From Methanobacteriota archaeon (GTDB lineage: Archaea; JAADCQ01; Methanopyri; Methanopyrales; Methanopyraceae): a DNA stretch of 62,638 bases. This document shows positions 1-62,638 of this stretch, piece after piece. Numbering within the stretch: position 1 is the stretch's first letter; each line of letters opens with the position of its first letter. A program made the translations under genes and the position numbers. The stretch spans positions 84,372 to 147,009 of the forward strand of contig JAMOPO010000052.1 of assembly GCA_027064425.1 (NCBI GenBank), given 5' to 3'. The notes beneath the pieces were generated by a model that did no database searches, was not told the origin of the DNA, and saw only the letters and a list, made by a program, of their open reading frames with translations.

Positions 1-2
1 AC

Positions 3-764
3 AACGTGACCCCGAGCGCCCGGAGCGGCGGGGAGCCCCTCCGGGTGTACCTCCTGTCCCGGCTCACGGGCCACCGGGTCCGCGACGTGGCCTCCTCGGT
101 GGCGATCGACCGGATCCTCGACTACTTCCCCCTGATCGTTCTCCTCTTGGTCAGCATGGTGGCGATGCTTCGGACCGGGGGGAAGATAGTCCACCTGCTC
201 GCGGCCGGGGCGCTATTCCTCACGGCCGCGCTCGTGTTTTCCGTTTGGACCATGGCTAACGAGCGGATAATACTCCGTTTCGGGGCGGGCGTATCCCGAC
301 TCCTCTCCCGCCTGCGGCCGGACAAAAAGATCGACGCAGAGCGCGTCGAGCGCTGGGCCCGACGCTTCGTCCGCAGCTTCCGGAGCCTGCTCGCCGATCC
401 CGGCACGCTCGTCCGAGGGGTCACCGTGTCCGTCGCCGTGTGGGCGTGCGAGATCCTGCGCACGTACCTCGTCTTCCTGTCCCTCGGGTGCCCCGTCTCC
501 CTGCCCGTAGTCGTGGTGGGGTTCACGGTCTCCATGCTGGTAGGAGTGCTGCCGTTGCTCCCCGGCGGGCTGGGGGCGGTGGAGGTCTCCACGGCCTCGA
601 CGTACGCGGTGCTGGGGATCGATCGGGGCACCAGCGCCGCCGCGGTGATCCTCGACAGGGCAATCTCTTATTGGATGGTCAACGCGATTGGGCTAGTGAG
701 TTTGCTGCACGTTTCTCGCAGGAAAGGCAGGGGAGAGTCGGAAGATGCCGTACGAGCTGGGTAA
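3..764 (+). CDS. UPF0104 / LPG-synthase TM-type membrane protein (5' truncated)
   Basis: Polytopic membrane protein of the family related to the transmembrane part of lysylphosphatidylglycerol synthases, often proposed to move or transfer lipid-linked groups in archaeal envelopes. Five hydrophobic segments are visible (near residues 40-55, 65-80, 140-160, 165-200, 215-235 of the visible part). The family motif PGGLGAVE sits in the fourth. The reading frame is open to the window edge, and the visible N-terminus (NVTPSARSGGEPLR) matches an internal family motif of the type TPgraGE, so the true start lies upstream. The last 20 bases overlap the next gene, suggesting coupling. The biochemical role is not deducible here. 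Confidence 0.75.
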   Translation, partial: NVTPSARSGGEPLRVYLLSRLTGHRVRDVASSVAIDRILDYFPLIVLLLVSMVAMLRTGGKIVHLLAAGALFLTAALVFSVWTMANERIILRFGAGVSRLLSRLRPDKKIDAERVERWARRFVRSFRSLLADPGTLVRGVTVSVAVWACEILRTYLVFLSLGCPVSLPVVVVGFTVSMLVGVLPLLPGGLGAVEVSTASTYAVLGIDRGTSAAAVILDRAISYWMVNAIGLVSLLHVSRRKGRGESEDAVRAG

Positions 765-1101
765 AGTTGAGACGGTCATACGACCCACGGACGACGGGGT
801 CGTGTCCGCCGACCAACGGGTCCTCGCCACGGTCAGCCTTCACCGCGGCCCCACTATCATCGCGGAGGTCGATCCGCGGCTGGCCGGCGAGCTCGAGGAG
901 GACGATTACGTGATCGTGGACCTACCGCTGGTCCCGTCCCCCAACGAGGCCCGCCCACAACCAAAGATAGTTAAAATTATTAAGGATGAGAAGCTCGTGA
1001 ACAGGATGAAGGCCGAGATTGAGAAGGAGCCGGAGACCGTCATGCCCACGGTTGTGCCCGGGCAGCCCCCGACACCCCCGCCCGAGGACATGTTCGGCTG
1101 A
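745..1101 (+). CDS. small conserved hypothetical protein, 118 aa
   Basis: I do not recognise this protein. It is acidic and soluble, with a beta-rich N-terminal half (residues 1-70) and a charged helix near residues 75-95. The tail is proline-rich (PGQPPTPPPEDMFG). The ATG lies 20 bases before the stop of the upstream membrane protein and has GGGGAGAG about 10 bases ahead, so the two are probably translated together. No signal peptide, membrane segment or cysteine motif is present. Coding support comes from the tight gene junction, the acidic composition typical of this genome, and complete tiling of the strand between its neighbours. Confidence 0.7.
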   Translation: MPYELGKVETVIRPTDDGVVSADQRVLATVSLHRGPTIIAEVDPRLAGELEEDDYVIVDLPLVPSPNEARPQPKIVKIIKDEKLVNRMKAEIEKEPETVMPTVVPGQPPTPPPEDMFG

Positions 1102-1135
1102 CCTCGCTAATTAACCGGTGAGGGGCTACTCCGGA

Positions 1136-2980
1136 ATGATCTTCCGCCGCAGAAAGTCCGAGGAGGAGGGAGAGGAAGAGGAGGCTCCCCGCCTCAAGCT
1201 GCCGGCGAGCAAGGGCGAGGAGGAAGAGCGGGAGGAGGGAGAGAAGGAAGCCCCCAAGCTGAAGCTTCCCAAGCCTGATCGGGAGGAGGAGTCCGAGGAG
1301 GAGGAAGAGGAGACGGGCACCGTCAAGCTCAAGCTTAAACCTCCCAAGCCGGAGGAGGTGGAGGAGGCTGAAGAGGAGGCCGAGGCTGAGGCCGCCGAGG
1401 AGGAAGAGGAGGAGAAGGCCGAGGCCGCACCGGGCGCGGAGGAGGAGCTGGAGCGGCTCAAGGAGGAGAACGAGCGGCTCCGGCGGGAGCTTGAGGAGTG
1501 GAAGAACAAGGCGGAGAGCGTGCTCAGCGAGCGGGACCGGCTGCGTGAGGAGGTCAAGCGGCTGAAGGAGGAGCTGAAGGAGCGAGAGGAGGAGCTGGAC
1601 CGGTACGTCAAGGCGACCAAGCGGCTGAAGGAGAAGGTTGAGGAGCTCAAGTCGAAGTACGATGATATCAAGTCCGAGGCGGAGGAGTACCGCAGCAAGT
1701 ACGAGGAGGCGGTCCAGAAGCAGAAGGAGCTCAAGTCGAAGCTGGAGGACCTCTCGGAGCAGAACAAGAAGCTGGTGAAGAGCGTCAAGCGGCTCAAGAG
1801 CAAGTACGAGGAGGTCAAGAAGGAGCGGGAGGAGCTCGAGCGGAAACTGGAGGAGCTGTCCGAGGCGGAGAAGAAGATCGAGGAGCTCAAGAGCAAGCTG
1901 AAGGAGCTGGAGGAGGAGCGGAACAAGCTCAAGAAGCGCGTGGAGGAGCTCGGCTCGGAGAACAAGAAGCTACGCTCGGACCTGAAGGAGGCGGAGAAGC
2001 GGGTAGAGGAGCTGTCCTCCAAGCTTAAGGAGCGGGAGAAGAAGCTCCGGCGGTCCCGGAAGCAGATCGAGAAGCTGCGCCGAGAAGTCAAGCAGAGGGA
2101 CGAGAAGATTCAGGAGCTCAAGGAGAGGATCAGCGAGCTCACCGCGCAGATCAAGCGGTACGAGGAGGGCGAGCAGCTGCTCATCCCGGCCGGTACCGAG
2201 ATGGCGGTAGCCCGAGTCAGCGGCAGCCTGGTCGTAGGCAAGGACTCCGCGATCAAGTCGCTGCACGACGAGGAGCCCATCCTCGTCAAGGACAGCGTCA
2301 CCATCCGCGACAACTCGCGCGTGCACGGTACCATCGTGGCCAACGAGGTTGAGATCGGCAAGAACGTCAAGGTAGTGGGCGACGTGATCTCCAAGAACGG
2401 CGTCAAGATCCGCGAGAACGCGGAGATCGAGGGCAACGTGGTCTCCATGGACTCGGTCGAGGTGGGGTCCGGTGCCCGGATCGGCGGATCGATCGTGGCC
2501 GGCTCCGACACGGCGCTGGCCAGCAACGTGAAGGTCTCGGGCGTCATCATCGCCCCGGGCAAGATCAAGGCCTCGGAGGGGCTGAACGCCTCGGCGCTGA
2601 TCTGCAAGGAGCTGGAGACGACCGGCTCCGTCGAGTGCGACTACATCCTCTCCGACGAGCGCGTCAAGCTCGGCGACGGCAGCTCCGTGAAGACGGTCAT
2701 CGTGAAGGAGGGTCCGGTCGAGCAGGGCGCGAGCTCGTGCATCTACAGCGGCTCGCTGTCCGTCAAGGATGCCGACAGCTTCACCGTGTACGTTGACGGT
2801 GACGCGTTCGACACGCCCGAGGCCAACGACGTGCTGAAGAAGATCCTATCCAGGACCGAGTTCCTGGGCCCGCTGAGGCTCGTGGACGACCGCAACAACG
2901 CCCGCTTCGTCCTGGACAGCTTCACCGACATCGGCGTCGCGGAGCTCGTCCGGGAGATCAGGGAGGAGCTGGGGGTCTAG
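1136..2980 (+). CDS. acidic coiled-coil protein with C-terminal bactofilin-like beta-helix
   Basis: Three parts are visible. Residues 1-110 are a very acidic, low-complexity segment holding a repeated basic/hydrophobic motif of the type LKLPxxK. Residues 110-350 are a long uninterrupted coiled coil rich in EEL/KLK heptads. Residues 355-560 are a repeat array of beta strands with spaced V/I and G/N residues (for example VHGTIVANEVEIG, IEGNVVSMDSVEVG), as in bactofilins and other polymer-forming cytoskeletal proteins. A short alpha/beta tail follows. I start at ATG 1136, because an upstream GTG at 1118 lies inside the SD-like GGTGAGG. I infer a filament or scaffold role. The stop codon is shared, on the opposite strand, with the convergent gene through CTAG at 2977-2980. 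Confidence 0.8.
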   Translation: MIFRRRKSEEEGEEEEAPRLKLPASKGEEEEREEGEKEAPKLKLPKPDREEESEEEEEETGTVKLKLKPPKPEEVEEAEEEAEAEAAEEEEEEKAEAAPGAEEELERLKEENERLRRELEEWKNKAESVLSERDRLREEVKRLKEELKEREEELDRYVKATKRLKEKVEELKSKYDDIKSEAEEYRSKYEEAVQKQKELKSKLEDLSEQNKKLVKSVKRLKSKYEEVKKEREELERKLEELSEAEKKIEELKSKLKELEEERNKLKKRVEELGSENKKLRSDLKEAEKRVEELSSKLKEREKKLRRSRKQIEKLRREVKQRDEKIQELKERISELTAQIKRYEEGEQLLIPAGTEMAVARVSGSLVVGKDSAIKSLHDEEPILVKDSVTIRDNSRVHGTIVANEVEIGKNVKVVGDVISKNGVKIRENAEIEGNVVSMDSVEVGSGARIGGSIVAGSDTALASNVKVSGVIIAPGKIKASEGLNASALICKELETTGSVECDYILSDERVKLGDGSSVKTVIVKEGPVEQGASSCIYSGSLSVKDADSFTVYVDGDAFDTPEANDVLKKILSRTEFLGPLRLVDDRNNARFVLDSFTDIGVAELVREIREELGV

Positions 2981-3996
2981 GTGAGCAGCCCCCACTCCTC
3001 ACCAACGTACCAGTGAACCGACGTACCCTCCCGCTCGTAGCCACGCCCCTTAATCCTCCACCCGTTTCCATCTCGCCTTACCACGCACAGTACCCTGCCC
3101 ACCTCCCTGCGCGACAGGACCAGCTCGTTCTCCTCCGGCAGGTAGCAGACGCGGAGCTCGCCCCCCTCCGAAACCCTGGCCCGCTCCCTCAGCCTTCCGT
3201 TGACCTCCAGCCTCGCGCTCCCTCCCTCCTTAAGAACCAGCTCGTAGAAGTCCAGCCTGTCGACCACCCTTTCTCCGATCACCAGCGAGCGCTCCGGCAC
3301 GTCTCCCTCAACCCGTGAGCCGGCCCCCACCACCGACCACCGCCCAACCCGCGCGTCTCGCACCGAGGCGCCCATGCCCACGAAGCACCGTTCGCCGATC
3401 TCCGACCCTTCGATCCGCGCCCCGTCCCCGACGAAGGTCAGCGGACCCAGCTCCGAGTCCTGAACTGCACAGTGCGAGGACACACTCACGCGCTTGTGCA
3501 GCGTCGAGCGGACGACCCGGCTGAAGTTGGAGATCATGACGCCCCCGTGGATCGTGGAGTCCACGACCTCCGTGAAGGCCGCCACCCTCGCGTTGCCGCG
3601 GATGCGGACGCCCCGCGCCCGCACGTGCTGCGGGTGCTTGAAGGCCGGGCACTCGAAGACGTCCTCCCCGCACTCCACCCTGAACCACCGGTTCACTGGG
3701 GCGCGCTCCGGGTCCACGACCACGGTCAGATCCAGGAAGACCCGGCGTCTCCACCGTCTCTCTAGCAGCTTCCTGGCCTCGATTCCAATCCGCTTGATCG
3801 TCCGGCCGCCGCGCCCGATCACGGTTCCCTTCAGCGAGTCCTTGTGGACGACGAGCTCCGCCCGGACGTATAGGACGTCGCGCCGCCGCAGCCCGGGTCG
3901 GACCTCCCGGACGTCCACCCCAACCTCTCGGGGGAGGGAGCCGTGAAGGACGCGCCGGAGGGCCTCCCGAATGGCCCGGCGCGCGTCACTCCTCAA
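2977..3996 (-). CDS. Era-type KH domain fused to left-handed beta-helix protein
   Basis: Residues 5-100 read like the C-terminal KH domain of the bacterial GTPase Era: an IREALRR helix, a strand pair, then VIGRGGRTIKRIGIEARK, followed by a LDLTV strand. The Era GTPase domain is absent. Residues 125-230 form hexapeptide repeats of a left-handed beta-helix (motifs like VRIRGNARV, IEGSEIGERCFVG), as in acyltransferases and gamma carbonic anhydrases. A beta-rich tail follows. The probable start is TTG 3996, within the end of the upstream gene (TTGAGGAGTGA); a longer frame reaches 4056 but would overlap more and adds low-complexity residues. I infer RNA binding by the KH domain; the beta-helix could be catalytic or structural. 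Confidence 0.75.
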   Translation of the reverse strand: MRSDARRAIREALRRVLHGSLPREVGVDVREVRPGLRRRDVLYVRAELVVHKDSLKGTVIGRGGRTIKRIGIEARKLLERRWRRRVFLDLTVVVDPERAPVNRWFRVECGEDVFECPAFKHPQHVRARGVRIRGNARVAAFTEVVDSTIHGGVMISNFSRVVRSTLHKRVSVSSHCAVQDSELGPLTFVGDGARIEGSEIGERCFVGMGASVRDARVGRWSVVGAGSRVEGDVPERSLVIGERVVDRLDFYELVLKEGGSARLEVNGRLRERARVSEGGELRVCYLPEENELVLSRREVGRVLCVVRRDGNGWRIKGRGYEREGTSVHWYVGEEWGLLT

Positions 3997-4498
3997 CCGG
4001 GACGATGTAGTACTCGTAGTTCGGCCGGCGCTGCGCCCGGACCGCCTCCTGCTCACACACGTACACCACCAGGCAGGGGTGGGGGGCCTCCACGTACCGG
4101 ACGTCTCCCCGCCTCGTCGTGACCGCGGCCAGTGGGTCTCCCTTCTTCAACCGGTCCCCCACGTCGGCGACCGGGGTCACCACGTACCCTTCCACTGGGA
4201 GCTGGTAGACCCGCTCTCCGGGCTTCAGGAAGACCAGCGAGTGCCGGTCGGGCGGCTCGATGATCACGTGCCGGGTGACGCGAGCCTCGATGGCGTCGAA
4301 CGCGGCCTTCGCCTCCTCGTAGACCACCTTGCGGCAGACGATCGGGTTGTCCAGTTCCTCGATCAGCCGGCGGGCCAGCCCGCGGGAGCGCACGACGACG
4401 TTGAACTCCTCGTCCGTCAGGATGAAGTCGTCGTCGGGGAGCTCCCCGTCCTCGAGCTCCTCCTCGTCGACCTCGAGGAAGAACCGGGCGAGCGGCAT
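3986..4498 (-). CDS. DUF2118 family protein
   Basis: Conserved archaeal protein of 170 residues. Residues 1-45 are acidic. Residues 95-165 form a beta-rich module with the pattern of a lipoyl/biotinyl-like hairpin (VTPVADVGDRLKKGDPLAAV), but without the lysine in the usual attachment context. The match to DUF2118 is from memory of this organisation in methanogens. The gene starts one base after the idsA stop codon and ends overlapping the KH/beta-helix gene, so it is probably the tail of the isoprenoid operon. No catalytic motif is evident and its role is unknown. Confidence 0.7.
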   Translation of the reverse strand: MPLARFFLEVDEEELEDGELPDDDFILTDEEFNVVVRSRGLARRLIEELDNPIVCRKVVYEEAKAAFDAIEARVTRHVIIEPPDRHSLVFLKPGERVYQLPVEGYVVTPVADVGDRLKKGDPLAAVTTRRGDVRYVEAPHPCLVVYVCEQEAVRAQRRPNYEYYIVPVEE

Positions 4499-4499
4499 G

Positions 4500-5474
4500 T
4501 TAGAACTCCCTCTCCACCACGAAGTCCGCGAGCGTCATGAGGAAGTCCCGGTGCTCGTTCTCGGGCAGCCGGTCCAGCGCCTCCTTCGCGGCCTCGGCGT
4601 ACTCCTGGGCCCGCTCGCGGGCGTAGTCGATGGCCCCGAGCTCGTCGAGGATGTCGATGACCTCGCGGACCTCCTCCTCCGAGGCATCCTCGTTGCCGAG
4701 CGTGCTTAGGATCCGCTCCCGCTGCTCCTCGTCCGCGCGCTCCAGCCCCTTGATCACGATCAGTGTCTTCTTGCCCTCGACGATGTCGCTGCCGACCGGT
4801 TTACCCAGCTTGGACTCGTCCCCCACCAGGTCCAGCACGTCGTCCTGGATCTGGAAGGCGATGCCGAGGTTCTCCCCGTACTCCGCGAGCGCGGAGAGCT
4901 GGTCCTCCTCGGCCCCGGCCTTAAGACCGCCGATCACGCAGGAGGCGCGGATGAGGGCGGCCGTCTTCTTGCGGACCATCTCCAGGAACTCCTCCTCCGT
5001 GACGTCTTCCCGCCTCTCGAACTCCAGGTCCATGGCCTGGCCCTCGCAGATCTCCGTGCAGGCGCGGGCCAGCTCCTCCATCGCCCGGACGTCCCCGCCC
5101 TCGGCGGCCACTTCGAACGCCTTGGAGAAGAGCGTGTCGCCCGCGAGGATGGCGACGGGCACGTTCCACTTGACGTGGACGGCGGGAACGCCCCGGCGCT
5201 CCTCATCCTCGTCCATAATGTCGTCGTGGATCAGCGTGAACGTGTGGATGAGCTCCACGGCGGCCGCCTCCGGGAGCACGTCATCAGGCGACCCTCCCAG
5301 GACCTGGCACGACTTGATCGCCAGCAGGGGGCGGAACCGCTTGCCGCCGGCCTCGATCAGGTGCCAGCAGGCGTCGTAAAGGCCCTCGGCTCCCCCGCGG
5401 GGGAGCACCTCCTTGATCTTCTCATCCACGAGCTTTCCGGCCCACTTCAGCTCCTCCAACACGTCCTCAGCCAT
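4500..5474 (-). CDS. idsA: geranylgeranyl diphosphate synthase (short-chain isoprenyl diphosphate synthase)
   Basis: Condenses isopentenyl diphosphate with allylic diphosphates to make the C20 precursor of archaeal ether lipids. At 324 aa it is the usual length. Both Asp-rich motifs are present: DDIMD at residues 84-88 and DDVLD near 215, with GGKRFRP near 43-49. The residue five positions before the first DDxxD is Phe79, the position known to set product length in archaeal type I GGPP synthases. ATG 5474 is directly preceded by GGAGG. It lies downstream of ipk, fni and rnj on the same strand, the classical methanogen isoprenoid cluster, so co-transcription is likely. Confidence 0.95.
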   Translation of the reverse strand: MAEDVLEELKWAGKLVDEKIKEVLPRGGAEGLYDACWHLIEAGGKRFRPLLAIKSCQVLGGSPDDVLPEAAAVELIHTFTLIHDDIMDEDEERRGVPAVHVKWNVPVAILAGDTLFSKAFEVAAEGGDVRAMEELARACTEICEGQAMDLEFERREDVTEEEFLEMVRKKTAALIRASCVIGGLKAGAEEDQLSALAEYGENLGIAFQIQDDVLDLVGDESKLGKPVGSDIVEGKKTLIVIKGLERADEEQRERILSTLGNEDASEEEVREVIDILDELGAIDYARERAQEYAEAAKEALDRLPENEHRDFLMTLADFVVEREF

Positions 5475-5487
5475 CCTCCAGGCCCCT

Positions 5488-6840
5488 TCAAAGCGGTAGC
5501 TCGATTCGCGTCCCCTCCAGGGTCAGGAACAGATCCCTATTGATTTCGTACCCCTCCTGAGCGGCCAGCTCGGCGTAGGCGGCGAGCATGTCCGGGTCAC
5601 CGTGAGCCGGCACGATGTACTCGGGCTGCAGCATGCGAAGGAGCAGGCGATGATCCTCCCGACCGGCGTGCCCCGAGACGTGCACGTCCTTGAACATCTT
5701 CACACCCTTCAGCCTGAGCTTCGTCTCGAGCATGTACCTGTTGGCACGGTTGATGGGGGACGGGATGACGGAGGACGAGAAGATCACCCCGTCCCGGTCG
5801 GTCAGCTTGTACGGGAGCTCGTCGTCGGCCATCCGCGTAAGCACGGCGCCGGGCTCGCCCTGGTGGCCCGTCACGATGAGCACGTACTCCTCCTTCTCCT
5901 GACTCGCCCGCTCGAGCCCGCGCCGGATCGTGTCCGGCTTGTCGTAGATCCGGGCCCCCGCGGGCAGGTTAAGGAGACCCAGCTCCTCGGCCACGCGGCC
6001 GTACTTGCCCAGGGAGCGGCCCGCGAGGATCACGCGCCTACCCAGCCGGTCCGCGGCGTCCACGATCGCCTGAATGCGCTCTATGTGCGACGAGAACGTG
6101 GTCACGATGATCCCTTCGCTTTCCTCGTCCGCGAAGCGCAGGACCTCGCTCACCATCTCCCTCGCCACGGCCTCGGACGGCGTTTTTATCTCTTCCGCAA
6201 CTCGAAGCGTCTCTGGTATGAGCAGTAGTACACCCTCCTTGCCCAGCTTCCTCAGTCGTTGGTAGTCCGGCTGGTAACCTATCATTTGGTGATCATCGAA
6301 CTTGAAGTCGCACGCGTAGACGATCGCTCCGTACGGGGTGTGCAGCACCGGCAGCACGCTGCCCGGAATGCTGTGGCTGATCGGCACGAACTCCAGCCGC
6401 AGCTTCGAGGAGATCTGGACCTCGTCCCCCGGCTCCACCGTGTACAGGTTCACCATCACCTCCTCGGCCTCGTCACCGTAGCGCACCTCGTTCTCCAGGT
6501 CGCGCTTCACCAGCTCGATCGTGAACTTGGTACCGAAGACGGGGCACTTGTACCGGAACAGCATCTTGGGCACGGCGCCGATGTGGTCCAAATGCGCGTG
6601 CGAGAGGGCTACGGCCACCGTCTTGGACCGGTAGCGTCGCAGTATCGAGTCGTCCGGGATGGCCTTAACCTCGCGCAGCTCCCGGGTCGAGGCCTTCGGG
6701 AAGTCCTTTTGGAACACGAGGGACTTGTCCAGGGACATTCCGCAGTCGAACACGACGACCTCGTCGTCCACCCGGACGGCCGTCATGTTCCGACCGCCGG
6801 CCTCTCCGTAGCCTCCGATCGCGAAGATCTCGACGCCCAA
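5488..6840 (-). CDS. rnj: archaeal ribonuclease J (metallo-beta-lactamase/beta-CASP)
   Basis: Metallo-beta-lactamase RNase of the aRNase J type, a 5'-3' exoribonuclease in RNA decay. HAHLDH at residues 81-86 is the metal signature. GHAGREDH near 385 and PAHGD near 415 are beta-CASP and late metal motifs. The 450-residue length fits archaeal RNase J rather than the longer KH-bearing aCPSF. The TTG start follows the fni stop with no spacer, so translation is probably coupled. Its place between fni and idsA is conserved in methanogens, although the functional link to lipid synthesis is unexplained. Confidence 0.92.
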   Translation of the reverse strand: MGVEIFAIGGYGEAGGRNMTAVRVDDEVVVFDCGMSLDKSLVFQKDFPKASTRELREVKAIPDDSILRRYRSKTVAVALSHAHLDHIGAVPKMLFRYKCPVFGTKFTIELVKRDLENEVRYGDEAEEVMVNLYTVEPGDEVQISSKLRLEFVPISHSIPGSVLPVLHTPYGAIVYACDFKFDDHQMIGYQPDYQRLRKLGKEGVLLLIPETLRVAEEIKTPSEAVAREMVSEVLRFADEESEGIIVTTFSSHIERIQAIVDAADRLGRRVILAGRSLGKYGRVAEELGLLNLPAGARIYDKPDTIRRGLERASQEKEEYVLIVTGHQGEPGAVLTRMADDELPYKLTDRDGVIFSSSVIPSPINRANRYMLETKLRLKGVKMFKDVHVSGHAGREDHRLLLRMLQPEYIVPAHGDPDMLAAYAELAAQEGYEINRDLFLTLEGTRIELPL

Positions 6841-7962
6841 CTACTCCCACCCCTGCCGGCGATCGCCCGAGCAGACTCTTCTCGGCTCGATCCCCCGGCA
6901 CTCCAGCCAGTCCTTGAGCCGTCCGTGGATGACGATCGGCACCCTACTCATCTCCTCGACGGACCTGCACCCCGCCATCATCATCGCGATCTTCACCTCC
7001 CGCGCCACGGTCTTCAGGAAGCGCACGCACCCTGACACGCCCTCCGACAGCAGCTTCCTAAGCACCGGAAGGGCCATGCCCGCGCAGTCGCCGCCCAGCG
7101 CCAGCACCTTCGCCACGTCAAGTCCGCCCCGCACACCCCCCGTCCCGATCACCGGCATGTCAGGACCCACGACCCGCCTCACCTCGAGGATGGACGCGGC
7201 GGTCGGGACGCCCCACTCCGAGAACGAGTGCCCCACAGGCACCTCACCGTGAGCCTTGGAGCGGATGGCCTCCACCACCGCCCAGTTGGTCCCTCCGGCC
7301 CCACCCACGTCGATCCCGTCCACGAGGTCCTTGACGAGCTCCGCGTCCTCGGACGACACGCCCGCCCCCGTCTCCTTCAGCACCACCGGGACGTCGACCG
7401 CCTCCCGCACCTCCTCCAGCGTCTCCACGAACCCCGACGCGTCGGGCTCGCCCTCCAGCTGCACCGCCTCCTGCAGCACGTTCACGTGCACGGCCAGCGC
7501 GTCTGCATCCACCATGTCCACGACCTCGATCGCCAGGTCCGGCCCGTTCTCCCGCAGCTGCTGCAGCCCTATGTTCGCCAGGATCAAGCCGTCCGGGTAC
7601 TCCTCACGCACCACCTCGAACGTCCAGCGGACCTCCGGGTCCTCCACGCCGGCCCGCTGGCTCCCCACCCCGATCCCGATACCCAGCCTGCGCGCGACCA
7701 CGCCCAGCTTCCGGTTTATCTCGCCCGTCTTGGGGTGACCGCCGGTCATGCCCGCGATGATGAGGGGGAAGGACAGCTCCTTACCGAACAGCCGCACGCT
7801 GGTGTCAACGTCGTCCATGTCCAGCTCCGGAAGCGCCCGGTGCACGAGCTGAACGCACTCGAAGAGCGGGCTCGTGTCGGCCTCCACGTCCTCCCAGACG
7901 CAGGCCAGCACGTGCTCCCACTTCCGCTCCCTAGTCCCGTTCCCGGACGACTCGCGTTCCAA
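6841..7962 (-). CDS. fni: type 2 isopentenyl-diphosphate delta-isomerase (FMN/NADPH)
   Basis: Interconverts IPP and DMAPP using reduced FMN, supplying the primer for prenyl synthesis. Family features: an N-terminal RKWEHV near residue 13, PLIIAGMTGG near residue 65, VGSQRAG near 98, and the C-terminal flavin-phosphate loop GTGGVRGGLDVAKVLALG near residue 280. It is 373 aa, normal for the family. The TTG start at 7962 lies 32 bases inside the end of ipk, preceded by GGGGGAAG; a later start would remove the conserved RK.EH motif. It belongs to the ipk-fni-rnj-idsA operon. Confidence 0.95.
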   Translation of the reverse strand: MERESSGNGTRERKWEHVLACVWEDVEADTSPLFECVQLVHRALPELDMDDVDTSVRLFGKELSFPLIIAGMTGGHPKTGEINRKLGVVARRLGIGIGVGSQRAGVEDPEVRWTFEVVREEYPDGLILANIGLQQLRENGPDLAIEVVDMVDADALAVHVNVLQEAVQLEGEPDASGFVETLEEVREAVDVPVVLKETGAGVSSEDAELVKDLVDGIDVGGAGGTNWAVVEAIRSKAHGEVPVGHSFSEWGVPTAASILEVRRVVGPDMPVIGTGGVRGGLDVAKVLALGGDCAGMALPVLRKLLSEGVSGCVRFLKTVAREVKIAMMMAGCRSVEEMSRVPIVIHGRLKDWLECRGIEPRRVCSGDRRQGWE

Positions 7963-8650
7963 CCCGCTTCCCCCGGAGGAACCTCTCGACGTTGTCCGGG
8001 TCGCTCGCGTCGAAGAGGAACACCTCCGCGCCCCGCTCCGCGATCCGAGCCGCCCGGAGCAGCTTCTCCGAGATCCCGCCGGTCACGTCCACCCCGGCCG
8101 CGCCATCCAGCTCCCGGGCCAGCTCCCGCGCCTCCTCCGGGGTCAGCTCCTTAAACGGCTCACCGACCCCGGGACGCTCCGGGTAAACACCGTCCACGTC
8201 CATCCCGAACCCTACCCGCTCCACCCGCAGGGTCGAAACGCGCTCCAGTATCTCATCCCCAGACATGATCCTGAACCCATCCTCCGCCGGCACCACGTCC
8301 CCGTAGAGCAGAGGGATGCAGTCGCGCTCGAGCACATCGATCACGACGTTCAGCGAGTGCAGCAGCACCGCGGGAGGTAGCGGGTAGACCCGGACCCCCG
8401 CCTCCACCGCCGCCTCCTCGAACACCCGGACCAGCTCGTGCATCGCCCATCTAACCTTTGTAACACCCTCCTCCAACGACTCCACCTCGCTGGCCGCGTG
8501 GTGGCCGAAGGATCCCCCGCCGTGCACGAGGATCAGCCGACCCTCCCACCCCGCCAGCCTCTCTACCAGCTCCCTTATCAGCTCCTCCCGCGCGGTCATC
8601 GGCCGATTCTTGTCCGTGATCACGCTCCCACCGAGCTTCAGGGCCAGCAG
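7931..8650 (-). CDS. ipk: isopentenyl phosphate kinase, probable CTG start
   Basis: Amino acid kinase-family enzyme phosphorylating isopentenyl phosphate to IPP in the modified archaeal mevalonate pathway. The N-terminal LKLGGSVIT and the loop HGGGSFGHHAA with the catalytic His are present. A GDxVP segment (YGDVVP) and the C-terminal MDVDGVYP and VDVTGGI follow. The family N-terminus must begin right at the LALKLGGS segment, but no in-frame ATG, GTG or TTG exists there or in the unlikely sequence upstream. CTG at 8650 follows GGGGGG by nine bases, giving 239 aa. It heads the isoprenoid operon and is divergent from thiI. Confidence 0.9.
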   Translation of the reverse strand: MLALKLGGSVITDKNRPMTAREELIRELVERLAGWEGRLILVHGGGSFGHHAASEVESLEEGVTKVRWAMHELVRVFEEAAVEAGVRVYPLPPAVLLHSLNVVIDVLERDCIPLLYGDVVPAEDGFRIMSGDEILERVSTLRVERVGFGMDVDGVYPERPGVGEPFKELTPEEARELARELDGAAGVDVTGGISEKLLRAARIAERGAEVFLFDASDPDNVERFLRGKRVGTRVVRERD

Positions 8651-8740
8651 CCCGGAACACCCCCCGGGCGATGAGGATACCCGAGGCCTCGGGGACCGAT
8701 GACCGAAGCGGTGGGCGACCGAGCCCGCGGGGGTGGCCCG

Positions 8741-9799
8741 TTGAAACCCGTCACCCTGGTCCGCCCCTCCGGCGAGACCACGGCCAAGAGCCCCGTCGTC
8801 CGCAAGACGCTGCTCGGCGAACTCGCCTCCCGGCTCGAGCGCCGGACGGGCGAGGTCGTGCGCGTGAAGGGACCCCGGCTGATCGTCCGCGGTCACCACG
8901 AGGAGGAGGCCGCGCGGGAGTTCGGGGTTGCCGGCGCCCTCCCGGGCTACGAGGTCAGGCCCAAGCCCTCGGTCATCTTAAAGGCATTTAGGCGGGTGCT
9001 CAAGGACAGCCCGAAGCGCGTGCGGCTCGACGTACGGGTTCACCACGAGGGCATCTCCGGGAAGTCCCTCTACAGCTCCGCCAAGGAGGTGGCGGAGGCC
9101 TCCGGACACACCGTCACCAAGGGCGGCTCCCGCGTGCTCATCGAGGTCTACGACGACGTCGCCTACGTGTGCGGCCCGGAGGAGCCCGGTCCCGAGGGGC
9201 TCCCCGTCGGCACCCAGGGCAGCGCTCTGGTGCTCCTGTCCGGCGGCTTCGACAGCCCCGTGGCCGCCTGGATGGCCATGAGGAGGGGGCTCCAGTGCCG
9301 CGGCCTTCACTTCTTCGTGACCGAGTCCGAGCTCGAGGCGGCGGAGGAGAACGAGAAGATCCTCCGGAGATGGGACCCCGGGTTCGAGCTGCACGTCGAC
9401 GAGTCGCACCGCGAGTTCCTGGAAACGGCCGAGGAGCGGCTCTCCGGCCGGCTCGAGCGCTACCTGTGCGTCGTCTGCAAGATGCGCATGATCGAGCGCG
9501 CCTGCGAGTGGGCCGAGAAGCTGGAGTGCGAGTGCTTGGTGACCGGCGACTCGTTGGGCCAGGTGGCGAGTCAGACGGTGTGGAACCTCCGGCTCGAGGA
9601 GCGAGTGGCGAACCTGCCGGTCTTCCGACCACTTATAGGCATGAACAAGCCCGAGATAGTCCGGTACGGGCGCGACATCGGGGTGCCCCAGCGGGACGCG
9701 GGTCGATGCCCGTTCGTTCCCGACAAGCCGGTCGTCAAGCCCCGGGAGCGGGAGGCACTCCGCGCCTACCGCCGGGTGGTCCAGGGGGAAGGTCGGTAG
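8741..9799 (+). CDS. thiI: ThiI-type tRNA 4-thiouridine sulfurtransferase
   Basis: Adenylates and thiolates tRNA uridine 8. The N-terminal ferredoxin-like/THUMP region spans about residues 1-150. The PP-loop ATP site LLSGGFDSPVAA lies near residue 165. There is no C-terminal rhodanese domain, as in other archaeal ThiI proteins, which use Cys-bound Fe-S chemistry instead; the CVVC pair near residue 245 and a later Cys (GRCPFVP) are candidate ligands. I start at TTG 8741, preceded by GGGGTGG, because it puts the typical N-terminal strand (VTLVRPSGETTAKS) at the beginning. An in-frame start at 8699 would add an unlikely Gly-rich leader. Confidence 0.88.
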   Translation: MKPVTLVRPSGETTAKSPVVRKTLLGELASRLERRTGEVVRVKGPRLIVRGHHEEEAAREFGVAGALPGYEVRPKPSVILKAFRRVLKDSPKRVRLDVRVHHEGISGKSLYSSAKEVAEASGHTVTKGGSRVLIEVYDDVAYVCGPEEPGPEGLPVGTQGSALVLLSGGFDSPVAAWMAMRRGLQCRGLHFFVTESELEAAEENEKILRRWDPGFELHVDESHREFLETAEERLSGRLERYLCVVCKMRMIERACEWAEKLECECLVTGDSLGQVASQTVWNLRLEERVANLPVFRPLIGMNKPEIVRYGRDIGVPQRDAGRCPFVPDKPVVKPREREALRAYRRVVQGEGR

Positions 9800-9857
9800 G
9801 GTTACTAATCCTTCCGGCCCCGGTGGTCTCGCCCGACCCGAGGGGCCTCGCCTGCCC

Positions 9858-10763
9858 ATGGGCGAGGAGTCTCGAGAGCCCGAGGAGCCCAGGCTCGGTG
9901 TCCTGACCCGGCACAAGGTGTCCGATTTCGTTCGGCACGGAGCCATCTCCGTCAGTCCCGACGAGCCGCTGTGGAACGCCCTCAAGGCGATGGTTACGCA
10001 CGACATCTGCGGCGTCGCGGTGATGGATGGGTCGGAGATCGTTGGCGTGTTCGAGGAAGACGACTTGCTCCGCGCGCTTCGAGCGCTCGAGGGCGAGGCG
10101 CTTGCGGCCGAGGTAAGGCGGTTCATGAAGCCCGGCGTGGTGGTCCGGTCGGACGACACGCTGCGAGACGCGATGGTGGAGATGCTGAAGGGTGGGGCCA
10201 CCCGGGCGTTCGTGCGCTCCTCGGGCCTCATCCGCGGTGGTGTGTACGGGGTCATCTCGGCCTCGGATATCGTGCGCGTGCTGACGGGCGACTACCGCGG
10301 AACCCGCGTCCCGAAGACCGACCGGCCCGTGGCGCTGCCCCCGCGCATCAACGCTCTCAGGGCCGCCGGGGACGTGCTGGTTGAGGACATCGTGAAGGCG
10401 TCGCCGCTGACGCTCGACGCCTCGAGCTCCGTGGCTGACGTCGCCCGGCGCATCAGCGAGTCCGGCAGGCGCTACGCGGTCCTGCTCGAGCGCGAGTCTC
10501 CGATCGGGCGCATCGGCGACCGGGACGTGATGGGTGCAACCTTAGACGCGATTTTAGACCGGCGGAACCTGGACGATCTCGCGGCGAGGGACTACCTGCA
10601 AGAGATAGTGACCGCGGCTCCCGACACGCTACTTTCCGAGGCCTTGTGGGAGGTCGTCGACAGGATGTCGGATCGAATATACGTGATCGAAGGTAAGGCT
10701 CTAGTCGGGGTAATACCGCTGATAGATGCCGTTTACACACTGGCCAAGCTGGCGAGTGAGTGA
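9858..10763 (+). CDS. CBS-domain protein (four CBS motifs)
   Basis: Soluble 301-residue protein made of two CBS pairs (about residues 15-145 and 170-300), with typical motifs ending in GV or GVI...DIVR and a final GVIPLIDAVYTLA. CBS pairs bind adenine nucleotides or S-adenosylmethionine and act as energy or metabolite sensors. No attached catalytic domain is visible, so this is a stand-alone sensor. ATG 9858 follows GAGGGGCC. The next gene encodes a FIST sensory protein 55 bases downstream on the same strand, so the two may form a small signalling unit, but this is inference only. Confidence 0.85.
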   Translation: MGEESREPEEPRLGVLTRHKVSDFVRHGAISVSPDEPLWNALKAMVTHDICGVAVMDGSEIVGVFEEDDLLRALRALEGEALAAEVRRFMKPGVVVRSDDTLRDAMVEMLKGGATRAFVRSSGLIRGGVYGVISASDIVRVLTGDYRGTRVPKTDRPVALPPRINALRAAGDVLVEDIVKASPLTLDASSSVADVARRISESGRRYAVLLERESPIGRIGDRDVMGATLDAILDRRNLDDLAARDYLQEIVTAAPDTLLSEALWEVVDRMSDRIYVIEGKALVGVIPLIDAVYTLAKLASE

Positions 10764-10818
10764 ACGCTTCGAAGGAGTCGGCCGGGCGGGAGTGAGGCTG
10801 GTTGAGGGGGAGTGAGCA

Positions 10819-12021
10819 ATGGCTAACCTGGACTGCTGCGTGGTGAGCGGTGACGACCCCAGAGGCGTCGCGGAAGAAACCGTCAGCAGGCTCGGTGATA
10901 GGGCCGACTTCGGGGTCGTCTTCTTTCACGACGTGGATCCCGAGGACGTCGTCTCCGAGCTAAGTCACGGGGTCGAGCGGTTCATCGGCTGCGTGGCCGC
11001 GGAGGGGCACTGGCCGGGGTCGGTTAGGGGACACAGGATCAGCCTACTCGCGCTGAAAACGGGGTGGATGGCGAAGTTCGGCACGGGAGGCTCCACGCAC
11101 CGTGACCTCGGGAGGGCCTCGCGCAGCGCGATGGAGGAGGCTCTCCGTGACCTAGAATTCGACCCCTACGACGTCTCCTACTCGGCGCTGAACCTCAGAG
11201 ACCCCAAGAAGATAGCCACGTATCGGCCCGTCATCGGGATGGCCCTCGTCGACGGGGTCGCGTTCCATAACTCGGGTGGGACGGGGCTGGAGGTCCTCTC
11301 CGGTTTCCAGATCGGGAGCGGGCCGGGCGCCGAGAACGTCCGCACGTTCGGCGCGCTGTCGAGCGACCCGGAGTTCGAGAGCGCTCCGGTGGTATGCGAC
11401 AAGGGGGTCTTCGAGCGCGGGATCGTTTACGCGGCCATCTCTACGTTCCTGAAGGTAGATTGGTCCTCCGCCTCCTCCCTGAAGCCGGTGGCGGAGCTGG
11501 GCACGGTGACCGAGAGCGAGCGGAACGTGATCGTGGAGATCGACGGTAGGCCGGCCGGTGAGGTTTACCTGGAGAAGCTGGAGGAGATCATCGGGGATGG
11601 AGAGGACGTCCCGTGCGGCGGCGAGCACGTTTACAAGGACTTTCCGCCCGTCGGGGTGGCCAGGGTCCTGCCCCCGATCGGTCGGCGGATCACCCCCAGA
11701 ACGCCGCTGGAGGTCACCGAGGATTACATACGAACGGCCGGTTACGTGGTGGAGGGAGAGCGGCTCCTCCTGCTCGAGTTCGAGCGGCGCCCGAACGCGC
11801 CGATGGAGGCGTACCGGGAGTCCCTCAGCTCCGGCGGCGAGCCGCTCGCCTCCGTGCTGGCGACGTGCGCCGGTCGTAAGCCGCTGCGGGAGAAGCTGCC
11901 GGATAGGCACTGCGTGGGCATGTACTCGTTCGGGGAGATCGCTCCGACCGCCGGCTGCAACGAGTTCTACAATCACGCCTCCGTGTGCCTGACGATCTTC
12001 CGAGAGCCCGTGTTCGAGTGA
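10819..12021 (+). CDS. FIST domain sensory protein
   Basis: A 400-residue protein with an N-terminal FIST region (about residues 1-220) and a FIST_C region (about 230-395) ending in GEIAPTAGCNEFYNHASV, the usual end of the domain. FIST modules are predicted small-ligand (possibly amino acid) sensors in signalling proteins. Here no kinase, cyclase or chemotaxis module is attached. ATG 10819 follows GGGGGAGTGA, a strong SD. A second FIST gene of about the same length, broken by one base, lies at 21718-22966. It sits directly after the CBS gene. No membrane segment is present, so it is probably cytoplasmic. Confidence 0.85.
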   Translation: MANLDCCVVSGDDPRGVAEETVSRLGDRADFGVVFFHDVDPEDVVSELSHGVERFIGCVAAEGHWPGSVRGHRISLLALKTGWMAKFGTGGSTHRDLGRASRSAMEEALRDLEFDPYDVSYSALNLRDPKKIATYRPVIGMALVDGVAFHNSGGTGLEVLSGFQIGSGPGAENVRTFGALSSDPEFESAPVVCDKGVFERGIVYAAISTFLKVDWSSASSLKPVAELGTVTESERNVIVEIDGRPAGEVYLEKLEEIIGDGEDVPCGGEHVYKDFPPVGVARVLPPIGRRITPRTPLEVTEDYIRTAGYVVEGERLLLLEFERRPNAPMEAYRESLSSGGEPLASVLATCAGRKPLREKLPDRHCVGMYSFGEIAPTAGCNEFYNHASVCLTIFREPVFE

Positions 12022-12070
12022 CCGGCAAAGTGATAATCCCCGCGGTCCGGGCGGCCCGGGGTCGCGGGCG

Positions 12071-12583
12071 TTGAGGGAGGTGATCCGGGGCCGAGTCTGG
12101 GTCTTCGGTGACAACATCGACACGGATCAGATCATCCCGGGCCGGTACCTGACCACGCAGGACCCGGAGGAGCTGGCGAAGCACGTGATGGAGGGCGCGG
12201 ACCCGGAGTTCCCGGAGAAGGTCCGGGAGGGTGACATCATCGTCGCGGGCCGGAACTTCGGGTGCGGCTCCTCCCGGGAGCACGCGCCGATCGCGCTCAA
12301 GGCGGCGGGGATCGCGTGCGTGGTCGCCGAGTCCTTCGCCCGAATCTTCTACCGGAACGCCGTGAACCTGGGGCTACCCCTGATTACCTGCCCGGGCGTC
12401 GCCGACGCGTTCGAGACGGGGCACGAGGCGGAGGTCCGACTGACCGAGGGCGTGATTCGGAACCTCACGACCGGAGAGGAGCTGGAGGCGAAGCCGCTCC
12501 CGGAGTTCATGATGAGGATCCTCGAGGCGGGCGGGCTGGTTGAGCTGATCCGTGAGCATGGGCCGGAGGCGCTGGAGGGGTGA
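12071..12583 (+). CDS. leuD: 3-isopropylmalate dehydratase / homoaconitase small subunit
   Basis: Swivelling-domain subunit (170 aa) of an aconitase-family hydro-lyase: GDNIDTDQIIPGRYL near residues 14-28 and the active-site GCGSSREHAP near residues 64-73. The substrate-specificity loop after GRYL reads TT (YLTT). In methanogens YLxT-type loops are associated with homoaconitase (HacB, coenzyme B side chain synthesis) and other residues with LeuD, so the HacB role is open. The large subunit is not in this window. TTG 12071 is chosen; GTG 12080 is an alternative. The dehydrogenase gene follows after 4 bases, an operon for leucine or 2-oxosuberate synthesis. Confidence 0.88.
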   Translation: MREVIRGRVWVFGDNIDTDQIIPGRYLTTQDPEELAKHVMEGADPEFPEKVREGDIIVAGRNFGCGSSREHAPIALKAAGIACVVAESFARIFYRNAVNLGLPLITCPGVADAFETGHEAEVRLTEGVIRNLTTGEELEAKPLPEFMMRILEAGGLVELIREHGPEALEG

Positions 12584-12587
12584 TCCC

Positions 12588-13595
12588 GTGTACGAGATCG
12601 CGGTGGTGCCCGGGGACGGGATCGGCCCCGAGGTCATCGAGGCCGCTCTTCACGTGATCGACCCCCTGATCGACGCCGAGTTCGTGGAGTGCGAGGCGGG
12701 TGACGAGTGCGCGGAGAAGCGCGGCGATCCGCTGCCCGAGGAGACGCTGGAGACCTGCCGCGAGGCCGACGCGGTGCTGTTCGGGGCCGCCGGTGAGACC
12801 GCGGCCGACGTCATCGTCCGCCTGCGGCAGGAGCTGGACCTGTACGCGAACGTTCGGCCCGTCCGCGGCTTTGAGGGCCTGCGGGAGCTCACGGGCGAGC
12901 CGTACGTGCGCGACGACGTCGACCTCGTGATCGTGCGCGAGAACACGGAGGGCCTGTACTCCGGCGTGGAGGGGCGCTTCCGGGACGCTGCCTACACGCT
13001 GAGGATCATCACGGAGGAGGGCGCCAGGCGGATCGCGGAGATCGCGTGCGACATCGCCGAGGACCGCGGCGCCGACACGGTGACCTGCGTGCACAAGGCG
13101 AACGTGATGCGGGAAACGTGCGGCCTATTCCGGGACGTCTGCAAGGAGGTCGTCGAGGAGCGGGGCCTGAAGTTCGAGGAATACTACGTGGACGCCGCCG
13201 CCATGTTCCTGATCACCGAGCCCGAGCGCTTCGACGTGATGGTCACGCCGAACATGTTCGGCGACATCCTCTCGGACGAGGCCGCGGCACTCGTCGGCGG
13301 ACTGGGGCTGGCGCCGAGCGCGAACCTGGGTGAGGAGCACGCGCTGTTCGAGCCGGTGCACGGGTCCGCGCCCGACATCGCCGGCAAGGGCATCGCCAAC
13401 CCCATCGCCGCCATCCTCTCCGCCGCCATGATGCTCGAGTGGCTCGGGGAGAAGGAGGCGGCGGAGGCCGTCTGGGAGGCCGTCGGCGACGCCATCCGGG
13501 AGAGGTGCGTGACCCCTGACCTGGGCGGAGACAAGCGGACGATGGAGGTTGCCGAGTTCATCCGTGAGCGGGCGCTCAGCCGGGTCGAGAGCTAG
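12588..13595 (+). CDS. leuB: 3-isopropylmalate / homoisocitrate-type dehydrogenase
   Basis: Beta-decarboxylating dehydrogenase acting after the hydro-lyase encoded just upstream. Motifs: VVPGDGIGPEV at residues 6-16, NVRP near 88, RENTEGLYSGVEG near 118, the metal-binding GDILSDEAA near 225, and the cofactor region PVHGSAPDIAGKG near 265. GTG 12588 is preceded by GGAGGGGTG, which overlaps the leuD stop, so I use it instead of a longer frame from 12552. The enzyme could be LeuB (leucine) or AksF (coenzyme B); sequence inspection alone does not decide. The end overlaps a small convergent gene by 20 bases. Confidence 0.9.
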   Translation: MYEIAVVPGDGIGPEVIEAALHVIDPLIDAEFVECEAGDECAEKRGDPLPEETLETCREADAVLFGAAGETAADVIVRLRQELDLYANVRPVRGFEGLRELTGEPYVRDDVDLVIVRENTEGLYSGVEGRFRDAAYTLRIITEEGARRIAEIACDIAEDRGADTVTCVHKANVMRETCGLFRDVCKEVVEERGLKFEEYYVDAAAMFLITEPERFDVMVTPNMFGDILSDEAAALVGGLGLAPSANLGEEHALFEPVHGSAPDIAGKGIANPIAAILSAAMMLEWLGEKEAAEAVWEAVGDAIRERCVTPDLGGDKRTMEVAEFIRERALSRVES

Positions 13596-13881
13596 CCCCG
13601 CCGGCTCCCCCGGCCCTCCCTTTCCCACCCCCGGTCACGCCCTGTGAGGACTCACCGCTTCCCGTCACACCGACGTCCTTCACGTTCGTCCTGCCCGCTA
13701 TCTGCGAGGGTGAGAGCGGGTGGGGCTTCCTGTGCTCCAGCTCCGGGGGCAGCTTCACGACCTCCCGCGACCGCTTCTCCTCGATCTCTTTCTTGACGGG
13801 TGAAACGCTGATGAACCCGGCCGCGGCACCCACCAGGAACCCGAAGGCGGCGACCAGCTTCAGGAGCGTGTGCGTGCTCAT
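13576..13881 (-). CDS. small hypothetical protein with N-terminal membrane/signal segment
   Basis: An unrecognised 101-residue protein. Residues 5-30 (TLLKLVAAFGFLVGAAAGF) form one hydrophobic helix that could be a signal peptide or anchor. The remainder is polar with a Gly/Ser-rich C-terminus that looks disordered. It fills the only space between leuB and the next + strand gene, supporting it as a real gene; its 3' end overlaps leuB by 20 bases tail to tail. ATG 13881 is preferred, with GTG 13893 as an alternative. The low-complexity tail and lack of recognised homologues keep confidence moderate. Confidence 0.5.
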   Translation of the reverse strand: MSTHTLLKLVAAFGFLVGAAAGFISVSPVKKEIEEKRSREVVKLPPELEHRKPHPLSPSQIAGRTNVKDVGVTGSGESSQGVTGGGKGRAGGAGGASSRPG

Positions 13882-13907
13882 CCTCCCGATCACCCGGGGT
13901 CCCGCTC

Positions 13908-14618
13908 ATGCCGTCCGTCAAAATGACCATCGGGGCCCGCGGGGCCGCGGAGGCCGCGCTCAACGATGACGTCGTGATCATCGTGGACGTCGTCAACACC
14001 TCCTCCGCCGCCGAGGTCGCCCTCCGGGGCGGCGCCGTGGCCGTGATCGGGGCGGCCCCCGACCGCGCCTACGAGGTGCTGGTGAAGAAGCGGGCCACGA
14101 AGTACCCGTTCGCGGACACCCCGAAGGGCGTCGACCCGGTGGAGCGCGGCCGCGAGGCCGGAAAGATCGCGCTGGAAAACGACACCGAGGTCGTCCTGGT
14201 CGTGGACGGTGGCGAGGAGAACGCCAGCATGGCCGCGCAGGGCGTGGAGGAGGTGGGGGCCGAAATCGCCGAGATCGTCCCCAACGCGGGACCGCGCATC
14301 AAGGACGTGGTCGACCTGTCCGACCGAGTCTTCCTCTTCGCCACCGCGACGGGCGGCACGCTGTACGACGTGGCCCGCACGCACGGGGCGCCCGCCGTCA
14401 CCTTCGGGACGGTCGTGCGGCGCTCCCTTATCCGGGCGTGCGCGGAGCGGGCCATCCGGCTCGCTGAGCGCCACAACGCCGGGATCTCCGTCGTCGTCTC
14501 CTCCATCTTCGCCCCCGAGGACCTCGACGCGGGCGCCAGGATTTTCGAAGAGGTGTGCAAGATCATCACTGAGGGCGTCTGCGAGGAGCGGTTCGAGGAG
14601 GTCGTCAGCTCGCTTTAG
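13908..14618 (+). CDS. conserved archaeal protein (ComB-like N-terminus?)
   Basis: A 236-residue soluble alpha/beta protein. The N-terminal strand-loop [20 protein letters not shown] is reminiscent of the DVLRAST segment of 2-phosphosulfolactate phosphatase (ComB, coenzyme M synthesis), and VVDGGEEN and [11 protein letters not shown] later could be ligand loops. The match is weak, so I do not assign ComB. ATG 13908 follows GGGGTCCC at good spacing. The gene lies 11 bases upstream of trpB on the same strand, so they are probably co-transcribed. Composition is ordinary for the window, with no sign of transfer. Confidence 0.6.
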
Positions 14619-14629
14619 GGGGACTCGGG

Positions 14630-15838
14630 TTGGGTTACATCGACAAGTACCCGGACGAGAACGGCTACTTCGGCGAGTACGGCGGCCGGTTCGTGCCCGA
14701 GACGCTCATGCCCGCGCTCGAGGAGCTGGAGGACGCGTTCAGGGAGGCGCGTGAGGATCCCGGCTTCTGGGAGGAGCTCGAGGAGTTGTGGAGGAAGTAC
14801 GCGGGCCGGCCGACCCCTCTTTACTACGCCAGGAACCTGTCCCGCCGGCTCGGGGTGAAGGTGTACCTCAAGCGGGAGGACCTCGTGCACGGGGGCGCGC
14901 ATAAGCTCAACAACACGCTGGGCCAGGCCCTGCTGGCCGATCGAATGGGCAAGGATCGGCTCATCGCCGAGACGGGTGCGGGTCAGCACGGTCTCGCCAC
15001 GGCGATGGCGGGCGCGGCCCTGGGCAAGAAGGTCGAGATCTACATGGGCGCGGTGGACGTGAAGAGGCAGAGGCACAACGTGTTCAGGATGGAGCTGATG
15101 GGGGCCAAGGTTCACCCCGTCAAGTCCGGAACGCAGACGCTGAAGGATGCCATCAACGAGGCCCTCCGGGACTGGATCACGAACTTGGAGACCACGCACT
15201 ACCTCCTCGGCTCCGTCGTGGGCCCGCACCCGTACCCCTGGATGGTCCGCGAGTTCCAGCGCGTAATCGGCCGGGAGACCAAGCAGCAGATCCAGGAGCT
15301 GGAGGGGGGCCTGCCGGACGCGATCGTGGCCTGCACGGGCGGCGGCAGCAACTCGATCGGGATCTTCTACGACTTCCTGGACGACGAGGAGGTCGCCCTG
15401 TACGCCGTCGAGGCCGCGGGTAAAGGGCTGGACACCGGGGAGCACGCGGCCTCCCTGTGCGCGGGCAAGACCGGCGTCCTGCACGGGTGCCGGACCAAGG
15501 TTCTGCAGGACGAGAACGGGCAGATCAAGACCACGCACAGCATCGCGCCGGGTCTCGACTACCCCGGGGTCGGCCCCGAGCTGGCGTTCCTGGTCGACGA
15601 GGGCCGCGTCATCGCGGACGCGGTCACCGATGAGGAGGCGCTCAAAGGCTTCGTGATGCTCAACGAAACCGAGGGCATCCTGCCGGCGCTTGAGTCCGCG
15701 CACGCGATTTATTACGTCAAGAAGCTGGTGGACCGGGGCGAGCTGGACCACGGCGACGTCGTGGTCGTCAACCTGTCTGGCCGCGGGGATAAGGACGTGA
15801 AGATCGCGGCGAGGGAGCTGGGCGTGTCCATCGACTAG
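14630..15838 (+). CDS. trpB: tryptophan synthase beta subunit
   Basis: PLP enzyme joining indole and serine to tryptophan. The N-terminal [19 protein letters not shown], the PLP lysine in GGAHKLNN near residue 87, GAGQHG near 113, and the phosphate-binding GGGSNSIG near 235 are all present. The length (402 aa) and features fit the TrpB1 type that normally pairs with TrpA, not the longer TrpB2. No trpA or other trp gene is adjacent in this window. The TTG start is preceded by AGGGGGA. It ends four bases from the convergent V4R gene. Confidence 0.96.
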
Positions 15839-15841
15839 ACT

Positions 15842-16228
15842 TCACTTGGGCCTGATCCGGAACTCGCAGTGGTCGTCCCCCGCCAGCCGGCAGCGCTCCT
15901 CGCTGACCTCCATCTCGGTCTCGTAGTACAGCTCCGCGAGCCTGCGGAAGAGCGCCGCCTCAAACCGACACGCCGGGGAACCCTCCACGTCGATGTCCGG
16001 GTTCTCCTCGTAGAAGTCCGCCGTGACCGTGGTCTCCACCCGGACCACGATCTCCTCCACGCTGCCGCCGCTCTTCTTCACCTCGATGTCCACGCCGTCC
16101 ATTCCGAGGCCCTCGAGCGTTTCAATCAGCTCGTCAATGGAGTCCCAGCCTTTCCGGAAGATAATCTCGGCGAACTCCTCACCCTTCTCCTCCGACTCCT
16201 CCTCCAGCTCGTCAAACGACAGCTTCAA
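15842..16228 (-). CDS. V4R (4-vinyl reductase-like) domain protein
   Basis: A 128-residue protein whose C-terminus (CRLAGDDHCEFRI) has the Cys-x6-Cys pattern ending many V4R domains, which bind small hydrocarbons or metals in signalling and photosynthesis-related proteins. The N-terminal half is acidic and helical. Start: TTG 16228, with GGGGTG eight bases upstream on this strand; a longer frame to 16300 would run through mptD. Only 13 bases separate this start from the divergent mptD start, so its promoter must lie within mptD. The family assignment is tentative. Confidence 0.65.
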   Translation of the reverse strand: MKLSFDELEEESEEKGEEFAEIIFRKGWDSIDELIETLEGLGMDGVDIEVKKSGGSVEEIVVRVETTVTADFYEENPDIDVEGSPACRFEAALFRRLAELYYETEMEVSEERCRLAGDDHCEFRIRPK

Positions 16229-16241
16229 GGGGGCGCACCCC
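16229..16241. promoter_or_regulatory. 13-base divergent SD near-palindrome between V4R gene and mptD
   Basis: The sequence GGGGGCGCACCCC fills the whole space between TTG (16228, minus strand) and GTG (16242, plus strand). Read on the plus strand it gives GGGGG as the mptD SD. Read on the minus strand it gives GGGGTG for the V4R gene. Both have normal spacing. Transcripts of the two genes must therefore overlap at their 5' ends. Confidence 0.65.
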
Positions 16242-16607
16242 GTGCGGTACTTCGAGAATATTACGGACCGGGAGCGCGCCATCTTCGAGGCCGGCATCAC
16301 CCTCGGCGCGATCTATCATCAATTCTCCGGTACGCCGGTATCGCCGGAGACGGCGGACGAGGTGGCGCGGTGCATCGAGCGCGCCGCGGAGCTGCAGCCC
16401 TGCGTCGAGCGGGCCGAGGTGGACATCGAGGTGGAGGAGAACGACACCGACAACTACGGCGGGTACACCGAGGTCTCGGGCCGCAACCTCCGCGTTCGCC
16501 TGGTCACCAGGTGCGGGGACTGGGAGGCCGTGGCCCGGCTGGAGTTCGTCGAGGAGCTCAACTACCCGCTGATGTGGATCGAGGAGGTCAGGAGGGTGCG
16601 CGATTGA
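16242..16607 (+). CDS. mptD: 7,8-dihydroneopterin aldolase, archaeal MptD type
   Basis: Makes 6-hydroxymethyl-7,8-dihydropterin for tetrahydromethanopterin synthesis. The 121-residue length and the N-terminal pattern DRERAIFEAGITLGAIYHQFSGTP match the archaeal MptD (former DUF372) family, with a conserved C-terminal segment LNYPLMWIEEV. GTG 16242 has AAGGGGGC eight bases upstream; longer frames would run antisense through the V4R gene. The stop overlaps the TTG of the next gene (TTGA at 16604-16607). A methanogen-essential pterin gene in this context fits the organism. Confidence 0.88.
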   Translation: MRYFENITDRERAIFEAGITLGAIYHQFSGTPVSPETADEVARCIERAAELQPCVERAEVDIEVEENDTDNYGGYTEVSGRNLRVRLVTRCGDWEAVARLEFVEELNYPLMWIEEVRRVRD

Positions 16608-17896
16608 CCGTCGTCGGCATCGCGGCGGACTTCGATCCGCCCCACCGCGGGCACGCCTACCTCCTGGAGCGCGCCTCCGAGCTCGGGGACGAGGTGATCG
16701 TCTTCCTCAACGCGGACTACACCGCCCACCACACCCCGCCGCTGCTGCCCTACGAGCTCCGCGCCGAGATCGCCCTCGAGCTGGGCGCCGACGACGTGCA
16801 GCCCGTGCGCGGGTACCACCAGCGCTTCCCCCTGGCCTACACGGTCCCGGTCCGCGTCGCCACCATGGCCGAGCACGGCGTGGACGTCATCCTGGACGCC
16901 GGCCCCAAGCGGAACCTGGAGGAGGTTCGACACCACGCCGAGCGGGTCCTGAAGCGGGGTGACCTCTTCTCCATCCCCAAGCACGTGCCCGCACGGAACC
17001 TCGTCAGGTGGCTGGCCGCCGTCGAGATGGTCAACGAGCTGCTGGGCACGGAGGTGAGCCTGCGGATCGTCCCGGAGCTCCCCGGCCACTCCGGCCGGAA
17101 GATCCGCGCCACGCTCCGCCGCGCCGGGTACTCACCGGACGCCCTGGACGACGTCAGGCGCCAGCTCCCGGACGAAACGTTCAGGAGACTGAAACGTTAC
17201 CTGGCCGAGGAGCGGCCCCCGATCGCCCGCAGGGATCGGCTCCTCCGCGGCGTCAACGAGGCCCGCCCGGACCACATTTGTAGCATCGCCCACGTGAACA
17301 CGCTGGCCGCCCGCGAGCTGCTGCGCGGTCGCCCCTTCCGCAGCGAGCGACAGCTCTGGGGAGCCCTGAGACGGGCGGGGTACGGGTCAGTCCTCACCCG
17401 ACTCGCCCTCGCCAACCTGGAGTGCCGGGTGACCTCCGCGGAGCTCGCCCGAATCTCGCTGGAGTGGGTCGAGCAGGGCCTCGTCCCACCCGGTCAGAGC
17501 CCCGACCGCATGTACGAACGGGATTGGTTCGTCGCGCGCCTCTCCACCGCCGGCGTGCGGGCCCGGAAGGCCGACGAGCTGTTCCGGAGCACCGGCTCCT
17601 ACGAGGAGGCCGCGGCCAAGGCCCGCGAGCGGTACGGCGTCGACCCGGGCCGCCCCAGAACCCTCGTCCGCATCGGCGCAGCCGACGCCCCGGACGGGAC
17701 GTACCGCCCGGCCGTGGACGCCCGGGGCACCTTCGGAGTGCTCCCGGACGACCGGTTCGTTCGGCTGGAGCTCACCGCCTTCGGGGCCACCCTGCTGCGC
17801 TACGTCATCGACGACCCGTTCGTCGAGGCCTGGGTCCGCGTGGAGGACACGGAGGCCTGGCTCGAGGTCTTCCCCGGGGGTCGCCTCAAAGGTTGA
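16604..17896 (+). CDS. TmcAL-like nucleotidyltransferase (HIGH-type)
   Basis: A 430-residue protein of the nucleotidylyl transferase superfamily. Residues 2-20 carry the ATP-binding PPHRGHAYLL (a HxGH-type motif) and, near residue 160, HSGRKIRATL stands in the place of the second, ISSTxIR-type motif. Overall length and plan resemble bacterial TmcAL (tRNA-Met cytidine acetate ligase), with a helical C-terminal half. In archaea tRNA acetylcytidine is normally made by TmcA/Nat10-type enzymes, so the substrate is uncertain. TTG 16604 overlaps the mptD stop and follows AGGAGGGTG. Its own stop overlaps the next gene through another TTGA. Confidence 0.65.
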   Translation: MTVVGIAADFDPPHRGHAYLLERASELGDEVIVFLNADYTAHHTPPLLPYELRAEIALELGADDVQPVRGYHQRFPLAYTVPVRVATMAEHGVDVILDAGPKRNLEEVRHHAERVLKRGDLFSIPKHVPARNLVRWLAAVEMVNELLGTEVSLRIVPELPGHSGRKIRATLRRAGYSPDALDDVRRQLPDETFRRLKRYLAEERPPIARRDRLLRGVNEARPDHICSIAHVNTLAARELLRGRPFRSERQLWGALRRAGYGSVLTRLALANLECRVTSAELARISLEWVEQGLVPPGQSPDRMYERDWFVARLSTAGVRARKADELFRSTGSYEEAAAKARERYGVDPGRPRTLVRIGAADAPDGTYRPAVDARGTFGVLPDDRFVRLELTAFGATLLRYVIDDPFVEAWVRVEDTEAWLEVFPGGRLKG

Positions 17897-19101
17897 GGAC
17901 CGTGTGGTTCCACCTCCACTCCAAGAATCGGTACAGCCTCGCTCACGTGCTCGGGGCCATCGAGGCCGAGGCCCCCGAGCTGCTCCCGAACGTCCGGGTG
18001 TCCAAGCGCCCCGAGCCGGAGGAGGGCGACGTGGTCGTCTTCTCCTTCAACACCTTCATGGCCCCGGAAGTGTTCGAGCAGGTGGAGAAGCTGCCGGAGG
18101 GCGTGATCAAAGTCGCCGGCGGTCCCCACCCCTCCGCGCGGCCCGATCAGTGCCTCGAGCACGGGTTCGACGTCGTCCTGATCGGGGAGGGGGAGGAGGT
18201 CGTCCCGGAGGTGCTCCGGGAGCTCGTCCGGGGCGAGCTGCCCGAAGAGCGGCCGGGAGTGTACCTCGGGGAGGGGAAGCCCGAGCCCGCCCCGCCCGTC
18301 GAGCGGCTGGAGCGGTACCCGCCCTACTCCGAGGAGTTCCGCGTCTTCTGCCCCATCGAGATCACCCGGGGCTGCCCCTGGGGCTGCGCCTACTGTCAGG
18401 TTAGCCGGCTCTTCGGCCGTAAGCCGAGGCATCGGCCCGTGGAGGACATCGTCCGGTGGGTCCGCCGCGGGGTGGAGCGCGGGCACACGTTCGCCCGCTT
18501 CGTCGCCCCGGACGCCCTGGCCTACGGCTCACCCGACGGTCGCCGGCTGAGGCCGGAGAAGGTGGAGCGGCTGCTCCGCGAGCTCCGGTCCGTGGACGGG
18601 CTAGAGAAGGTCTACTTCGGCAGCTTCCCGGCCGAGGTGCGCCCGGACTCGCTGGTCCGCTCCGGGGGCGCCGAGCTCATCGCTCACTACGCCGACAACG
18701 AGCGGGTGAACATGGGGGCGCAGTCCGGCAGCGAGCGCGTGCTCCGTAGGATCGCCCGGGGACACACGGTGGAGGACGTGCGGCGGGCCGTAGAGGAGTG
18801 CCTGGAGCAGGGGCTTAAGCCGGTCGTCGACTTCATCTTCGGGCTGCCGGGGGAGACGAAGGAGGACCAGTGGAGGTCCGTCGAGCTGGCGGAGTGGATC
18901 ATCCGGCGGGGCGGGGAGGTACGTCTCCACTACTTCATGCCGCTGCCGGGAACGCCCCTGGAGGACGAGGAGCCCGCACCGCTGGACCCGGAGATCCGCA
19001 GGGTGCTGGGCCGGTGGACGCAGAGGGGGAAGGCGGAGGGAGCCTGGGGTCACCAGATGAGACTGTCCGAGACAGCGAGGAAGGTGTTGGCGGAGTCTTG
19101 A
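17893..19101 (+). CDS. B12-binding radical SAM protein (MJ1487-like)
   Basis: A 402-residue radical SAM protein with an N-terminal cobalamin-binding-like region (about 1-140; GGPHPSARPDQ and LIGEGEEVVPEVL) and a radical SAM barrel starting with CPWGCAYC (CX3CX2C) near residue 160. Later motifs GSGSERVLRRI-like (SGSERVLRRIARG) and DFIFGLPGET are typical. The architecture matches an archaeal family named after MJ1487 whose reaction is unknown. TTG 17893 overlaps the upstream stop (TTGA) with GGGGGTC ahead. It is part of mptD-TmcAL-like-radical SAM-zincin, four genes joined by three TTGA overlaps. Confidence 0.8.
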   Translation: MRTVWFHLHSKNRYSLAHVLGAIEAEAPELLPNVRVSKRPEPEEGDVVVFSFNTFMAPEVFEQVEKLPEGVIKVAGGPHPSARPDQCLEHGFDVVLIGEGEEVVPEVLRELVRGELPEERPGVYLGEGKPEPAPPVERLERYPPYSEEFRVFCPIEITRGCPWGCAYCQVSRLFGRKPRHRPVEDIVRWVRRGVERGHTFARFVAPDALAYGSPDGRRLRPEKVERLLRELRSVDGLEKVYFGSFPAEVRPDSLVRSGGAELIAHYADNERVNMGAQSGSERVLRRIARGHTVEDVRRAVEECLEQGLKPVVDFIFGLPGETKEDQWRSVELAEWIIRRGGEVRLHYFMPLPGTPLEDEEPAPLDPEIRRVLGRWTQRGKAEGAWGHQMRLSETARKVLAES

Positions 19102-19874
19102 CGGAGCGCGACGTGCACGTGACGATCCTGTTCCCGGAACCCCTCGAGCGTCGCGTGCTCTCCGCCCTACGCGACCTAACCGCGTTCCTGCGAAACACCG
19201 TCGGTGTCAGGGAGGTGGGGGTCGGGACCGTCGAGAACCCTCCCGAGTACGTCAAGTGGCTGGAGGAGCGGGTCGGGGGTCACGTCGCCGAGGAGGCCTT
19301 CCAGGCCCTCACCGGGCGTTCGGGCGCCCTGGCCGTTCGAATCAGCGAGAGCGAGTACCACGTGATCGTGGGGCCCGCGTACGAGTCCCGGAGGTTCCTG
19401 CGCGCCGGCCTAGCGCACGAGTTCGCCCACATCCTGCAGCACCGGTTGGGGCTGTTCCCGCGCGGGATCAGGGCCCCGGCCGGCGCCGCCCGGTCGGTCC
19501 TGCTGCCGCTCGAGGTTGGGGCCGAGGAGCTGGTGCTTCGGGATCTGCCGGACGTCGGCGAGGCGAGGATCGAGCTGGCCCGGCGCGAGGGGCGGGAGTG
19601 GCACCGGACGGGGGATCCGCTCCTGGATCTCGAGAACTCGCTCGTCGCCGCGCCGGTGAACCTGGCCCTGAAGCGGTTGGGTGAGGAGGTCCGGGTCCCG
19701 GAGCCGGAGGTGGACGACGAGGAGATCTCGAAGGTTCGGGACCGGCTGGTGCGGGCCGCCGCCGAGACCGACCCCTGGGACCGGGACCAGGTGCGCGAGT
19801 ACGTGGAGTGGGCCACCGGGGTCCTCCTCCGCTGGCTCGCGGATCAGCGCCGGCACCAGTCCACCATCGACTGA
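19098..19874 (+). CDS. zincin-like protein with HEFAH motif
   Basis: A 258-residue protein. HEFAHILQHRLG near residue 110 is a zinc metallopeptidase HExxH helix. No signal peptide or membrane helix is evident, so a cytoplasmic peptidase or an inactive relative is possible. A third zinc ligand (Glu or His downstream) cannot be assigned by eye. TTG 19098 overlaps the radical SAM stop as TTGA, so expression is likely coupled to that enzyme, and a role in processing a radical SAM product or peptide is conceivable but unproved. The 3' end overlaps purQ by 31 bases tail to tail. Confidence 0.7.
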   Translation: MTERDVHVTILFPEPLERRVLSALRDLTAFLRNTVGVREVGVGTVENPPEYVKWLEERVGGHVAEEAFQALTGRSGALAVRISESEYHVIVGPAYESRRFLRAGLAHEFAHILQHRLGLFPRGIRAPAGAARSVLLPLEVGAEELVLRDLPDVGEARIELARREGREWHRTGDPLLDLENSLVAAPVNLALKRLGEEVRVPEPEVDDEEISKVRDRLVRAAAETDPWDRDQVREYVEWATGVLLRWLADQRRHQSTID

Positions 19875-20524
19875 AACAGCCGCAGCCCGTCGTCAGAGCC
19901 CTGAAGCCGGTGCGCGGCCCGCTCCGGGTGCGGCATCATCCCCAGCACGTTGCCCTCCTCGTTGACCACCCCGGTGATGCCTCGGACCGAGCCGTTCGGG
20001 TTGTACCGGTCGTCAACCTCGCCGTTCGGGCCGCAGAAGCGGAACACGACCCGGTCCTCCACCTCGTCCGGCTCGTCCACGTAGTACCGACCCTCCGCGT
20101 GCGCGATCGGTATCCTGAGCACCTCACCCTCCTCGTACCGGGTCGTGAACGGCGTGTCCGCCCGCTCCACCCGCAGGTGGACCCAGTCGCAGATGAACCG
20201 ATTGCAGTCGTTGACGGTCAGCGTCCCCGGGATCAGCCCGGCCTCGGCCAGGATCTGCATCCCGTTGCACACGCCCAGCACCGGCCGCCCCTCCTCCGCG
20301 AACTCCCTCACCTCGTCCATGACCGGAGACAGGGCGGCGATGGCACCGGCCCGGACGTAGTCACCGTAGGTGAACCCGCCCGGGATGATGACCGCGTCGT
20401 AGTCGGCCAGCTCCCCGTCCTCGTGCCACACGAACTCCGCATCCGCGCCCGCGCGCTCCACGGCCCAGGCCATCTCGAGGTCGCAGTTGGTGCCGGGGAA
20501 CTGAAGAACCGCGACGCGAACCAA
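19844..20524 (-). CDS. purQ: phosphoribosylformylglycinamidine synthase glutaminase subunit
   Basis: Class I glutamine amidotransferase supplying ammonia to PurL in purine synthesis. The N-terminal VAVLQFPGTNCD, oxyanion strand IIPGGFTYGDYVRAG, nucleophile loop LGVCNGMQIL (Cys near residue 85) and the His/Glu pair in MPHPERAAH near 205 are all present. At 226 aa it has typical length. TTG 20524 is eight bases after GGGGGG; upstream extension would add an unlikely Arg-rich leader. It is the third gene of purC-purS-purQ. The catalytic purL is not in the window. Confidence 0.95.
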   Translation of the reverse strand: MVRVAVLQFPGTNCDLEMAWAVERAGADAEFVWHEDGELADYDAVIIPGGFTYGDYVRAGAIAALSPVMDEVREFAEEGRPVLGVCNGMQILAEAGLIPGTLTVNDCNRFICDWVHLRVERADTPFTTRYEEGEVLRIPIAHAEGRYYVDEPDEVEDRVVFRFCGPNGEVDDRYNPNGSVRGITGVVNEEGNVLGMMPHPERAAHRLQGSDDGLRLFQSMVDWCRR

Positions 20525-20596
20525 CCGGAGGGCCCCCCGATGACGACGACCCACGGGGCCGAGCGGGATGACGACTCCCAAGTACGCCGAGGGGCG

Positions 20597-20851
20597 TCAC
20601 TCCACCACCTCGATCTCGTAATCCTCGACCACGGGGTTGGCCAGCAACCGTCGGCACATCTCCTCCACCAGCTCCACGGCCTCGTCCTCGTCGTCCACGT
20701 CCAGCTCGATCCGATAGACCTTCGCCGTCCGCACGTCGCTAACCTCCTCGTACCCCAACCGGTGCAGGGCCCGCTTCACCGTCTCCCCCTCCGGGTCCAG
20801 CGCCTTGGGCTTCAGGCTCACCCGAACTTCGACCGTGACCACGCGCCTCAC
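20597..20851 (-). CDS. purS: FGAM synthase subunit PurS
   Basis: Small (84 aa) ferredoxin-like-fold subunit that bridges PurQ and PurL. Visible features: a VEVRVSLKPKALDPEGETVKRAL start, the central GYEEVSDVRTAKVYRIEL, and NPVVEDYEIEVV at the end, all typical of PurS. The GTG start overlaps the purC stop (GTGA at 20848-20851), so translation is coupled. A 72-base gap separates it from purQ, which has its own strong SD. Confidence 0.93.
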   Translation of the reverse strand: MRRVVTVEVRVSLKPKALDPEGETVKRALHRLGYEEVSDVRTAKVYRIELDVDDEDEAVELVEEMCRRLLANPVVEDYEIEVVE

Positions 20852-21597
20852 CCCGGCAGCATCGAGAGCTTCTCCTCATCGTCCTCCAGGATACGCCTCG
20901 CCGCCTCCAGGTAGCCCGCCAGGACGTCCCCCTTGTCCTCTCGGAAGATGTCCTTGTCCAGGCTCTCCCTCGTCTCCGCGTCCCAGAACCGGCACGTGTC
21001 CGGGCTGATCTCGTCACCCACGACGACCTCGCCGTCCGGATTCACGCCGAACTCCAGCTTGAAATCGACCAGAATGATCCCCCTATCCTCCAGGAACTCC
21101 GAGAGCACTTCGTTCACCTTCAGCGTCAGCTCCCGCATCCGCTCGACCTCGTCCTCGGAGGCCAGCCCGAGCGCCCGGATGTGATCCATGTTCACCATCG
21201 GGTCACCGTACTCATCGCTCTTGTAATCGAACTCCACGATCGGCGGATCCAGCTCCTCCCCCTCCTCGAACGGCAGCCGCTCCACGAGACTCCCCGTCGC
21301 GATGTTCCGGCAGATGACCTCCAGCTTGAACATGTCCAGCCGCTCCACGATCATGCGGCGCTCGTCGGCCAGCTCCACGTAGTGCGTCGGGATACCAGCA
21401 TCCTCCAGCACCTCAAACAGCCGGGCCGAAATGAGGCAGTTGCAGACCCCCTTACCCTCCACCTTGTCCACCTTCTCCATGTTGAAAGCCGTGATATCGT
21501 CCCGGAACTCCATCACCAGCAGATCATCCTCCTCCGGGTGCTCGTAGAGGCTCTTTGCCTTACCCTCGTACACCAGCTGGCCCACCTCCAAGCCCAC
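20848..21597 (-). CDS. purC: SAICAR synthetase
   Basis: ATP-dependent phosphoribosylaminoimidazole-succinocarboxamide synthase of purine synthesis. Motifs: LVYEGKAKSLYE near residue 8, DDITAFN near 33, the central ICRNIATGSLVERLPFEEG, and the C-terminal LVDFKLEFGV and GDEISPDTCRFWD. At 249 aa it is a typical stand-alone PurC. GTG 21597 is used; start codons slightly downstream (TTG 21591) cannot be excluded. A TTTATA box about 30 bases upstream on this strand marks the operon promoter for purCSQ. Confidence 0.95.
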   Translation of the reverse strand: MGLEVGQLVYEGKAKSLYEHPEEDDLLVMEFRDDITAFNMEKVDKVEGKGVCNCLISARLFEVLEDAGIPTHYVELADERRMIVERLDMFKLEVICRNIATGSLVERLPFEEGEELDPPIVEFDYKSDEYGDPMVNMDHIRALGLASEDEVERMRELTLKVNEVLSEFLEDRGIILVDFKLEFGVNPDGEVVVGDEISPDTCRFWDAETRESLDKDIFREDKGDVLAGYLEAARRILEDDEEKLSMLPG

Positions 21598-21619
21598 CGA
21601 CCCCCGGCGGGGGGCGAGG

Positions 21620-21634
21620 CCCGTGTATAAACGC
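21620..21634 (-). promoter_or_regulatory. TATA box of the purCSQ operon
   Basis: On the minus strand the sequence reads GCGTTTATACACG, with TTTATA at 21631-21626, a good archaeal TATA element. Transcription would be expected about 25 bases downstream, near 21601, only a few bases before the purC GTG at 21597, so the mRNA could be almost leaderless. Confidence 0.55.
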
Positions 21635-21717
21635 TAAACGCGCCCCCATCGGCAGCGCCGCTATAGCTCTCCGTGGGTTAACTCCCACCGGCACGGCCGG
21701 CGGGGGGTGAGCTCCCG

Positions 21718-22966
21718 GTGTCCACCGGGACCATCGAGGTGGGCGTCAGCCACGGGAGGGACCCGCACACCGCGGTCGAGGACGCCCTCGACCAGCTCTC
21801 GGAGGACCCGAACCTGGCGCTCGTGTTCTTCTCACCGCGCCACGCGGACGAGATCGAAGCGGCGCTCGAGCAGCTCCCCGACGAGTGCCACAGCCTGGGC
21901 TGCTCCACGGCCGGGGAGCTCACCCCGGACGGCTACACCCAGGGCGAGGTCGTGGTTGCGCTCGTCCGCAGCCCGTACCTCGCCCTAGAAACCCACCGGA
22001 TCACGTTCGAAAGCAACGATCCGAGGAGCGCCCGGGAGGCCGGCCGCGACTTCGTCCTCGGCGCGATCGAGAAGCTGCGAGACCCGGGCCCCTGCCTGGA
22101 TATCACCTTCAATGCGATGCTCCGCAGCCTCCGGGCCGGTCGCCCGACCAGGGTCTTACCCTACTTCATGATCGAGCTCGTGGACGGGCTCTTCCCCGCG
22201 ATCGATTACTACGTGGACGGAATCAACGAGGTCATCCACCGCTTCAACTTCCTGGAGGTGTACGGCGGGGCCGCCGGAGATGACCTGCGGCTCGAGCGCA
22301 CCTACACGCTCGAGAACGGCGAGCTGTGCCCGGAGCACTCGGCGGTCGTGGTCTTCGGGGGTCACCGCACTGAAGATCGGCGGCTGCTTGGACTGCGGGT
22401 TCGACCCCGTGCCCGAGGACCGGTTCCCCATCACCGAGGCCGAGCCGAGTGAGCGTCGCGTGCTCGAGTTCGCGGGGGAGCCCGCGGCCGACTACTACGC
22501 CGAGGTGGTGGGGGTCTCGGCCGAGAAGCTGGACGACGAGGTGTTCATGTGGAACCCGCTCGGGTGGGAGATCTTCGGGGGCCAGATCATCGTCCGCGAA
22601 CCCGCACGGGCCGAGGATGACGGCTCCCTGAGGTTCCACTCCCGACCCCCCGCCTCCGGCACGCTGATCCGGCTCCAGCCGACCCGCGAGGGAATGGCCG
22701 AGACGGCGCGGCAGGTCACCGAGCGGGCGATGGCCCGCGCGGGCATCAGCGACCCGGAGGAGGTCGCGCTGGTCCTCGTGTTCGACTGCGCGCACCGAGA
22801 CTGCGACGAGCAGTACGACGCGATCCGGGAGGTGGTCGGGGACGAGGTTCCGATCGTAGGGTTCAAGACCTACGGCGAGCACGGCCAGCTTGAGACGGGA
22901 CCGGTCGGACACTTCAACCAGACCATCGAGGTCGTGGTCGTCGGGCGCGAGCTCGTCTCGCAGTGA
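21718..22966 (+). pseudogene. second FIST domain protein, interrupted by a one-base frameshift
   Basis: A FIST sensor gene that would encode about 415 residues, close to the intact 400-residue paralogue at 10819. The first part reads in one frame from GTG 21718 (SD GGGGGGTGA) to the run of five Gs at 22357-22361. From there the matching FIST continuation (VTALKIGGCLDCGFDPV and the FIST_C segment with GEPAADYYAEVVG) is in the next frame to 22966. Removing one G restores a single protein. Possible causes are a true mutation, a sequencing error, or programmed slippage. Codon bias remains protein-like on both sides, so any decay is recent. Confidence 0.8.
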
Positions 22967-23035
22967 ACGCCGCGGTGCCCCTCCCCGGCACCAATCGTTT
23001 CGAAATGCATAACGAAGGGGGAGGGCGGGATCAGG

Positions 23036-24169
23036 GTGGGCCTCGTCCTCCACGGTCCCACGATCATCGACACCGGCTGGGCCGAGCGCCTGCTGGACGC
23101 TCTCGAGCGGCTCGGCGAGGTCCGGGCCAAGCTCGGAGGCACCACCGGGTACATCGCCCTGCTGGACGCCGGACTCCAGGATCGGGTCGAGTTCGACCGC
23201 AAGCTCCCGAGCGAGTGCCTGGAGGAGCTCCGGGAGTGGGCGGACGCGCTCGTCCTCGCCAACCACGGGAAGAGCCGGGAGAGCGGGCTGGCCTTCGCCG
23301 AGGGGGTGCTGGCGCGCGCCGAGGGCGTGGACTCGCTGGTTCAGGTGGAGCGTCCCGGGGAGCCTGACGGTGGCATCGTGCTCTGGAGCCCGGGCGAGTC
23401 CGAGCGCCGGGTGGCACGGCACCTGAGTGACGAGCTGGGGCTGGAGGTGATCGAGGTCCGGGAGGCGCCGGAGGGCGCCGAGTCTTCCCGCCGCCGACGG
23501 ATCTCCTGCGTGAAGCCCGGGGACCGGATCCTCGTCAACGGGGTCACGGTCGGCGTGGCCGAGTCGGACGACGTGGTGCTGGTCTTTGATGAGGAGGGGA
23601 GGCTGGTAAACATCGAAGGGGGTCGGCTAAAGCGGGAGGGCGTCGAGCGGCTGGGTCGCGTGGACCCCGCGCGTGCGGTCGTGAAGACGGATCGACGCCT
23701 CCGGCGCCGCGAGCCGGACAGCAGGAGGGTGACGCCGCCCCCGGACCGGGTCTCCCGGGCCGTGCTCGTGGATCATGACGCCGAGCGTCGGGTGGAGGAC
23801 ATCCGGTGGGCCGACGCGGTCGTGGCCGTGGGCGACGACACGACGGCCGTGTGCGCGGAGCTGGGTGACCGGCTGGGAAGCTGGGTGGTCGGGATCGTGG
23901 ACCTGGATCCCGACGGGTGGGTGGTCGACGACACCCGGGAGGCGCTGGAGAGATCCGAGAACCTAATTTGCCTGCTCGTGTGCCGCCGGGACGATGACGC
24001 GGGCGAGGTGATCCGGGGGCGCCTCTTCAGCGACGGTCACCGGCTCGAGCTGGACGAACCGGAGCGTCCGGAGGAGTGGGTCGAGCGCCTGGTCAGCCTG
24101 CTCGAGGAGGCCGGAGTGCTGGAGCGTGTCCTGCGGGCGCCTCGGCGTGAGCTGGGCTCTTCACGCTGA
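23036..24169 (+). CDS. DUF2117 family archaeal protein
   Basis: A 377-residue protein starting GLVLHGPTIIDTGWAERLLDAL, then LGGTTGYIALLDAGL, which fits DUF2117, a family conserved in methanogens with unknown function. The N-terminal half is alpha/beta. The segment VVAVGDDTTAVCAELGDRLG (near residue 260) looks like a nucleotide- or cofactor-binding loop. GTG 23036 follows GGGGGAGGGCGGG. It lies between the FIST gene and the MMP2 gene on the same strand. No membrane segment is seen. Confidence 0.75.
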   Translation: MGLVLHGPTIIDTGWAERLLDALERLGEVRAKLGGTTGYIALLDAGLQDRVEFDRKLPSECLEELREWADALVLANHGKSRESGLAFAEGVLARAEGVDSLVQVERPGEPDGGIVLWSPGESERRVARHLSDELGLEVIEVREAPEGAESSRRRRISCVKPGDRILVNGVTVGVAESDDVVLVFDEEGRLVNIEGGRLKREGVERLGRVDPARAVVKTDRRLRRREPDSRRVTPPPDRVSRAVLVDHDAERRVEDIRWADAVVAVGDDTTAVCAELGDRLGSWVVGIVDLDPDGWVVDDTREALERSENLICLLVCRRDDDAGEVIRGRLFSDGHRLELDEPERPEEWVERLVSLLEEAGVLERVLRAPRRELGSSR

Positions 24170-24210
24170 CGCATCCGACCCGCGACTTCTCCTCATCGGC
24201 GGGTGATACC

Positions 24211-25188
24211 GTGGAGCTGGAGGAGCTGGCCCGGGAGCTTCGGTCCTTCGAGGGAGTGACCCGGAAGCGGCCCGTCCGGACCGTGCTAAAGGAGTTGCTC
24301 TCGGACTGCGGGGTCCCGCTCGAGGGCGAGGTCATCGCCGACGCGGGAGAGGACGCGGCCGCCGTCGACGTCGGCGATCGGATCATGCTCGTGGCCGCCG
24401 ACGGGATCTGGGGTAAGCTGATCGAGCGGGATCCGTGGTGGGCGGGCTACTGCGCCGTCCTCGTGAACGTGAACGACGTGCTGGCCATGGGCGGTCGGCC
24501 CGTCGGCCTAGTGAACGTCCTCTCCACGTCCGACCAGGAGGAGTGCCGGGAGATCCTGCGCGGGATGCGCGAGGCCGCCCGAAAGTTCTCGACCCCGGTG
24601 CTCGGCGGCCACACGCACCCGGACACGCCCTACACCGCGCTCGACGCCGCCATCGTTGGGGTCACGGACGAGGAGCACCTCGTGCTGAGCTCCACCGCGG
24701 AGCCGGGGGACCTGGTCGTGTTCGTGATCGACCTCGACGGCGAGCCCTACCCCAAGTTCCCGCTCAACTGGGACACCACCACGGGTAAGAGTGGGGACGA
24801 GATCCGGGAGCAGATGGAGTCCGTGTACCGGGCCTCCCGGCACGTGAAGGCCGGGAAGGACGTCAGCAACCCCGGCCTGGTGGGCACGCTCGCGATGATG
24901 CTCGAGGCGAGCGGCAACCTGGGGGCGGAGATCCGCCTGCCGGACGTGCCCAAGCCCGAGGACGTCGACCTGGAGACGTGGCTGAAAATGTACCCGGGAA
25001 TGGGGTTCGTCTACGCGGTGGACGGCGAGCGGGAGGCCCGGAGGATCGAGCGGGAGGTCTCCGAGGCGGGACTGACCGCGAGCGTGATCGGGGAGGTCAC
25101 CGGAGACGGCGTCGTGCGCATCACGGACGGGGAGCGCGAGGCGCGCGTGTTCGATCTGAGCAAGGAGTGGATCGTCGGGGTGCGGTAG
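24211..25188 (+). CDS. methanogenesis marker protein 2 (AIR synthase-like)
   Basis: A 325-residue protein of the AIR synthase/ThiL/SelD fold assigned to methanogenesis marker protein 2. DAGEDAAAVDVGDRIMLVAADGIWG (near residues 44-68) is the metal/ATP-binding N-terminal region, GGHTHPDTPYTALDAAIVG comes near 137, and the C-terminal half has the GMGF and GEVTGDG segments of the superfamily. Found in essentially all methanogens; the substrate is unknown. GTG 24211. The next gene (MMP3) starts two bases after the stop, so the two are surely co-transcribed. Confidence 0.85.
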   Translation: MELEELARELRSFEGVTRKRPVRTVLKELLSDCGVPLEGEVIADAGEDAAAVDVGDRIMLVAADGIWGKLIERDPWWAGYCAVLVNVNDVLAMGGRPVGLVNVLSTSDQEECREILRGMREAARKFSTPVLGGHTHPDTPYTALDAAIVGVTDEEHLVLSSTAEPGDLVVFVIDLDGEPYPKFPLNWDTTTGKSGDEIREQMESVYRASRHVKAGKDVSNPGLVGTLAMMLEASGNLGAEIRLPDVPKPEDVDLETWLKMYPGMGFVYAVDGEREARRIEREVSEAGLTASVIGEVTGDGVVRITDGEREARVFDLSKEWIVGVR

Positions 25189-25189
25189 C

Positions 25190-26716
25190 TTGCGCGTGTA
25201 CGTGGACGGTGAGCCGGTCGAGGTGCCGGACGGGGCCACCGTGCGGGACGCCCTCGAGGCGGCCGGCGTGGAGGCCCCCGACGACGTCATCATCGCCCTG
25301 TTCAAGGGCGAGGAGGAGACCGAGCGCGAGACGGATCGCGTCCGCGTCAAGCTCCGGGACGTCGGTACCGTCACGCTCTCCGTGGAGGACGATCGGTTCC
25401 GCAGCGTGTGCGACCAGCTGCCCGAGGCCCGGGTGACGTGGACGACCCGGGACGAGGTCGCCCTGGGCCCCATCGACGTGTCCGACCTGGAGTACCGGAC
25501 CAGGCGCGGCCCCGAGCTGCCGCCCCACACGGCCGTCGTCGTGATGCCCACGAACGACCCCGCCGAGGCCTACCTGCTTATCACCAAGCGCCGGATGGCC
25601 GTGGAGTACGTGTGCACCGACATCCGCGGCCGGGTGACCGCCGGCCGGGAGCTGATCAACCGGCTCGAGGGCGGCGAGGAGGTTGAAGAAGTCGAGCCGG
25701 TCGTTGAGCGCGTGACCCGCCGGGTTCTCTCCAAGGCCACCCCCGACACGGAGCTGGGGGAGGGCGACCACCTGTTCACCCGGGTGGTCGTCGAGCTCTC
25801 CAAGGACTCACCGCGCAGCGCCGAGCTGCTTCTGGCGACGCTGGAGGCCAACGACGGGCGGCTCAAGATCAAGCTCAAGACGGACACGTTCGCGGCCGCG
25901 GAGACCCGGCCGTTCTACGAGCTCTCGCGTGAGGAGGTTGGGTCCCGGGACCGGGGCGTGGTCACCGTCCGTAACGAGGGGAAGGAGGAGGGGACCGTCT
26001 ACTTCTACCGCCGCGATCGGGTGCCCGTGGAGAGCCACAACGTCGTGGGCAAGGTCAAGCGCGGCCTCGAGCTGATCGACGTCGCCTCGGAGGGAGACAA
26101 GATCCTGGTCGAGACCATCCCGAGGCGCGTGAACCTGGTCGGACTGACCCTCGACGAGGCGCGAGAGCTGGCGGAGGAGTACGGGTTCGAGCTCGAGGTG
26201 GAGGGTGAGGGGGAGATCGTGGTCGAGCAGGAGCCTCAGGAGACCCTGCGCGTGCTGGACGAGGGCCGAGCCCGGGTCAAGGTCGTCCCGCGCGAGCGGG
26301 TCATCGATGTCGAGCTTTACGAGGACGAGGCGCCGAAGTCCGTCGAGTACTTCCGGCGCATCACCGGCATGCTGGACCGCCCGGTAGGCAAGCTCAAGGT
26401 CCACTTCGCCTACGCCGACCTGGGGATGGTCGTCTTCGAGGGCGACGAGAAGGAGGGGAAGGGGCTCCCGCCCGAGAACACTCCGGACGAGGTCGTGCGG
26501 CCCGGAGACCTGGGCGTGACCAACCAGGTGAAGCCGCACGCCGGCCTCATCGGCGTCCGGCTGGAGGAGAGCCGCGAGTACGGACCCACGGGTGAGACCT
26601 TCGAGGGCACCAACATCATCGGTCGGGTTGTGGAGGGCCTCGAGCGGCTGGCGGACCTGGACCAGTCGGACATGGGCAAGGTCGTGTACGTCCGGGAGGT
26701 GGAGGCCGATCAATGA
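25190..26716 (+). CDS. methanogenesis marker protein 3 (UPF0288 family)
   Basis: A 508-residue methanogen-specific protein. The N-terminal 60 residues look like a small ubiquitin/ThiS-like domain (VYVDGEPVEVPDGATVRDALEAAG). The middle is beta-rich, and the C-terminal half (about 370-500) has a cyclophilin-like pattern (VIDVELYEDEAPKSVEYFRRITG). MMP3 has been reported with the methyl-coenzyme M reductase activation complex. The TTG start follows the MMP2 stop by one base. The stop overlaps the radical SAM start as ATGA (26713-26716). This linkage suggests maturation or activation of MCR. Confidence 0.85.
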   Translation: MRVYVDGEPVEVPDGATVRDALEAAGVEAPDDVIIALFKGEEETERETDRVRVKLRDVGTVTLSVEDDRFRSVCDQLPEARVTWTTRDEVALGPIDVSDLEYRTRRGPELPPHTAVVVMPTNDPAEAYLLITKRRMAVEYVCTDIRGRVTAGRELINRLEGGEEVEEVEPVVERVTRRVLSKATPDTELGEGDHLFTRVVVELSKDSPRSAELLLATLEANDGRLKIKLKTDTFAAAETRPFYELSREEVGSRDRGVVTVRNEGKEEGTVYFYRRDRVPVESHNVVGKVKRGLELIDVASEGDKILVETIPRRVNLVGLTLDEARELAEEYGFELEVEGEGEIVVEQEPQETLRVLDEGRARVKVVPRERVIDVELYEDEAPKSVEYFRRITGMLDRPVGKLKVHFAYADLGMVVFEGDEKEGKGLPPENTPDEVVRPGDLGVTNQVKPHAGLIGVRLEESREYGPTGETFEGTNIIGRVVEGLERLADLDQSDMGKVVYVREVEADQ

Positions 26717-28038
26717 CCCTCCGGATCCTCGTGGTCTCCCCCGATTACTACACGTACGGGGCGATGGTCGTCGGCGGAGTCTGCGAGCGGTGGGGTGCCC
26801 GGGTCCGGCTCCGCCGCGAGCCCGATCCCGAATCCCTCCGGTCCGCGGACGTCGCCATCTTCTCCCTGCATTCCACGCAGCACCTGCTCCGGAAGGACGT
26901 GATCCGGGCGGTACGGAGGGCCGTTGAGGCGTGCCGATGGGTGATCGTCGGCGGCCCCGTCAGCCAGGTTCCCGAGCTCGTCCTGGAGCGCTTCCCCGAG
27001 GTGATCGTGGCCAAGGGCGAGGCGGAGACCGTGCTCCCGCCCCTGTTGGACGCGCTCGCGGAGGGTGAGGACCTGGAGGAGGTCGAGGGAGTCTGCCTGC
27101 GGTCCGACGGGGACGTCGTTGACACCGGCTGGCCGCCGCCCGCCGACCTTGAGAGCCCGCGCCCGCTCAAGGTCCCTCGCGGACTGGGTGAGCAGGACAT
27201 TCGAGGCGCGAACGTGTACATCGAGACGCACCGGGGGTGCGCCGGCACCTGCACGTTCTGCCAGGTCCCGTGCTTCTTCGGCCGGGAGATCCGGTGGAAG
27301 CCCGTCGACGCGATCCTGGAGGAGGTCCGCGAGCTGATGCGCGCGGGCGCCCGCCGGTTCGCGATCTCCGGCGGCACGGTCACCATGTACGGTGACGACG
27401 AGGAGGACTTCGTCCGGCTGCTCGCCGAGCTGAGCGATCTCGTGGGCCGCGAGAACCTCTCGGCTCCCGACGTCCGAGCGGACGTGCTGAACGAGCGCGT
27501 GCTGGAGGCGATCCGCGACCACACGATCGGCTGGATCTTCCTCGGGGTGGAGAGCGGCAGCGACCGCATCCTCAAGCGGATGAAGAAGGGTATCACGGTG
27601 GACGACGTGCGAGAGGCGGTGGAGCTGGCCCGAAGCGTGGGCGTGAGGGTCGCCGCCTCGCTCATCGTCGGGTACCCGGGCGAGCGGGACGAGGACGTGG
27701 AGGCCACGGAGGAGCTGCTCTCCGAGCTCATGTTCGATGACGTGTTCATCAACGTGGCCGAGCCCATCCCCGGAACGGAGCTCGGCAGGCTCGTGGTCGA
27801 GCTCCCGGAGGACGAGATCCCGATCCTGCAGCCGGGAGAGAGGATGGAGACGCTGGCCGGCGATCGGGCGCTGCAGCTCCAGCTAACGGCGTTCACGACG
27901 CTCAGCCGACCCGTCCCGCTATCGGACGACGTGTACGAGGAGGCCGTTAAGGGCGTGCGCGAGGAGGAGCGCAAGGTCGCCCGAGTGACCCGATTCCTTC
28001 GCGAGCACGCGGCCGTGCTGCGGGGCTCCGCCCGTTGA
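26713..28038 (+). CDS. B12-binding radical SAM protein (MJ0865-like), candidate MCR-modifying enzyme
   Basis: A 441-residue protein with an N-terminal cobalamin-binding-like domain (about 1-140; GGPVSQVPELVLERFPEV and AKGEAETVLPPLL) and a radical SAM domain opening with CAGTCTFC (CX3CX2C) near residue 178. GVESGSDRILKRMKKG and SLIVGYPGERDED are typical later motifs. B12 radical SAM enzymes in methanogens include C-methyltransferases acting on methyl-coenzyme M reductase. Its overlap with MMP3 (ATGA) and proximity to MMP2 make such a role plausible, but this is inference. ATG 26713. Confidence 0.8.
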   Translation: MTLRILVVSPDYYTYGAMVVGGVCERWGARVRLRREPDPESLRSADVAIFSLHSTQHLLRKDVIRAVRRAVEACRWVIVGGPVSQVPELVLERFPEVIVAKGEAETVLPPLLDALAEGEDLEEVEGVCLRSDGDVVDTGWPPPADLESPRPLKVPRGLGEQDIRGANVYIETHRGCAGTCTFCQVPCFFGREIRWKPVDAILEEVRELMRAGARRFAISGGTVTMYGDDEEDFVRLLAELSDLVGRENLSAPDVRADVLNERVLEAIRDHTIGWIFLGVESGSDRILKRMKKGITVDDVREAVELARSVGVRVAASLIVGYPGERDEDVEATEELLSELMFDDVFINVAEPIPGTELGRLVVELPEDEIPILQPGERMETLAGDRALQLQLTAFTTLSRPVPLSDDVYEEAVKGVREEERKVARVTRFLREHAAVLRGSAR

Positions 28039-29294
28039 GGGTGGCCATCCTCGGCGGCACGGGAGCCATGGGGCGCTTCCTGGCCCGGGAGCTGTCCGAG
28101 GATGGCCACGAGATTACGATCACCGGCTCCTCCTACGAGCGAGCCCGGAGGGTGGCTCGCGAGCTGGGCGTGGAGGCCGCACCCGACAACGTGGCCGCGG
28201 TTCGCGACGCGGACGTCGTGATCGTCTCAGTCCCCATCTCCGTGACGGAGCGCGTCATCGAGGAGGTGGGGCCGCACGTCCCGGACGGCGCCCTCCTCAC
28301 CGACGTAACCTCCGTCAAGGTCCGACCCGTGCGCGCCATGCTGGAGCACACGTCCGAGGGAGTGTACGTCCTCGGTACTCACCCGCTGTTCGGCCCCACC
28401 GTACCCAGCCTGAAGAGCCAGACGGTCATCCTGACGCCCACCGAGCGCAGCGGCCCCTGGACGCGTCGCGTGCGCCGCTACCTCGAGCGTAAGGGAGCGA
28501 ACGTCATCGTCTGCACCCCGGAGGAGCACGACCGGGCGATGGCCCTCGTTCAGTGCCTCACCCACTTCGTCCTGCTAGGCGCCGGGATCGCCATCGGGGA
28601 CCTGCTACCCGAGCTGGAGCTGGACCCCACCGAGCTCGCCAGCCCGGTGTACCGGCTGTTCATCGACGTCATCGGCCGCGTGCTGGGCCAGAACCCGCGG
28701 CTTTACGCCGAGATACAGGCCTTCAACCCGTACGCCGAGTGGGCCCGCGAGCGGGTCCTCCGAGCGCTCGAGCGGATCCACGAGCTGGCGGACGACCACG
28801 CCCAGCTGACCGAGTTTCTCCGAGAGGGGCGGGAGCGCCTCTCGCGGCACCTCGACCTCGAGGGCTGCCAGAGCAGGACCGACAAGCTGCTCTCCTACCT
28901 GCTGGACGAGCTCGAGGTCGCGGAGAAGTGCGGCGAGGCCATCGTGATCGACGTTAGGTCCCGCAGGGCCCGGGAAGGGCGGATTCGCGTCACCCGCGGC
29001 ACGGTGAGCGTGGACGGGGAGGAGCTCCCCCGAGACCGCGTCAAGATCTTACCCAGGCGCCCCAAGCGGCTGGCGAGGTTCGAGGGCACCGAGCTGGAGC
29101 TGCGGGTGAAGACCGAGCTGGATCCGGAGGAGGTGGCGTGCGTCGTGGAAAGTCTGGGCAGGAACCTCCGGGTCCTGCGGGCCGACGACGCCGGCGATGA
29201 GGTCCGGCTCAAGCTGGAGGGGAGCGAGGAGGCGGCGGATGAGCTGGTCAAGAAGCTGCGCTCCCTGGGCGTCCGAGCCGAGCTTCACCGCTGA
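28035..29294 (+). CDS. tyrA: prephenate dehydrogenase with C-terminal extension
   Basis: A 419-residue protein. Residues 1-280 are a TyrA-type NAD(P)-dependent dehydrogenase: dinucleotide loop ILGGTGAMGRF, VPISVTERVIEE, DVTSVK and GTHPLFGPTVPSL. It converts prephenate to 4-hydroxyphenylpyruvate in tyrosine synthesis. Residues 300-419 are an extra alpha/beta region, probably regulatory and similar in size to the extension of methanococcal TyrA. TTG 28035 overlaps the radical SAM stop (TTGA). Tail-to-tail it overlaps fsr by 10 bases. Confidence 0.88.
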   Translation: MRVAILGGTGAMGRFLARELSEDGHEITITGSSYERARRVARELGVEAAPDNVAAVRDADVVIVSVPISVTERVIEEVGPHVPDGALLTDVTSVKVRPVRAMLEHTSEGVYVLGTHPLFGPTVPSLKSQTVILTPTERSGPWTRRVRRYLERKGANVIVCTPEEHDRAMALVQCLTHFVLLGAGIAIGDLLPELELDPTELASPVYRLFIDVIGRVLGQNPRLYAEIQAFNPYAEWARERVLRALERIHELADDHAQLTEFLREGRERLSRHLDLEGCQSRTDKLLSYLLDELEVAEKCGEAIVIDVRSRRAREGRIRVTRGTVSVDGEELPRDRVKILPRRPKRLARFEGTELELRVKTELDPEEVACVVESLGRNLRVLRADDAGDEVRLKLEGSEEAADELVKKLRSLGVRAELHR

Positions 29295-31255
29295 TCCTTC
29301 CGAACCTCCCGGATGACCTCCAGGAACGGCTCGACGCCGCGCCGCCTGATCGTGTCCGCCAGCCGCTCCTTCTGCGGCTCCTCCGCGAGCTCCCGGTACC
29401 GGCGCACGATCTCCCTCGCCACCTTAGGGACGTCCTCCGGGTCCAGGAACGCCCTCACCCTGACCCCCTCGACCGGCTCCCGGCCACCCTTCCCGCCGAT
29501 CCACACGATCACACCCTCCTCCTCGGCGTACCGAGCCTCCTCCGGGCACGCGTCGATGCACCTGCCGCAGTACACGCACCGCTTGTAATCGGTCTCCGAG
29601 GCCCCCACCTCGCTGCCGTCCACGGTCACTATGCGGATGGCGTCCACCTTGCACACGTCCGCGCACTGCCCGCAGCCCGTGCACTTCTCCGGGTCCACCG
29701 CGGGCTTCACCGCCCCCGCGAAGCCCAGATCGTTGTGCTGAGGCCGCACGCAGCCATTGGTGCAGCCCGAGAGCGCGATCTTGAACTTGTACGGGGTCGG
29801 CTCCTCCGCCAGCTCCTCCTCCAACTTCCCGGCCAGCTCCTCCGTGTTCAGCCTCCCGGACGGGCAGTTCCCCTCGCCCAGACAGGCGAGGATCGTGCGC
29901 ACCAGCGGGCCCTCGGAACCCGTCGAGAGCCCCGCCTCCCGCAGCCGCTCCACCACCCGCGGTACCTCCACCGCCGGGATCCCGTGAACCTCCAGCTGCT
30001 GTCGGTCGGTGAACTTGACCCGATACCCCTCCTCGATCAGCCCCGCAATGACCCGGAACACCTCGGCATCGTCCACCCAGCCCCCCGGCCCAACCTTCAC
30101 CCGCAGCGCGAACGTCCCGTCCGCCCGGGCCACGACGCCGCCGTAGTCACCGACCCAGAAGGCCGGGACCCTCTCACCCTCCTCCAGCCGCTCCCGAGCC
30201 TCCCGCAGCGCCCGGTCGCGCTTCAGCCTCGCCAACCGGCGCACCTCATCCTCGTCCACCGAGCCCCGGAGCCGCAGATAGCCCGCCTCCACGGCCCCCT
30301 CCACCAGCTCCTCGCCGCGCTCGCTCCTGATCAGCAGCGTCGTGACGCCGTCCGGCGTACCGACGGAGCCGGCCGACACGTCCGCCAGGCGCGCCACGAA
30401 GTCGTGGCACACCCGGCACCCAGCCGGCACGGCGTCTCGAAGCTCCTTCACGTCGAACCGCCGCTCCCCGTCGGGCAGCTTAACGACCAGCTCACCCGCC
30501 TCCACGTCGAACCGCTCCACCTCCTCGATGTCGATGTCTCGCTCCCGCAGGAACGAGCGCAGCGCCTCGTACTCGAAGTTCTCCGTGCAGAACAGGCCTA
30601 CGACGGCCGCGATCTCCGGCAGCTCCTCCGCCGGCGCCTCCTCCATCTCCCGCAGCGCGCGGGCGCCCTTGCTCACGATCTCGAAGTGGCGCAGCTTGGC
30701 CAGCCCGTTCACCTGGCACGGCAGCCCGACGACCAGCGCCCGCTCCAAGCCCCGCTCGGCGGCCTCCGCCAGCGCCTCGACCAGGCTGACCCGTGAGAAC
30801 TTGGAGCCGGCGAGCTCGCGGACGCGGCCCGGCTCCTCCACGATCGTCACCGAGGGCTTCCACGCCGAGCCCGCCGTGACCCCGACCACGGCGTCGACCA
30901 CGCCCTCCTCCAGCGCGTAGCGGGCCAGGGCCACCACGGCCCCACCGTCCTGGCCCAGCTCGCGCAGCTCCTCGTCGGCCGCCACCGCCCCCACGGCCCG
31001 CCGGTAGCCGCCCAGCAGCGGCTCGTACCTCGACCCAGCCGTCCGCAGGCCCAGGTGGTAGGCCCCGGTGCTCGTCCTGGGGCAGGCGGCGAAGCAGTTG
31101 CCCTCGCCCTTCCGAGCGCACTCCTCCCGGAGCTTGGGGCCGTCCTCGGTCACCTCGATCTTGCCCTGTGGGCACGCGGCGGCGCAGGTCCCGCACTGAG
31201 CGCAGGCGCCGGGGTCCACGACCTCCTTCTGGAGCCTCCACTCGTACTCGGGCAA
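29285..31255 (-). CDS. fsr: F420-dependent sulfite reductase (fused FrhB-like/siroheme reductase)
   Basis: A 656-residue fusion. The N-terminal half (1-320) is like F420H2 dehydrogenase subunit FrhB/FpoF, beginning with a CAQCGTCAAACP cluster motif. The C-terminal half (about 330-656) is a dissimilatory-type sulfite reductase with siroheme/Fe4S4 ligands CLGEGNC and CTNGC. It holds an inserted ferredoxin domain with CTGCGQCADVC and CVYCGRCIDACP. The enzyme reduces sulfite to sulfide with F420H2, detoxifying sulfite that would poison MCR. TTG 31255 after GGGGGAA places the N-terminal PEYEWRL as in known Fsr. It is divergent from an HTH regulator. Confidence 0.92.
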   Translation of the reverse strand: MPEYEWRLQKEVVDPGACAQCGTCAAACPQGKIEVTEDGPKLREECARKGEGNCFAACPRTSTGAYHLGLRTAGSRYEPLLGGYRRAVGAVAADEELRELGQDGGAVVALARYALEEGVVDAVVGVTAGSAWKPSVTIVEEPGRVRELAGSKFSRVSLVEALAEAAERGLERALVVGLPCQVNGLAKLRHFEIVSKGARALREMEEAPAEELPEIAAVVGLFCTENFEYEALRSFLRERDIDIEEVERFDVEAGELVVKLPDGERRFDVKELRDAVPAGCRVCHDFVARLADVSAGSVGTPDGVTTLLIRSERGEELVEGAVEAGYLRLRGSVDEDEVRRLARLKRDRALREARERLEEGERVPAFWVGDYGGVVARADGTFALRVKVGPGGWVDDAEVFRVIAGLIEEGYRVKFTDRQQLEVHGIPAVEVPRVVERLREAGLSTGSEGPLVRTILACLGEGNCPSGRLNTEELAGKLEEELAEEPTPYKFKIALSGCTNGCVRPQHNDLGFAGAVKPAVDPEKCTGCGQCADVCKVDAIRIVTVDGSEVGASETDYKRCVYCGRCIDACPEEARYAEEEGVIVWIGGKGGREPVEGVRVRAFLDPEDVPKVAREIVRRYRELAEEPQKERLADTIRRRGVEPFLEVIREVRKDQR

Positions 31256-31317
31256 CGCAGTTCCCCCGGAAGGCCAGGCGTGCCCTCGTGTGCCGATCGT
31301 CGTCACACCGGAGGGAG

Positions 31318-31334
31318 CACTCCATATAATGCCG
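31318..31334. promoter_or_regulatory. shared TATA-like element between fsr and HTH gene
   Basis: CATATAATG at 31323-31331 reads as a TATA-like box on both strands (CATTATATG on the minus strand). Plus-strand transcription would begin near 31350, just before the regulator TTG at 31361. Minus-strand transcription would begin near 31300, giving a roughly 45-base fsr leader. One element might serve both directions. Confidence 0.45.
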
Positions 31335-31360
31335 TTGCGGCTTCGGGTGGGGGGTCGGGG

Positions 31361-31741
31361 TTGCTGGACACCCCTTTCGTCACGGTTCGGCGGTTCAACG
31401 TGACCGTCAGGGACGTGCTGAAGTGCGTCCTCGGCCTCAGGGACGCTGAGGTGGACGTGTACTTTCGGCTCCTGGAGCTGGGCGAGGCTACCGTGTACGA
31501 CCTGGCCGAGGACCTGAACCGGGACAGGACCACGATCCAGAAGGCGCTCAAGAGCCTCGTGCACGCGGGGCTTGTTAACAGGCGGAAGGAGACGAGGCCG
31601 CGTGGCGGATACGTCTACGTTTACGAGCCAATCCCGTTCGAGGAGGCGAAGGAGATCATCCTCAGGGCGTTGGACGAATGGTACGAGGCCGTGAAGGCTG
31701 CGCTGGAGGAGGTGGATGTGGAGAACATAGGAAAGGAGTGA
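31361..31741 (+). CDS. winged-helix transcriptional regulator (TrmB-like), probable fsr regulator
   Basis: A 126-residue protein with a helix-turn-helix: VDVYFRLLELGEATVYDLAEDLNRDRTTIQKALKSLVHAGLV (residues about 25-66) has the form of the TrmB/MarR-like winged helix, followed by a beta wing (GGYVYVYEPI) and a dimerisation helix. TTG 31361 follows GGGGTCGGGG. It is divergent from fsr and overlaps the start of a small siroheme-type gene, so it probably controls both in response to sulfite or sulfur. No separate ligand domain is visible. Confidence 0.8.
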   Translation: MLDTPFVTVRRFNVTVRDVLKCVLGLRDAEVDVYFRLLELGEATVYDLAEDLNRDRTTIQKALKSLVHAGLVNRRKETRPRGGYVYVYEPIPFEEAKEIILRALDEWYEAVKAALEEVDVENIGKE

Positions 31742-32352
31742 TGCGCGCGCCGGACGGCACCTACGTCGTCCGGCTCACCCTGCCGCCCGGGTTCGTCCCG
31801 GCGGAAGCGCTGCGGGTCGTGGCGGATCTGGCGGAGAAGTACGGGGACGGCCGAGTTCACCTGACCGTGCGGCAAACGATCGAGATCCCGGGCGTTCATC
31901 CCGACCGGCTGGAGGACCTGCTCGAGGAGCTGCGGGAGCGGGGGCTGGAGCCCGGGTCGACCGGTCCCAGGGTCCGGCAGGTGACCTGCTGCCCCGGCGC
32001 CGACACCTGCCCCAACGCGCTCGCGAGGACCGTGCCGCTGGCGCGTCGCCTGCACGAGGAGTTCGTGGACGTGTGGGTGCCGGCTAAGGTCAAGATCGCG
32101 GTCTCCGGATGTCCGCGCGGCTGCACGAGGCCCGAGGACAACGACGTAGGCGTGATCGGGCTGGGCGAGGGCCGCTGGAGGGTGCTCGCGGGCGGGGTTG
32201 ACCTGGGGGATTACGAGGGAGAGGACGAGGTGGTCGAGGTCATCGAGGACGTGCTGGCCTGGTACTCAAGCAACGCGCCCCTGGGAACGCGACTCAAGCG
32301 CTTCGCCGCCGAGAGGGCCGAGAGGCTGCAGGAGGCGGTCGGGGTCGACTAG
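31741..32352 (+). CDS. small dissimilatory sulfite reductase-like protein (Dsr-LP)
   Basis: A 203-residue protein related to the core half of sulfite/nitrite reductases: a ferredoxin-like N-terminal part with [15 protein letters not shown], then siroheme/Fe4S4 ligands CCPGADTC (CX5C) near residues 82-89 and CPRGC (CX3C) near 123-127. It lacks the flavin and ferredoxin domains of Fsr. Such small Dsr-like proteins occur in methanogens with unproved function. The ATG start shares a base with the HTH gene stop. Its position opposite fsr suggests a sulfite or sulfur-assimilation role. Confidence 0.85.
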
Positions 32353-32354
32353 CG

Positions 32355-32891
32355 GTGAGCCTGCGACCCCGGGTGGTCGTGCTCCGGCTGGGTCACCGGC
32401 GGGGTCGGGATCTCCGGGTGACGACCCATGTGTGCCTGACCGCGCGCGCCTTCGGAGCGGAGGGTGTCCTCATCCACGGGGACCGGGAGGACTCGGTCCT
32501 GGAGTCCGTGGAGGACGTGGTGGACCGGTGGGGCGGGCCCTTCTGGGTGCGGTGGGTGGAGAGCTGGAGGAAGGCGGTGAGGGAGTGGAAGGAGGGTGGC
32601 GGGGCGGTCGTGCACCTCACCATGTACGGGCTCCACGTGGACGACGTCATCGAGGACATCCGTGAGGAGGATGAGCTGCTCGTCATCGTCGGGGCGGGCA
32701 AGGTTCCGGCCGACGCGTTCGAGCTCGCGGACTACAACGTGGCGATCGGTCACCAGCCGCACTCCGAGGTCGCGGCCCTGGCCGTGTTCCTGGACCGCCT
32801 GTACGAGGGCGAGGAGCTGCACCGCGAGTTTAAGGACGCGAAGCTCCGGGTGATCCCGCAGGAGAGAGGGAAGAAGGTGGAGAGACTATGA
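32355..32891 (+). CDS. trm56: tRNA (cytidine-56) 2'-O-methyltransferase, aTrm56
   Basis: A 178-residue SPOUT-class enzyme that methylates the ribose of C56 in the T-loop of archaeal tRNAs with S-adenosylmethionine. The N-terminal [29 protein letters not shown] is the family signature, and the knotted SAM-binding part includes VIVGAGKVP and [25 protein letters not shown] 32355 starts two bases after the previous stop. The stop overlaps the next gene as ATGA at 32888-32891. Confidence 0.93.
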
Positions 32892-33586
32892 CCGTGGAGA
32901 TCGCGGTCATCTCGGACGTGCACTCGAACCTGGAGGCCCTGAAGCGCGTCCTCCGCGAGATCAAGTCCGCCGACATGGTCCTGTGCTGCGGCGACGTCGT
33001 GGGTTACGGTCCCTGGCCCGAGGAGTGCCTGGAGCGGATCCGCGAGCTGTGCGACCGGTGCGTGAAGGGGAACCACGACTACGGTGTGGTGACCGGAAAC
33101 GTCGAGCGGTTCAACCTGGCGGCGCGGATCGCCGTGGAGTGGACGCGCCGCCGGCTGAGCGATGAGTGGAAGGAGTTCCTCGAGGAGCTGCCCAAAGTGG
33201 AGCGGTTCGAGGTGGAGGACGTAAGGATCTGCCTCGTACACGGCAGCCCGCGGGACCCGATCTGGGAGTACGTGTTCCCCGACACCCCGAGGCAGGTCCT
33301 GCGGGAGCTGGCCAAGCTCGCGGACGCCGACGTGCTCCTGATGGGACACACCCACGTTCCCATGCACGAGGAGGTGGACGGCGTCCACGTGGCCAACCCG
33401 GGCAGCGTGGGCCAGCCGCGCGACGGCGACCCCCGGGCGGCCTACGGCATCCTCGAGGTGTCCAACGGGCGGGTGGTGTCATGGGAGGTGAACCGGGTCG
33501 CTTACAACGTTGATAGGACCGCGAGGGAGATCGTCAGCAAGGGGCTGCCGGAGGAGCTGGGAGCGCGACTCTACCGCGGCATCTAG
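32888..33586 (+). CDS. calcineurin-like metallophosphoesterase
   Basis: A 232-residue phosphoesterase with the full metal set: SDVHSN near residues 9-14, GDVVGYG near 38, GNHD near 62, and GHTHVPM near 155. Related archaeal enzymes (MJ0936 type) hydrolyse phosphodiesters; the substrate here is unknown. The ATG start overlaps trm56 (ATGA), so the two are coupled. Its TAG stop at 33584-33586 is shared with the convergent gene through the CTAG palindrome. Confidence 0.9.
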
Positions 33587-34374
33587 ACGTCCTCCAGCAG
33601 CTCCAGCCCGTACTCGATGGCCTTCAGGTTGTCCTCCGCCACGGACCGTCGCGGCCAGCTCTCCGGTCGCTCGCACCACGAGCGCTGCGTCCTGTACACC
33701 CACTCGACGGCGTCCGGGGACGCCAGCCCCCGCCGGCACAGGGTGTAGAGCACCTCCACGGCCGACTCGGTGAAGACGATCCCGTACCCCCGCGAGGTGA
33801 GCTCGACCAGCACGCGCTCCACCTGGTCCGGCGGGACCTCCAGGTACGGTCGGCAGGTCTTCTCGCCGTCGTCCAGGTACTCAGGCTCCCGATCGACCAG
33901 CTCCCCCACGATGTGGGACCCCAGCCCGCGCGTGACCAGGGTGGGGACCTCGCCCCTACCCAACCCCATCACCGGGCCGAAGAATCGGACGCTCAGCCAC
34001 TCCGAGCCGAGCACCCGGTGCAGCTCCGGGTGCACCTTCCGGTACACGACGTCGTCCACTGCCGGCTTGTCCACCTCGATGTTGCACAGGTTCTCCAGCG
34101 GTTTGAGGTTCGAGTCAGCCAACACGTCGTACCCGGCGCGCTCGTACTTCACAGCCAGCGCCGTCTCGATCACGTCCACGCTCTCGTCCCGGAACGCGAC
34201 CATCTCCACGATCACTCCGTCCTCGCGGCGGGCAGCGAAGGCCGTTACGACCGGGTACCTCAGGTAGGGGCCGACGGAGTCCACCACCAGCTTACCCTCA
34301 GGTTCCGCCAGCCTGGCCCCGTGAGCTCCCCCCTCCTTGAGCGCGCGCCTCAGGGCCTCGTGCGGATCGTCCAA
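33583..34374 (-). CDS. uncharacterised protein, 263 aa
   Basis: I do not recognise this protein. It is soluble and acidic, with a beta-rich first half (VTAFAARREDGVIVEMVAF) and a helical C-terminus. Four cysteines (NLCNI, KTCRPY, TLCRRG, SWCERP) are scattered and form no standard metal motif. TTG 34374 has GGGGAG about nine bases upstream. It follows the structured intergenic region 34375-34605 and may be expressed from it. Coding status is supported by length, composition and tight fit to the neighbouring stop. Confidence 0.7.
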   Translation of the reverse strand: MDDPHEALRRALKEGGAHGARLAEPEGKLVVDSVGPYLRYPVVTAFAARREDGVIVEMVAFRDESVDVIETALAVKYERAGYDVLADSNLKPLENLCNIEVDKPAVDDVVYRKVHPELHRVLGSEWLSVRFFGPVMGLGRGEVPTLVTRGLGSHIVGELVDREPEYLDDGEKTCRPYLEVPPDQVERVLVELTSRGYGIVFTESAVEVLYTLCRRGLASPDAVEWVYRTQRSWCERPESWPRRSVAEDNLKAIEYGLELLEDV

Positions 34375-34388
34375 GGTCGAGCTCCCCG

Positions 34389-34449
34389 GTCGGACCGTGG
34401 CCCTCTCCTCACCGATCAGTGCCGTGGTAGCTCCTCATCCCGGTCCGAC
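34389..34449 (-). ncRNA. candidate structured RNA closed by a perfect 9-bp stem
   Basis: GTCGGACCG (34389-34397) and CGGTCCGAC (34441-34449) are a perfect inverted repeat around a 43-base loop. On the minus strand the loop contains GGGATGA (C-box-like) followed 15 bases later by CTGA (D-box-like). A T-rich element (TTTTTATT, about 34455-34464 on this strand) is at promoter distance. It could be a C/D-type sRNA or a leader structure of the downstream gene. Confidence 0.35.
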
Positions 34450-34475
34450 GTGTTCCGAAATAAAAAGGTAGGGAG

Positions 34476-34604
34476 CTGTGCCCGGCCCGTCGGACGGGCC
34501 GCACATCCACGGCGATACCGCCGGTTCACGGCCGCCGGGCGACCCTGTGCCGGGCCGCAGCACGCCCGCCCTCATCGAGGTCAGGCGGGCCCGCGCCGCA
34601 GGGT
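34476..34604. other. GC-rich hairpin-forming intergenic region
   Basis: Non-coding stretch with several strong hairpins: GGCCCG-TCGGA-CGGGCC flanked by TGTGC/GCACA, and an outer ACCCTG/CAGGGT pair enclosing GCCCGCC/GGCGGGC. An A-rich element (CCGAAATAAAAAGG near 34453-34468) precedes it on the plus strand and may be a promoter. I cannot assign it to a known RNA family or decide its strand; it lacks SRP, RNase P and tRNA signatures. Confidence 0.35.
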
Positions 34605-34605
34605 C

Positions 34606-35652
34606 CTAGGAGAACCCCAGCAACCCGAGTAATAGGGATAACGGGAGGCCACCCACCACCAGGAACGCCGCCCCCACGACGGACCCGAGCTCACCCACGA
34701 AGCTGCCGATGGACGGGTAAGCCGGGTCCAGGTCCGAGAGCGCGTCCATCGCCAGGACCAGCCCCAGGAGCCCGCGCCACGGTTGCGGCACGAACGGCAG
34801 CACGGCCAGCCAGAAGGCCACGGTCGCCGGCCCGATCGCCCCCCTGCGCCACGGGGGCCCTACCACGGACAGGTTGATCCCCGCCCCGATCCCGGGGAAC
34901 ACGTAGGGCCACCTCACTCGCACCTCCAGCCCGAGGACGTGCGCGATGAGCAGCTTAGAAACGTCCACCAGGAGCCGAAACGGCGCGAGCAGCAGCGTGG
35001 ACCCGACCTCCGTGAGCAGCCTCCTTAGGGCACCGCGCGGGTTCTCCAGCGCCGCGATCCCGGCCGCGAACAGGGCCAGCCCCACCTCGACCGCGTACCG
35101 CTCCGCCGGGTACCTGCCCTGCAGCACCGCGAAGAACCCCTTCCAACCGTCCAGCAGGGTTCCCATGACCTCCTCCGGCAGCAGGTTCTCCAGGTTGCTC
35201 AGCGCCGCACCGAAGGCCGCGTCCGGGTCCAGCGGTGCCAGCAGCGCGGCCGCCAGCGCGCCCACCACCGGGCCGGCCATCGCCTCGTCCGCCTCCCGGT
35301 AGTCCAGCCCGGAGAGCACCTCACTCGGGTTCACGGCGTACCCCCACTCCGCCGCTCGAACCAGCTCCCGCAGCTCCTCCTCCGCCAGACCGGGAGGGTA
35401 AGGGCCCACCGTCACGAACCCGGTCGGGGGCTCGGCCCGCACCTCCAGCCAGCTCCCGTCCCCGAGCTCCATGACGAGCCGTGGGGTCGGGCCCGCCTCC
35501 ACCCACCAGGAGCGGATCCCGCCGTGATAGCTCGCCGTCACCAGGGCGTGGCCCAGCTCGTGCGCCAGGACGGAGGCCGAGGTGACCAGCAGCCCCGTCC
35601 CCGGGTTCTTCGCCGCCAGCACAGCCAATAAGACCGGCCCGACCGCGTCCAC
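34606..35652 (-). CDS. membrane protein with HELGH zinc motif
   Basis: A 348-residue membrane protein. SVLAHELGHALVTASYH near residues 28-45 is an HExxH motif in a hydrophobic helix, as in intramembrane or M50-like peptidases. Several further hydrophobic segments occur (near 135-150, 195-215, 235-260, 285-345). A second zinc ligand is not clear to me. I start at GTG 35652, preceded by GGGGGATCC at eight bases; a longer frame begins at 35679 but would overlap the divergent gene start. The space to the divergent start codon is exactly 13 bases. Confidence 0.65.
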   Translation of the reverse strand: MDAVGPVLLAVLAAKNPGTGLLVTSASVLAHELGHALVTASYHGGIRSWWVEAGPTPRLVMELGDGSWLEVRAEPPTGFVTVGPYPPGLAEEELRELVRAAEWGYAVNPSEVLSGLDYREADEAMAGPVVGALAAALLAPLDPDAAFGAALSNLENLLPEEVMGTLLDGWKGFFAVLQGRYPAERYAVEVGLALFAAGIAALENPRGALRRLLTEVGSTLLLAPFRLLVDVSKLLIAHVLGLEVRVRWPYVFPGIGAGINLSVVGPPWRRGAIGPATVAFWLAVLPFVPQPWRGLLGLVLAMDALSDLDPAYPSIGSFVGELGSVVGAAFLVVGGLPLSLLLGLLGFS

Positions 35653-35665
35653 GCGGGGATCCCCC
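35653..35665. promoter_or_regulatory. 13-base divergent SD palindrome between HELGH gene and SAM hydrolase gene
   Basis: GCGGGGATCCCCC fills the whole space between GTG (35652, minus strand) and GTG (35666, plus strand). The core GGGGATCCCC is a perfect palindrome, so both genes use the same bases, on opposite strands, as a G-rich SD with about seven to eight bases of spacing. Confidence 0.65.
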
Positions 35666-36460
35666 GTGAGGATCATCACCCTGACGACGGATTTCGGCTG
35701 GTCCTCGCCCTACCCCGCCCAAATGAAGGCCGTGATCTTCCGCCTCTCCCCGCCGGGAGTCGAGGTCGTCGATGTCACGCACGGGGTCCCGCCCCAGGAC
35801 ATCGTCTCGGGCTCTTACGTGATGGCTGTCGCCTGCCCCTGGTTCCCGGAGGGCACCGTGCACGTGGGCGTGGTGGATCCGGGCGTGGGAACCGAGCGGC
35901 GTCCCCTCCTGCTCGAGACCGCCCGCGGGGACGTGCTCATCGGCCCCGACAACGGGTTGCTCCTGCCCCCGGCCGAGGAGCTGGGCGGGATCGAGCGGGC
36001 GTACCGGATCTTGGAGGACGAGGTGAGCGAGTGGGAGGTATCCGCCACCTTCCATGGCCGAGACGTGTTCGCGCCCGCGGCCGTTCGCGCGGCCGTGGGT
36101 GAGGACCCGGAGGAGTTCTGCGAGCCCCTTGAGCCGGAAGAGCTGGAGGAGCCCCCCATCCCGGAGCCGGAGGTGGAAAAGGACCGTATCAGGGCGCACG
36201 TCTGGTACGTGGACGACTTCGGAAACCTCATCACGAACCTGGAGTGGGAGCGCGTAGACCTGCCCGACGAGGTCACGGTGAGGACGCCGTCCGGCGAGCG
36301 CCGGGCCCGGCGCGTCAGGACCTACGGGGAGGCCGAGCCCGGCGACCTCGTCGTCCTCAGCTCCTCCTCCGGTCACCTGGAGATCGCGGTGGTCGAGGGG
36401 AACGCGTCCGAGGAGCTCGGGCTGAAACCCGGTGACCCCATCGAACTACTGCCGGAGTAG
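35666..36460 (+). CDS. SAM hydrolase / SAM hydroxide adenosyltransferase (DUF62)
   Basis: A 264-residue protein of the fluorinase-like family that hydrolyses S-adenosylmethionine to adenosine and methionine. Family motifs: TLTTDFGWSSPYPAQMKAV at the N-terminus, VVDPGVGTERRPL near 70, GPDNGLL near 95, and the C-terminal YVDDFGNLITN near 180. GTG 35666 after GGGGATC gives the normal short N-terminus, so the upstream extension is rejected. It may regulate SAM or scavenge it. It overlaps nnr by 15 bases tail to tail. Confidence 0.9.
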   Translation: MRIITLTTDFGWSSPYPAQMKAVIFRLSPPGVEVVDVTHGVPPQDIVSGSYVMAVACPWFPEGTVHVGVVDPGVGTERRPLLLETARGDVLIGPDNGLLLPPAEELGGIERAYRILEDEVSEWEVSATFHGRDVFAPAAVRAAVGEDPEEFCEPLEPEELEEPPIPEPEVEKDRIRAHVWYVDDFGNLITNLEWERVDLPDEVTVRTPSGERRARRVRTYGEAEPGDLVVLSSSSGHLEIAVVEGNASEELGLKPGDPIELLPE

Positions 36461-37945
36461 CCTCACGCCGCTCGGCTCCACCGACCACGGGTCCCGGAAC
36501 ACGTCCGGCACCCGTTCCACCACGTCCATCGCCGTCAGGCACTGGGACCGCTCCTCCTCCGCCAGCTGGCCGGCCGCACCCACCACGAAGGCGCCCACCC
36601 GGGCCGCTTCAAACGCGTCCTCGCACACCGCGGCCAGCGCCCCCACGACGCCCGCCAGCACGTCCCCGGTGCCCCCCACCGTCATCCCCGGCGTCCCCGT
36701 CACGTTGAGCCTCACCTCGCCCTCCGGCGACCCGATCACGTCCACGGGCCCCTTCAACAGCACCGTGCAGCCCCAATCCTCCGCCACCCGACCGACGGTC
36801 TCCTCCCGCTCCTCAACGCCGTCACCCGGAGACTCCCCGAACACCCGGCGGAACTCGCCGGCGTGCGGCGTCAGCACGAACCGCTCGTCGACCAGGTCCC
36901 TCCTCACCCCACGTAGCCCGTCCGCGTCGACGACGACGGTCCCGTCGAACTCGTCCGACAACCTCTCGATGAGGCCCTCCGCGTCCGCCTCCGGGCCCAA
37001 GCCCGGGCCCACCACCACCGCGTCAACGTCCTCCAGCGGCGCCTCCTCCAGGTCCTCCGGCCCCGGCACCCGCTCGGAACCCAGGTAGATGAGGTTCGGA
37101 TCGTCCCGGGGCACCTCGCTCGGCGTGAGGAGGAAGACCAGGTCGGCCCCCGCCCTCAGCGCTCCCTGGGCCGTCAGCCTCGGCGCCCCGACGTACCGGT
37201 CGGAGCCCGCGACGATCAGGATCCTGCCGTGCTTGCCCTTATACGCCCAGGGGTCCCGCTCTCGAGCGCCGGAGGTGATCAGATCCCCCGGGCCGCAGAT
37301 CCGCTCCGCCAGCTCCGGGATCCCGGCGTTCACCCGGCGGAGGAACGCGTCCCGAGCCCTCCTGACCCCGCGCTTGTGCCGGTGGATCGACACGATCACG
37401 TCGGCCTCCACGGCCACGTCCGGAACCTCGCCCGTGTCGGGGTCCATCCCGGTGGGCACGTCCACCGAGACGACGCGGCTGCCCGCCCGGGAGGCCTCGT
37501 TGATCCTTACCACCGCCGTCCGCACGGGTTCCCGGAGCCGGCCCCGGATCCCGAACCCGAGGATCGCGTCCACGATCACCTCGCGCTCGAAGTCCAGATC
37601 CTCCAGCTCGCTGGAGTCCCGGACCTCCCTCACGCCGATCCCGGCCGACTCCAGCCGCTCCAGGTTCCGCTCCGCCGCCGGGTTCCGAATCGCCTCCCTC
37701 CGGCCCAGCAGCAGGACGTCCACGTCAACGCCCTCCGCGTTCAGGTGCCGGGCGGCCACGAACCCGTCTCCGCCGTTCCCCCCCGTGCCGCAGACGACGA
37801 GGACCTCGCCCGGTGAGTACTCCTCCAGGACGACCCGGGCCACGCCCGCCCCGGCGTTCTCCATCATGTACTCCTCCTCGAAGCCCAGCCAGCGCGAGTT
37901 CAGCTCGATCCTGCGCATCTCACGCGACGTGATCCACTCCGGCAA
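36446..37945 (-). CDS. nnr: bifunctional NAD(P)H-hydrate epimerase/dehydratase
   Basis: A 499-residue fusion of a YjeF N-terminal epimerase domain (residues about 1-215; GTGGNGGDGFVAARHL near 53) and an ADP-dependent dehydratase domain of the ribokinase fold (about 225-490; GKHGRILIVAGSDRYVGAP, TPHAGEFRRVFG, and the anion hole GTGDVLAGVVGAL near 426). It repairs damaged NAD(P)H hydrates, which form readily at high temperature. TTG 37945 follows GGGGAC. A 171-base intergenic region with two palindromes separates it from the divergent ABC ATPase gene. Confidence 0.93.
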   Translation of the reverse strand: MPEWITSREMRRIELNSRWLGFEEEYMMENAGAGVARVVLEEYSPGEVLVVCGTGGNGGDGFVAARHLNAEGVDVDVLLLGRREAIRNPAAERNLERLESAGIGVREVRDSSELEDLDFEREVIVDAILGFGIRGRLREPVRTAVVRINEASRAGSRVVSVDVPTGMDPDTGEVPDVAVEADVIVSIHRHKRGVRRARDAFLRRVNAGIPELAERICGPGDLITSGARERDPWAYKGKHGRILIVAGSDRYVGAPRLTAQGALRAGADLVFLLTPSEVPRDDPNLIYLGSERVPGPEDLEEAPLEDVDAVVVGPGLGPEADAEGLIERLSDEFDGTVVVDADGLRGVRRDLVDERFVLTPHAGEFRRVFGESPGDGVEEREETVGRVAEDWGCTVLLKGPVDVIGSPEGEVRLNVTGTPGMTVGGTGDVLAGVVGALAAVCEDAFEAARVGAFVVGAAGQLAEEERSQCLTAMDVVERVPDVFRDPWSVEPSGVRLLRQ

Positions 37946-38015
37946 CGTGGGTCCCCGGCGGCACTCGGCCCGGCATCGGCGATAAGCCTTCCCACCGTGC
38001 CGGGCTGTGATTCGT

Positions 38016-38062
38016 GTGAGCGCTCACGCTGGCCGTGCGTGACTGTGACAGCGCTCGTGTCA
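38016..38062. promoter_or_regulatory. two operator-like palindromes upstream of the ABC/GTPase/Fe-S cassette
   Basis: GTGAGCGCTCAC (38016-38027) is a perfect 12-base palindrome, and TGACAGCGCTCGTGTCA (38046-38062) is an inverted repeat of TGACA/TGTCA. Both contain AGCGCTC, and their centres are about 32 bases (three helical turns) apart. They lie 55-100 bases upstream of ATG 38117, where an operator could sit. The regulator is unknown. Confidence 0.45.
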
Positions 38063-38116
38063 ACTTTCGGGCAACGCTTGTTAGGGGCGGGCGTCGGGGC
38101 CGCGGAGGGCGCTCCC

Positions 38117-38896
38117 ATGGAGGTCGAGGAGCTGACGATCCTCGGTGGAACGGACAAGGACGGCCGGCCCGAGCCCGTGGAGGAGCTCACGCTGCGGCCC
38201 GGCGACGTCGTCGCGATCGTCGGTCCGACGGGCTCGGGCAAGTCGGCCCTGCTACGGGACGTGGAGCTCCTGGCTCAGGGCGACACGGTCACGGGTCGCC
38301 GGGTCCTGCTCAACGGTGAGCGCCCGCCCGAGGAGCTTCGGTTCGACCCGGAGCGGCGGCTGGTGGCCCACGTGACGCAGACGATGGGCTTCCTGGCGGA
38401 CTGCTCGGTCCGCGAGTTCGTCGAGCTGCACGCGGAGAGCCGGGGCGTGGACGTGGACCCCGAGGAGGTGATCGAGCTGGCCAACCGGTTCACGGGCGAG
38501 CCCATCCACCCGGACATGCACATGACGGAGCTGAGCGGCGGCCAGTCCCGCTCGCTGATGATCGCCGACGTGCTCCTGATCAGTGACTCGCCCGTGGTGC
38601 TGATCGACGAGATCGAGAACGCGGGGATCAAGAAGCGGGAGGCGCTGGAGGAGCTGACCCGGCACGACCGCATCGTGCTCCTGGTCACGCACGACCCCGC
38701 CGTGGCGCTCCGCTCGGACCTGCGCGTGGTAATGGAGAACGGAGCGATGGTGGAGCTGGTAGAGACGTCGAAGCGGGAGCGCGAGGTGGCGGAGCTGCTG
38801 GAGCGGCTCGACGCCTGGTGGCTGGAGCTGCGGGACCGGGTCCGCCGGGGCGAGCGGCTGGACGACGTGGAGCCACCGGTGGGGGCCCAGGCTTGA
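38117..38896 (+). CDS. stand-alone ABC-type ATPase
   Basis: A 259-residue soluble ABC ATPase: Walker A GPTGSGKS near residues 35-42, the signature LSGGQSRS near 140, Walker B VVLIDEIENAG near 160, and the switch histidine in LLVTHDP near 190. A Lys/Arg-Glu-rich helical C-terminus follows. No permease or substrate-binding gene is nearby. ATG 38117 follows GGAGGG. Its stop overlaps the GTPase gene (TTGA) and an Fe-S gene follows, so it probably powers assembly or activation of a metalloprotein, not transport. The substrate is unknown. Confidence 0.8.
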   Translation: MEVEELTILGGTDKDGRPEPVEELTLRPGDVVAIVGPTGSGKSALLRDVELLAQGDTVTGRRVLLNGERPPEELRFDPERRLVAHVTQTMGFLADCSVREFVELHAESRGVDVDPEEVIELANRFTGEPIHPDMHMTELSGGQSRSLMIADVLLISDSPVVLIDEIENAGIKKREALEELTRHDRIVLLVTHDPAVALRSDLRVVMENGAMVELVETSKREREVAELLERLDAWWLELRDRVRRGERLDDVEPPVGAQA

Positions 38897-39603
38897 GGCT
38901 CGTGATCGTGTCCGGCACGCCGGGTGCCGGCAAGACCGCGGTCATCCTCCACGCGCTGAAGCACCTGAGGGACAGCTTCCAACCGGCGGTCGTCAAGGTG
39001 GACTGCCTGGACACGGACGATCATCGCGTGTACGAGGAGCGGCTCGGGATTCCGGCGGTTCGGGCGCTGGCCAAGGACATGTGCCCGGACCACTTCGCGG
39101 CCTACAACCTTGAGCACATGTTGCGGTGGGCGGAGGGCGAGGGCGCTGACCTCCTCGTCGTGGAGACGGCTGGCCTGTGCCTGCGGTGCGCCCCCTACGT
39201 GGACGCGTGCCTGGGCGTCTGCGTGGCGGACGTGACCCTGGGACCCAACTCGCCCGCGAAGGTGGGTCCGTTCCTCCAGACCGCGGACGTCGTGTGCGTG
39301 AACAAGGGTGACCTCGTCTCGCAGGCGGAGCGGGAGGTGTTCATGCGCCGGGTGGCCGAGGTCAACCCGGACGCGCGCGTGATCGAGACGAACGGGCTCA
39401 CCGGCGCGGGCTGCGAGCTGCTGGCACAGCTCATCGAGGAGGAGGCTCCCGAGGTCCCGGACGACCTCAATGAGGTCCGGCTACGCGAGAAGGCACCGCT
39501 CGCCGTCTGCACGCTGTGCGCGGGCGAGACGCGCGTGGCGGCCGAGCGACACCGGGGCGTCCTCCGGCGGATCGACGGGTCCATGGAGTACCGGGGTGAG
39601 TGA
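38893..39603 (+). CDS. HypB/CooC-like GTPase with cysteine clusters
   Basis: A 236-residue P-loop GTPase of the HypB/UreG (nickel chaperone) type: [11 protein letters not shown] at residues 6-16, [22 protein letters not shown] near 92-113 (G3 plus a Cys-rich stretch), and the G4 motif NKGD near 140. A second pair, CTLC, is near 205. The cysteines are candidate Ni or Fe-S ligands. TTG 38893 overlaps the ABC ATPase stop as TTGA. It does not look like canonical HypB, which has a His-rich N-terminus, so its client enzyme is unknown. Confidence 0.8.
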
Positions 39604-39604
39604 C

Positions 39605-40264
39605 GTGGCGGCCGAGCGCATCGCCGACCTCCTACCCGGCTTCCACTGCGGCGCCTGCGGATACGACCGTTGCGACGACTTCGCCCGCGCACTGGTTCGC
39701 GGCGAGGCCGACATCAGCGACTGCCCGTACCTACGGACCGAGCGGTTCGAGGAACAGCGCCGTCGGATCCTGGAGCTGCTCGGTGAGCTCGAGGAAGAGG
39801 AGGAGAAGGAGGAGATCCGAGGCGTTCTCGACGACTACGAGGCCGACCTGGTCCTGGCCCCACTCCCCGACGAGCCGGCCTGCCGGGAGACCCTTCACCC
39901 GTTCGACCCGGACGCGGACGTCGAGGAGGGAGAGGTGATCCGGTACCGGCCCTGGGGCTGCCCGATCACCCACTTCGCCCGGGTGCTGCGCGCGGAGAAG
40001 GGGTTACTCACGGTGCACGTGGTGGGGCCCAGGCACCGGCTCGGTGAGGAGGACTTCGAGTTCCGGGACGTCGGCCTGTGCCTGGTGGTCGGGTTCGAGG
40101 GCGTGGTCAAGGAGGGCCGGGTGCCGGACGTTGGGGAGACCGTGCGGTTCCTCCCCGAGCACTGCATGATGCAGAAGGTGCACTCGGGCGTGGTCGTGGA
40201 GGCCGTCGGCGATCGGGTCGTCATCGAGTGCATCGACCTGAAGGTGTGGGCGCCGCCCCGGTAA
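39605..40264 (+). CDS. 4Fe-4S domain protein, partner of the ABC ATPase/GTPase pair
   Basis: A 219-residue protein. Residues 8-40 hold [14 protein letters not shown]...DCPY, a four-cysteine Fe4S4-binding module like that of corrinoid Fe-S proteins and RnfB. Residues 60-90 are an acidic linker. Residues 110-215 form a beta-rich domain with three more cysteines (WGCPITH, GLCLVV, EHCMMQ). GTG 39605 starts just after the GTPase stop with GGGGTGAG ahead. Together the three genes look like a metal-centre assembly or activation cassette. The function is inferred only from context. Confidence 0.75.
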
Positions 40265-40363
40265 CCGCAAGCGAGTTGAACCCGGGTGTGGCGAGACGCC
40301 CGGGTGATGGGGAGCGAGGAACCCTGCCGAGCCGCCGGCGGTGAGGAAGGGTCGACTTGCCGA
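40265..40363. other. 99-base convergent intergenic region with a 9-bp hairpin
   Basis: CCCGGGTGT (from about 40281) and ACGCCCGGG pair around a GGCGAG loop between two tail-to-tail genes. It may act in transcript 3' end formation or be an RNA element. No T-rich terminator tract is adjacent. Confidence 0.3.
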
Positions 40364-41272
40364 CTACTCCAGCTCCTCCCACCTGCGCACGTTCTCCTCG
40401 CCCGGCTTCCACTCGGCGGCGACGTTGTCTCCCACGCTCACGCCCAGCTCCCTCGCCACCGGCTCGCACTTCGCTCGGAGCAGAAAGTACACGGGAACGT
40501 CCGGGAAGGGCTCCTCCGGGATCGACTCGAAGTTCCCCTGCCCCTTGGACAGTACCAGGTCGGCGCTCTCCAGCGCCTCGCGCAGCTCGGACCCCGCCTC
40601 GGTCACCAGCAAACCCAGCATCTCAGCCCCGGTGTCGATGACCTCGCACACATCCGTCAGCCCGACCTCCCGGGCATCCTCCAGCGTCGCGTCGTTGACG
40701 ATCGGGGCGCCCCGAACCACCGCGATGACCTCCGCCTCCAGGTCCTCCGTGAGCACCTCGATCAGGAGCCGGTCGAAGGCGATCTCGCCGGCGTTGTCGC
40801 ACAGGTACACGATCCTCTTCCCGCGCAGCTCGTCCGGGTCCAGGTCGTACACGGCGAACTCGGGCTTCCGCACCTCCTCGCGCAGCTCCTCAACGTCGAA
40901 CTCGTGCCCGGCCACCGCGAAATCGATCGTGTTGCCCACGATCGCCGCTGCGGCCGCTCGCCTCAGCCGCTCCTCGGGGTCCAGCCCCTCCAGCACCCGC
41001 TCAAGCTTTTCCACGAGCTCCAAGGCGACCCGGTTGGCCCGCCTCTTCTCCTCCTCGTAGGGGTCCTCGTCCTCGGCGTACTTCATCACGGCCCGCTGGG
41101 CCTCCGTGCCCAGGCGCGGGGGCTGCGGTGTGGGCTCGCGCTCGTAGAGCTCCAGCACCCGTCGGGTGGCCTCCGCGATCGCCCGCCCCCTGTCCTCCCT
41201 CGGAACGGCCCTGTTGATCGTGTTGACCGCGATCTCCAGCACGCAGGGGATGCACTCCGGGACCGCCCGCAG
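40364..41272 (-). CDS. DUF89 / ARMT1-like metal-dependent phosphatase, probable CTG start
   Basis: A 302-residue DUF89 protein, a family that includes damage-control phosphatases acting on reactive sugar phosphates. PECIPC at the N-terminus, NTIDF near residue 115, LCDNAGEIAFDRLL near 150-163, SKGQGNFES near 255, and LLRAKCEPVA near 275 are family landmarks (the DNAGE Asp/Asn bind metal). The N-terminus must start just before AVPECIPC, where no ATG, GTG or TTG is in frame. CTG 41272 lies seven bases after GGGGGG. The next in-frame GTG upstream (41347) would overlap the preceding gene by about 60 bases. Confidence 0.85.
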   Translation of the reverse strand: MRAVPECIPCVLEIAVNTINRAVPREDRGRAIAEATRRVLELYEREPTPQPPRLGTEAQRAVMKYAEDEDPYEEEKRRANRVALELVEKLERVLEGLDPEERLRRAAAAAIVGNTIDFAVAGHEFDVEELREEVRKPEFAVYDLDPDELRGKRIVYLCDNAGEIAFDRLLIEVLTEDLEAEVIAVVRGAPIVNDATLEDAREVGLTDVCEVIDTGAEMLGLLVTEAGSELREALESADLVLSKGQGNFESIPEEPFPDVPVYFLLRAKCEPVARELGVSVGDNVAAEWKPGEENVRRWEELE

Positions 41273-41286
41273 ACCGGCTCCCCCCG

Positions 41287-42534
41287 CTACCTGAGGAACA
41301 CCCAGGCGTAGGCCTTCGGCACGTTCACGAGCTTGTCCGTGGGCCACAGCCCGATCGGTGCCGGGGAGGCTAGGCACGCCAGGATGAGGAGCAGCAGGAG
41401 CAGCGGACCCCAGTCCTTTCGCTCGTCATCATCCAAGAACGAGCGGTCCGAGGGGATTGAGGAGGTGTACCTGAACAGCACGAACGCGGCGATGAACGCG
41501 ACGTGGTACCATCGCAGGCACGCCTGCGCCAGGACCGACGCCGCTGAGAACCACTTGACGAGCCGCGTGTTGAGGTAGTAACGCATGACGTAGCCTCCTT
41601 CCAGCGGGTAGATCGGCAGGGCGGCCAGCCAGGTGACGGCCAGCCCCGCCCACCCGGCCAGCGTGAGCGGGTTCGCCTTCAGCCCCAGTTTGCCGGCCAG
41701 GAAGAGCGTCCACAGGTTGTGAACGACCTGGACCTTCACCGGAACGTGGCGCTGCAGGCTCCCCAGCACGAAAACCGCGGTGGACAGCACGAACCCCGTG
41801 GCGAGCCCGGCCACACCGATCCTGCACAGCGACTCCGACAGCATCGGCTTCACGTCGGCCCGCACGATGGACGTGTACACGCCCGGGAAGTAAAAAACCG
41901 GGAGCACCAGCGGCAGCCGCGGTCTGAGCCCCTCCCGGGCCGCCACCCGGAGCTTCGCGAGCTCCTTGCCGAAGTATATCACCGAGAACGCCAGCGCGAA
42001 CTCCAGACCGTACCACGGGCTCCGGAACGCGTACCAGCCGGCCGCCCAGGCGAAGCACGGGACGGACAGCAGTAGGAGCGGCAGGTGTGCCGGCTCCTCC
42101 TCCGGCACGGCGTGCCGGACGACCCTGATCGCGCCCGCCTCGCCCTTCGGCTCCGCCGTAAACCCCAGCTCGGCCAACCGGCGGGCCAGCTCCCGTGGAT
42201 CCCCGCGCCGGTCGTACTCGAACTCGATTGACCCATCCTCGCAGATGCGATGGTCGCTAACCTCGTATCCGGCCTCCTCCAGCGCTTCCTTCAGCTCCCG
42301 CAGCTCCCCGTGGTCTGGAAACGCGCTGGGGTCCGCCTCGGTTCGGAACACGCCCTCCACGATCAGGTCGGAACCGCACTCCGGGCACCGGCCCCGACGC
42401 TCGTACACCACCTCACCCTCGTGCGGCTTGAACCGGAAGTAGTCGCACTCGGTGCACGCCAGCAGGGCGACGACGTTGTACTCCTCCTCCACCTCCTCGG
42501 TGGCGACCGGCTCAAAGGGGAGCTGCCGCCTCAA
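41287..42534 (-). CDS. site-2-protease-like (EGY-type) membrane protein lacking HExxH
   Basis: A 415-residue protein. Residues 20-60 hold a zinc-ribbon-like set (CTEC ... CPEC). Residues 70-145 are soluble, and about 150-400 contain some eight hydrophobic segments. IYFGKELAKLRV near 190 and LPVFYFPGVYTSIVRADVKPML near 210 resemble the first motif region of site-2 proteases of the EGY group, but HExxH is replaced by GKELA. The later motif is IYPLEGGYVM near 315, against PLDGG in the family. It is probably a non-catalytic homologue. TTG 42534. Confidence 0.65.
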   Translation of the reverse strand: MRRQLPFEPVATEEVEEEYNVVALLACTECDYFRFKPHEGEVVYERRGRCPECGSDLIVEGVFRTEADPSAFPDHGELRELKEALEEAGYEVSDHRICEDGSIEFEYDRRGDPRELARRLAELGFTAEPKGEAGAIRVVRHAVPEEEPAHLPLLLLSVPCFAWAAGWYAFRSPWYGLEFALAFSVIYFGKELAKLRVAAREGLRPRLPLVLPVFYFPGVYTSIVRADVKPMLSESLCRIGVAGLATGFVLSTAVFVLGSLQRHVPVKVQVVHNLWTLFLAGKLGLKANPLTLAGWAGLAVTWLAALPIYPLEGGYVMRYYLNTRLVKWFSAASVLAQACLRWYHVAFIAAFVLFRYTSSIPSDRSFLDDDERKDWGPLLLLLLILACLASPAPIGLWPTDKLVNVPKAYAWVFLR

Positions 42535-42536
42535 CG

Positions 42537-42950
42537 CTACTCGTCCCCTACCACCGTGACCAGGACCCGTCTCGTTCGTGGTCCATCGAGCTCCACGAAC
42601 AGCACCGACTGCCAGGTCCCCAGCACCGGAGCACCGTCCGAGACGGGAAGGGTGACGGAGGATCCCAGCAGGATCGCCCGGAGGTGAGCGTCCGCGTTGT
42701 TGTCAACCTTGTCGTGCTCGTACCCCGCACCCTCCGGGACCAGGTCCTCGAGCTTGTTGACCACGTCCTTGAGCAGGCCGGACTCCGGCTCGTTCACGAT
42801 CACACCTGCCGTCGTGTGCCGGGAGTACACGTGCACGATGCCCTCGCGGATGCCGCTCCCCTCCACCGCCTCCCTCACATCGTCCGTGATGTCCACGAGT
42901 TGAACGCGCCGCTCGGTCTTTACCGTCAGCTCCGTGCGGTACACCGCCAA
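42537..42950 (-). CDS. YjbQ family protein (UPF0047)
   Basis: A 137-residue protein of the YjbQ/UPF0047 family, small trimeric proteins with reported weak thiamine-phosphate synthase activity. Motifs: VHVYSRHTTAGVIVNEPESG near residues 40-59, HDKVDNNADAHLRAILLG near 80-97, and GTWQSVLFVELDGPRTRRVLV at the end. TTG 42950 is chosen because GGGGTG lies six bases ahead; GTG 42959 and GTG 42944 are alternatives. Divergent from mscS with back-to-back G-rich SDs in between. Stop TAG is two bases before the next gene start. Confidence 0.88.
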   Translation of the reverse strand: MAVYRTELTVKTERRVQLVDITDDVREAVEGSGIREGIVHVYSRHTTAGVIVNEPESGLLKDVVNKLEDLVPEGAGYEHDKVDNNADAHLRAILLGSSVTLPVSDGAPVLGTWQSVLFVELDGPRTRRVLVTVVGDE

Positions 42951-42979
42951 ACCGCACACCCCGGGGGGATGACGCTGTC
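42951..42979. promoter_or_regulatory. divergent back-to-back SDs between yjbQ-like gene and mscS
   Basis: ACCCCGGGGGG at the centre gives GGGGTG on the minus strand (six bases before TTG 42950) and GGGGGG on the plus strand (about eleven bases before GTG 42980). No room remains for promoters, so each promoter must lie in the opposite gene. Confidence 0.5.
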
Positions 42980-43702
42980 GTGCCGCTACCCACCCCGCAC
43001 GTGGAGCAGCCCCTGAAGCTCATCGGCTCGGTCGTTATAGCGTTGATCCTGGTCAAACTCGCCGCCCGAGCGGCCGGGACCATCCGGGACCGGCTGGAAC
43101 GGGAGGACCTCCCCGACCTAGCCTGGTGGGCCGAGAAGTCCATCCTGTACGGCACCTACCTGATCGCGCTGACGACCGTCCTGGAGTCGCTCGGAATCAG
43201 CATCTGGGCCCTAATCACCGGCCTCGGGCTGGCCGGGGCCGGAGTCGCCGTAGCCGCCAGGAAGCTCCTCGCCAACATCATCTCGGGCCTCTACCTCGCC
43301 GTAGAGCGCCCCTTCGAGGTGGGCGACCGCATCCGAGTGGGCGACTATCAAGGCGAGGTGGTGGACATCCGCGTCCGATGCACCGTGCTCCGTCACCGCG
43401 GTCGAGACCTCATCGTCCCGAACTCCATCCTCGTCGAGGAGACGGTCGAGCGGCTCGACGCGAGGGAGGAGGTCGACCTGCGCGTCCGCGTCCCGGGCCC
43501 CGCGACCGAGGTCAGGCGCCTGATCGACCGGCTGGAGGAGGAACTTAAAAAGGCCGGGGCGGAGCACCTGAGCCTGGAGGTCGAGCACCTGGAGCCCGGG
43601 GAGGCCCGGCTGCGGATCCGCTCCCTCGGATTGCCCAGGGAGCGGGTTCAGGAGGTTGTCGACAGTATTCTAGTGAAGAGGCCTGGCGGGACGGACCGCT
43701 GA
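42980..43702 (+). CDS. MscS-type small-conductance mechanosensitive channel
   Basis: A 240-residue membrane channel that opens on osmotic down-shock. Three hydrophobic segments are seen (about residues 10-30, 52-70, 75-95). The third matches the pore helix: GLGLAGAGVAVAARKLLANIISG. The beta domain follows with FEVGDRIRVGDYQGEVVDI and VPNSILVEETVE. The cytoplasmic C-terminal alpha/beta domain ends near 235. The length is typical of a minimal archaeal MscS. GTG 42980 follows GGGGGGATGA. Confidence 0.92.
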   Translation: MPLPTPHVEQPLKLIGSVVIALILVKLAARAAGTIRDRLEREDLPDLAWWAEKSILYGTYLIALTTVLESLGISIWALITGLGLAGAGVAVAARKLLANIISGLYLAVERPFEVGDRIRVGDYQGEVVDIRVRCTVLRHRGRDLIVPNSILVEETVERLDAREEVDLRVRVPGPATEVRRLIDRLEEELKKAGAEHLSLEVEHLEPGEARLRIRSLGLPRERVQEVVDSILVKRPGGTDR

Positions 43703-43784
43703 GGGATGACGACTACGGGAGCCGGGAGCGGATCCCGCCCCCCTCTGCTTACGAACCCGACAAGGCCGGGCGGGAGGGGATAGC

Positions 43785-44693
43785 GTGACCGAGCTCGAGG
43801 TGAACGGGGTGCCGGTGGAGGACACGTACTGCGAGGCGTTCAAGGGCCTCTACGCCCGGTTCATCGTGACCGCGGCCGACGAGCGTCCGCTGAAGGAGGC
43901 CGCCGAAAACGTCGCCGCCCTGCCCGCCACCGTGTTCGGCGAGTCGGAGGCGGGCGTCGAGCGCTGGCTCGACGAGGACGAGACCCCGGACGGCCGACCC
44001 GGGTTCATCGCGCAGGTGTGGGTCGAGCACGGGGATAAGGCCGTCGAGAAGCTCGAGCGGGAGCTGGGCAAGCGGATCCGCCAGGGCGTCCTCGTGCGCC
44101 CCACCACCCGAGTCTTCGACGCCTGCGAGGACCCGGTCGGCTACATCGACACCGAGCGCCCCATCGGGCGCTGCGGGGACGGGTACGAGTACACCGACGT
44201 CAAGTTCGGCCGCGAGGTCGTCAACATCCCGATCATGATGGGGGAGTTCCAGATCGAGCGACGCCTGGGCTACGGCGAGGGAGTTGCCGGGGGCCTCGTC
44301 TGGCTCTTCTGCGAGGACACGGAGGCGGCCCTGGAGGCCGGATACCGCGCGGTCGACGCGCTCAAGGATCTCGAGGGCGTCATCACCCCGTTCAACGTCT
44401 GCGCCGCGGGGTCCAAGCCCGAGACCATCTACCCCGACATCGGACCCACCACCAACCACCCGTACTGCCCCACGCTCCGGGACCGGATCCTGGACTCCAA
44501 GGTGCCCGAAGGCGTGGAGGCGATCCCGGAGATCGTGATCAACGGAGTCTCCCTGGACGCCGTCAAGAAGGCCATCCGTATCGCCATCGAGGCGGCGACC
44601 GAGGTCGATGGCGTGGTCAAGGTCACCGCCGGGAACTTCGGAGGCAAGCTCGGCGACTATCGAATCCCGCTCCGGGAGTGCCTGCGAGAATGA
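43785..44693 (+). CDS. formylmethanofuran:H4MPT formyltransferase-like paralogue
   Basis: A 302-residue protein of the Ftr/FhcD family, which moves the formyl group from formylmethanofuran to tetrahydromethanopterin in CO2 reduction. Family landmarks: the N-terminal VNGVPVEDTYCEAF, DETPDGRPGF near 65, GVAGGLVWLF near 165, and the C-terminal VKVTAGNFGGKLGDY. From memory, the characterised M. kandleri Ftr differs markedly, so this is probably the second, diverged copy, and activity should not be assumed. GTG 43785 has GGGAGGGGATA ahead. The stop overlaps the kinase gene (ATGA). Confidence 0.85.
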   Translation: MTELEVNGVPVEDTYCEAFKGLYARFIVTAADERPLKEAAENVAALPATVFGESEAGVERWLDEDETPDGRPGFIAQVWVEHGDKAVEKLERELGKRIRQGVLVRPTTRVFDACEDPVGYIDTERPIGRCGDGYEYTDVKFGREVVNIPIMMGEFQIERRLGYGEGVAGGLVWLFCEDTEAALEAGYRAVDALKDLEGVITPFNVCAAGSKPETIYPDIGPTTNHPYCPTLRDRILDSKVPEGVEAIPEIVINGVSLDAVKKAIRIAIEAATEVDGVVKVTAGNFGGKLGDYRIPLRECLRE

Positions 44694-45580
44694 GCGTGGA
44701 GGTCGTCGGACTCGGCGCCATCAACGTGGACGAGCTCCTGCACCTCCCTCGAATGCCGGAGGAGGACGACTCCGTCCCCGTCGAGCGGCACGAGCGCCGC
44801 GGCGGCGGGTCCGCCGCCAACACCGTCTGCTGGCTCGCCCACCTCGGTCGCCGCACCGGCTTCGTCGGCAAGGTCGGGAGCGACGACCTGGCCGAGTTCG
44901 CGCTCCGAGAGTTCGAGAAGTACGGCGTTGACACCTCCAGGATCGTCCAAGGCGAGGGGCGCACGGGCGTCGCCTACTGCCTGATCTCCGGGAGCGACCG
45001 CCGCATCCTCGTGGATCCCGGCGTCAACGACGAGCTGCGCGTCGAGGACGTGGACCTGGACTACATCCTCGAGGCCGAGCTCCTCCACACCAGCTCCTTC
45101 ATCGGCCTCCGGACCGAGACCTCGCTGGAGACGCTGCTGACCGTCATGCGCGAGGCCAGCGGCGAGATCGCCGTCACCTTCACCCCCGCCACCATGGTTC
45201 TCCGCGGCTACAGCTACCTCGAACCCTACCTCCGCGCCGCCGACGTGGTGTTCCTGAACGAGACCGAAGCCAAGCAGCTCACCGGCAGCGTCGAGGACAC
45301 CCTCAACCGGCTCTCCCGGCTCACCGACATCGTGGTGGTGACCCGCGGGCCCGAGCCCGCCCTCGTACGGTGCGGGAACGAGACTCTGGAGGTCCCACCC
45401 GAGCGCGTCCCCGAGGAGGAGATCGTCGACCCGACCGGGGCCGGCGACGCCTTCGCCGCCGGCTTCATCGACGGGCTGCTCCGCGGCGACCCACCCGACA
45501 AGTGCTGCGAGCGCGGGCACGAAGTGGCACGAGAATGCCTCAAAGTGATGGGCTGTCGACCGGGTCTCGATAACCGGTGA
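44690..45580 (+). CDS. PfkB-family sugar/nucleoside kinase
   Basis: A 296-residue ribokinase-fold kinase. The N-terminal AINVDELLHLPRMPEED and RRGGGSAANTVCWLAHLG (residues about 37-54) are PfkB signature 1. The C-terminal DPTGAGDAFAAGFIDGLL (near 246-263) has the anion hole and catalytic Asp. The substrate (ribose, fructose phosphate, nucleoside or other) cannot be read from the sequence. ATG 44690 overlaps the Ftr-like stop as ATGA, so expression is linked to it. Confidence 0.88.
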   Translation: MSVEVVGLGAINVDELLHLPRMPEEDDSVPVERHERRGGGSAANTVCWLAHLGRRTGFVGKVGSDDLAEFALREFEKYGVDTSRIVQGEGRTGVAYCLISGSDRRILVDPGVNDELRVEDVDLDYILEAELLHTSSFIGLRTETSLETLLTVMREASGEIAVTFTPATMVLRGYSYLEPYLRAADVVFLNETEAKQLTGSVEDTLNRLSRLTDIVVVTRGPEPALVRCGNETLEVPPERVPEEEIVDPTGAGDAFAAGFIDGLLRGDPPDKCCERGHEVARECLKVMGCRPGLDNR

Positions 45581-45782
45581 GCGGGGGCGGGGCCGGTGAG
45601 CCTCCTCTGGGAGACCTGACATCCCACAATCCCGAGCCACGTTTACCTGGCGATAACCCCAGCGGACCCCTCCTTTACCATCCTGGGCGTCCCGCTGTCG
45701 GTAATCGCTTACAGGCTACTCAAGGGCACGCTCAAGCTTGGACGCGACCCGAGCGAACCAAGCGGTAAGGAGGGCCGAGCTC
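45581..45782. other. 202-base intergenic region upstream of the His-rich gene
   Basis: No supported gene. It should contain the promoter and leader of the histidine-rich gene. One frame is open through it and reads as a hydrophobic stretch, but it has no start codon or SD. No clear TATA box or RNA structure was found. Confidence 0.4.
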
Positions 45783-46034
45783 ATGGGTTGGGGTTACCGC
45801 AAGATTTACCACAAGAAAGTTATCCCACACCACCATCCGGGTTACCACAAGAAGGTGATCGTGCACCACCATTACCACCATCCGCTGCTCCCATGGGGTC
45901 ACCACTGGACGCACTCCTCCCACCCGGTGGTGTCAGCGCACCACGGTCACGGGGTTTCGGTAACTCTTCCAGTGATCCTGCTGGGACTCCTGCTCGCCCT
46001 GCTGCTCGCCTCGGCCCGCCCTACTTCCGAATGA
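45783..46034 (+). CDS. histidine-rich single-span membrane peptide
   Basis: An 83-residue protein with 17 histidines. The N-terminal 58 residues carry a repeated unit YHKKVI followed by HHH clusters (residues about 9-17 and 21-30), then HHWTHSSH and HHGHG. A single hydrophobic helix near residues 59-78 (VSVTLPVILLGLLLALLLAS) would anchor it. ATG 45783 has AAGGAGGG nine bases ahead, a near-ideal SD, so I consider it real despite low complexity. It should bind transition metals such as nickel, zinc or copper at the membrane; function unknown. It overlaps queE by 14 bases tail to tail. Confidence 0.7.
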   Translation: MGWGYRKIYHKKVIPHHHPGYHKKVIVHHHYHHPLLPWGHHWTHSSHPVVSAHHGHGVSVTLPVILLGLLLALLLASARPTSE

Positions 46035-46746
46035 ACCCCGCCAGCTTGTGCACCTGCGGTAGGATCCGGACCTCCGACTTCACCCCCCTCGCCAGCCCCC
46101 ACAGCTCCCCCAGCCCGGGCTCCTTCTCACCGTCCGTAGCCGGTTGCAGGACGATGGTGTCCAACTCCAGCCCATCGAGCCTCTCAAGGACGTCCGGAGC
46201 AATCTCGAAACACTCCTCCGAGTACAGCACCAGCTTGGCGTAGACCAGCTCGCAGCGCTCCCTGACGCGCTCCAGGAACTCCAGGCACCGATCCGGAAAT
46301 CCCTCCATTCTGGGACCGTGAGACGGCAGCTTCACGTCCGCCGAGACAATGTCCACCTCGACCCTCTCGGCCCGGTCCGGAAGGGAGGCGTTCGTTTCAA
46401 GGAGGACCCGGAAGCCACGCTCTCTCAGCTCCCTGATCAGCCTCTGTAGCGCGCTAAGGGGCTGCACCAGCGGCTCGCCACCCGTGAGCGAGACGGTGCG
46501 GAACGCCCCCACCTCCTCCTCCAGGCTAACAACGGCCTCAACGAGCCGATCGGGCCGCGCCGGGCTGTCCACGGTGCCCAGCTCCTCGCCGTCCGGGTCG
46601 AGCACGGGCGCCTCAGGGCGCGCGCTCCGGGACGCCGGCTCGTCGCAGTAGTGGCAGCTCAGGTTGCACCCGGAGAACCGGATGAAGGACTGGGGCTCTC
46701 CGACCAGGGGCCCCTCTCCCTGAACCGAGGCGAAGACCTCGTACAC
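46021..46746 (-). CDS. queE: 7-carboxy-7-deazaguanine synthase (QueE-like radical SAM)
   Basis: A 241-residue radical SAM enzyme that forms the deazaguanine ring from 6-carboxytetrahydropterin on the way to archaeosine. VYEVFASVQGEGPLVGEPQSFIR opens the domain, followed by CNLSCHYC (CX3CX2C) near residue 30 and SLTGGEPLVQP near 90. The start is uncertain: GTG 46746 is two bases after the queD stop, CTG 46752 overlaps that stop as CTGA, and an in-frame TTG at 46788 lies inside queD. It forms an operon with queD, its substrate supplier. Confidence 0.85.
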   Translation of the reverse strand: MYEVFASVQGEGPLVGEPQSFIRFSGCNLSCHYCDEPASRSARPEAPVLDPDGEELGTVDSPARPDRLVEAVVSLEEEVGAFRTVSLTGGEPLVQPLSALQRLIRELRERGFRVLLETNASLPDRAERVEVDIVSADVKLPSHGPRMEGFPDRCLEFLERVRERCELVYAKLVLYSEECFEIAPDVLERLDGLELDTIVLQPATDGEKEPGLGELWGLARGVKSEVRILPQVHKLAGFIRK

Positions 46747-46748
46747 GT

Positions 46749-47231
46749 TCAGCCGAGGCGGACGCGAGCCTCGGCCCCTTGCCCCCAACCCTCATCAACC
46801 CTCACTCGCAGCTCTTTCAGGTTCTCCTCCCCTTCCAGCTCACGTCGTAGCTCTCGGGCGAGGTACCTGGCGAGGTCCTCGGCCGAGAGGGACTCCGCGG
46901 GGACGAACGCGACGTCCTCCTCGGGGAACACGTACCGCTTGCCGTCCGGCAGCTCGACCTCCACCTCGCCGTCCTCGCGGCGGACCCTGAACTGGTCGGA
47001 TTCGGTGGGGATCAGCACCCGGTGGTCCAATGGTTTTATCAGCTCCCTGACGAGGCTTTTCAGCCTGTCGAAGTCGTACACGAACCCGTGCGGCTCCGTC
47101 CTGCGCCCCCTCAGCTCTATCGACACGTGGTAAGTGTGACCGTGCAGCCTCCCGCACTTGCCGTGCCCGGGGATCACGTGACAGGCAGAGAACCTTAGAC
47201 CGAGCTCCCGACCGTCCAGGTACACGCGCAA
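46749..47231 (-). CDS. queD: 6-carboxytetrahydropterin synthase / PTPS-like protein
   Basis: A 160-residue pterin synthase-fold enzyme making the QueE substrate from dihydroneopterin triphosphate. Zinc ligands: the His in FSACHVIPGHGKC near residue 17 and the pair in LHGHTYHV near 28-33. Further landmarks are FVYDFDRLKSLV, LDHRVLI and PAESLSAEDLARYLA. TTG 47231 is chosen because GGTGGGGGAG lies six bases upstream; GTG 47246 sits inside that SD. The upstream edge touches the C/D sRNA on the other strand. Confidence 0.87.
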   Translation of the reverse strand: MRVYLDGRELGLRFSACHVIPGHGKCGRLHGHTYHVSIELRGRRTEPHGFVYDFDRLKSLVRELIKPLDHRVLIPTESDQFRVRREDGEVEVELPDGKRYVFPEEDVAFVPAESLSAEDLARYLARELRRELEGEENLKELRVRVDEGWGQGAEARVRLG

Positions 47232-47242
47232 TCGCGGCTCCC

Positions 47243-47305
47243 CCACCGATGATGATCAGCCGGAACTCCGACGCCAGATGACGTGCCCTGGCTTTACTGA
47301 GGTGG
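47243..47305 (+). ncRNA. C/D box sRNA (2'-O-methylation guide)
   Basis: Complete C/D architecture: 5' stem CCACC (47243-47247), C box ATGATGA (47249-47255), 12-base guide TCAGCCGGAACT, D'-like CCGA (47268-47271), C'-like AGATGA (47276-47281), 15-base second guide region, D box CTGA (47297-47300), and GGTGG (47301-47305) closing the stem with five base pairs. It would direct methylation of RNA complementary to each guide, at the base paired five positions from D' or D. It sits between queD and pheT and may be processed from the pheT leader. Confidence 0.75.
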
Positions 47306-47385
47306 CGTACGGGGTCGGCGGTTAAGGCCCTCATCACCCTTCGGCCACCGCCGTAGGTCCTCATCCCCCGAGGGGGTTGAGCGGC

Positions 47386-49155
47386 GTGCCGGTGGTCACG
47401 ATCCGGCACGACAAGCTGGTCGAGCTGCTGGACGAGGACGTGTCCTTCGACGAACTAGCGCACGAGCTGATCCCGATGCTGGGCAGCGACGTGGAGCGCA
47501 TCGACGAGCGGGAGGGCGTCATCGAGACCGAGTTCTTCCCGAACCGGCCGGACCTGTACAGCGTGGAGGGGGTCGCCCGGGCGCTCAAAGGGTTTATGGG
47601 GCTGGAGACGGGGCTGCCCGAGTACCCAGTCGGCGACTCCGGGATCCGGGCCCGCGTGGAGGAGAGCGTGCTGGACGAGCGGCCCTGCCTGGCGCTGGCC
47701 GTGGTCCGCGGGGTCGAGCTGGACGAGTGGGACCTGGAGCATCTGATGGAGTTCCAGGAGCACCTGCACTGGGTCATCGGCAGAGACCGCCGCAAGGCGG
47801 CCATCGGCATCCACGACCTGGACGCCGTTGAGCCGCCACTCCGCTACCTGGCGGTGGACCCGGACGACGAGGACTGGGCCTTCGAGCCGCTGGACCACCC
47901 GGGAGAGGAGATGACCCCGGCCGAGGTGCTCAAGCGGCACGAGAAGGGTCGAGAGTACGGCCACCTGGTGGGCGAGCGGGCCCCGATCCTGGCCGACGAG
48001 GAGGGGCCGATATCACTGCCGCCGGTGATCAACTCCGAGCGCACTCGAGTTACGGAGGACACGACCGACCTGCTGATCGACGTAACCGGCACCGGGTGGC
48101 GCCCGGTCCTGGACGCCCTGCACGTGATCGTGTGCAACCTGGCCGAGCGGGGCGCCAAGATCGAGCGGGTGGAGATCGTCGGCGCGTACGAGCGGATCAC
48201 CCCGACGATGGAGATCGACGTGTGGGACGTCCCAGTTCGGGAGGCTCGAAGGCTGCTCGGCGTCGAGCTCTCGGGCGAGGAGCTCGAGGAGCTGCTCTCT
48301 CGAGCCCGGCACGAGGCGGTGTTCGTCCCGGAGGGCGAGCGCGAGCTCCGGGAGCTCCCGCTGCCGGATCACTTCCACGTCGAGGCCGACTGGAGGGAGC
48401 TCCCACCAGTTCTGCACGACGAGGACGTCGTCCGCGTCTTCGTCGGCCCGTGGCGGACCAACATCCTCCACGAGTGGGACCTGATCGAGGACGCGGGCAT
48501 CATGTACAATTACTCAAAGTTCGAGCCCCGACCGCCGCGCGTGTACACCGAGTCCCGGGCGGACGAGGAGCGGGAGTTCATCGGCCTGGTCCGGGACATC
48601 CTCGCCCGGCTCAAGTTCGTGGAGGTCAACTCGCTGACGCTGACCAGCCCGGAGATGAACTACCGCAAGATGCGGCTCGAGCCCGACGGGCGGGCGGTCA
48701 AGATCGCCAACCCGATCCAGAGGGAGTACACCATGGTGCGCACTTGGGTCCTGCCGTCCCTGCTCCGCTTCCTGTCGGACAACAAGCACCGGCCCTACCC
48801 GCAGCGCGTGTTCGAGGTGGGCGAGGTGGCCGAGCTGGACGAGGAGGCCGAGACGGGCGCTAGCGACCGCTGGAAGCTGGCCCTGGCGGTGGCGGGGCCG
48901 GGGACCGGTTTCTCCGAGATCAAGTCGGTGGTGGAGGCCCTGCTGCGCGAGCTCGACGTGCGGGAGTGGGAGGTGAAGGAGCTGGATCACCCATCATTTA
49001 TTAATGGGAGGTGCGCCGAGGTCCTTGTGAACGGCCTGAAAATAGGCTTCTTCGGCGAGATCCACCCGGAGGTGCTGGAGGAGTTCGATTTAGAGGTCCC
49101 CGTCGCCGCCGGTGAGTTCGAGATTTCCGCCCTCAGAAGGGCGGCCGGGTGGTGA
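47386..49155 (+). CDS. pheT: phenylalanyl-tRNA synthetase beta subunit
   Basis: A 589-residue beta subunit of the tetrameric synthetase. The N-terminal editing and B3/4-type region includes FFPNRPDLYSVEGVARALKGF near residue 45. The B5 domain is near 270-350, and the synthetase-like core includes KFVEVNSLTLTSPEMNY and VRTWVLPSLLRFLSDNKHRPYPQRVFEVGEV near 445-475. The end (FFGEIHPEVLEEFDLEVPVAAGEFE) is typical. GTG 47386 has GAGGGGG nine bases ahead; TTG 47377 directly abuts that SD and is less likely. pheS is not in the window. Confidence 0.95.
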   Translation: MPVVTIRHDKLVELLDEDVSFDELAHELIPMLGSDVERIDEREGVIETEFFPNRPDLYSVEGVARALKGFMGLETGLPEYPVGDSGIRARVEESVLDERPCLALAVVRGVELDEWDLEHLMEFQEHLHWVIGRDRRKAAIGIHDLDAVEPPLRYLAVDPDDEDWAFEPLDHPGEEMTPAEVLKRHEKGREYGHLVGERAPILADEEGPISLPPVINSERTRVTEDTTDLLIDVTGTGWRPVLDALHVIVCNLAERGAKIERVEIVGAYERITPTMEIDVWDVPVREARRLLGVELSGEELEELLSRARHEAVFVPEGERELRELPLPDHFHVEADWRELPPVLHDEDVVRVFVGPWRTNILHEWDLIEDAGIMYNYSKFEPRPPRVYTESRADEEREFIGLVRDILARLKFVEVNSLTLTSPEMNYRKMRLEPDGRAVKIANPIQREYTMVRTWVLPSLLRFLSDNKHRPYPQRVFEVGEVAELDEEAETGASDRWKLALAVAGPGTGFSEIKSVVEALLRELDVREWEVKELDHPSFINGRCAEVLVNGLKIGFFGEIHPEVLEEFDLEVPVAAGEFEISALRRAAGW

Positions 49156-49158
49156 CCC

Positions 49159-50361
49159 TTGGAACAGATCGTCAAGTCAGCGCTGGAGCGAATGGAGGAG
49201 GAAGTCAAGGGGGGAGAAGCCCCACCCCACCGCGACCGTAGCCAGTCCGAAGAGGACCAAGAGCTGATGGAGGTCCTGGAGGAGGCTCGCGCCAAGATCC
49301 TGGTCGTGGGCGTCGGCGGGGCGGGCAACAACACCGCCACCCGGCTCAAGGAGGAGGGGATCGAGGGCGCGGAGATCGTCGCCGTGAACACGGACGCTCA
49401 GGACCTCGTCGCCTGCAAGGCGGACAGGAAGGTGTTGATCGGCTACGAGCTCACCCGCGGGCTCGGCGCGGGCGGGGACCCGCGCATCGGCGAGGAGGCT
49501 GCGAAGGAGGACATCGACAAGATCAAGGAGGTCGTCGAGGGCGCGGACATGGTGTTCGTGACCTGCGGGCTCGGCGGCGGGACCGGGACAGGGGCCGCCC
49601 CCGTCATCGCTGAGGCCGCCCGGAAGAGCGGCGCCCTCACCATCGGGGTCGTCACCCTCCCGTTCTCCGTGGAGGGCCGCAAGCGCATCGAGAACGCGCT
49701 CGAGGGGCTGGACAAGCTCAAGCAGGTCGTGGACACGTGCATCGTCATCCCGAACGACCGTCTCCTGGAGATCGTCCCCGACCTGCCCATCACCGCCGCG
49801 TTCAAGGTCGCCGACGAGGTCCTGATCAACGCGGTGAAGGGCATCACCGAGATGATCACCAAGCCGGGTCTCATGAACCTCGACTTCGCGGACGTGAAGG
49901 CCGTGATGGAGGACGGCGGCCTCGCGCTCATCGGTATCGGAGAGGCGGAGAACGATTCCGAATCCAACCGCTCGGTCAAAGCCGTCGAGAGCGCCCTGAA
50001 CAACCCGCTCGTCGAGGTCGACGTGAGCGGGGCGACGGGAGCCCTGGTCAACATCGTCGGCGGGAAGGACCTGACCCTCAAGGAGGCTGAGGAGGTGGTG
50101 GAGCTGGTGGCCTCCGAGCTGGCGGAGGACGCGACCATCATCTGGGGCGCTCAGATCGACGAGGACCTGAACGACATCCTCCGCGTCACGGTCATCGTGA
50201 CCGGGATAGAGGACGTCGACTTCCACTCGATGTTCAACATCTCCGGCTCCGGCCGCCGCGAGGAGGAAGAGGAGGAGCGTCCCCTGGAAACCAGGAAACG
50301 CGAGGAAGAGAAAAGGAAAAGGGAGACCCCCTCGATCGACGAGCTGGAGAAGATCCTGTAG
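49159..50361 (+). CDS. ftsZ: cell division GTPase FtsZ
   Basis: A 400-residue tubulin-like GTPase forming the division ring. VGVGGAGNN near residues 50-58 binds nucleotide; the tubulin signature [10 protein letters not shown] is near 135; the T7 synergy loop [11 protein letters not shown] is near 237. The C-terminus is charged, ending in a conserved-type IDELEKIL peptide that probably binds partners. TTG 49159 is three bases after the pheT stop. It leads into secE, spt5 and ribosomal genes, a gene order seen in euryarchaea. Confidence 0.97.
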
Positions 50362-50372
50362 GGGGATCCCCC

Positions 50373-50558
50373 GTGAGCGCGCTCCGCGACCTCATCGAGT
50401 TCCTCCGCGAGTGCCGGATGGTCCTGAAAGCCGCCCGCAAGCCCACCCGGGACGAGTACCTTGAGTCCGCCAAGATCGCGGGCGCGGGCATCCTGATCGT
50501 CGGCGGGATCGGGTTCCTGATCCGGGTGATCGTCCAGGTCCTGCAACTATATTACTAG
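50373..50558 (+). CDS. secE: protein translocase subunit SecE
   Basis: A 61-residue single-span subunit of the SecYE channel (Sec61 gamma homologue). The amphipathic N-terminal helix contains [18 protein letters not shown], matching the conserved SecE motif. One membrane helix follows ([23 protein letters not shown], about residues 37-59). GTG 50373 follows GGGGGATCCCC. It sits between ftsZ and spt5, the usual archaeal arrangement. Its short size would be missed by length-filtered gene calls. Confidence 0.92.
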
Positions 50559-50573
50559 GTGGGGCCGGGCGCG

Positions 50574-51089
50574 TTGGCGGAGGAGAATGGGGAGAACGGC
50601 GAGGAGACGGAGTCAAAGTTCTACGCCGTCCGCGTGCAGGCTGGTAGGGAGAAGAACGCCGCGGAAATGCTCGCGATGCGGGCCCGGAAGCGCATCAAGG
50701 AGGACAACGCGGACCTCGGCCTGAAAGCCATCATCGCCCCGGACGATCTCCGCGGGTACTTCATCCTGGAGGTCGAGGATCTCACCGATGAGCTCCGGGA
50801 GCTCGTGTACGACCTGCCCGACGCGCGCGGTATCGTGGACAAGCAGATCGACTTCGAGGAGATCGACCACTACTTCGCGCCGAAGCCAGAGGCCGTGGAG
50901 ATCAGCGAGGGCGACATCGTCGAGATCCTCTCCGGACCGTTCAAGGGCGAGAAGGCCCGCGTCGTAAGCGTCGACGAGTCCCGAGGAGAGATCACCGTCG
51001 AGCTGCTCGAGGCGCCCGTGCCCATCCCCGTAACGGTAAAAGTCGACTCCCTCCGGCTCCTGCGGGAAGAGGAGGAGTACGAGGAGTAA
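50574..51089 (+). CDS. spt5: transcription elongation factor Spt5 (NusG)
   Basis: A 171-residue archaeal Spt5. The NGN domain (about residues 12-105; FYAVRVQAGREKNAAEML and RGYFILEVED) binds the RNA polymerase clamp with Spt4. A KOW domain follows (EGDIVEILSGPFKGEKARVVSVD, near 118). The TTG at 50574 is preferred because GGTGGGG lies about nine bases upstream; GTG 50559 has no SD and is part of that region. Linked to secE and rpl11, as in most archaea. Confidence 0.94.
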   Translation: MAEENGENGEETESKFYAVRVQAGREKNAAEMLAMRARKRIKEDNADLGLKAIIAPDDLRGYFILEVEDLTDELRELVYDLPDARGIVDKQIDFEEIDHYFAPKPEAVEISEGDIVEILSGPFKGEKARVVSVDESRGEITVELLEAPVPIPVTVKVDSLRLLREEEEYEE

Positions 51090-51116
51090 TCAAGTGGGGT
51101 TGGGGGCGCCCTCCCC

Positions 51117-51629
51117 ATGGGCAAGGAGGAGGTTGAAGTGCTGATCGAGGGAGGTAAGGCCGACCCCGGACCACCGTTGGGACCGGCCCTCGGACCGCTG
51201 GGAGTTAACATCCAGGAAGTGGTGGAGGAGATCAACAAGAAGACCAAGAAGTTCGAGGGAATGGAGGTTCCAGTTAAGATCATCGTGGATACGGAAACCA
51301 AGGAATTCGAGGTTAAAGTCGGATCACCACCGACGTCAGCGATCATCAAGAAGGAGCTCGGTATCGACAAGGGAGCCCACGAGCCCAGGCGCGAGACCGT
51401 CGGCGATCTGTCAATGGAGCAGGTGATCAAGATCGCCAAGATGAAGTTCGACGACCTGCTCTCGTACGACCTCAAGACGGCCGTCAAGGAGATCCTTGGA
51501 ACCTGCGGCAGCATGGGCGTGACGGTGGAGGGCAAGGACCCGAAGGAGGTCCAGAAGGAGGTGGACGAGGGCAAGTGGGACGATCTGATCGAGAAGCACG
51601 AAAAGGAGCTCAAGGAGGAGGAAGAGTAG
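51117..51629 (+). CDS. rpl11: 50S ribosomal protein L11
   Basis: A 170-residue protein of the ribosomal stalk base that binds the GTPase-associated region of 23S rRNA. The N-terminal domain has [27 protein letters not shown], and the RNA-binding C-terminal domain includes [14 protein letters not shown] and [15 protein letters not shown]-like residues ([13 protein letters not shown]). A charged tail extends beyond bacterial L11. ATG 51117. Part of spt5-rpl11-rpl1-rpl10. Confidence 0.97.
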
Positions 51630-51645
51630 CGGCGGGTGACCCGGG

Positions 51646-52290
51646 TTGCTGAAGAAGGAGGACCTGATCGAGCCGCTGGAGAAGGTCGTGGAGTACTCCC
51701 CGCCCCGCCGCTTCCTGGAGTCCGTTGACATGATCATCAACCTCACCGGCGTCGACCTGTCCGACCCCTCCCAGCGCATCGACAAGGAGGTGGTGCTGCC
51801 CCACGGTCGCGGCAAGCCGGTGAAGGTCTGCGTGATCGCCGAGGGCGAGATGGCCCGGGAGGCTGAGGAGGCCGGGGCGACGGTCATCACGAGGGAAGAC
51901 CTCCAGCGGCTCGCGGAGAACAAGCGCGAGGCCAAGAAGCTGGCCCGGAAGCATGACTTCTTCTACGCCCAGGCCGACCTCATGCCTGAGGTGGGTCGCG
52001 TGCTCGGACCCGTCCTGGGCCCGCGGGGCAAGATGGCCAAGCCGATCCCACCCAACGCCGACGTCAAGGCCGTCATCGAGCGCGCGCACCGCACGGCCCG
52101 CGTCAAGATGCGCGACCAGCCGGTCATTCACACGGTCATCGGCGCCCGCAACATGGAGCCGGAGAAGCTGGCCGAGAACGCCATGACGGTCATCAACGAG
52201 GTCGTGTCCGAGCTCGACAAGGGCTGGTCCCAGATCGACTCCATCTTCGTGAAGACTACGATGGGCCCGGCCGAGCGGGTGTACCCGTAG
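51646..52290 (+). CDS. rpl1: 50S ribosomal protein L1
   Basis: A 214-residue L1-stalk protein; in methanogens L1 also represses its own operon by binding an mRNA site that mimics its rRNA site. Motifs: RRFLESVDMIINLTGVDLS near residue 20, VVLPHGRGKPVKVCV near 48, MPEVGRVLGPVLGPRGKMAKPIPPNADV near 105-130, and TTMGPAERVYP at the end. TTG 51646 with GGCGGGTGACC ahead. I see no convincing copy of the L1 regulatory hairpin, but did not fold the region. Confidence 0.97.
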   Translation: MLKKEDLIEPLEKVVEYSPPRRFLESVDMIINLTGVDLSDPSQRIDKEVVLPHGRGKPVKVCVIAEGEMAREAEEAGATVITREDLQRLAENKREAKKLARKHDFFYAQADLMPEVGRVLGPVLGPRGKMAKPIPPNADVKAVIERAHRTARVKMRDQPVIHTVIGARNMEPEKLAENAMTVINEVVSELDKGWSQIDSIFVKTTMGPAERVYP

Positions 52291-52303
52291 GGGCGTGAGC
52301 GCG

Positions 52304-53383
<1,080 letters not shown>

Positions 53384-53404
53384 CCCGGGCCGGGGGCCAC
53401 GCCC

Positions 53405-53941
53405 CTGCCCCATAACGTCGTTCTTACCGGCAGGCCCGGCGTCGGCAAGACCACGATTTGTCTCAAGGTTCGAAACGATTTGGAGGACCGCGGCTACACC
53501 GTCGGCGGCATTTACTGCCCCGAGGTGCGGCGCGGCGGCCGGCGCGTAGGGTTCAAGATCGTCGACCTGACCGAGGACGACGAGTACCCGCTCGCGGAGG
53601 TGGGCGCCCCCGGCCCGCGCGTGGGCCGCTACGGCGTTTACGTTGAGAACCTCGAGCGCGCGGCCGACTCCATCGAGCGCGCCGTCGAGGAGGCGGACCT
53701 GGTCATCGTGGACGAGGTCGGCCCGATGGAGCTCAAGTCCGAGCGGTTCGTCGAGGCCGTCGAGACCGCGGCCGACGCCGAGACCCCGACCATTTTCGTC
53801 GTCCACGAGCGTTCCCGGCACCCGACCGTGGTCGACCTCCGCGAGCGCCGCGACGACGCTGAACGCTACCGCGTCACGCTCGAGAACCGGGACCGACTTC
53901 CGGAGGAGATCGTCCAGCTGGTGCTGGACTGGCTCGAGTAA
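53405..53941 (+). CDS. THEP1-type nucleoside-triphosphatase, probable CTG start
   Basis: A 178-residue P-loop NTPase of the THEP1 family. NVVLTGRPGVGKTTICLKV (Walker A) opens the protein, DLVIVDEVGPMELKSERFVEAV near 97-118 contains Walker B, and VVHERSRHPTVVDLR follows. Between the rpl10 stop and Walker A this frame has no ATG, GTG or TTG (the first TTG is beyond Walker A at 53480). CTG 53405 lies eight bases after GGGGG, giving the normal family N-terminus. Physiological role unknown; hydrolyses NTPs in vitro in other species. Confidence 0.88.
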   Translation: MPHNVVLTGRPGVGKTTICLKVRNDLEDRGYTVGGIYCPEVRRGGRRVGFKIVDLTEDDEYPLAEVGAPGPRVGRYGVYVENLERAADSIERAVEEADLVIVDEVGPMELKSERFVEAVETAADAETPTIFVVHERSRHPTVVDLRERRDDAERYRVTLENRDRLPEEIVQLVLDWLE

Positions 53942-53959
53942 GGGACCGCGGGTGATAGC

Positions 53960-55639
53960 GTGGAGAGGGTCACCTGCGACGTCCTCGTGATCGGGGGCGG
54001 CGGCGCGGCCCTACGGGCCGCGATAGAGGCGGCCCGCCACGACCTGAGCGTCGTGATCGTGTCCAAAGGCCCCCTCGGCCGGAGCGGCTGCACCGTCATG
54101 GCCGAGGGCGGTTACAACGCCGTCCTGAGGACCGAGTCCCCCGACGACTCCTTCGAGCTGCACTTCCGGGACACCGTGGAGGGAGGCTCCTACCTCAACG
54201 ACCAGCGACTGGTCGAGATCCTGGTTCGGGAGGCGCCCGACCGCCTCCTCGACCTGGAGAACTACGGGGCCGTGTTCACCCGCAACGAGGACGGCACCCT
54301 CGCCCAGCGCCCCTTCGGCGGTCAATCCCGACCCCGGACGTGCTACGCCGGCGACCGCACCGGCCACGAGATCGCCATGGCCCTGCTGGACGAGGTGCGC
54401 CGCCTGGACCGCGTCCGCACGCTCGAGAACGTGATGGCCTACCGGCTGATCAAGGACGACGACGGCCGCATCGCGGGCGCGCTGTGCCTGGACCTGGAGC
54501 GGGAGGACACCCTCGTCGTCCTGGCCCACGCCACCATCCTCGCCACCGGCGGGGCCGGCCAGATTTACCCGGTCACCACCAACCCCGCGTACAAGACCGG
54601 CGACGGGTACGTCATGGCCCTGAAGGCGGGCTGCCCGCTCATCGACATGGAGATGGTCCAGTTCCATCCCACCGGGATGGTGTACCCCGAGAGCGCCCGG
54701 GGCATCCTCGTCACCGAGGCCGTCCGCGGCGAGGGCGGCCGCCTATACAACGCGGAAGGAGAGCGCTTCATGAAGCGGTACGACCCCGACCGGATGGAGC
54801 TGGCGACCCGGGACGTGGTGGCCCGAGCCATCTACCGCGAGATCAAGGAGGGTCGGGGCACCGAGCACGGGGGCGTGTACCTCGACCTCACCCACCTGCC
54901 CGACGAGGTGATCGAGACGAAGCTCGAAACCACCCTCCGCCAGTTCCTCCGCTACGGGATCGACATCCGTGAGGAGCCGATGGAGGTAGCGCCCACCGCC
55001 CACCACTTCATGGGAGGCGTCCCCATCAACGAGCGCGCCGAGACCCCGCTCCCCCGACTCTTCGCCTGCGGTGAGGTCACCGGCGGCGTCCACGGGGCCA
55101 ACCGGCTGGGAGGTAACGCGCTGGCCGACACCCAGGTGTTCGGGTGCCGAGCCGGCCTGTACGCCGCGAAGCTCGCCCGCCGGCTTCGAGCGCGAGGGGA
55201 GCGACCCCGCGTGAGCAGGCTCCGACTGCTGGATCTCGAGTCCAAGCTCTGGGAGCGGCTCGGAGAGGAGGACCCCCTCGAGGTCCGCCGCGAGCTCCGA
55301 AAGACCATGTGGGATCACGTGGGCCTCGAGCGCTCCGAGCGCGGGCTGAAGAAGGCCATCAAGCGCCTGGAGGAGCTCAAGCGCCGCGTGGAAGAGCGCG
55401 GCGTCGACGACGGCCCCGGGCTGCGGCTCGCCCTCGAGACGGTCAACATGATCGAGGTCGGGCTGGCCGTCGCCCGCTCCGCACTCTTCCGTCGTGAGAG
55501 TCGAGGCGCCCATTACCGCACGGACTACCCCGAGCGCGACGACGAGAACTGGCTCAAGCACACCGTCTACCGGCCCGACGGGAGCCTCGGGACCAAGCCG
55601 GTCGACGTCAGCCGGATAGATCCTCGATCACAGGATTGA
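53960..55639 (+). CDS. tfrA: succinate dehydrogenase/fumarate reductase flavoprotein, TfrA-like
   Basis: A 559-residue FAD protein. VLVIGGGGAALRAAIEAAR near residues 9-27 is the FAD-binding loop. GRSGCTVMAEGGYNA near 40 and the His of flavin attachment region, QFHPTGMVYPESARGILVTEAVRGEGG near 235-260, HHFMGGVPIN near 352 and GEVTGGVHGANRLGGNAL near 372 are active-site motifs. In methanogens this subunit works with an Fe-S/heterodisulfide subunit TfrB, using coenzymes M and B to reduce fumarate. The partner gene is absent here. GTG 53960; 32-base convergent overlap with ade. Confidence 0.88.
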   Translation: MERVTCDVLVIGGGGAALRAAIEAARHDLSVVIVSKGPLGRSGCTVMAEGGYNAVLRTESPDDSFELHFRDTVEGGSYLNDQRLVEILVREAPDRLLDLENYGAVFTRNEDGTLAQRPFGGQSRPRTCYAGDRTGHEIAMALLDEVRRLDRVRTLENVMAYRLIKDDDGRIAGALCLDLEREDTLVVLAHATILATGGAGQIYPVTTNPAYKTGDGYVMALKAGCPLIDMEMVQFHPTGMVYPESARGILVTEAVRGEGGRLYNAEGERFMKRYDPDRMELATRDVVARAIYREIKEGRGTEHGGVYLDLTHLPDEVIETKLETTLRQFLRYGIDIREEPMEVAPTAHHFMGGVPINERAETPLPRLFACGEVTGGVHGANRLGGNALADTQVFGCRAGLYAAKLARRLRARGERPRVSRLRLLDLESKLWERLGEEDPLEVRRELRKTMWDHVGLERSERGLKKAIKRLEELKRRVEERGVDDGPGLRLALETVNMIEVGLAVARSALFRRESRGAHYRTDYPERDDENWLKHTVYRPDGSLGTKPVDVSRIDPRSQD

Positions 55640-57254
55640 CCAACCGGACCTCCTTCCCCTCCACCCGCACCATCCCACGGTCGGTCAGCCGCACCTCCGG
55701 GACCACCGGCAGCGTCACGAAGGAGAGCACCTGGAACGGGTCCCCCTCCACGTCGGACAGCTCGCGCACCCGCTCCAGGACCGACCCGTACGCCTCGACG
55801 AACTCCTCCGGCTCCCGGGATGACATCAACCCCGCCACGTCCAACTCGACCGCCTCGCACCCACCATCCCAGACCACCCCAACGCATCCCCCCAACCGGC
55901 CGGCCAGCCTCACCCCCTCCCGAACCAGCCGCAGGTCCCGGCCGACCACCACCACGTTGTGGGCGTCGTGAGCGACCGTCGTAACCAGCGCGCACTCGAG
56001 GTCGTCGATCCCCTCCAGGAAGCCCAGCGACCAGCTCCCCTCCCCGTACCGGTCCACCACGACCAGGAACGCGATCCCCTCCTCCATCACCCTACCGTCC
56101 CGAATCGTGATCTCCTCCACGACCTCCCGGGTCCTGATCGTCCCCGGCCTGACCCCCACGCACCTCACCCGGTACCTACCGTCCTCGAACCCGATATCCT
56201 CCGGGTCGACGCCCACCTCCACCCGGGGAAGCTCCGCCTCCGCCCCCTCGAACTCCGCATCCTCCCTCGGGGTTCCCTCCAGGAAGACCCGCCGGGGTTC
56301 GACTTCCTCCAACCCGCTCAGCACGACCACGTCCGCGTGGTAGCCGGGGGCCAACCGACCGGTCCTCAGCCCGTAGCACAGGGACGGGTTCAGGGTCACC
56401 GTCCCGAGCGCCTCCAGCGGGTCGAACCCCGCCTCCACGGCCCGCCTGACCATCTTGGCCAGCGAGACCTCGTCCATGTCGCTCGCGTGGAGATCATCCG
56501 TCACGAAGCACACGCCGCTGAGATCGTCCAGCGCCTCGAGGGCGGCCTCCAGGTCCCGGGACGAGGAACCCTCCCGGACGAACGTCCACACGCCCAGCTC
56601 ACGCCTCCACCGGAACTCCTCCCCCGTCGAGCACTCGTGGTCGGTCTCCGGCCCCGCGGAAAAGTACCGCGCGGCCCCGGGACCCACGAGGCCGGGGGCG
56701 TGCCCGTCGACCCTCAGCCCCATCCGCCGGGCCAGCCGCACGAGCTCGTCCTTCCGCCCCTCCAGGACCCCCTCCACGTCCATCATCTCGCCCAGCGCCA
56801 CCACCATCGGGTGGTCGGCGTACCGCTCCACGATCTCCGGCGTCACCTTCCCCCGAACGGTCTCGAACGGCTCCCCAAGGGCCGGCACGCACGATGGAAG
56901 CGCCAGGTAGAACTTGAAAGGTCGGGCCCGCTCGGCGGTTCTCAGAGCCCACCTCAACCCCTCCTCGCCCGCCACGTTCACGACCTCGTGTGGATCCCAC
57001 ACGACCGACGTCACGCCGCGCTCGGAGACGACCCGCGCGTAGCCGGGCGGGCTCAGACCGGAGCTCTCCACGTGCACGTGAGCGTCCACGAAGCCCGGGC
57101 AGATAACCCCGTCGACCTCGATCACGTCCACGTCGCCCAGCTCGTCGGGCAGGTCGGAGAACACGCCCAGGATGCGACCCCTCTCCCAGACGACGTAGCC
57201 GGGACGAACGCGCGAGAACCAGGGGTCAACGACGCGACCGTGAAGCGCCCTCAG
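55608..57254 (-). CDS. ade: adenine deaminase, probable CTG start
   Basis: A 548-residue amidohydrolase that converts adenine to hypoxanthine. The metal motif GFVDAHVHVESS is near residues 61-72; EVNVAG-like and GEMMDVEGVL near 150, GHAPG near 188, DDLHASDM near 250 and the C-terminal VTTVAHDAHNVVVVG near 425 are present. The N-terminal family segment (RVVDPWFSRVRPGYVVWERGRILGV) is fully encoded upstream of the first GTG (57164), but has no ATG/GTG/TTG. CTG 57254, seven bases after GGGGGG, begins exactly there. Starting at 57164 would remove a conserved beta domain strand set. Confidence 0.9.
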   Translation of the reverse strand: MRALHGRVVDPWFSRVRPGYVVWERGRILGVFSDLPDELGDVDVIEVDGVICPGFVDAHVHVESSGLSPPGYARVVSERGVTSVVWDPHEVVNVAGEEGLRWALRTAERARPFKFYLALPSCVPALGEPFETVRGKVTPEIVERYADHPMVVALGEMMDVEGVLEGRKDELVRLARRMGLRVDGHAPGLVGPGAARYFSAGPETDHECSTGEEFRWRRELGVWTFVREGSSSRDLEAALEALDDLSGVCFVTDDLHASDMDEVSLAKMVRRAVEAGFDPLEALGTVTLNPSLCYGLRTGRLAPGYHADVVVLSGLEEVEPRRVFLEGTPREDAEFEGAEAELPRVEVGVDPEDIGFEDGRYRVRCVGVRPGTIRTREVVEEITIRDGRVMEEGIAFLVVVDRYGEGSWSLGFLEGIDDLECALVTTVAHDAHNVVVVGRDLRLVREGVRLAGRLGGCVGVVWDGGCEAVELDVAGLMSSREPEEFVEAYGSVLERVRELSDVEGDPFQVLSFVTLPVVPEVRLTDRGMVRVEGKEVRLVNPVIEDLSG

Positions 57255-57451
57255 CGACCGTCCCCCCGAGGGAAGGAGGTACGGCGGGGAGGTAGGCGCG
57301 CGGGGTCATCGGTCGGCTCGTCGGCCCACTCCCCCGCGCTTGTGGCCCGGCGGAGCCCACGCGGGGTCATCCCCGGAGTCTCCGCGTCACCCGCGCCGGT
57401 TGGACCGGGCCGTGCCCCGTCCCCAAGTCGCGGCGTATGAAGTTACCGCCT
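57255..57451 (-). promoter_or_regulatory. ade upstream region with 12-base direct repeat
   Basis: A 197-base gap upstream of ade. CGCGGGGTCATC occurs twice (57299-57310 and 57360-57371), 61 bases apart. On the ade strand it reads GATGACCCCGCG. No clear TATA box or complete C/D architecture was found. Confidence 0.35.
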
Positions 57452-58513
57452 CTAAATCATCGACCCCCGGGCCACGCAGCGCACGTACACCCAGGCCGCC
57501 ACCAGGAAGTTGTACACGACGGCGCCGTCCAGCAGGGCCCGGGCGAGGGCCGGGGGAACGTGCACCGCCGGGGTGGGAGGCGGCGGGAGGAACAGATCCT
57601 CCAGCCTGTAAAACCGACCATCCTCCGCGTTGAAGTATCCGTGGCTGGCGGAGACGTGCAGCCCCGCGGCCACGGTGAACAGCGCCCCCGTCGAGAGGAG
57701 GAGAAGCCCCAGCCGCTCGGACGCCAGGCACGCGGCCGGACAGCTCACCGCCCAGTAGTTAGGGTTAACCACCTTGGAGAACGCCAGGAGGGCCGCCCCC
57801 ACCGCGCACGAGCGACGCTCCGGCTCGCCCGGGGCGACGAGTGGGAGGAGCATGGCGGCGGCCAACAGCGCCACCGGCAGCTCGGTGGGCGGGGTGACCA
57901 GCGTCCAGATGGAGCAGTTCTGCGGCGGGCGGCCCATCTGGAACAGGACCACGTCCTGCAGGAACGCCCAGCCGTTGCCAAGGAGGTACGGGACCAGGAC
58001 GACCGCCGTGACGAGCACGAAAGCGATCAGCGACTCGCGGCGCAGGTGAGGGAGGGCCAGCAGTCCCGCGGTGGGCTTGGTCCAGAACGCGAGCGCCGCC
58101 AGCGTCCCGCCCAGCCAGCGCTCCCGCATGATGATCGCCGCGAGGGCCATGGAGACGGGGATGGGATCCAGCTGCCAGAACGCGCACGGGTAGGCCGTGG
58201 AGAGCGCCACCACCAGCTGTCCCGTCCGACCCATCCCCACGCGGCGGGCGCAGTAGACGCACGCCAGGGTCCCGATCCACACGGGGAGCTTCCACAGGAG
58301 TCGGAAGCGCCAGTCGAGCGGGTTCAGCCCCAGCAGCCCGTGCCCCAGGTACCAGACGAGTGCCGGGAGCAGGGAGCCGAGGGGAGGGTAGTGAACGTCG
58401 GTCTTAGCGTAGTAAGTCAGCGGGTGGGAGATGATCTTGGGGCACCAGCTCATCCACTTCTCGTAGTCCGGGGCGTACACGGCCGTCAAGAGCCACCAAA
58501 TCACGTCCGCCAT
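57452..58513 (-). CDS. multi-span membrane protein, GT-C glycosyltransferase-like
   Basis: A 353-residue membrane protein with about nine hydrophobic segments. Near the N-terminus an acidic residue after the first span and a loop TDVHYPPLGSLLPALVWYLG resemble the DxD-like and YPP features of polyprenyl-phosphate-dependent glycosyltransferases (GT-C fold). FWQLDPIPVSMALAA and FWTKPTAGLLALP are further conserved-looking loops. It could build envelope glycans. ATG 58513 follows GGAGGTGAAG; GTG 58516 is the adjacent alternative. The exact family is not certain. Confidence 0.6.
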   Translation of the reverse strand: MADVIWWLLTAVYAPDYEKWMSWCPKIISHPLTYYAKTDVHYPPLGSLLPALVWYLGHGLLGLNPLDWRFRLLWKLPVWIGTLACVYCARRVGMGRTGQLVVALSTAYPCAFWQLDPIPVSMALAAIIMRERWLGGTLAALAFWTKPTAGLLALPHLRRESLIAFVLVTAVVLVPYLLGNGWAFLQDVVLFQMGRPPQNCSIWTLVTPPTELPVALLAAAMLLPLVAPGEPERRSCAVGAALLAFSKVVNPNYWAVSCPAACLASERLGLLLLSTGALFTVAAGLHVSASHGYFNAEDGRFYRLEDLFLPPPPTPAVHVPPALARALLDGAVVYNFLVAAWVYVRCVARGSMI

Positions 58514-58540
58514 CACTTCACCTCCGGACCCTGCGACGGT

Positions 58541-58602
58541 CCGCAGCTCGTGCCCTCGTCATCGGTTCAACTCAGAGAAGGCCAGATTCTTCATCCCGTC
58601 CC
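58541..58602 (-). ncRNA. candidate C/D box-like sRNA upstream of the GT-like gene
   Basis: On the minus strand: C-like GGGATGA (58597-58591), a 15-base interval, CTGA (58575-58572) as D', C'-like GATGA (58563-58559), exactly 12 bases, then CTGC (58546-58543) in place of D. GACGG/CCGTC could form the terminal stem with an offset. An A/T-rich element (TTAAAGATC) lies upstream. The imperfect D box makes this tentative. Confidence 0.35.
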
Positions 58603-58663
58603 CCGATATCGTTACGCGATCTTTAACGATTCGCGGCAAAGAGGAGGAGGGGGCGTGAGGGGG

Positions 58664-59716
58664 TTAGAGCTTCAGCGTGCCCAGGCTCACCGAGCCCAGG
58701 TACTTCACGACCGGCGAGGCCAGCGTCGTCAGCAGCTGGTCCATCGCCTGGACCACTGGTGCCACGATCTGCGCGGCCTGCTTCACGCCCTTGTCGGCCA
58801 GGTACCCCACCAGCGCGGTGATCACCGGCACCGCCAGGCCGGCGGCGCTGGCGGTCGTGACCACCATCTTGCCCTCGATGCCCAGCTGCTCAGCCAGGTC
58901 CACGATCACGTTGTCCAGCGTGGCCACACCGGCCAGGTACATCGCCAGCGTGACCACCGGCGCCAGCAGCGTGCCGACGTCCAGCATCGTCAGCGTGTTG
59001 ACGAGCTGCTTGTGGTCCATCGCCCACCCGGCCAGCAGGTCGGTCGCCAGTGCCGCCGTCAGTCCGGCTCCGACGACGACGTCCTGCTCGACGTACTCAC
59101 GGATACCCAGCTGGTCCAGCAGGCTCTGCAGCGTGCCCTTCAGGTCCGTTCCTAGCGCGTCATCGATCGCACTGGTGATCGGGTACCCCATCAGCGCGTC
59201 CAGCATGGCGATCGCCGGCACAGCCAGCAGCGCGTCCTTGACCAGCGCTCCCGTCAGGTGGACCGGCTTCACCGCCGGCGCCACGACCTCGACCGTCACC
59301 TCCTTGGTCGCGGTGCCACCCTTGATGCCGTACTGCGGCAGGTCTGGGAACCGCGCGGTCACCGTGATCGTGTGCTTACCCGGCGTCAGCTCCAGGGTCG
59401 CGGTCACCGTCTTGGTCTCGCCGAGCCGGTACGGTGGGGTGATCTTGGTCGTGTGGACCACGTTCCCGTCCACGGCGAACGTCACGGTCGTCGGCGTGCG
59501 CCGGATCGTGTACGGGTAGTTACCGGACCACGTGATGACCGCGGTTACCTGGACGGCGGCCTTCTTCTCGCCCGGCTTGAGCTGAACCTTGGCCGGCGCC
59601 TGAACCTCCTTGATCTCCGGCTTGATGGTGTACTTAGCACCGTACACCTTGGCCTCCGCGGCGCCCACTAGGGCGCCCGCCAGAGCCACGAGGAGGGCGA
59701 GGAGCAGGCGCTTCAT
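58664..59716 (-). CDS. secreted surface protein with beta-domain and hydrophobic helical domain
   Basis: A 350-residue protein with a clear signal peptide (KRLLLALLVALAGALVGAAEA, cleavage near residue 22). Residues 25-150 are beta-rich and Thr/Val-rich, like an Ig or CARDB-type extracellular module (VTAVITWSGNYPYTI, TATLELTPGKHTITVTARF). Residues 155-350 are hydrophobic, alanine/leucine/valine-rich helices. It is much less acidic than its neighbours, as expected for an exported protein. ATG 59716 has GGGGTGACC ahead and a strong TATA box. Probably an abundant envelope component; I recognise no family. Confidence 0.75.
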   Translation of the reverse strand: MKRLLLALLVALAGALVGAAEAKVYGAKYTIKPEIKEVQAPAKVQLKPGEKKAAVQVTAVITWSGNYPYTIRRTPTTVTFAVDGNVVHTTKITPPYRLGETKTVTATLELTPGKHTITVTARFPDLPQYGIKGGTATKEVTVEVVAPAVKPVHLTGALVKDALLAVPAIAMLDALMGYPITSAIDDALGTDLKGTLQSLLDQLGIREYVEQDVVVGAGLTAALATDLLAGWAMDHKQLVNTLTMLDVGTLLAPVVTLAMYLAGVATLDNVIVDLAEQLGIEGKMVVTTASAAGLAVPVITALVGYLADKGVKQAAQIVAPVVQAMDQLLTTLASPVVKYLGSVSLGTLKL

Positions 59717-59744
59717 GCGAGGTCACCCCGGACCCGCGGGCCGA

Positions 59745-59768
59745 TCAGACTTATTTTACCTTTTTGGG
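59745..59768 (-). promoter_or_regulatory. promoter of the surface protein gene
   Basis: On the minus strand AAAAAGGTAAAATAAG is an A-rich TATA/BRE-like element (TATA core at about 59752-59758). It is about 40 bases upstream of ATG 59716, placing the transcript start near 59729 and leaving a short leader that includes the SD GGGGTGACC. It stands out in a very GC-rich region. Confidence 0.55.
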
Positions 59769-59784
59769 AAACCTTGGTCGGTGA

Positions 59785-60765
59785 TTAGTCCTCAAATCCC
59801 ATCATCTTCCTCAACTTCCGCCCTACCCGCTCGATCTCGTGGTTCTCGATCTCCTTGCGCAGCCGCCGGAGCACAATTCGTCCCGACTCGTTCTCCATGG
59901 TCCACTCCCGGGCGAACTCGCCGCTGCGGATCTCCTCCAGCACCTTCTTCATCTCCTCCTTGTTGATGATCCGCTTGCCGCGCGTGAGTCCTCCGTACTC
60001 AGCGGTGTTCGAGACGGCCTCCAGCATCCCCGTGAGTCCCTTCTTGTGGATCAGGTCCACGATGAGCTTCAGCTCATGCAGCGTCTCGAAGTAGGCTACC
60101 TCCGGCTGATAACCCGCCTCCACCAGCGTCTCGAAGGCGTACAGAATCAGGTACAGCACGCCGCCCACCAGGTCGACCTGCTCTCCGAACAGATCCGTCT
60201 CGACCTCCTCCCGGAACGTGGTCTCGATGACGCCCGCGCGGGTGAACCCCATGGCCTTGGCCATGGCCAGGGCGATGTCCTTCGCCTTGCCCGTGTAGTC
60301 CTGGTGCACGGCCACCAGGGCCGGGGTGCCGAACCCCTCCGTGTACAGCTTGCGCACCATGTCCCCCGGTCCTTTGGGTGCTACTAGGATCACGTCTACG
60401 TACTCCGGCGGTTCAATGAGGCCGTAGTGAATGTTGAACGCGTGGCTGAAGCCCAGCGCGTCTCCCTTGCTCAGGTTGTCGTGAATGTGTTCTCGGTACA
60501 CCTTGGGCTGGACCTCGTCGGGGATCAGGATGTGCACGATGTCGCCCTGCTCGGCCGCCTCCGGGATCGGCAGGACCTCGAACCCGTCCTCCTTCGCCCG
60601 CTTCCAGGACGGTCCGCCCTCGCGCACGCCGATGATCACGTCGACGCCCGAGTCCCGGAGGTTCTTGGCCTGAGCCTCGCCCTGATTCCCGTAGCCGATC
60701 ACCGCAACCGTCTTGCCCTCCAGCACGTCTAGGGAGGCGTCCTCGTCCCCGTAAATCTTGGCCAA
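59785..60765 (-). CDS. ilvC: ketol-acid reductoisomerase
   Basis: A 326-residue class I enzyme of branched-chain amino acid synthesis (acetolactate to dihydroxyisovalerate). The dinucleotide loop [19 protein letters not shown] is near residues 22-40. [32 protein letters not shown] and the metal ligands in [14 protein letters not shown] (near 190) and [14 protein letters not shown] (near 248) are all present. ATG 60765, 19 bases after the rpl14e stop, so the two form an operon. Confidence 0.96.
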
Positions 60766-60784
60766 GCCGCCCGCCCCGCTGGCC

Positions 60785-61069
60785 TCAGTCGGACTTAACG
60801 ATGCCCTCCTTAACCAGGTCCAGGAGGCCGGCCTCCTCCAGCGCCTCCTTCACCTCCTCGTCCGACGCGCCCCGCTCGATGTCGATCTTCTCCGGCGTCG
60901 GCTCCAGGTGCTTCACGTTACACCTTCTCCGACGAACCCCGGTGATCTCCTTCGGGCCGGTCACGATGACGAAATTCTCATCTATGATGTCCACGACGAC
61001 GCAGTACCTGCCGGCCTCCCTGCCGGCGGTTTTCACGCAGATTCGACCGATCTCGATCGGGGCCGCCAC
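60785..61069 (-). CDS. rpl14e: 50S ribosomal protein L14e
   Basis: A 94-residue archaeal/eukaryotic-type ribosomal protein with a KOW/SH3-like domain: [36 protein letters not shown] (residues about 4-40), [13 protein letters not shown], then an acidic helical tail. GTG 61069 is preceded by GGGGGATGATGCC on this strand. It is divergent from a membrane protein gene with 24 bases between start codons and drives ilvC downstream. Confidence 0.94.
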
Positions 61070-61093
61070 GGCATCATCCCCCGGGGGTTCCGG
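61070..61093. promoter_or_regulatory. divergent back-to-back SDs between rpl14e and membrane protein gene
   Basis: The central CCCCCGGGGG palindrome (about 61078-61087) yields GGGGG on both strands: eight to nine bases before GTG 61069 (minus) and about six bases before TTG 61094 (plus). The promoters must lie outside this 24-base gap. Confidence 0.5.
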
Positions 61094-62554
61094 TTGGCCA
61101 GGTTGTTCGGCAGGTCGGCGTGGCTTGCCCTAGCAGCCGGTTTAACAACGTTGTTGGCCTACTTGGCGCACCTCGGGCACGAGTCCGTGACCCACGCCCC
61201 GAACCGTCACGCGGCCGAAAACGCCCCGCTCCACTACGCGATCTGCGCCATCATCGCCGCGTGCGCGGTCCGGCTCACGCCGGGTTATTCAGCCCTGAAC
61301 GTCCTCCTGAACTGCGCGCTCAGGGAGACGCCGAGACCGCTACCGACCGGGCCGTGGCTGGCGTGGCAAGGGCTCAAGGTCGGGGCCCTGATCGTCCTCC
61401 TGCACGGATTCCCCACGGTCCCCGTCGTGCACTGGATCGCCTCCGGCAACCCGGCCCGGGTGGTCCTGGCCCTCGGGATCCTGCTCGGTCCCCCGTTCAA
61501 GGTCAGGGCCGCGATGCTCCTGCTCTCTCACCTGGCCAGCGCCGCGCTGGACGCGCAGGAGTACGCGAACGACCGCGAGCTGCTGGAGTCCGCGATGATC
61601 TCGCACGGCCTCCGCATCGCGGCCGTGGTCCTGGGGATCGCCACCGTCACCCTCGCCACCTACCCCATTATCTCAATGTACCTCCTCCCACTGCTGGCCT
61701 TCCTGGCGGCCCTCAGCCTGCACCTGTGGTCTCAGTCCCGGCTTCCATGGCGGGAGTACCGCCAACTGAGCGGGCTGATCGACCGGATTAAGCGAGGCCT
61801 TATCCTGGCGGTGGCGCTGCTCCCCACCGTTCCGGTCCTGGACCTCCTGACCGGCGTCCCCACGGAGCTGACGATCCACGCGTGGGCCACCATGGTCGGA
61901 GAGGCCGTCCTGCAGCCCCACTCGGTGAAGCTCGACCCCGCCTCCTACCTGACCCAAACCCCCGCCCAGCTCTCCCGAGCCTGGAGCGCGGGACGCTCCC
62001 CGGTGTGGGGCGTCACCGGAGACCGGCTGCAGGTCGTGGTCAGCGACGGGCGCGGCCACGGCTGGGTCATCGACCCCAGGTCCGGGGCGATCAGAGGTAC
62101 TCTCAAGGTTCCCATCGAGGCCATTGAGCGGCAGGAGGACGCGCTCCGGCGTGCGTTCCCGTACCTCCGACCCGGGGCGCCCGTGCTGAGGGACGGTCGA
62201 GTCCGGGTGAGCGCGTGGATCGTCGCCGACGTGTGGCTGCCGTTCCTGGGGTTCACCCTGGCACTGCCCGTCTCGGGTGATCCGGCCCTCCCGAGGAACG
62301 AGTGGGGGCTCGCCTGGTACCCGGCCCGCTGGAGGGGTCGACTGGTGCCCGTGCTCATCCCGATCGAGACGCTGGCGATGCCGGTCCTTGAGGTGCCGGG
62401 CGAGGCCCTGGTCTCGATCCCCCCGCCGCGTTCCCTGAAACTGTGGCTGCACGGGCCCGGGTTCGTCCGCATCGACCGGGGGAGGGTGATCCTCCTGAGA
62501 CCGGAGTATCGGTCCGACGGGACGCTGAAGCGCCTGGAAGCGATCAGGGTGTGA
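61094..62554 (+). CDS. uncharacterised membrane protein with N-terminal His motif
   Basis: A 486-residue protein. The first 270 residues contain about seven hydrophobic segments. The first loop, [22 protein letters not shown], is His-rich and recalls the metal-binding loops of predicted membrane-bound metal-dependent hydrolases (THS/HR-type), but I cannot assign a family. The C-terminal 200 residues are soluble and beta-rich ([26 protein letters not shown]). TTG 61094 has GGGGG six bases ahead. A longer open frame upstream runs antisense to rpl14e and is rejected. Confidence 0.65.
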
Positions 62555-62567
62555 GGGGTACGGTAGC

Positions 62568-62638
62568 GTGAAGGCGGCCGTCTTCCTCGAGCGGAAGGGG
62601 AACAAGGTGCGGATCGCGTTCACCGAGGACGATCCCAG
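62568..62638 (+). CDS. start of an unidentified gene (3' truncated by window end)
   Basis: Only 23 codons are visible: GTG 62568 with GAGGGGTACGG ahead, then KAAVFLERKGNKVRIAF. The good SD and short distance (13 bases) from the previous stop support a co-transcribed gene. Too little remains to name a family. Confidence 0.5.
   Translation, partial: MKAAVFLERKGNKVRIAFTEDDP

Follow-up and report, generated by a model that had tools for sequence, protein, structure and literature searches.

Comparative sequence support for CTG as a rare start codon behind strong Shine-Dalgarno sequences in Methanopyrus

Introduction

The initiator codons of NCBI translation table 11 include CTG, and rare CTG starts occur in bacteria. 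The candidate CTG starts described here, from the methanogenic archaeal genus Methanopyrus, resemble the bacterial cases in placing a near-cognate NTG start behind a Shine-Dalgarno (SD) sequence, but they belong to a hyperthermophilic archaeon, involve several housekeeping genes, are CTG in all five genomes compared for two of these genes (argD and an NTPase gene), and elsewhere show exchange with ATG, GTG and TTG between species.

SD-led initiation in archaea is described at AUG, GUG and UUG, CTG not being named there as a start in the sections of a review that we draw on (PMC7531240). The likeness to this system lies in the strong SD 6–9 nt upstream, the NTG start and presumably the initiator Met-tRNA, whereas the difference is that CTG recurs in several genes of a single genus. 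Among titles, abstracts and selected passages of the searchable open literature we came across no account of CTG initiation in Methanopyrus or in other archaea; the novelty is provisional.

Materials and methods

The window, the whole stretch of DNA that was analysed (62,638 nucleotides), is part of contig C52 of a 1.54 Mb genome of the genus Methanopyrus (G000). Five genomes of the genus were compared: G000, G001 (1.42 Mb), G002 (a single contig of 1,694,969 bp), G003 and G004. The sample covered 604 kb of G000 (~39%), 800 kb of G002 (~47%), 700 kb of G001 (~49%) and small parts of G003 and G004. The G000 sample contains 638 called genes, 446 of them with an ortholog in the G002 sample, and reciprocal best pairs numbered 446 for G000 and G002, 407 for G000 and G001, and 610 for G001 and G002. 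A loose mapping of orthologs led to many false non-canonical starts through shifts of one or two codons, and the mapping was then tightened. For the count of homologous starts an SD of at least five matched bases was required in both genomes at near-equal spacing, which left 617 unambiguous starts. The anti-SD used was the general archaeal one; G-runs can pair with its CCUCC through G-C and G-U pairs. A search for the 3' end of the 16S rRNA with GGTTGGATCACC matched unrelated places only.

Results

The adenine deaminase gene (ade) is encoded on the minus strand (Table 1), and its start region reads TTCCCTC GGGGGG ACGGTCG CTG AGG GCG CTT CAC GGT CGC GTC GTT GAC CCC TGG TTC. The 17 codons from the in-frame TGA (57308-57306) to the CTG hold no ATG, GTG or TTG, and the first such codon past CTG 57254 is GTG 57164, 30 codons downstream. 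The sequence itself therefore confirms two statements of an earlier sequence-only reading, that a CTG opens the ade frame seven bases after GGGGGG (57267-57262) and that a 30-codon stretch lacking ATG, GTG and TTG precedes the first GTG. The encoded protein combines an amidohydrolase domain (PF01979) with an adenine deaminase C-terminal domain (PF13382), both scoring above their gathering thresholds, and matches TIGR01178 with E=2.6e-106 and 356 bits, under the equivalog cut-off of 472.5; the product is thus a member of the Ade-like family and likely functions as Ade, although that model does not certify the function.

Table 1. Coordinates of the proposed CTG-started genes and of the elements around the ade start, numbered along the window
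Feature	Position	Strand	Details
ade, adenine deaminase, CTG-started	55608..57254	-	548 aa + stop; PF01979 + PF13382 above cut-off
CTG, proposed ade start codon	57252..57254	-	TTG at homologous codon in G004; conservation onset
GGGGGG Shine-Dalgarno-like run, 7 nt before CTG	57262..57267	-	sequence; also present in G001 and G002
TGA, in-frame, bounding the upstream extent of the ade start	57306..57308	-	sequence
THEP1-like NTPase, start CTG 53405	53405..53941	+	GGGGG at 53392-53396; PF03266
ARMT1-like damage-control phosphatase, start CTG 41272	40364..41272	-	GGGGGG at 41280-41285; PF01937
Isopentenyl phosphate kinase, start CTG 8650 (or next CTG)	7931..8650	-	GGGGGG at 8660-8665; NF040647

The same reading had taken these 30 codons to encode the N-terminus of Ade, and profile, structure-alignment and genus-level comparisons all support this. 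In the CTG-started protein, alignment to HMMs of related amidohydrolases (dihydroorotases, PRK09237) sets in at residue 5, against profile positions 6-9, and residues 5-71 align to residues 10-77 of the solved structure 3mkv; extension to the CTG raises the score of the adenine deaminase HMM little, from 354.3 to 356.3 bits. The four ade orthologs of the genus keep a GR(V/F)VDPWF motif in the N-terminal stretch, where over 37 columns changes at codon positions 1, 2 and 3 number 15, 3 and 17, the second position being the rarest, and conservation falls off directly upstream of the CTG position. G004 carries TTG at the homologous codon, 6 nt downstream of AGGGGG(TG), and the conserved protein sequence starts there. 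Comparison thus indicates that the 30 N-terminal codons are translated. Counted against the CTG reading is the TCG, a non-NTG codon, which G001 and G002 carry at the CTG position behind the same run of six Gs; in these two genomes an in-frame GTG lies 16 codons upstream of the TCG, inside a conserved RNA element.

This H/ACA-like guide RNA element lies in the gap that separates ade from the upstream gene, at window positions 57341-57411 on the minus strand, and a second conserved hairpin extends to about 57290. It gives a weak match to the Rfam family Pab160 (28 bits against a gathering score of 47.4, E=0.011) and is kept in four Methanopyrus genomes. Near ade of relatives, sR60 and other families of C/D-box RNAs give weak matches (L012 4374-4430, minus strand; L014 455-509, plus strand).

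The sequence-only reading had counted four CTG cases behind five or six Gs in the window, giving coordinates for ade alone. Four were found, at 57254, 53405, 41272 and 8650, and relatives support every one of them. All five genomes have CTG as the NTPase start behind GGGGG (GGGAGGG in G004), position 1 of the PF03266 profile aligns at residue 4, and in G002 more than 90 codons downstream of the CTG are free of standard starts. The homologous start of the phosphatase is CTG in G000 and G003, ATG in G001 and G002 and TTG in G004, with five or six Gs ahead in every case. Isopentenyl phosphate kinase scores above the NF040647 cut-off with residue 4 at profile position 3; G004 has ATG in place of this CTG, G001 and G002 have a GTG one codon farther upstream, and G003 is ambiguous. 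CTG initiation is thus well supported by comparison and accounts best for each of the four window genes. A further CTG behind GGGGG, at 44300, was rejected as a start: the composition of its frame is not that of coding sequence, and the site is covered by another gene.

Outside the window, a screen based on conservation only, and thus independent of selection by SD, recovered argD, whose proposed CTG start immediately follows the stop codon of the gene before it in all five genomes. Against this start counts an ATG that every genome has 11 codons farther on, but this ATG lacks an SD and is preceded by conserved sequence. The homologous start of a YlqF-like GTPase is CTG in G000, GTG in G003 and ATG in G001 and G002, and one further gene has CTG in G003 and TTG in G002. 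A check of six genes placed CTG at the onset of the conserved protein, with no usable standard start, in the ade, NTPase, phosphatase, isopentenyl phosphate kinase and GTPase genes. All six CTG starts of G000 have a run of five or six Gs at 7–9 nt. Two candidate pairs (G000_572/G002_782 and G000_394/G002_588) were discarded as CTG starts, residues upstream of the CTG being conserved as well.

Behind these G-rich SDs, comparison reveals exchange of CTG with standard codons at homologous starts in ade (CTG/TTG), the phosphatase (CTG/ATG/TTG), the GTPase (CTG/GTG/ATG) and the kinase (CTG/ATG), while the NTPase and argD starts are CTG only, with no exchange. Because only 1 of 36 other columns of the latter two genes that are leucine in all five genomes is invariant CTG, the CTG codon itself seems to be kept there.

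Ordinary starts in the conservation-defined G000 set comprise 78 TTG, 74 ATG and 67 GTG; a G-run of at least five precedes about 40% of the ordinary starts of this genome and one of at least six precedes 7%. The 617 homologous starts divide into 610 ATG, GTG or TTG, 3 CTG, 2 TCG, 1 ATA and 1 GCG, the TCG and GCG entries looking spurious. When the SD condition was lifted in the tested genome the count was CTG 3, TCG 2 (both ade), GCG 1 and ATC 1, and no sense codon other than CTG took the place of a standard start in two or more genes.

A genome-wide enrichment of five or six Gs ahead of CTG starts, which the sequence-only reading had anticipated, was absent from the plain form of the scan and appeared once a coding-onset filter was applied. 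In-frame CTGs that precede the first standard start showed no enrichment of five-G runs before them (4/140 versus 1.7%, p=0.22), in a scan that has little power and misses any CTG start with a spurious GTG upstream, 41272 being an example. With the filter, CTG gave 3/110 versus 17/6514 in G000 (p=0.004) and, over three genomes, 5/242 versus 35/17411 for other non-canonical codons (p=2e-4), an excess of about ten-fold in which three of the five hits are window cases. CTC, which is as common in the genome as CTG, gave no signal in either the G5 scan or the coding-onset test.

Several other non-standard features were encountered in these comparisons. In a radical-SAM gene (G000 C15 49125, plus strand) with orthologs in G001 and G002, a conserved IPYEIDE begins at a candidate ATH start. 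A few ATC or ATA starts may exist besides CTG, and the start rule may not be strictly NTG; two ATC/ATA candidates (G000_263 and G000_330) are less clear, since one genome has an ATG or GTG in frame a short way upstream. Many start-less candidates were set aside as UGA contexts resembling selenocysteine sites or as broken frames. Among genes with an in-frame TGA and conserved coding on both sides, three look like selenocysteine genes (G000 C15:274918-275874, minus strand; C15:77420-77734, plus strand; G002_530), and for one of these G001 has Cys (TGT) at the TGA position. An ATPase gene (G002_212, C1 near 770,541, plus strand) has an in-frame TGA where G000 has GAG, within sequence well conserved on both sides; a broken gene, a sequencing error and recoding are the alternatives. 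Finally, residues 264-780 of a 997-aa protein (L037:3734-6724, plus strand; G000 C15 near 304 kb) are present in the G002 and G004 orthologs and absent from those of G001 and G003, and this segment looks like an intein or similar insertion.

Discussion

From the comparisons above, the main start of ade is very probably CTG 57254, and CTG is best described as a rare but real, partly conserved NTG start that follows a strong SD and serves about 1% of genes. The suggestion that CTG is a regular start codon in this organism stands in part: initiation at CTG has comparative support, but it concerns only ~6 of 638 genes. Likewise, the proposal that a very strong SD lets CTG act is plausible, as six Gs precede four of the six CTG starts of G000 against the 7% of ordinary starts, a comparison limited by the discovery of most of these starts through strong SDs and by the origin of half of the G000 cases in the reader's window, where they were chosen for strong G-runs; runs of five or six Gs are the ordinary SD of this genus. 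The G-runs of the six CTG starts fit a need for a stronger SD.

Two alternatives concern ade alone. Initiation at GTG 57164, leaving the upstream 30 codons untranslated, would make use of the first standard start and agrees with the gain of just 2 bits in the adenine deaminase HMM. It is nonetheless very improbable, as four species keep the protein sequence of those codons and other amidohydrolase models already match the CTG-started form from its residue 5 onward, while the GTG lacks a preceding G-run SD (GAGAGGGGTCGCATCCTGGGC GTG) and valine as a start is not conserved in relatives. Slightly less credible still is entry into ade from an upstream ATG/GTG in another frame (in the window ATGACCCCGCGCGCC...) by frameshifting on the run of six Gs. 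Such an ATG/GTG is present at all four ade loci and is in frame with ade in G001 and G002, but its frame relation to ade varies between species, conservation of the stretch is explained by the H/ACA-like RNA element with its Pab160 match, G004 has a TTG at the right place, and five other genes display the CTG pattern with no H/ACA-like element.

A broader alternative is that start choice is dominated by the SD and is not specific to CTG, near-cognate codons (CTG, ATC, ATA and perhaps TCG) all initiating and CTG being the commonest of them. The radical-SAM gene speaks for this, with conservation setting in at ATC, ATA and ATC behind five or six Gs and with a G002 frame free of standard starts between the upstream stop and a point 21 codons downstream; so does the TCG behind six Gs in ade of G001 and G002. 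We consider it unlikely, since CTG recurs over several independent genes whereas the other codons are confined to one gene each or are apparently spurious, and CTC is silent though equally common in the genome.

For CTG as a rare NTG start, we propose that the first base of the start codon would be weakly discriminated in Methanopyrus, because ATG, GTG and TTG are used about equally, and that the choice of start would be carried largely by strong G-run SDs 6–9 nt upstream. CTG, the remaining NTG codon, would then serve as a rare start in about 1% of genes. Ribosomes would physically initiate at the CTG, enabled by the strong SD, and the ordinary initiator Met-tRNA presumably reads this codon, so that the protein would begin with Met. 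Sequence comparison shows the start positions, the exchange of CTG with standard codons and the invariant CTG of argD and the NTPase. Selection may also keep CTG as a weak fourth NTG start behind a strong SD, as in argD and the NTPase in all five genomes, perhaps for expression level or coupling to the upstream gene, with ATC and ATA forming a rarer tier; this we put forward tentatively, as a possibility somewhat short of even.

The expectation that automated callers mis-start such genes agrees with the description of Prodigal, which leaves ATA, ATT and CTG out of account as starts (PMC2848648). The front ends of CTG-started proteins are probably mis-annotated by standard gene finders, and the N-termini annotated here and in the reference genome of Methanopyrus kandleri need re-checking, at least for argD and the NTPase. 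What is taken as the rule for archaeal start codons comes from a small number of model species and from gene callers unable to propose CTG. Methanopyrus, with its near-equal use of ATG, GTG and TTG and its conserved CTG starts, is a natural setting in which to ask to what extent a strong SD can stand in for the start codon's first base in an organism that grows at very high temperature.
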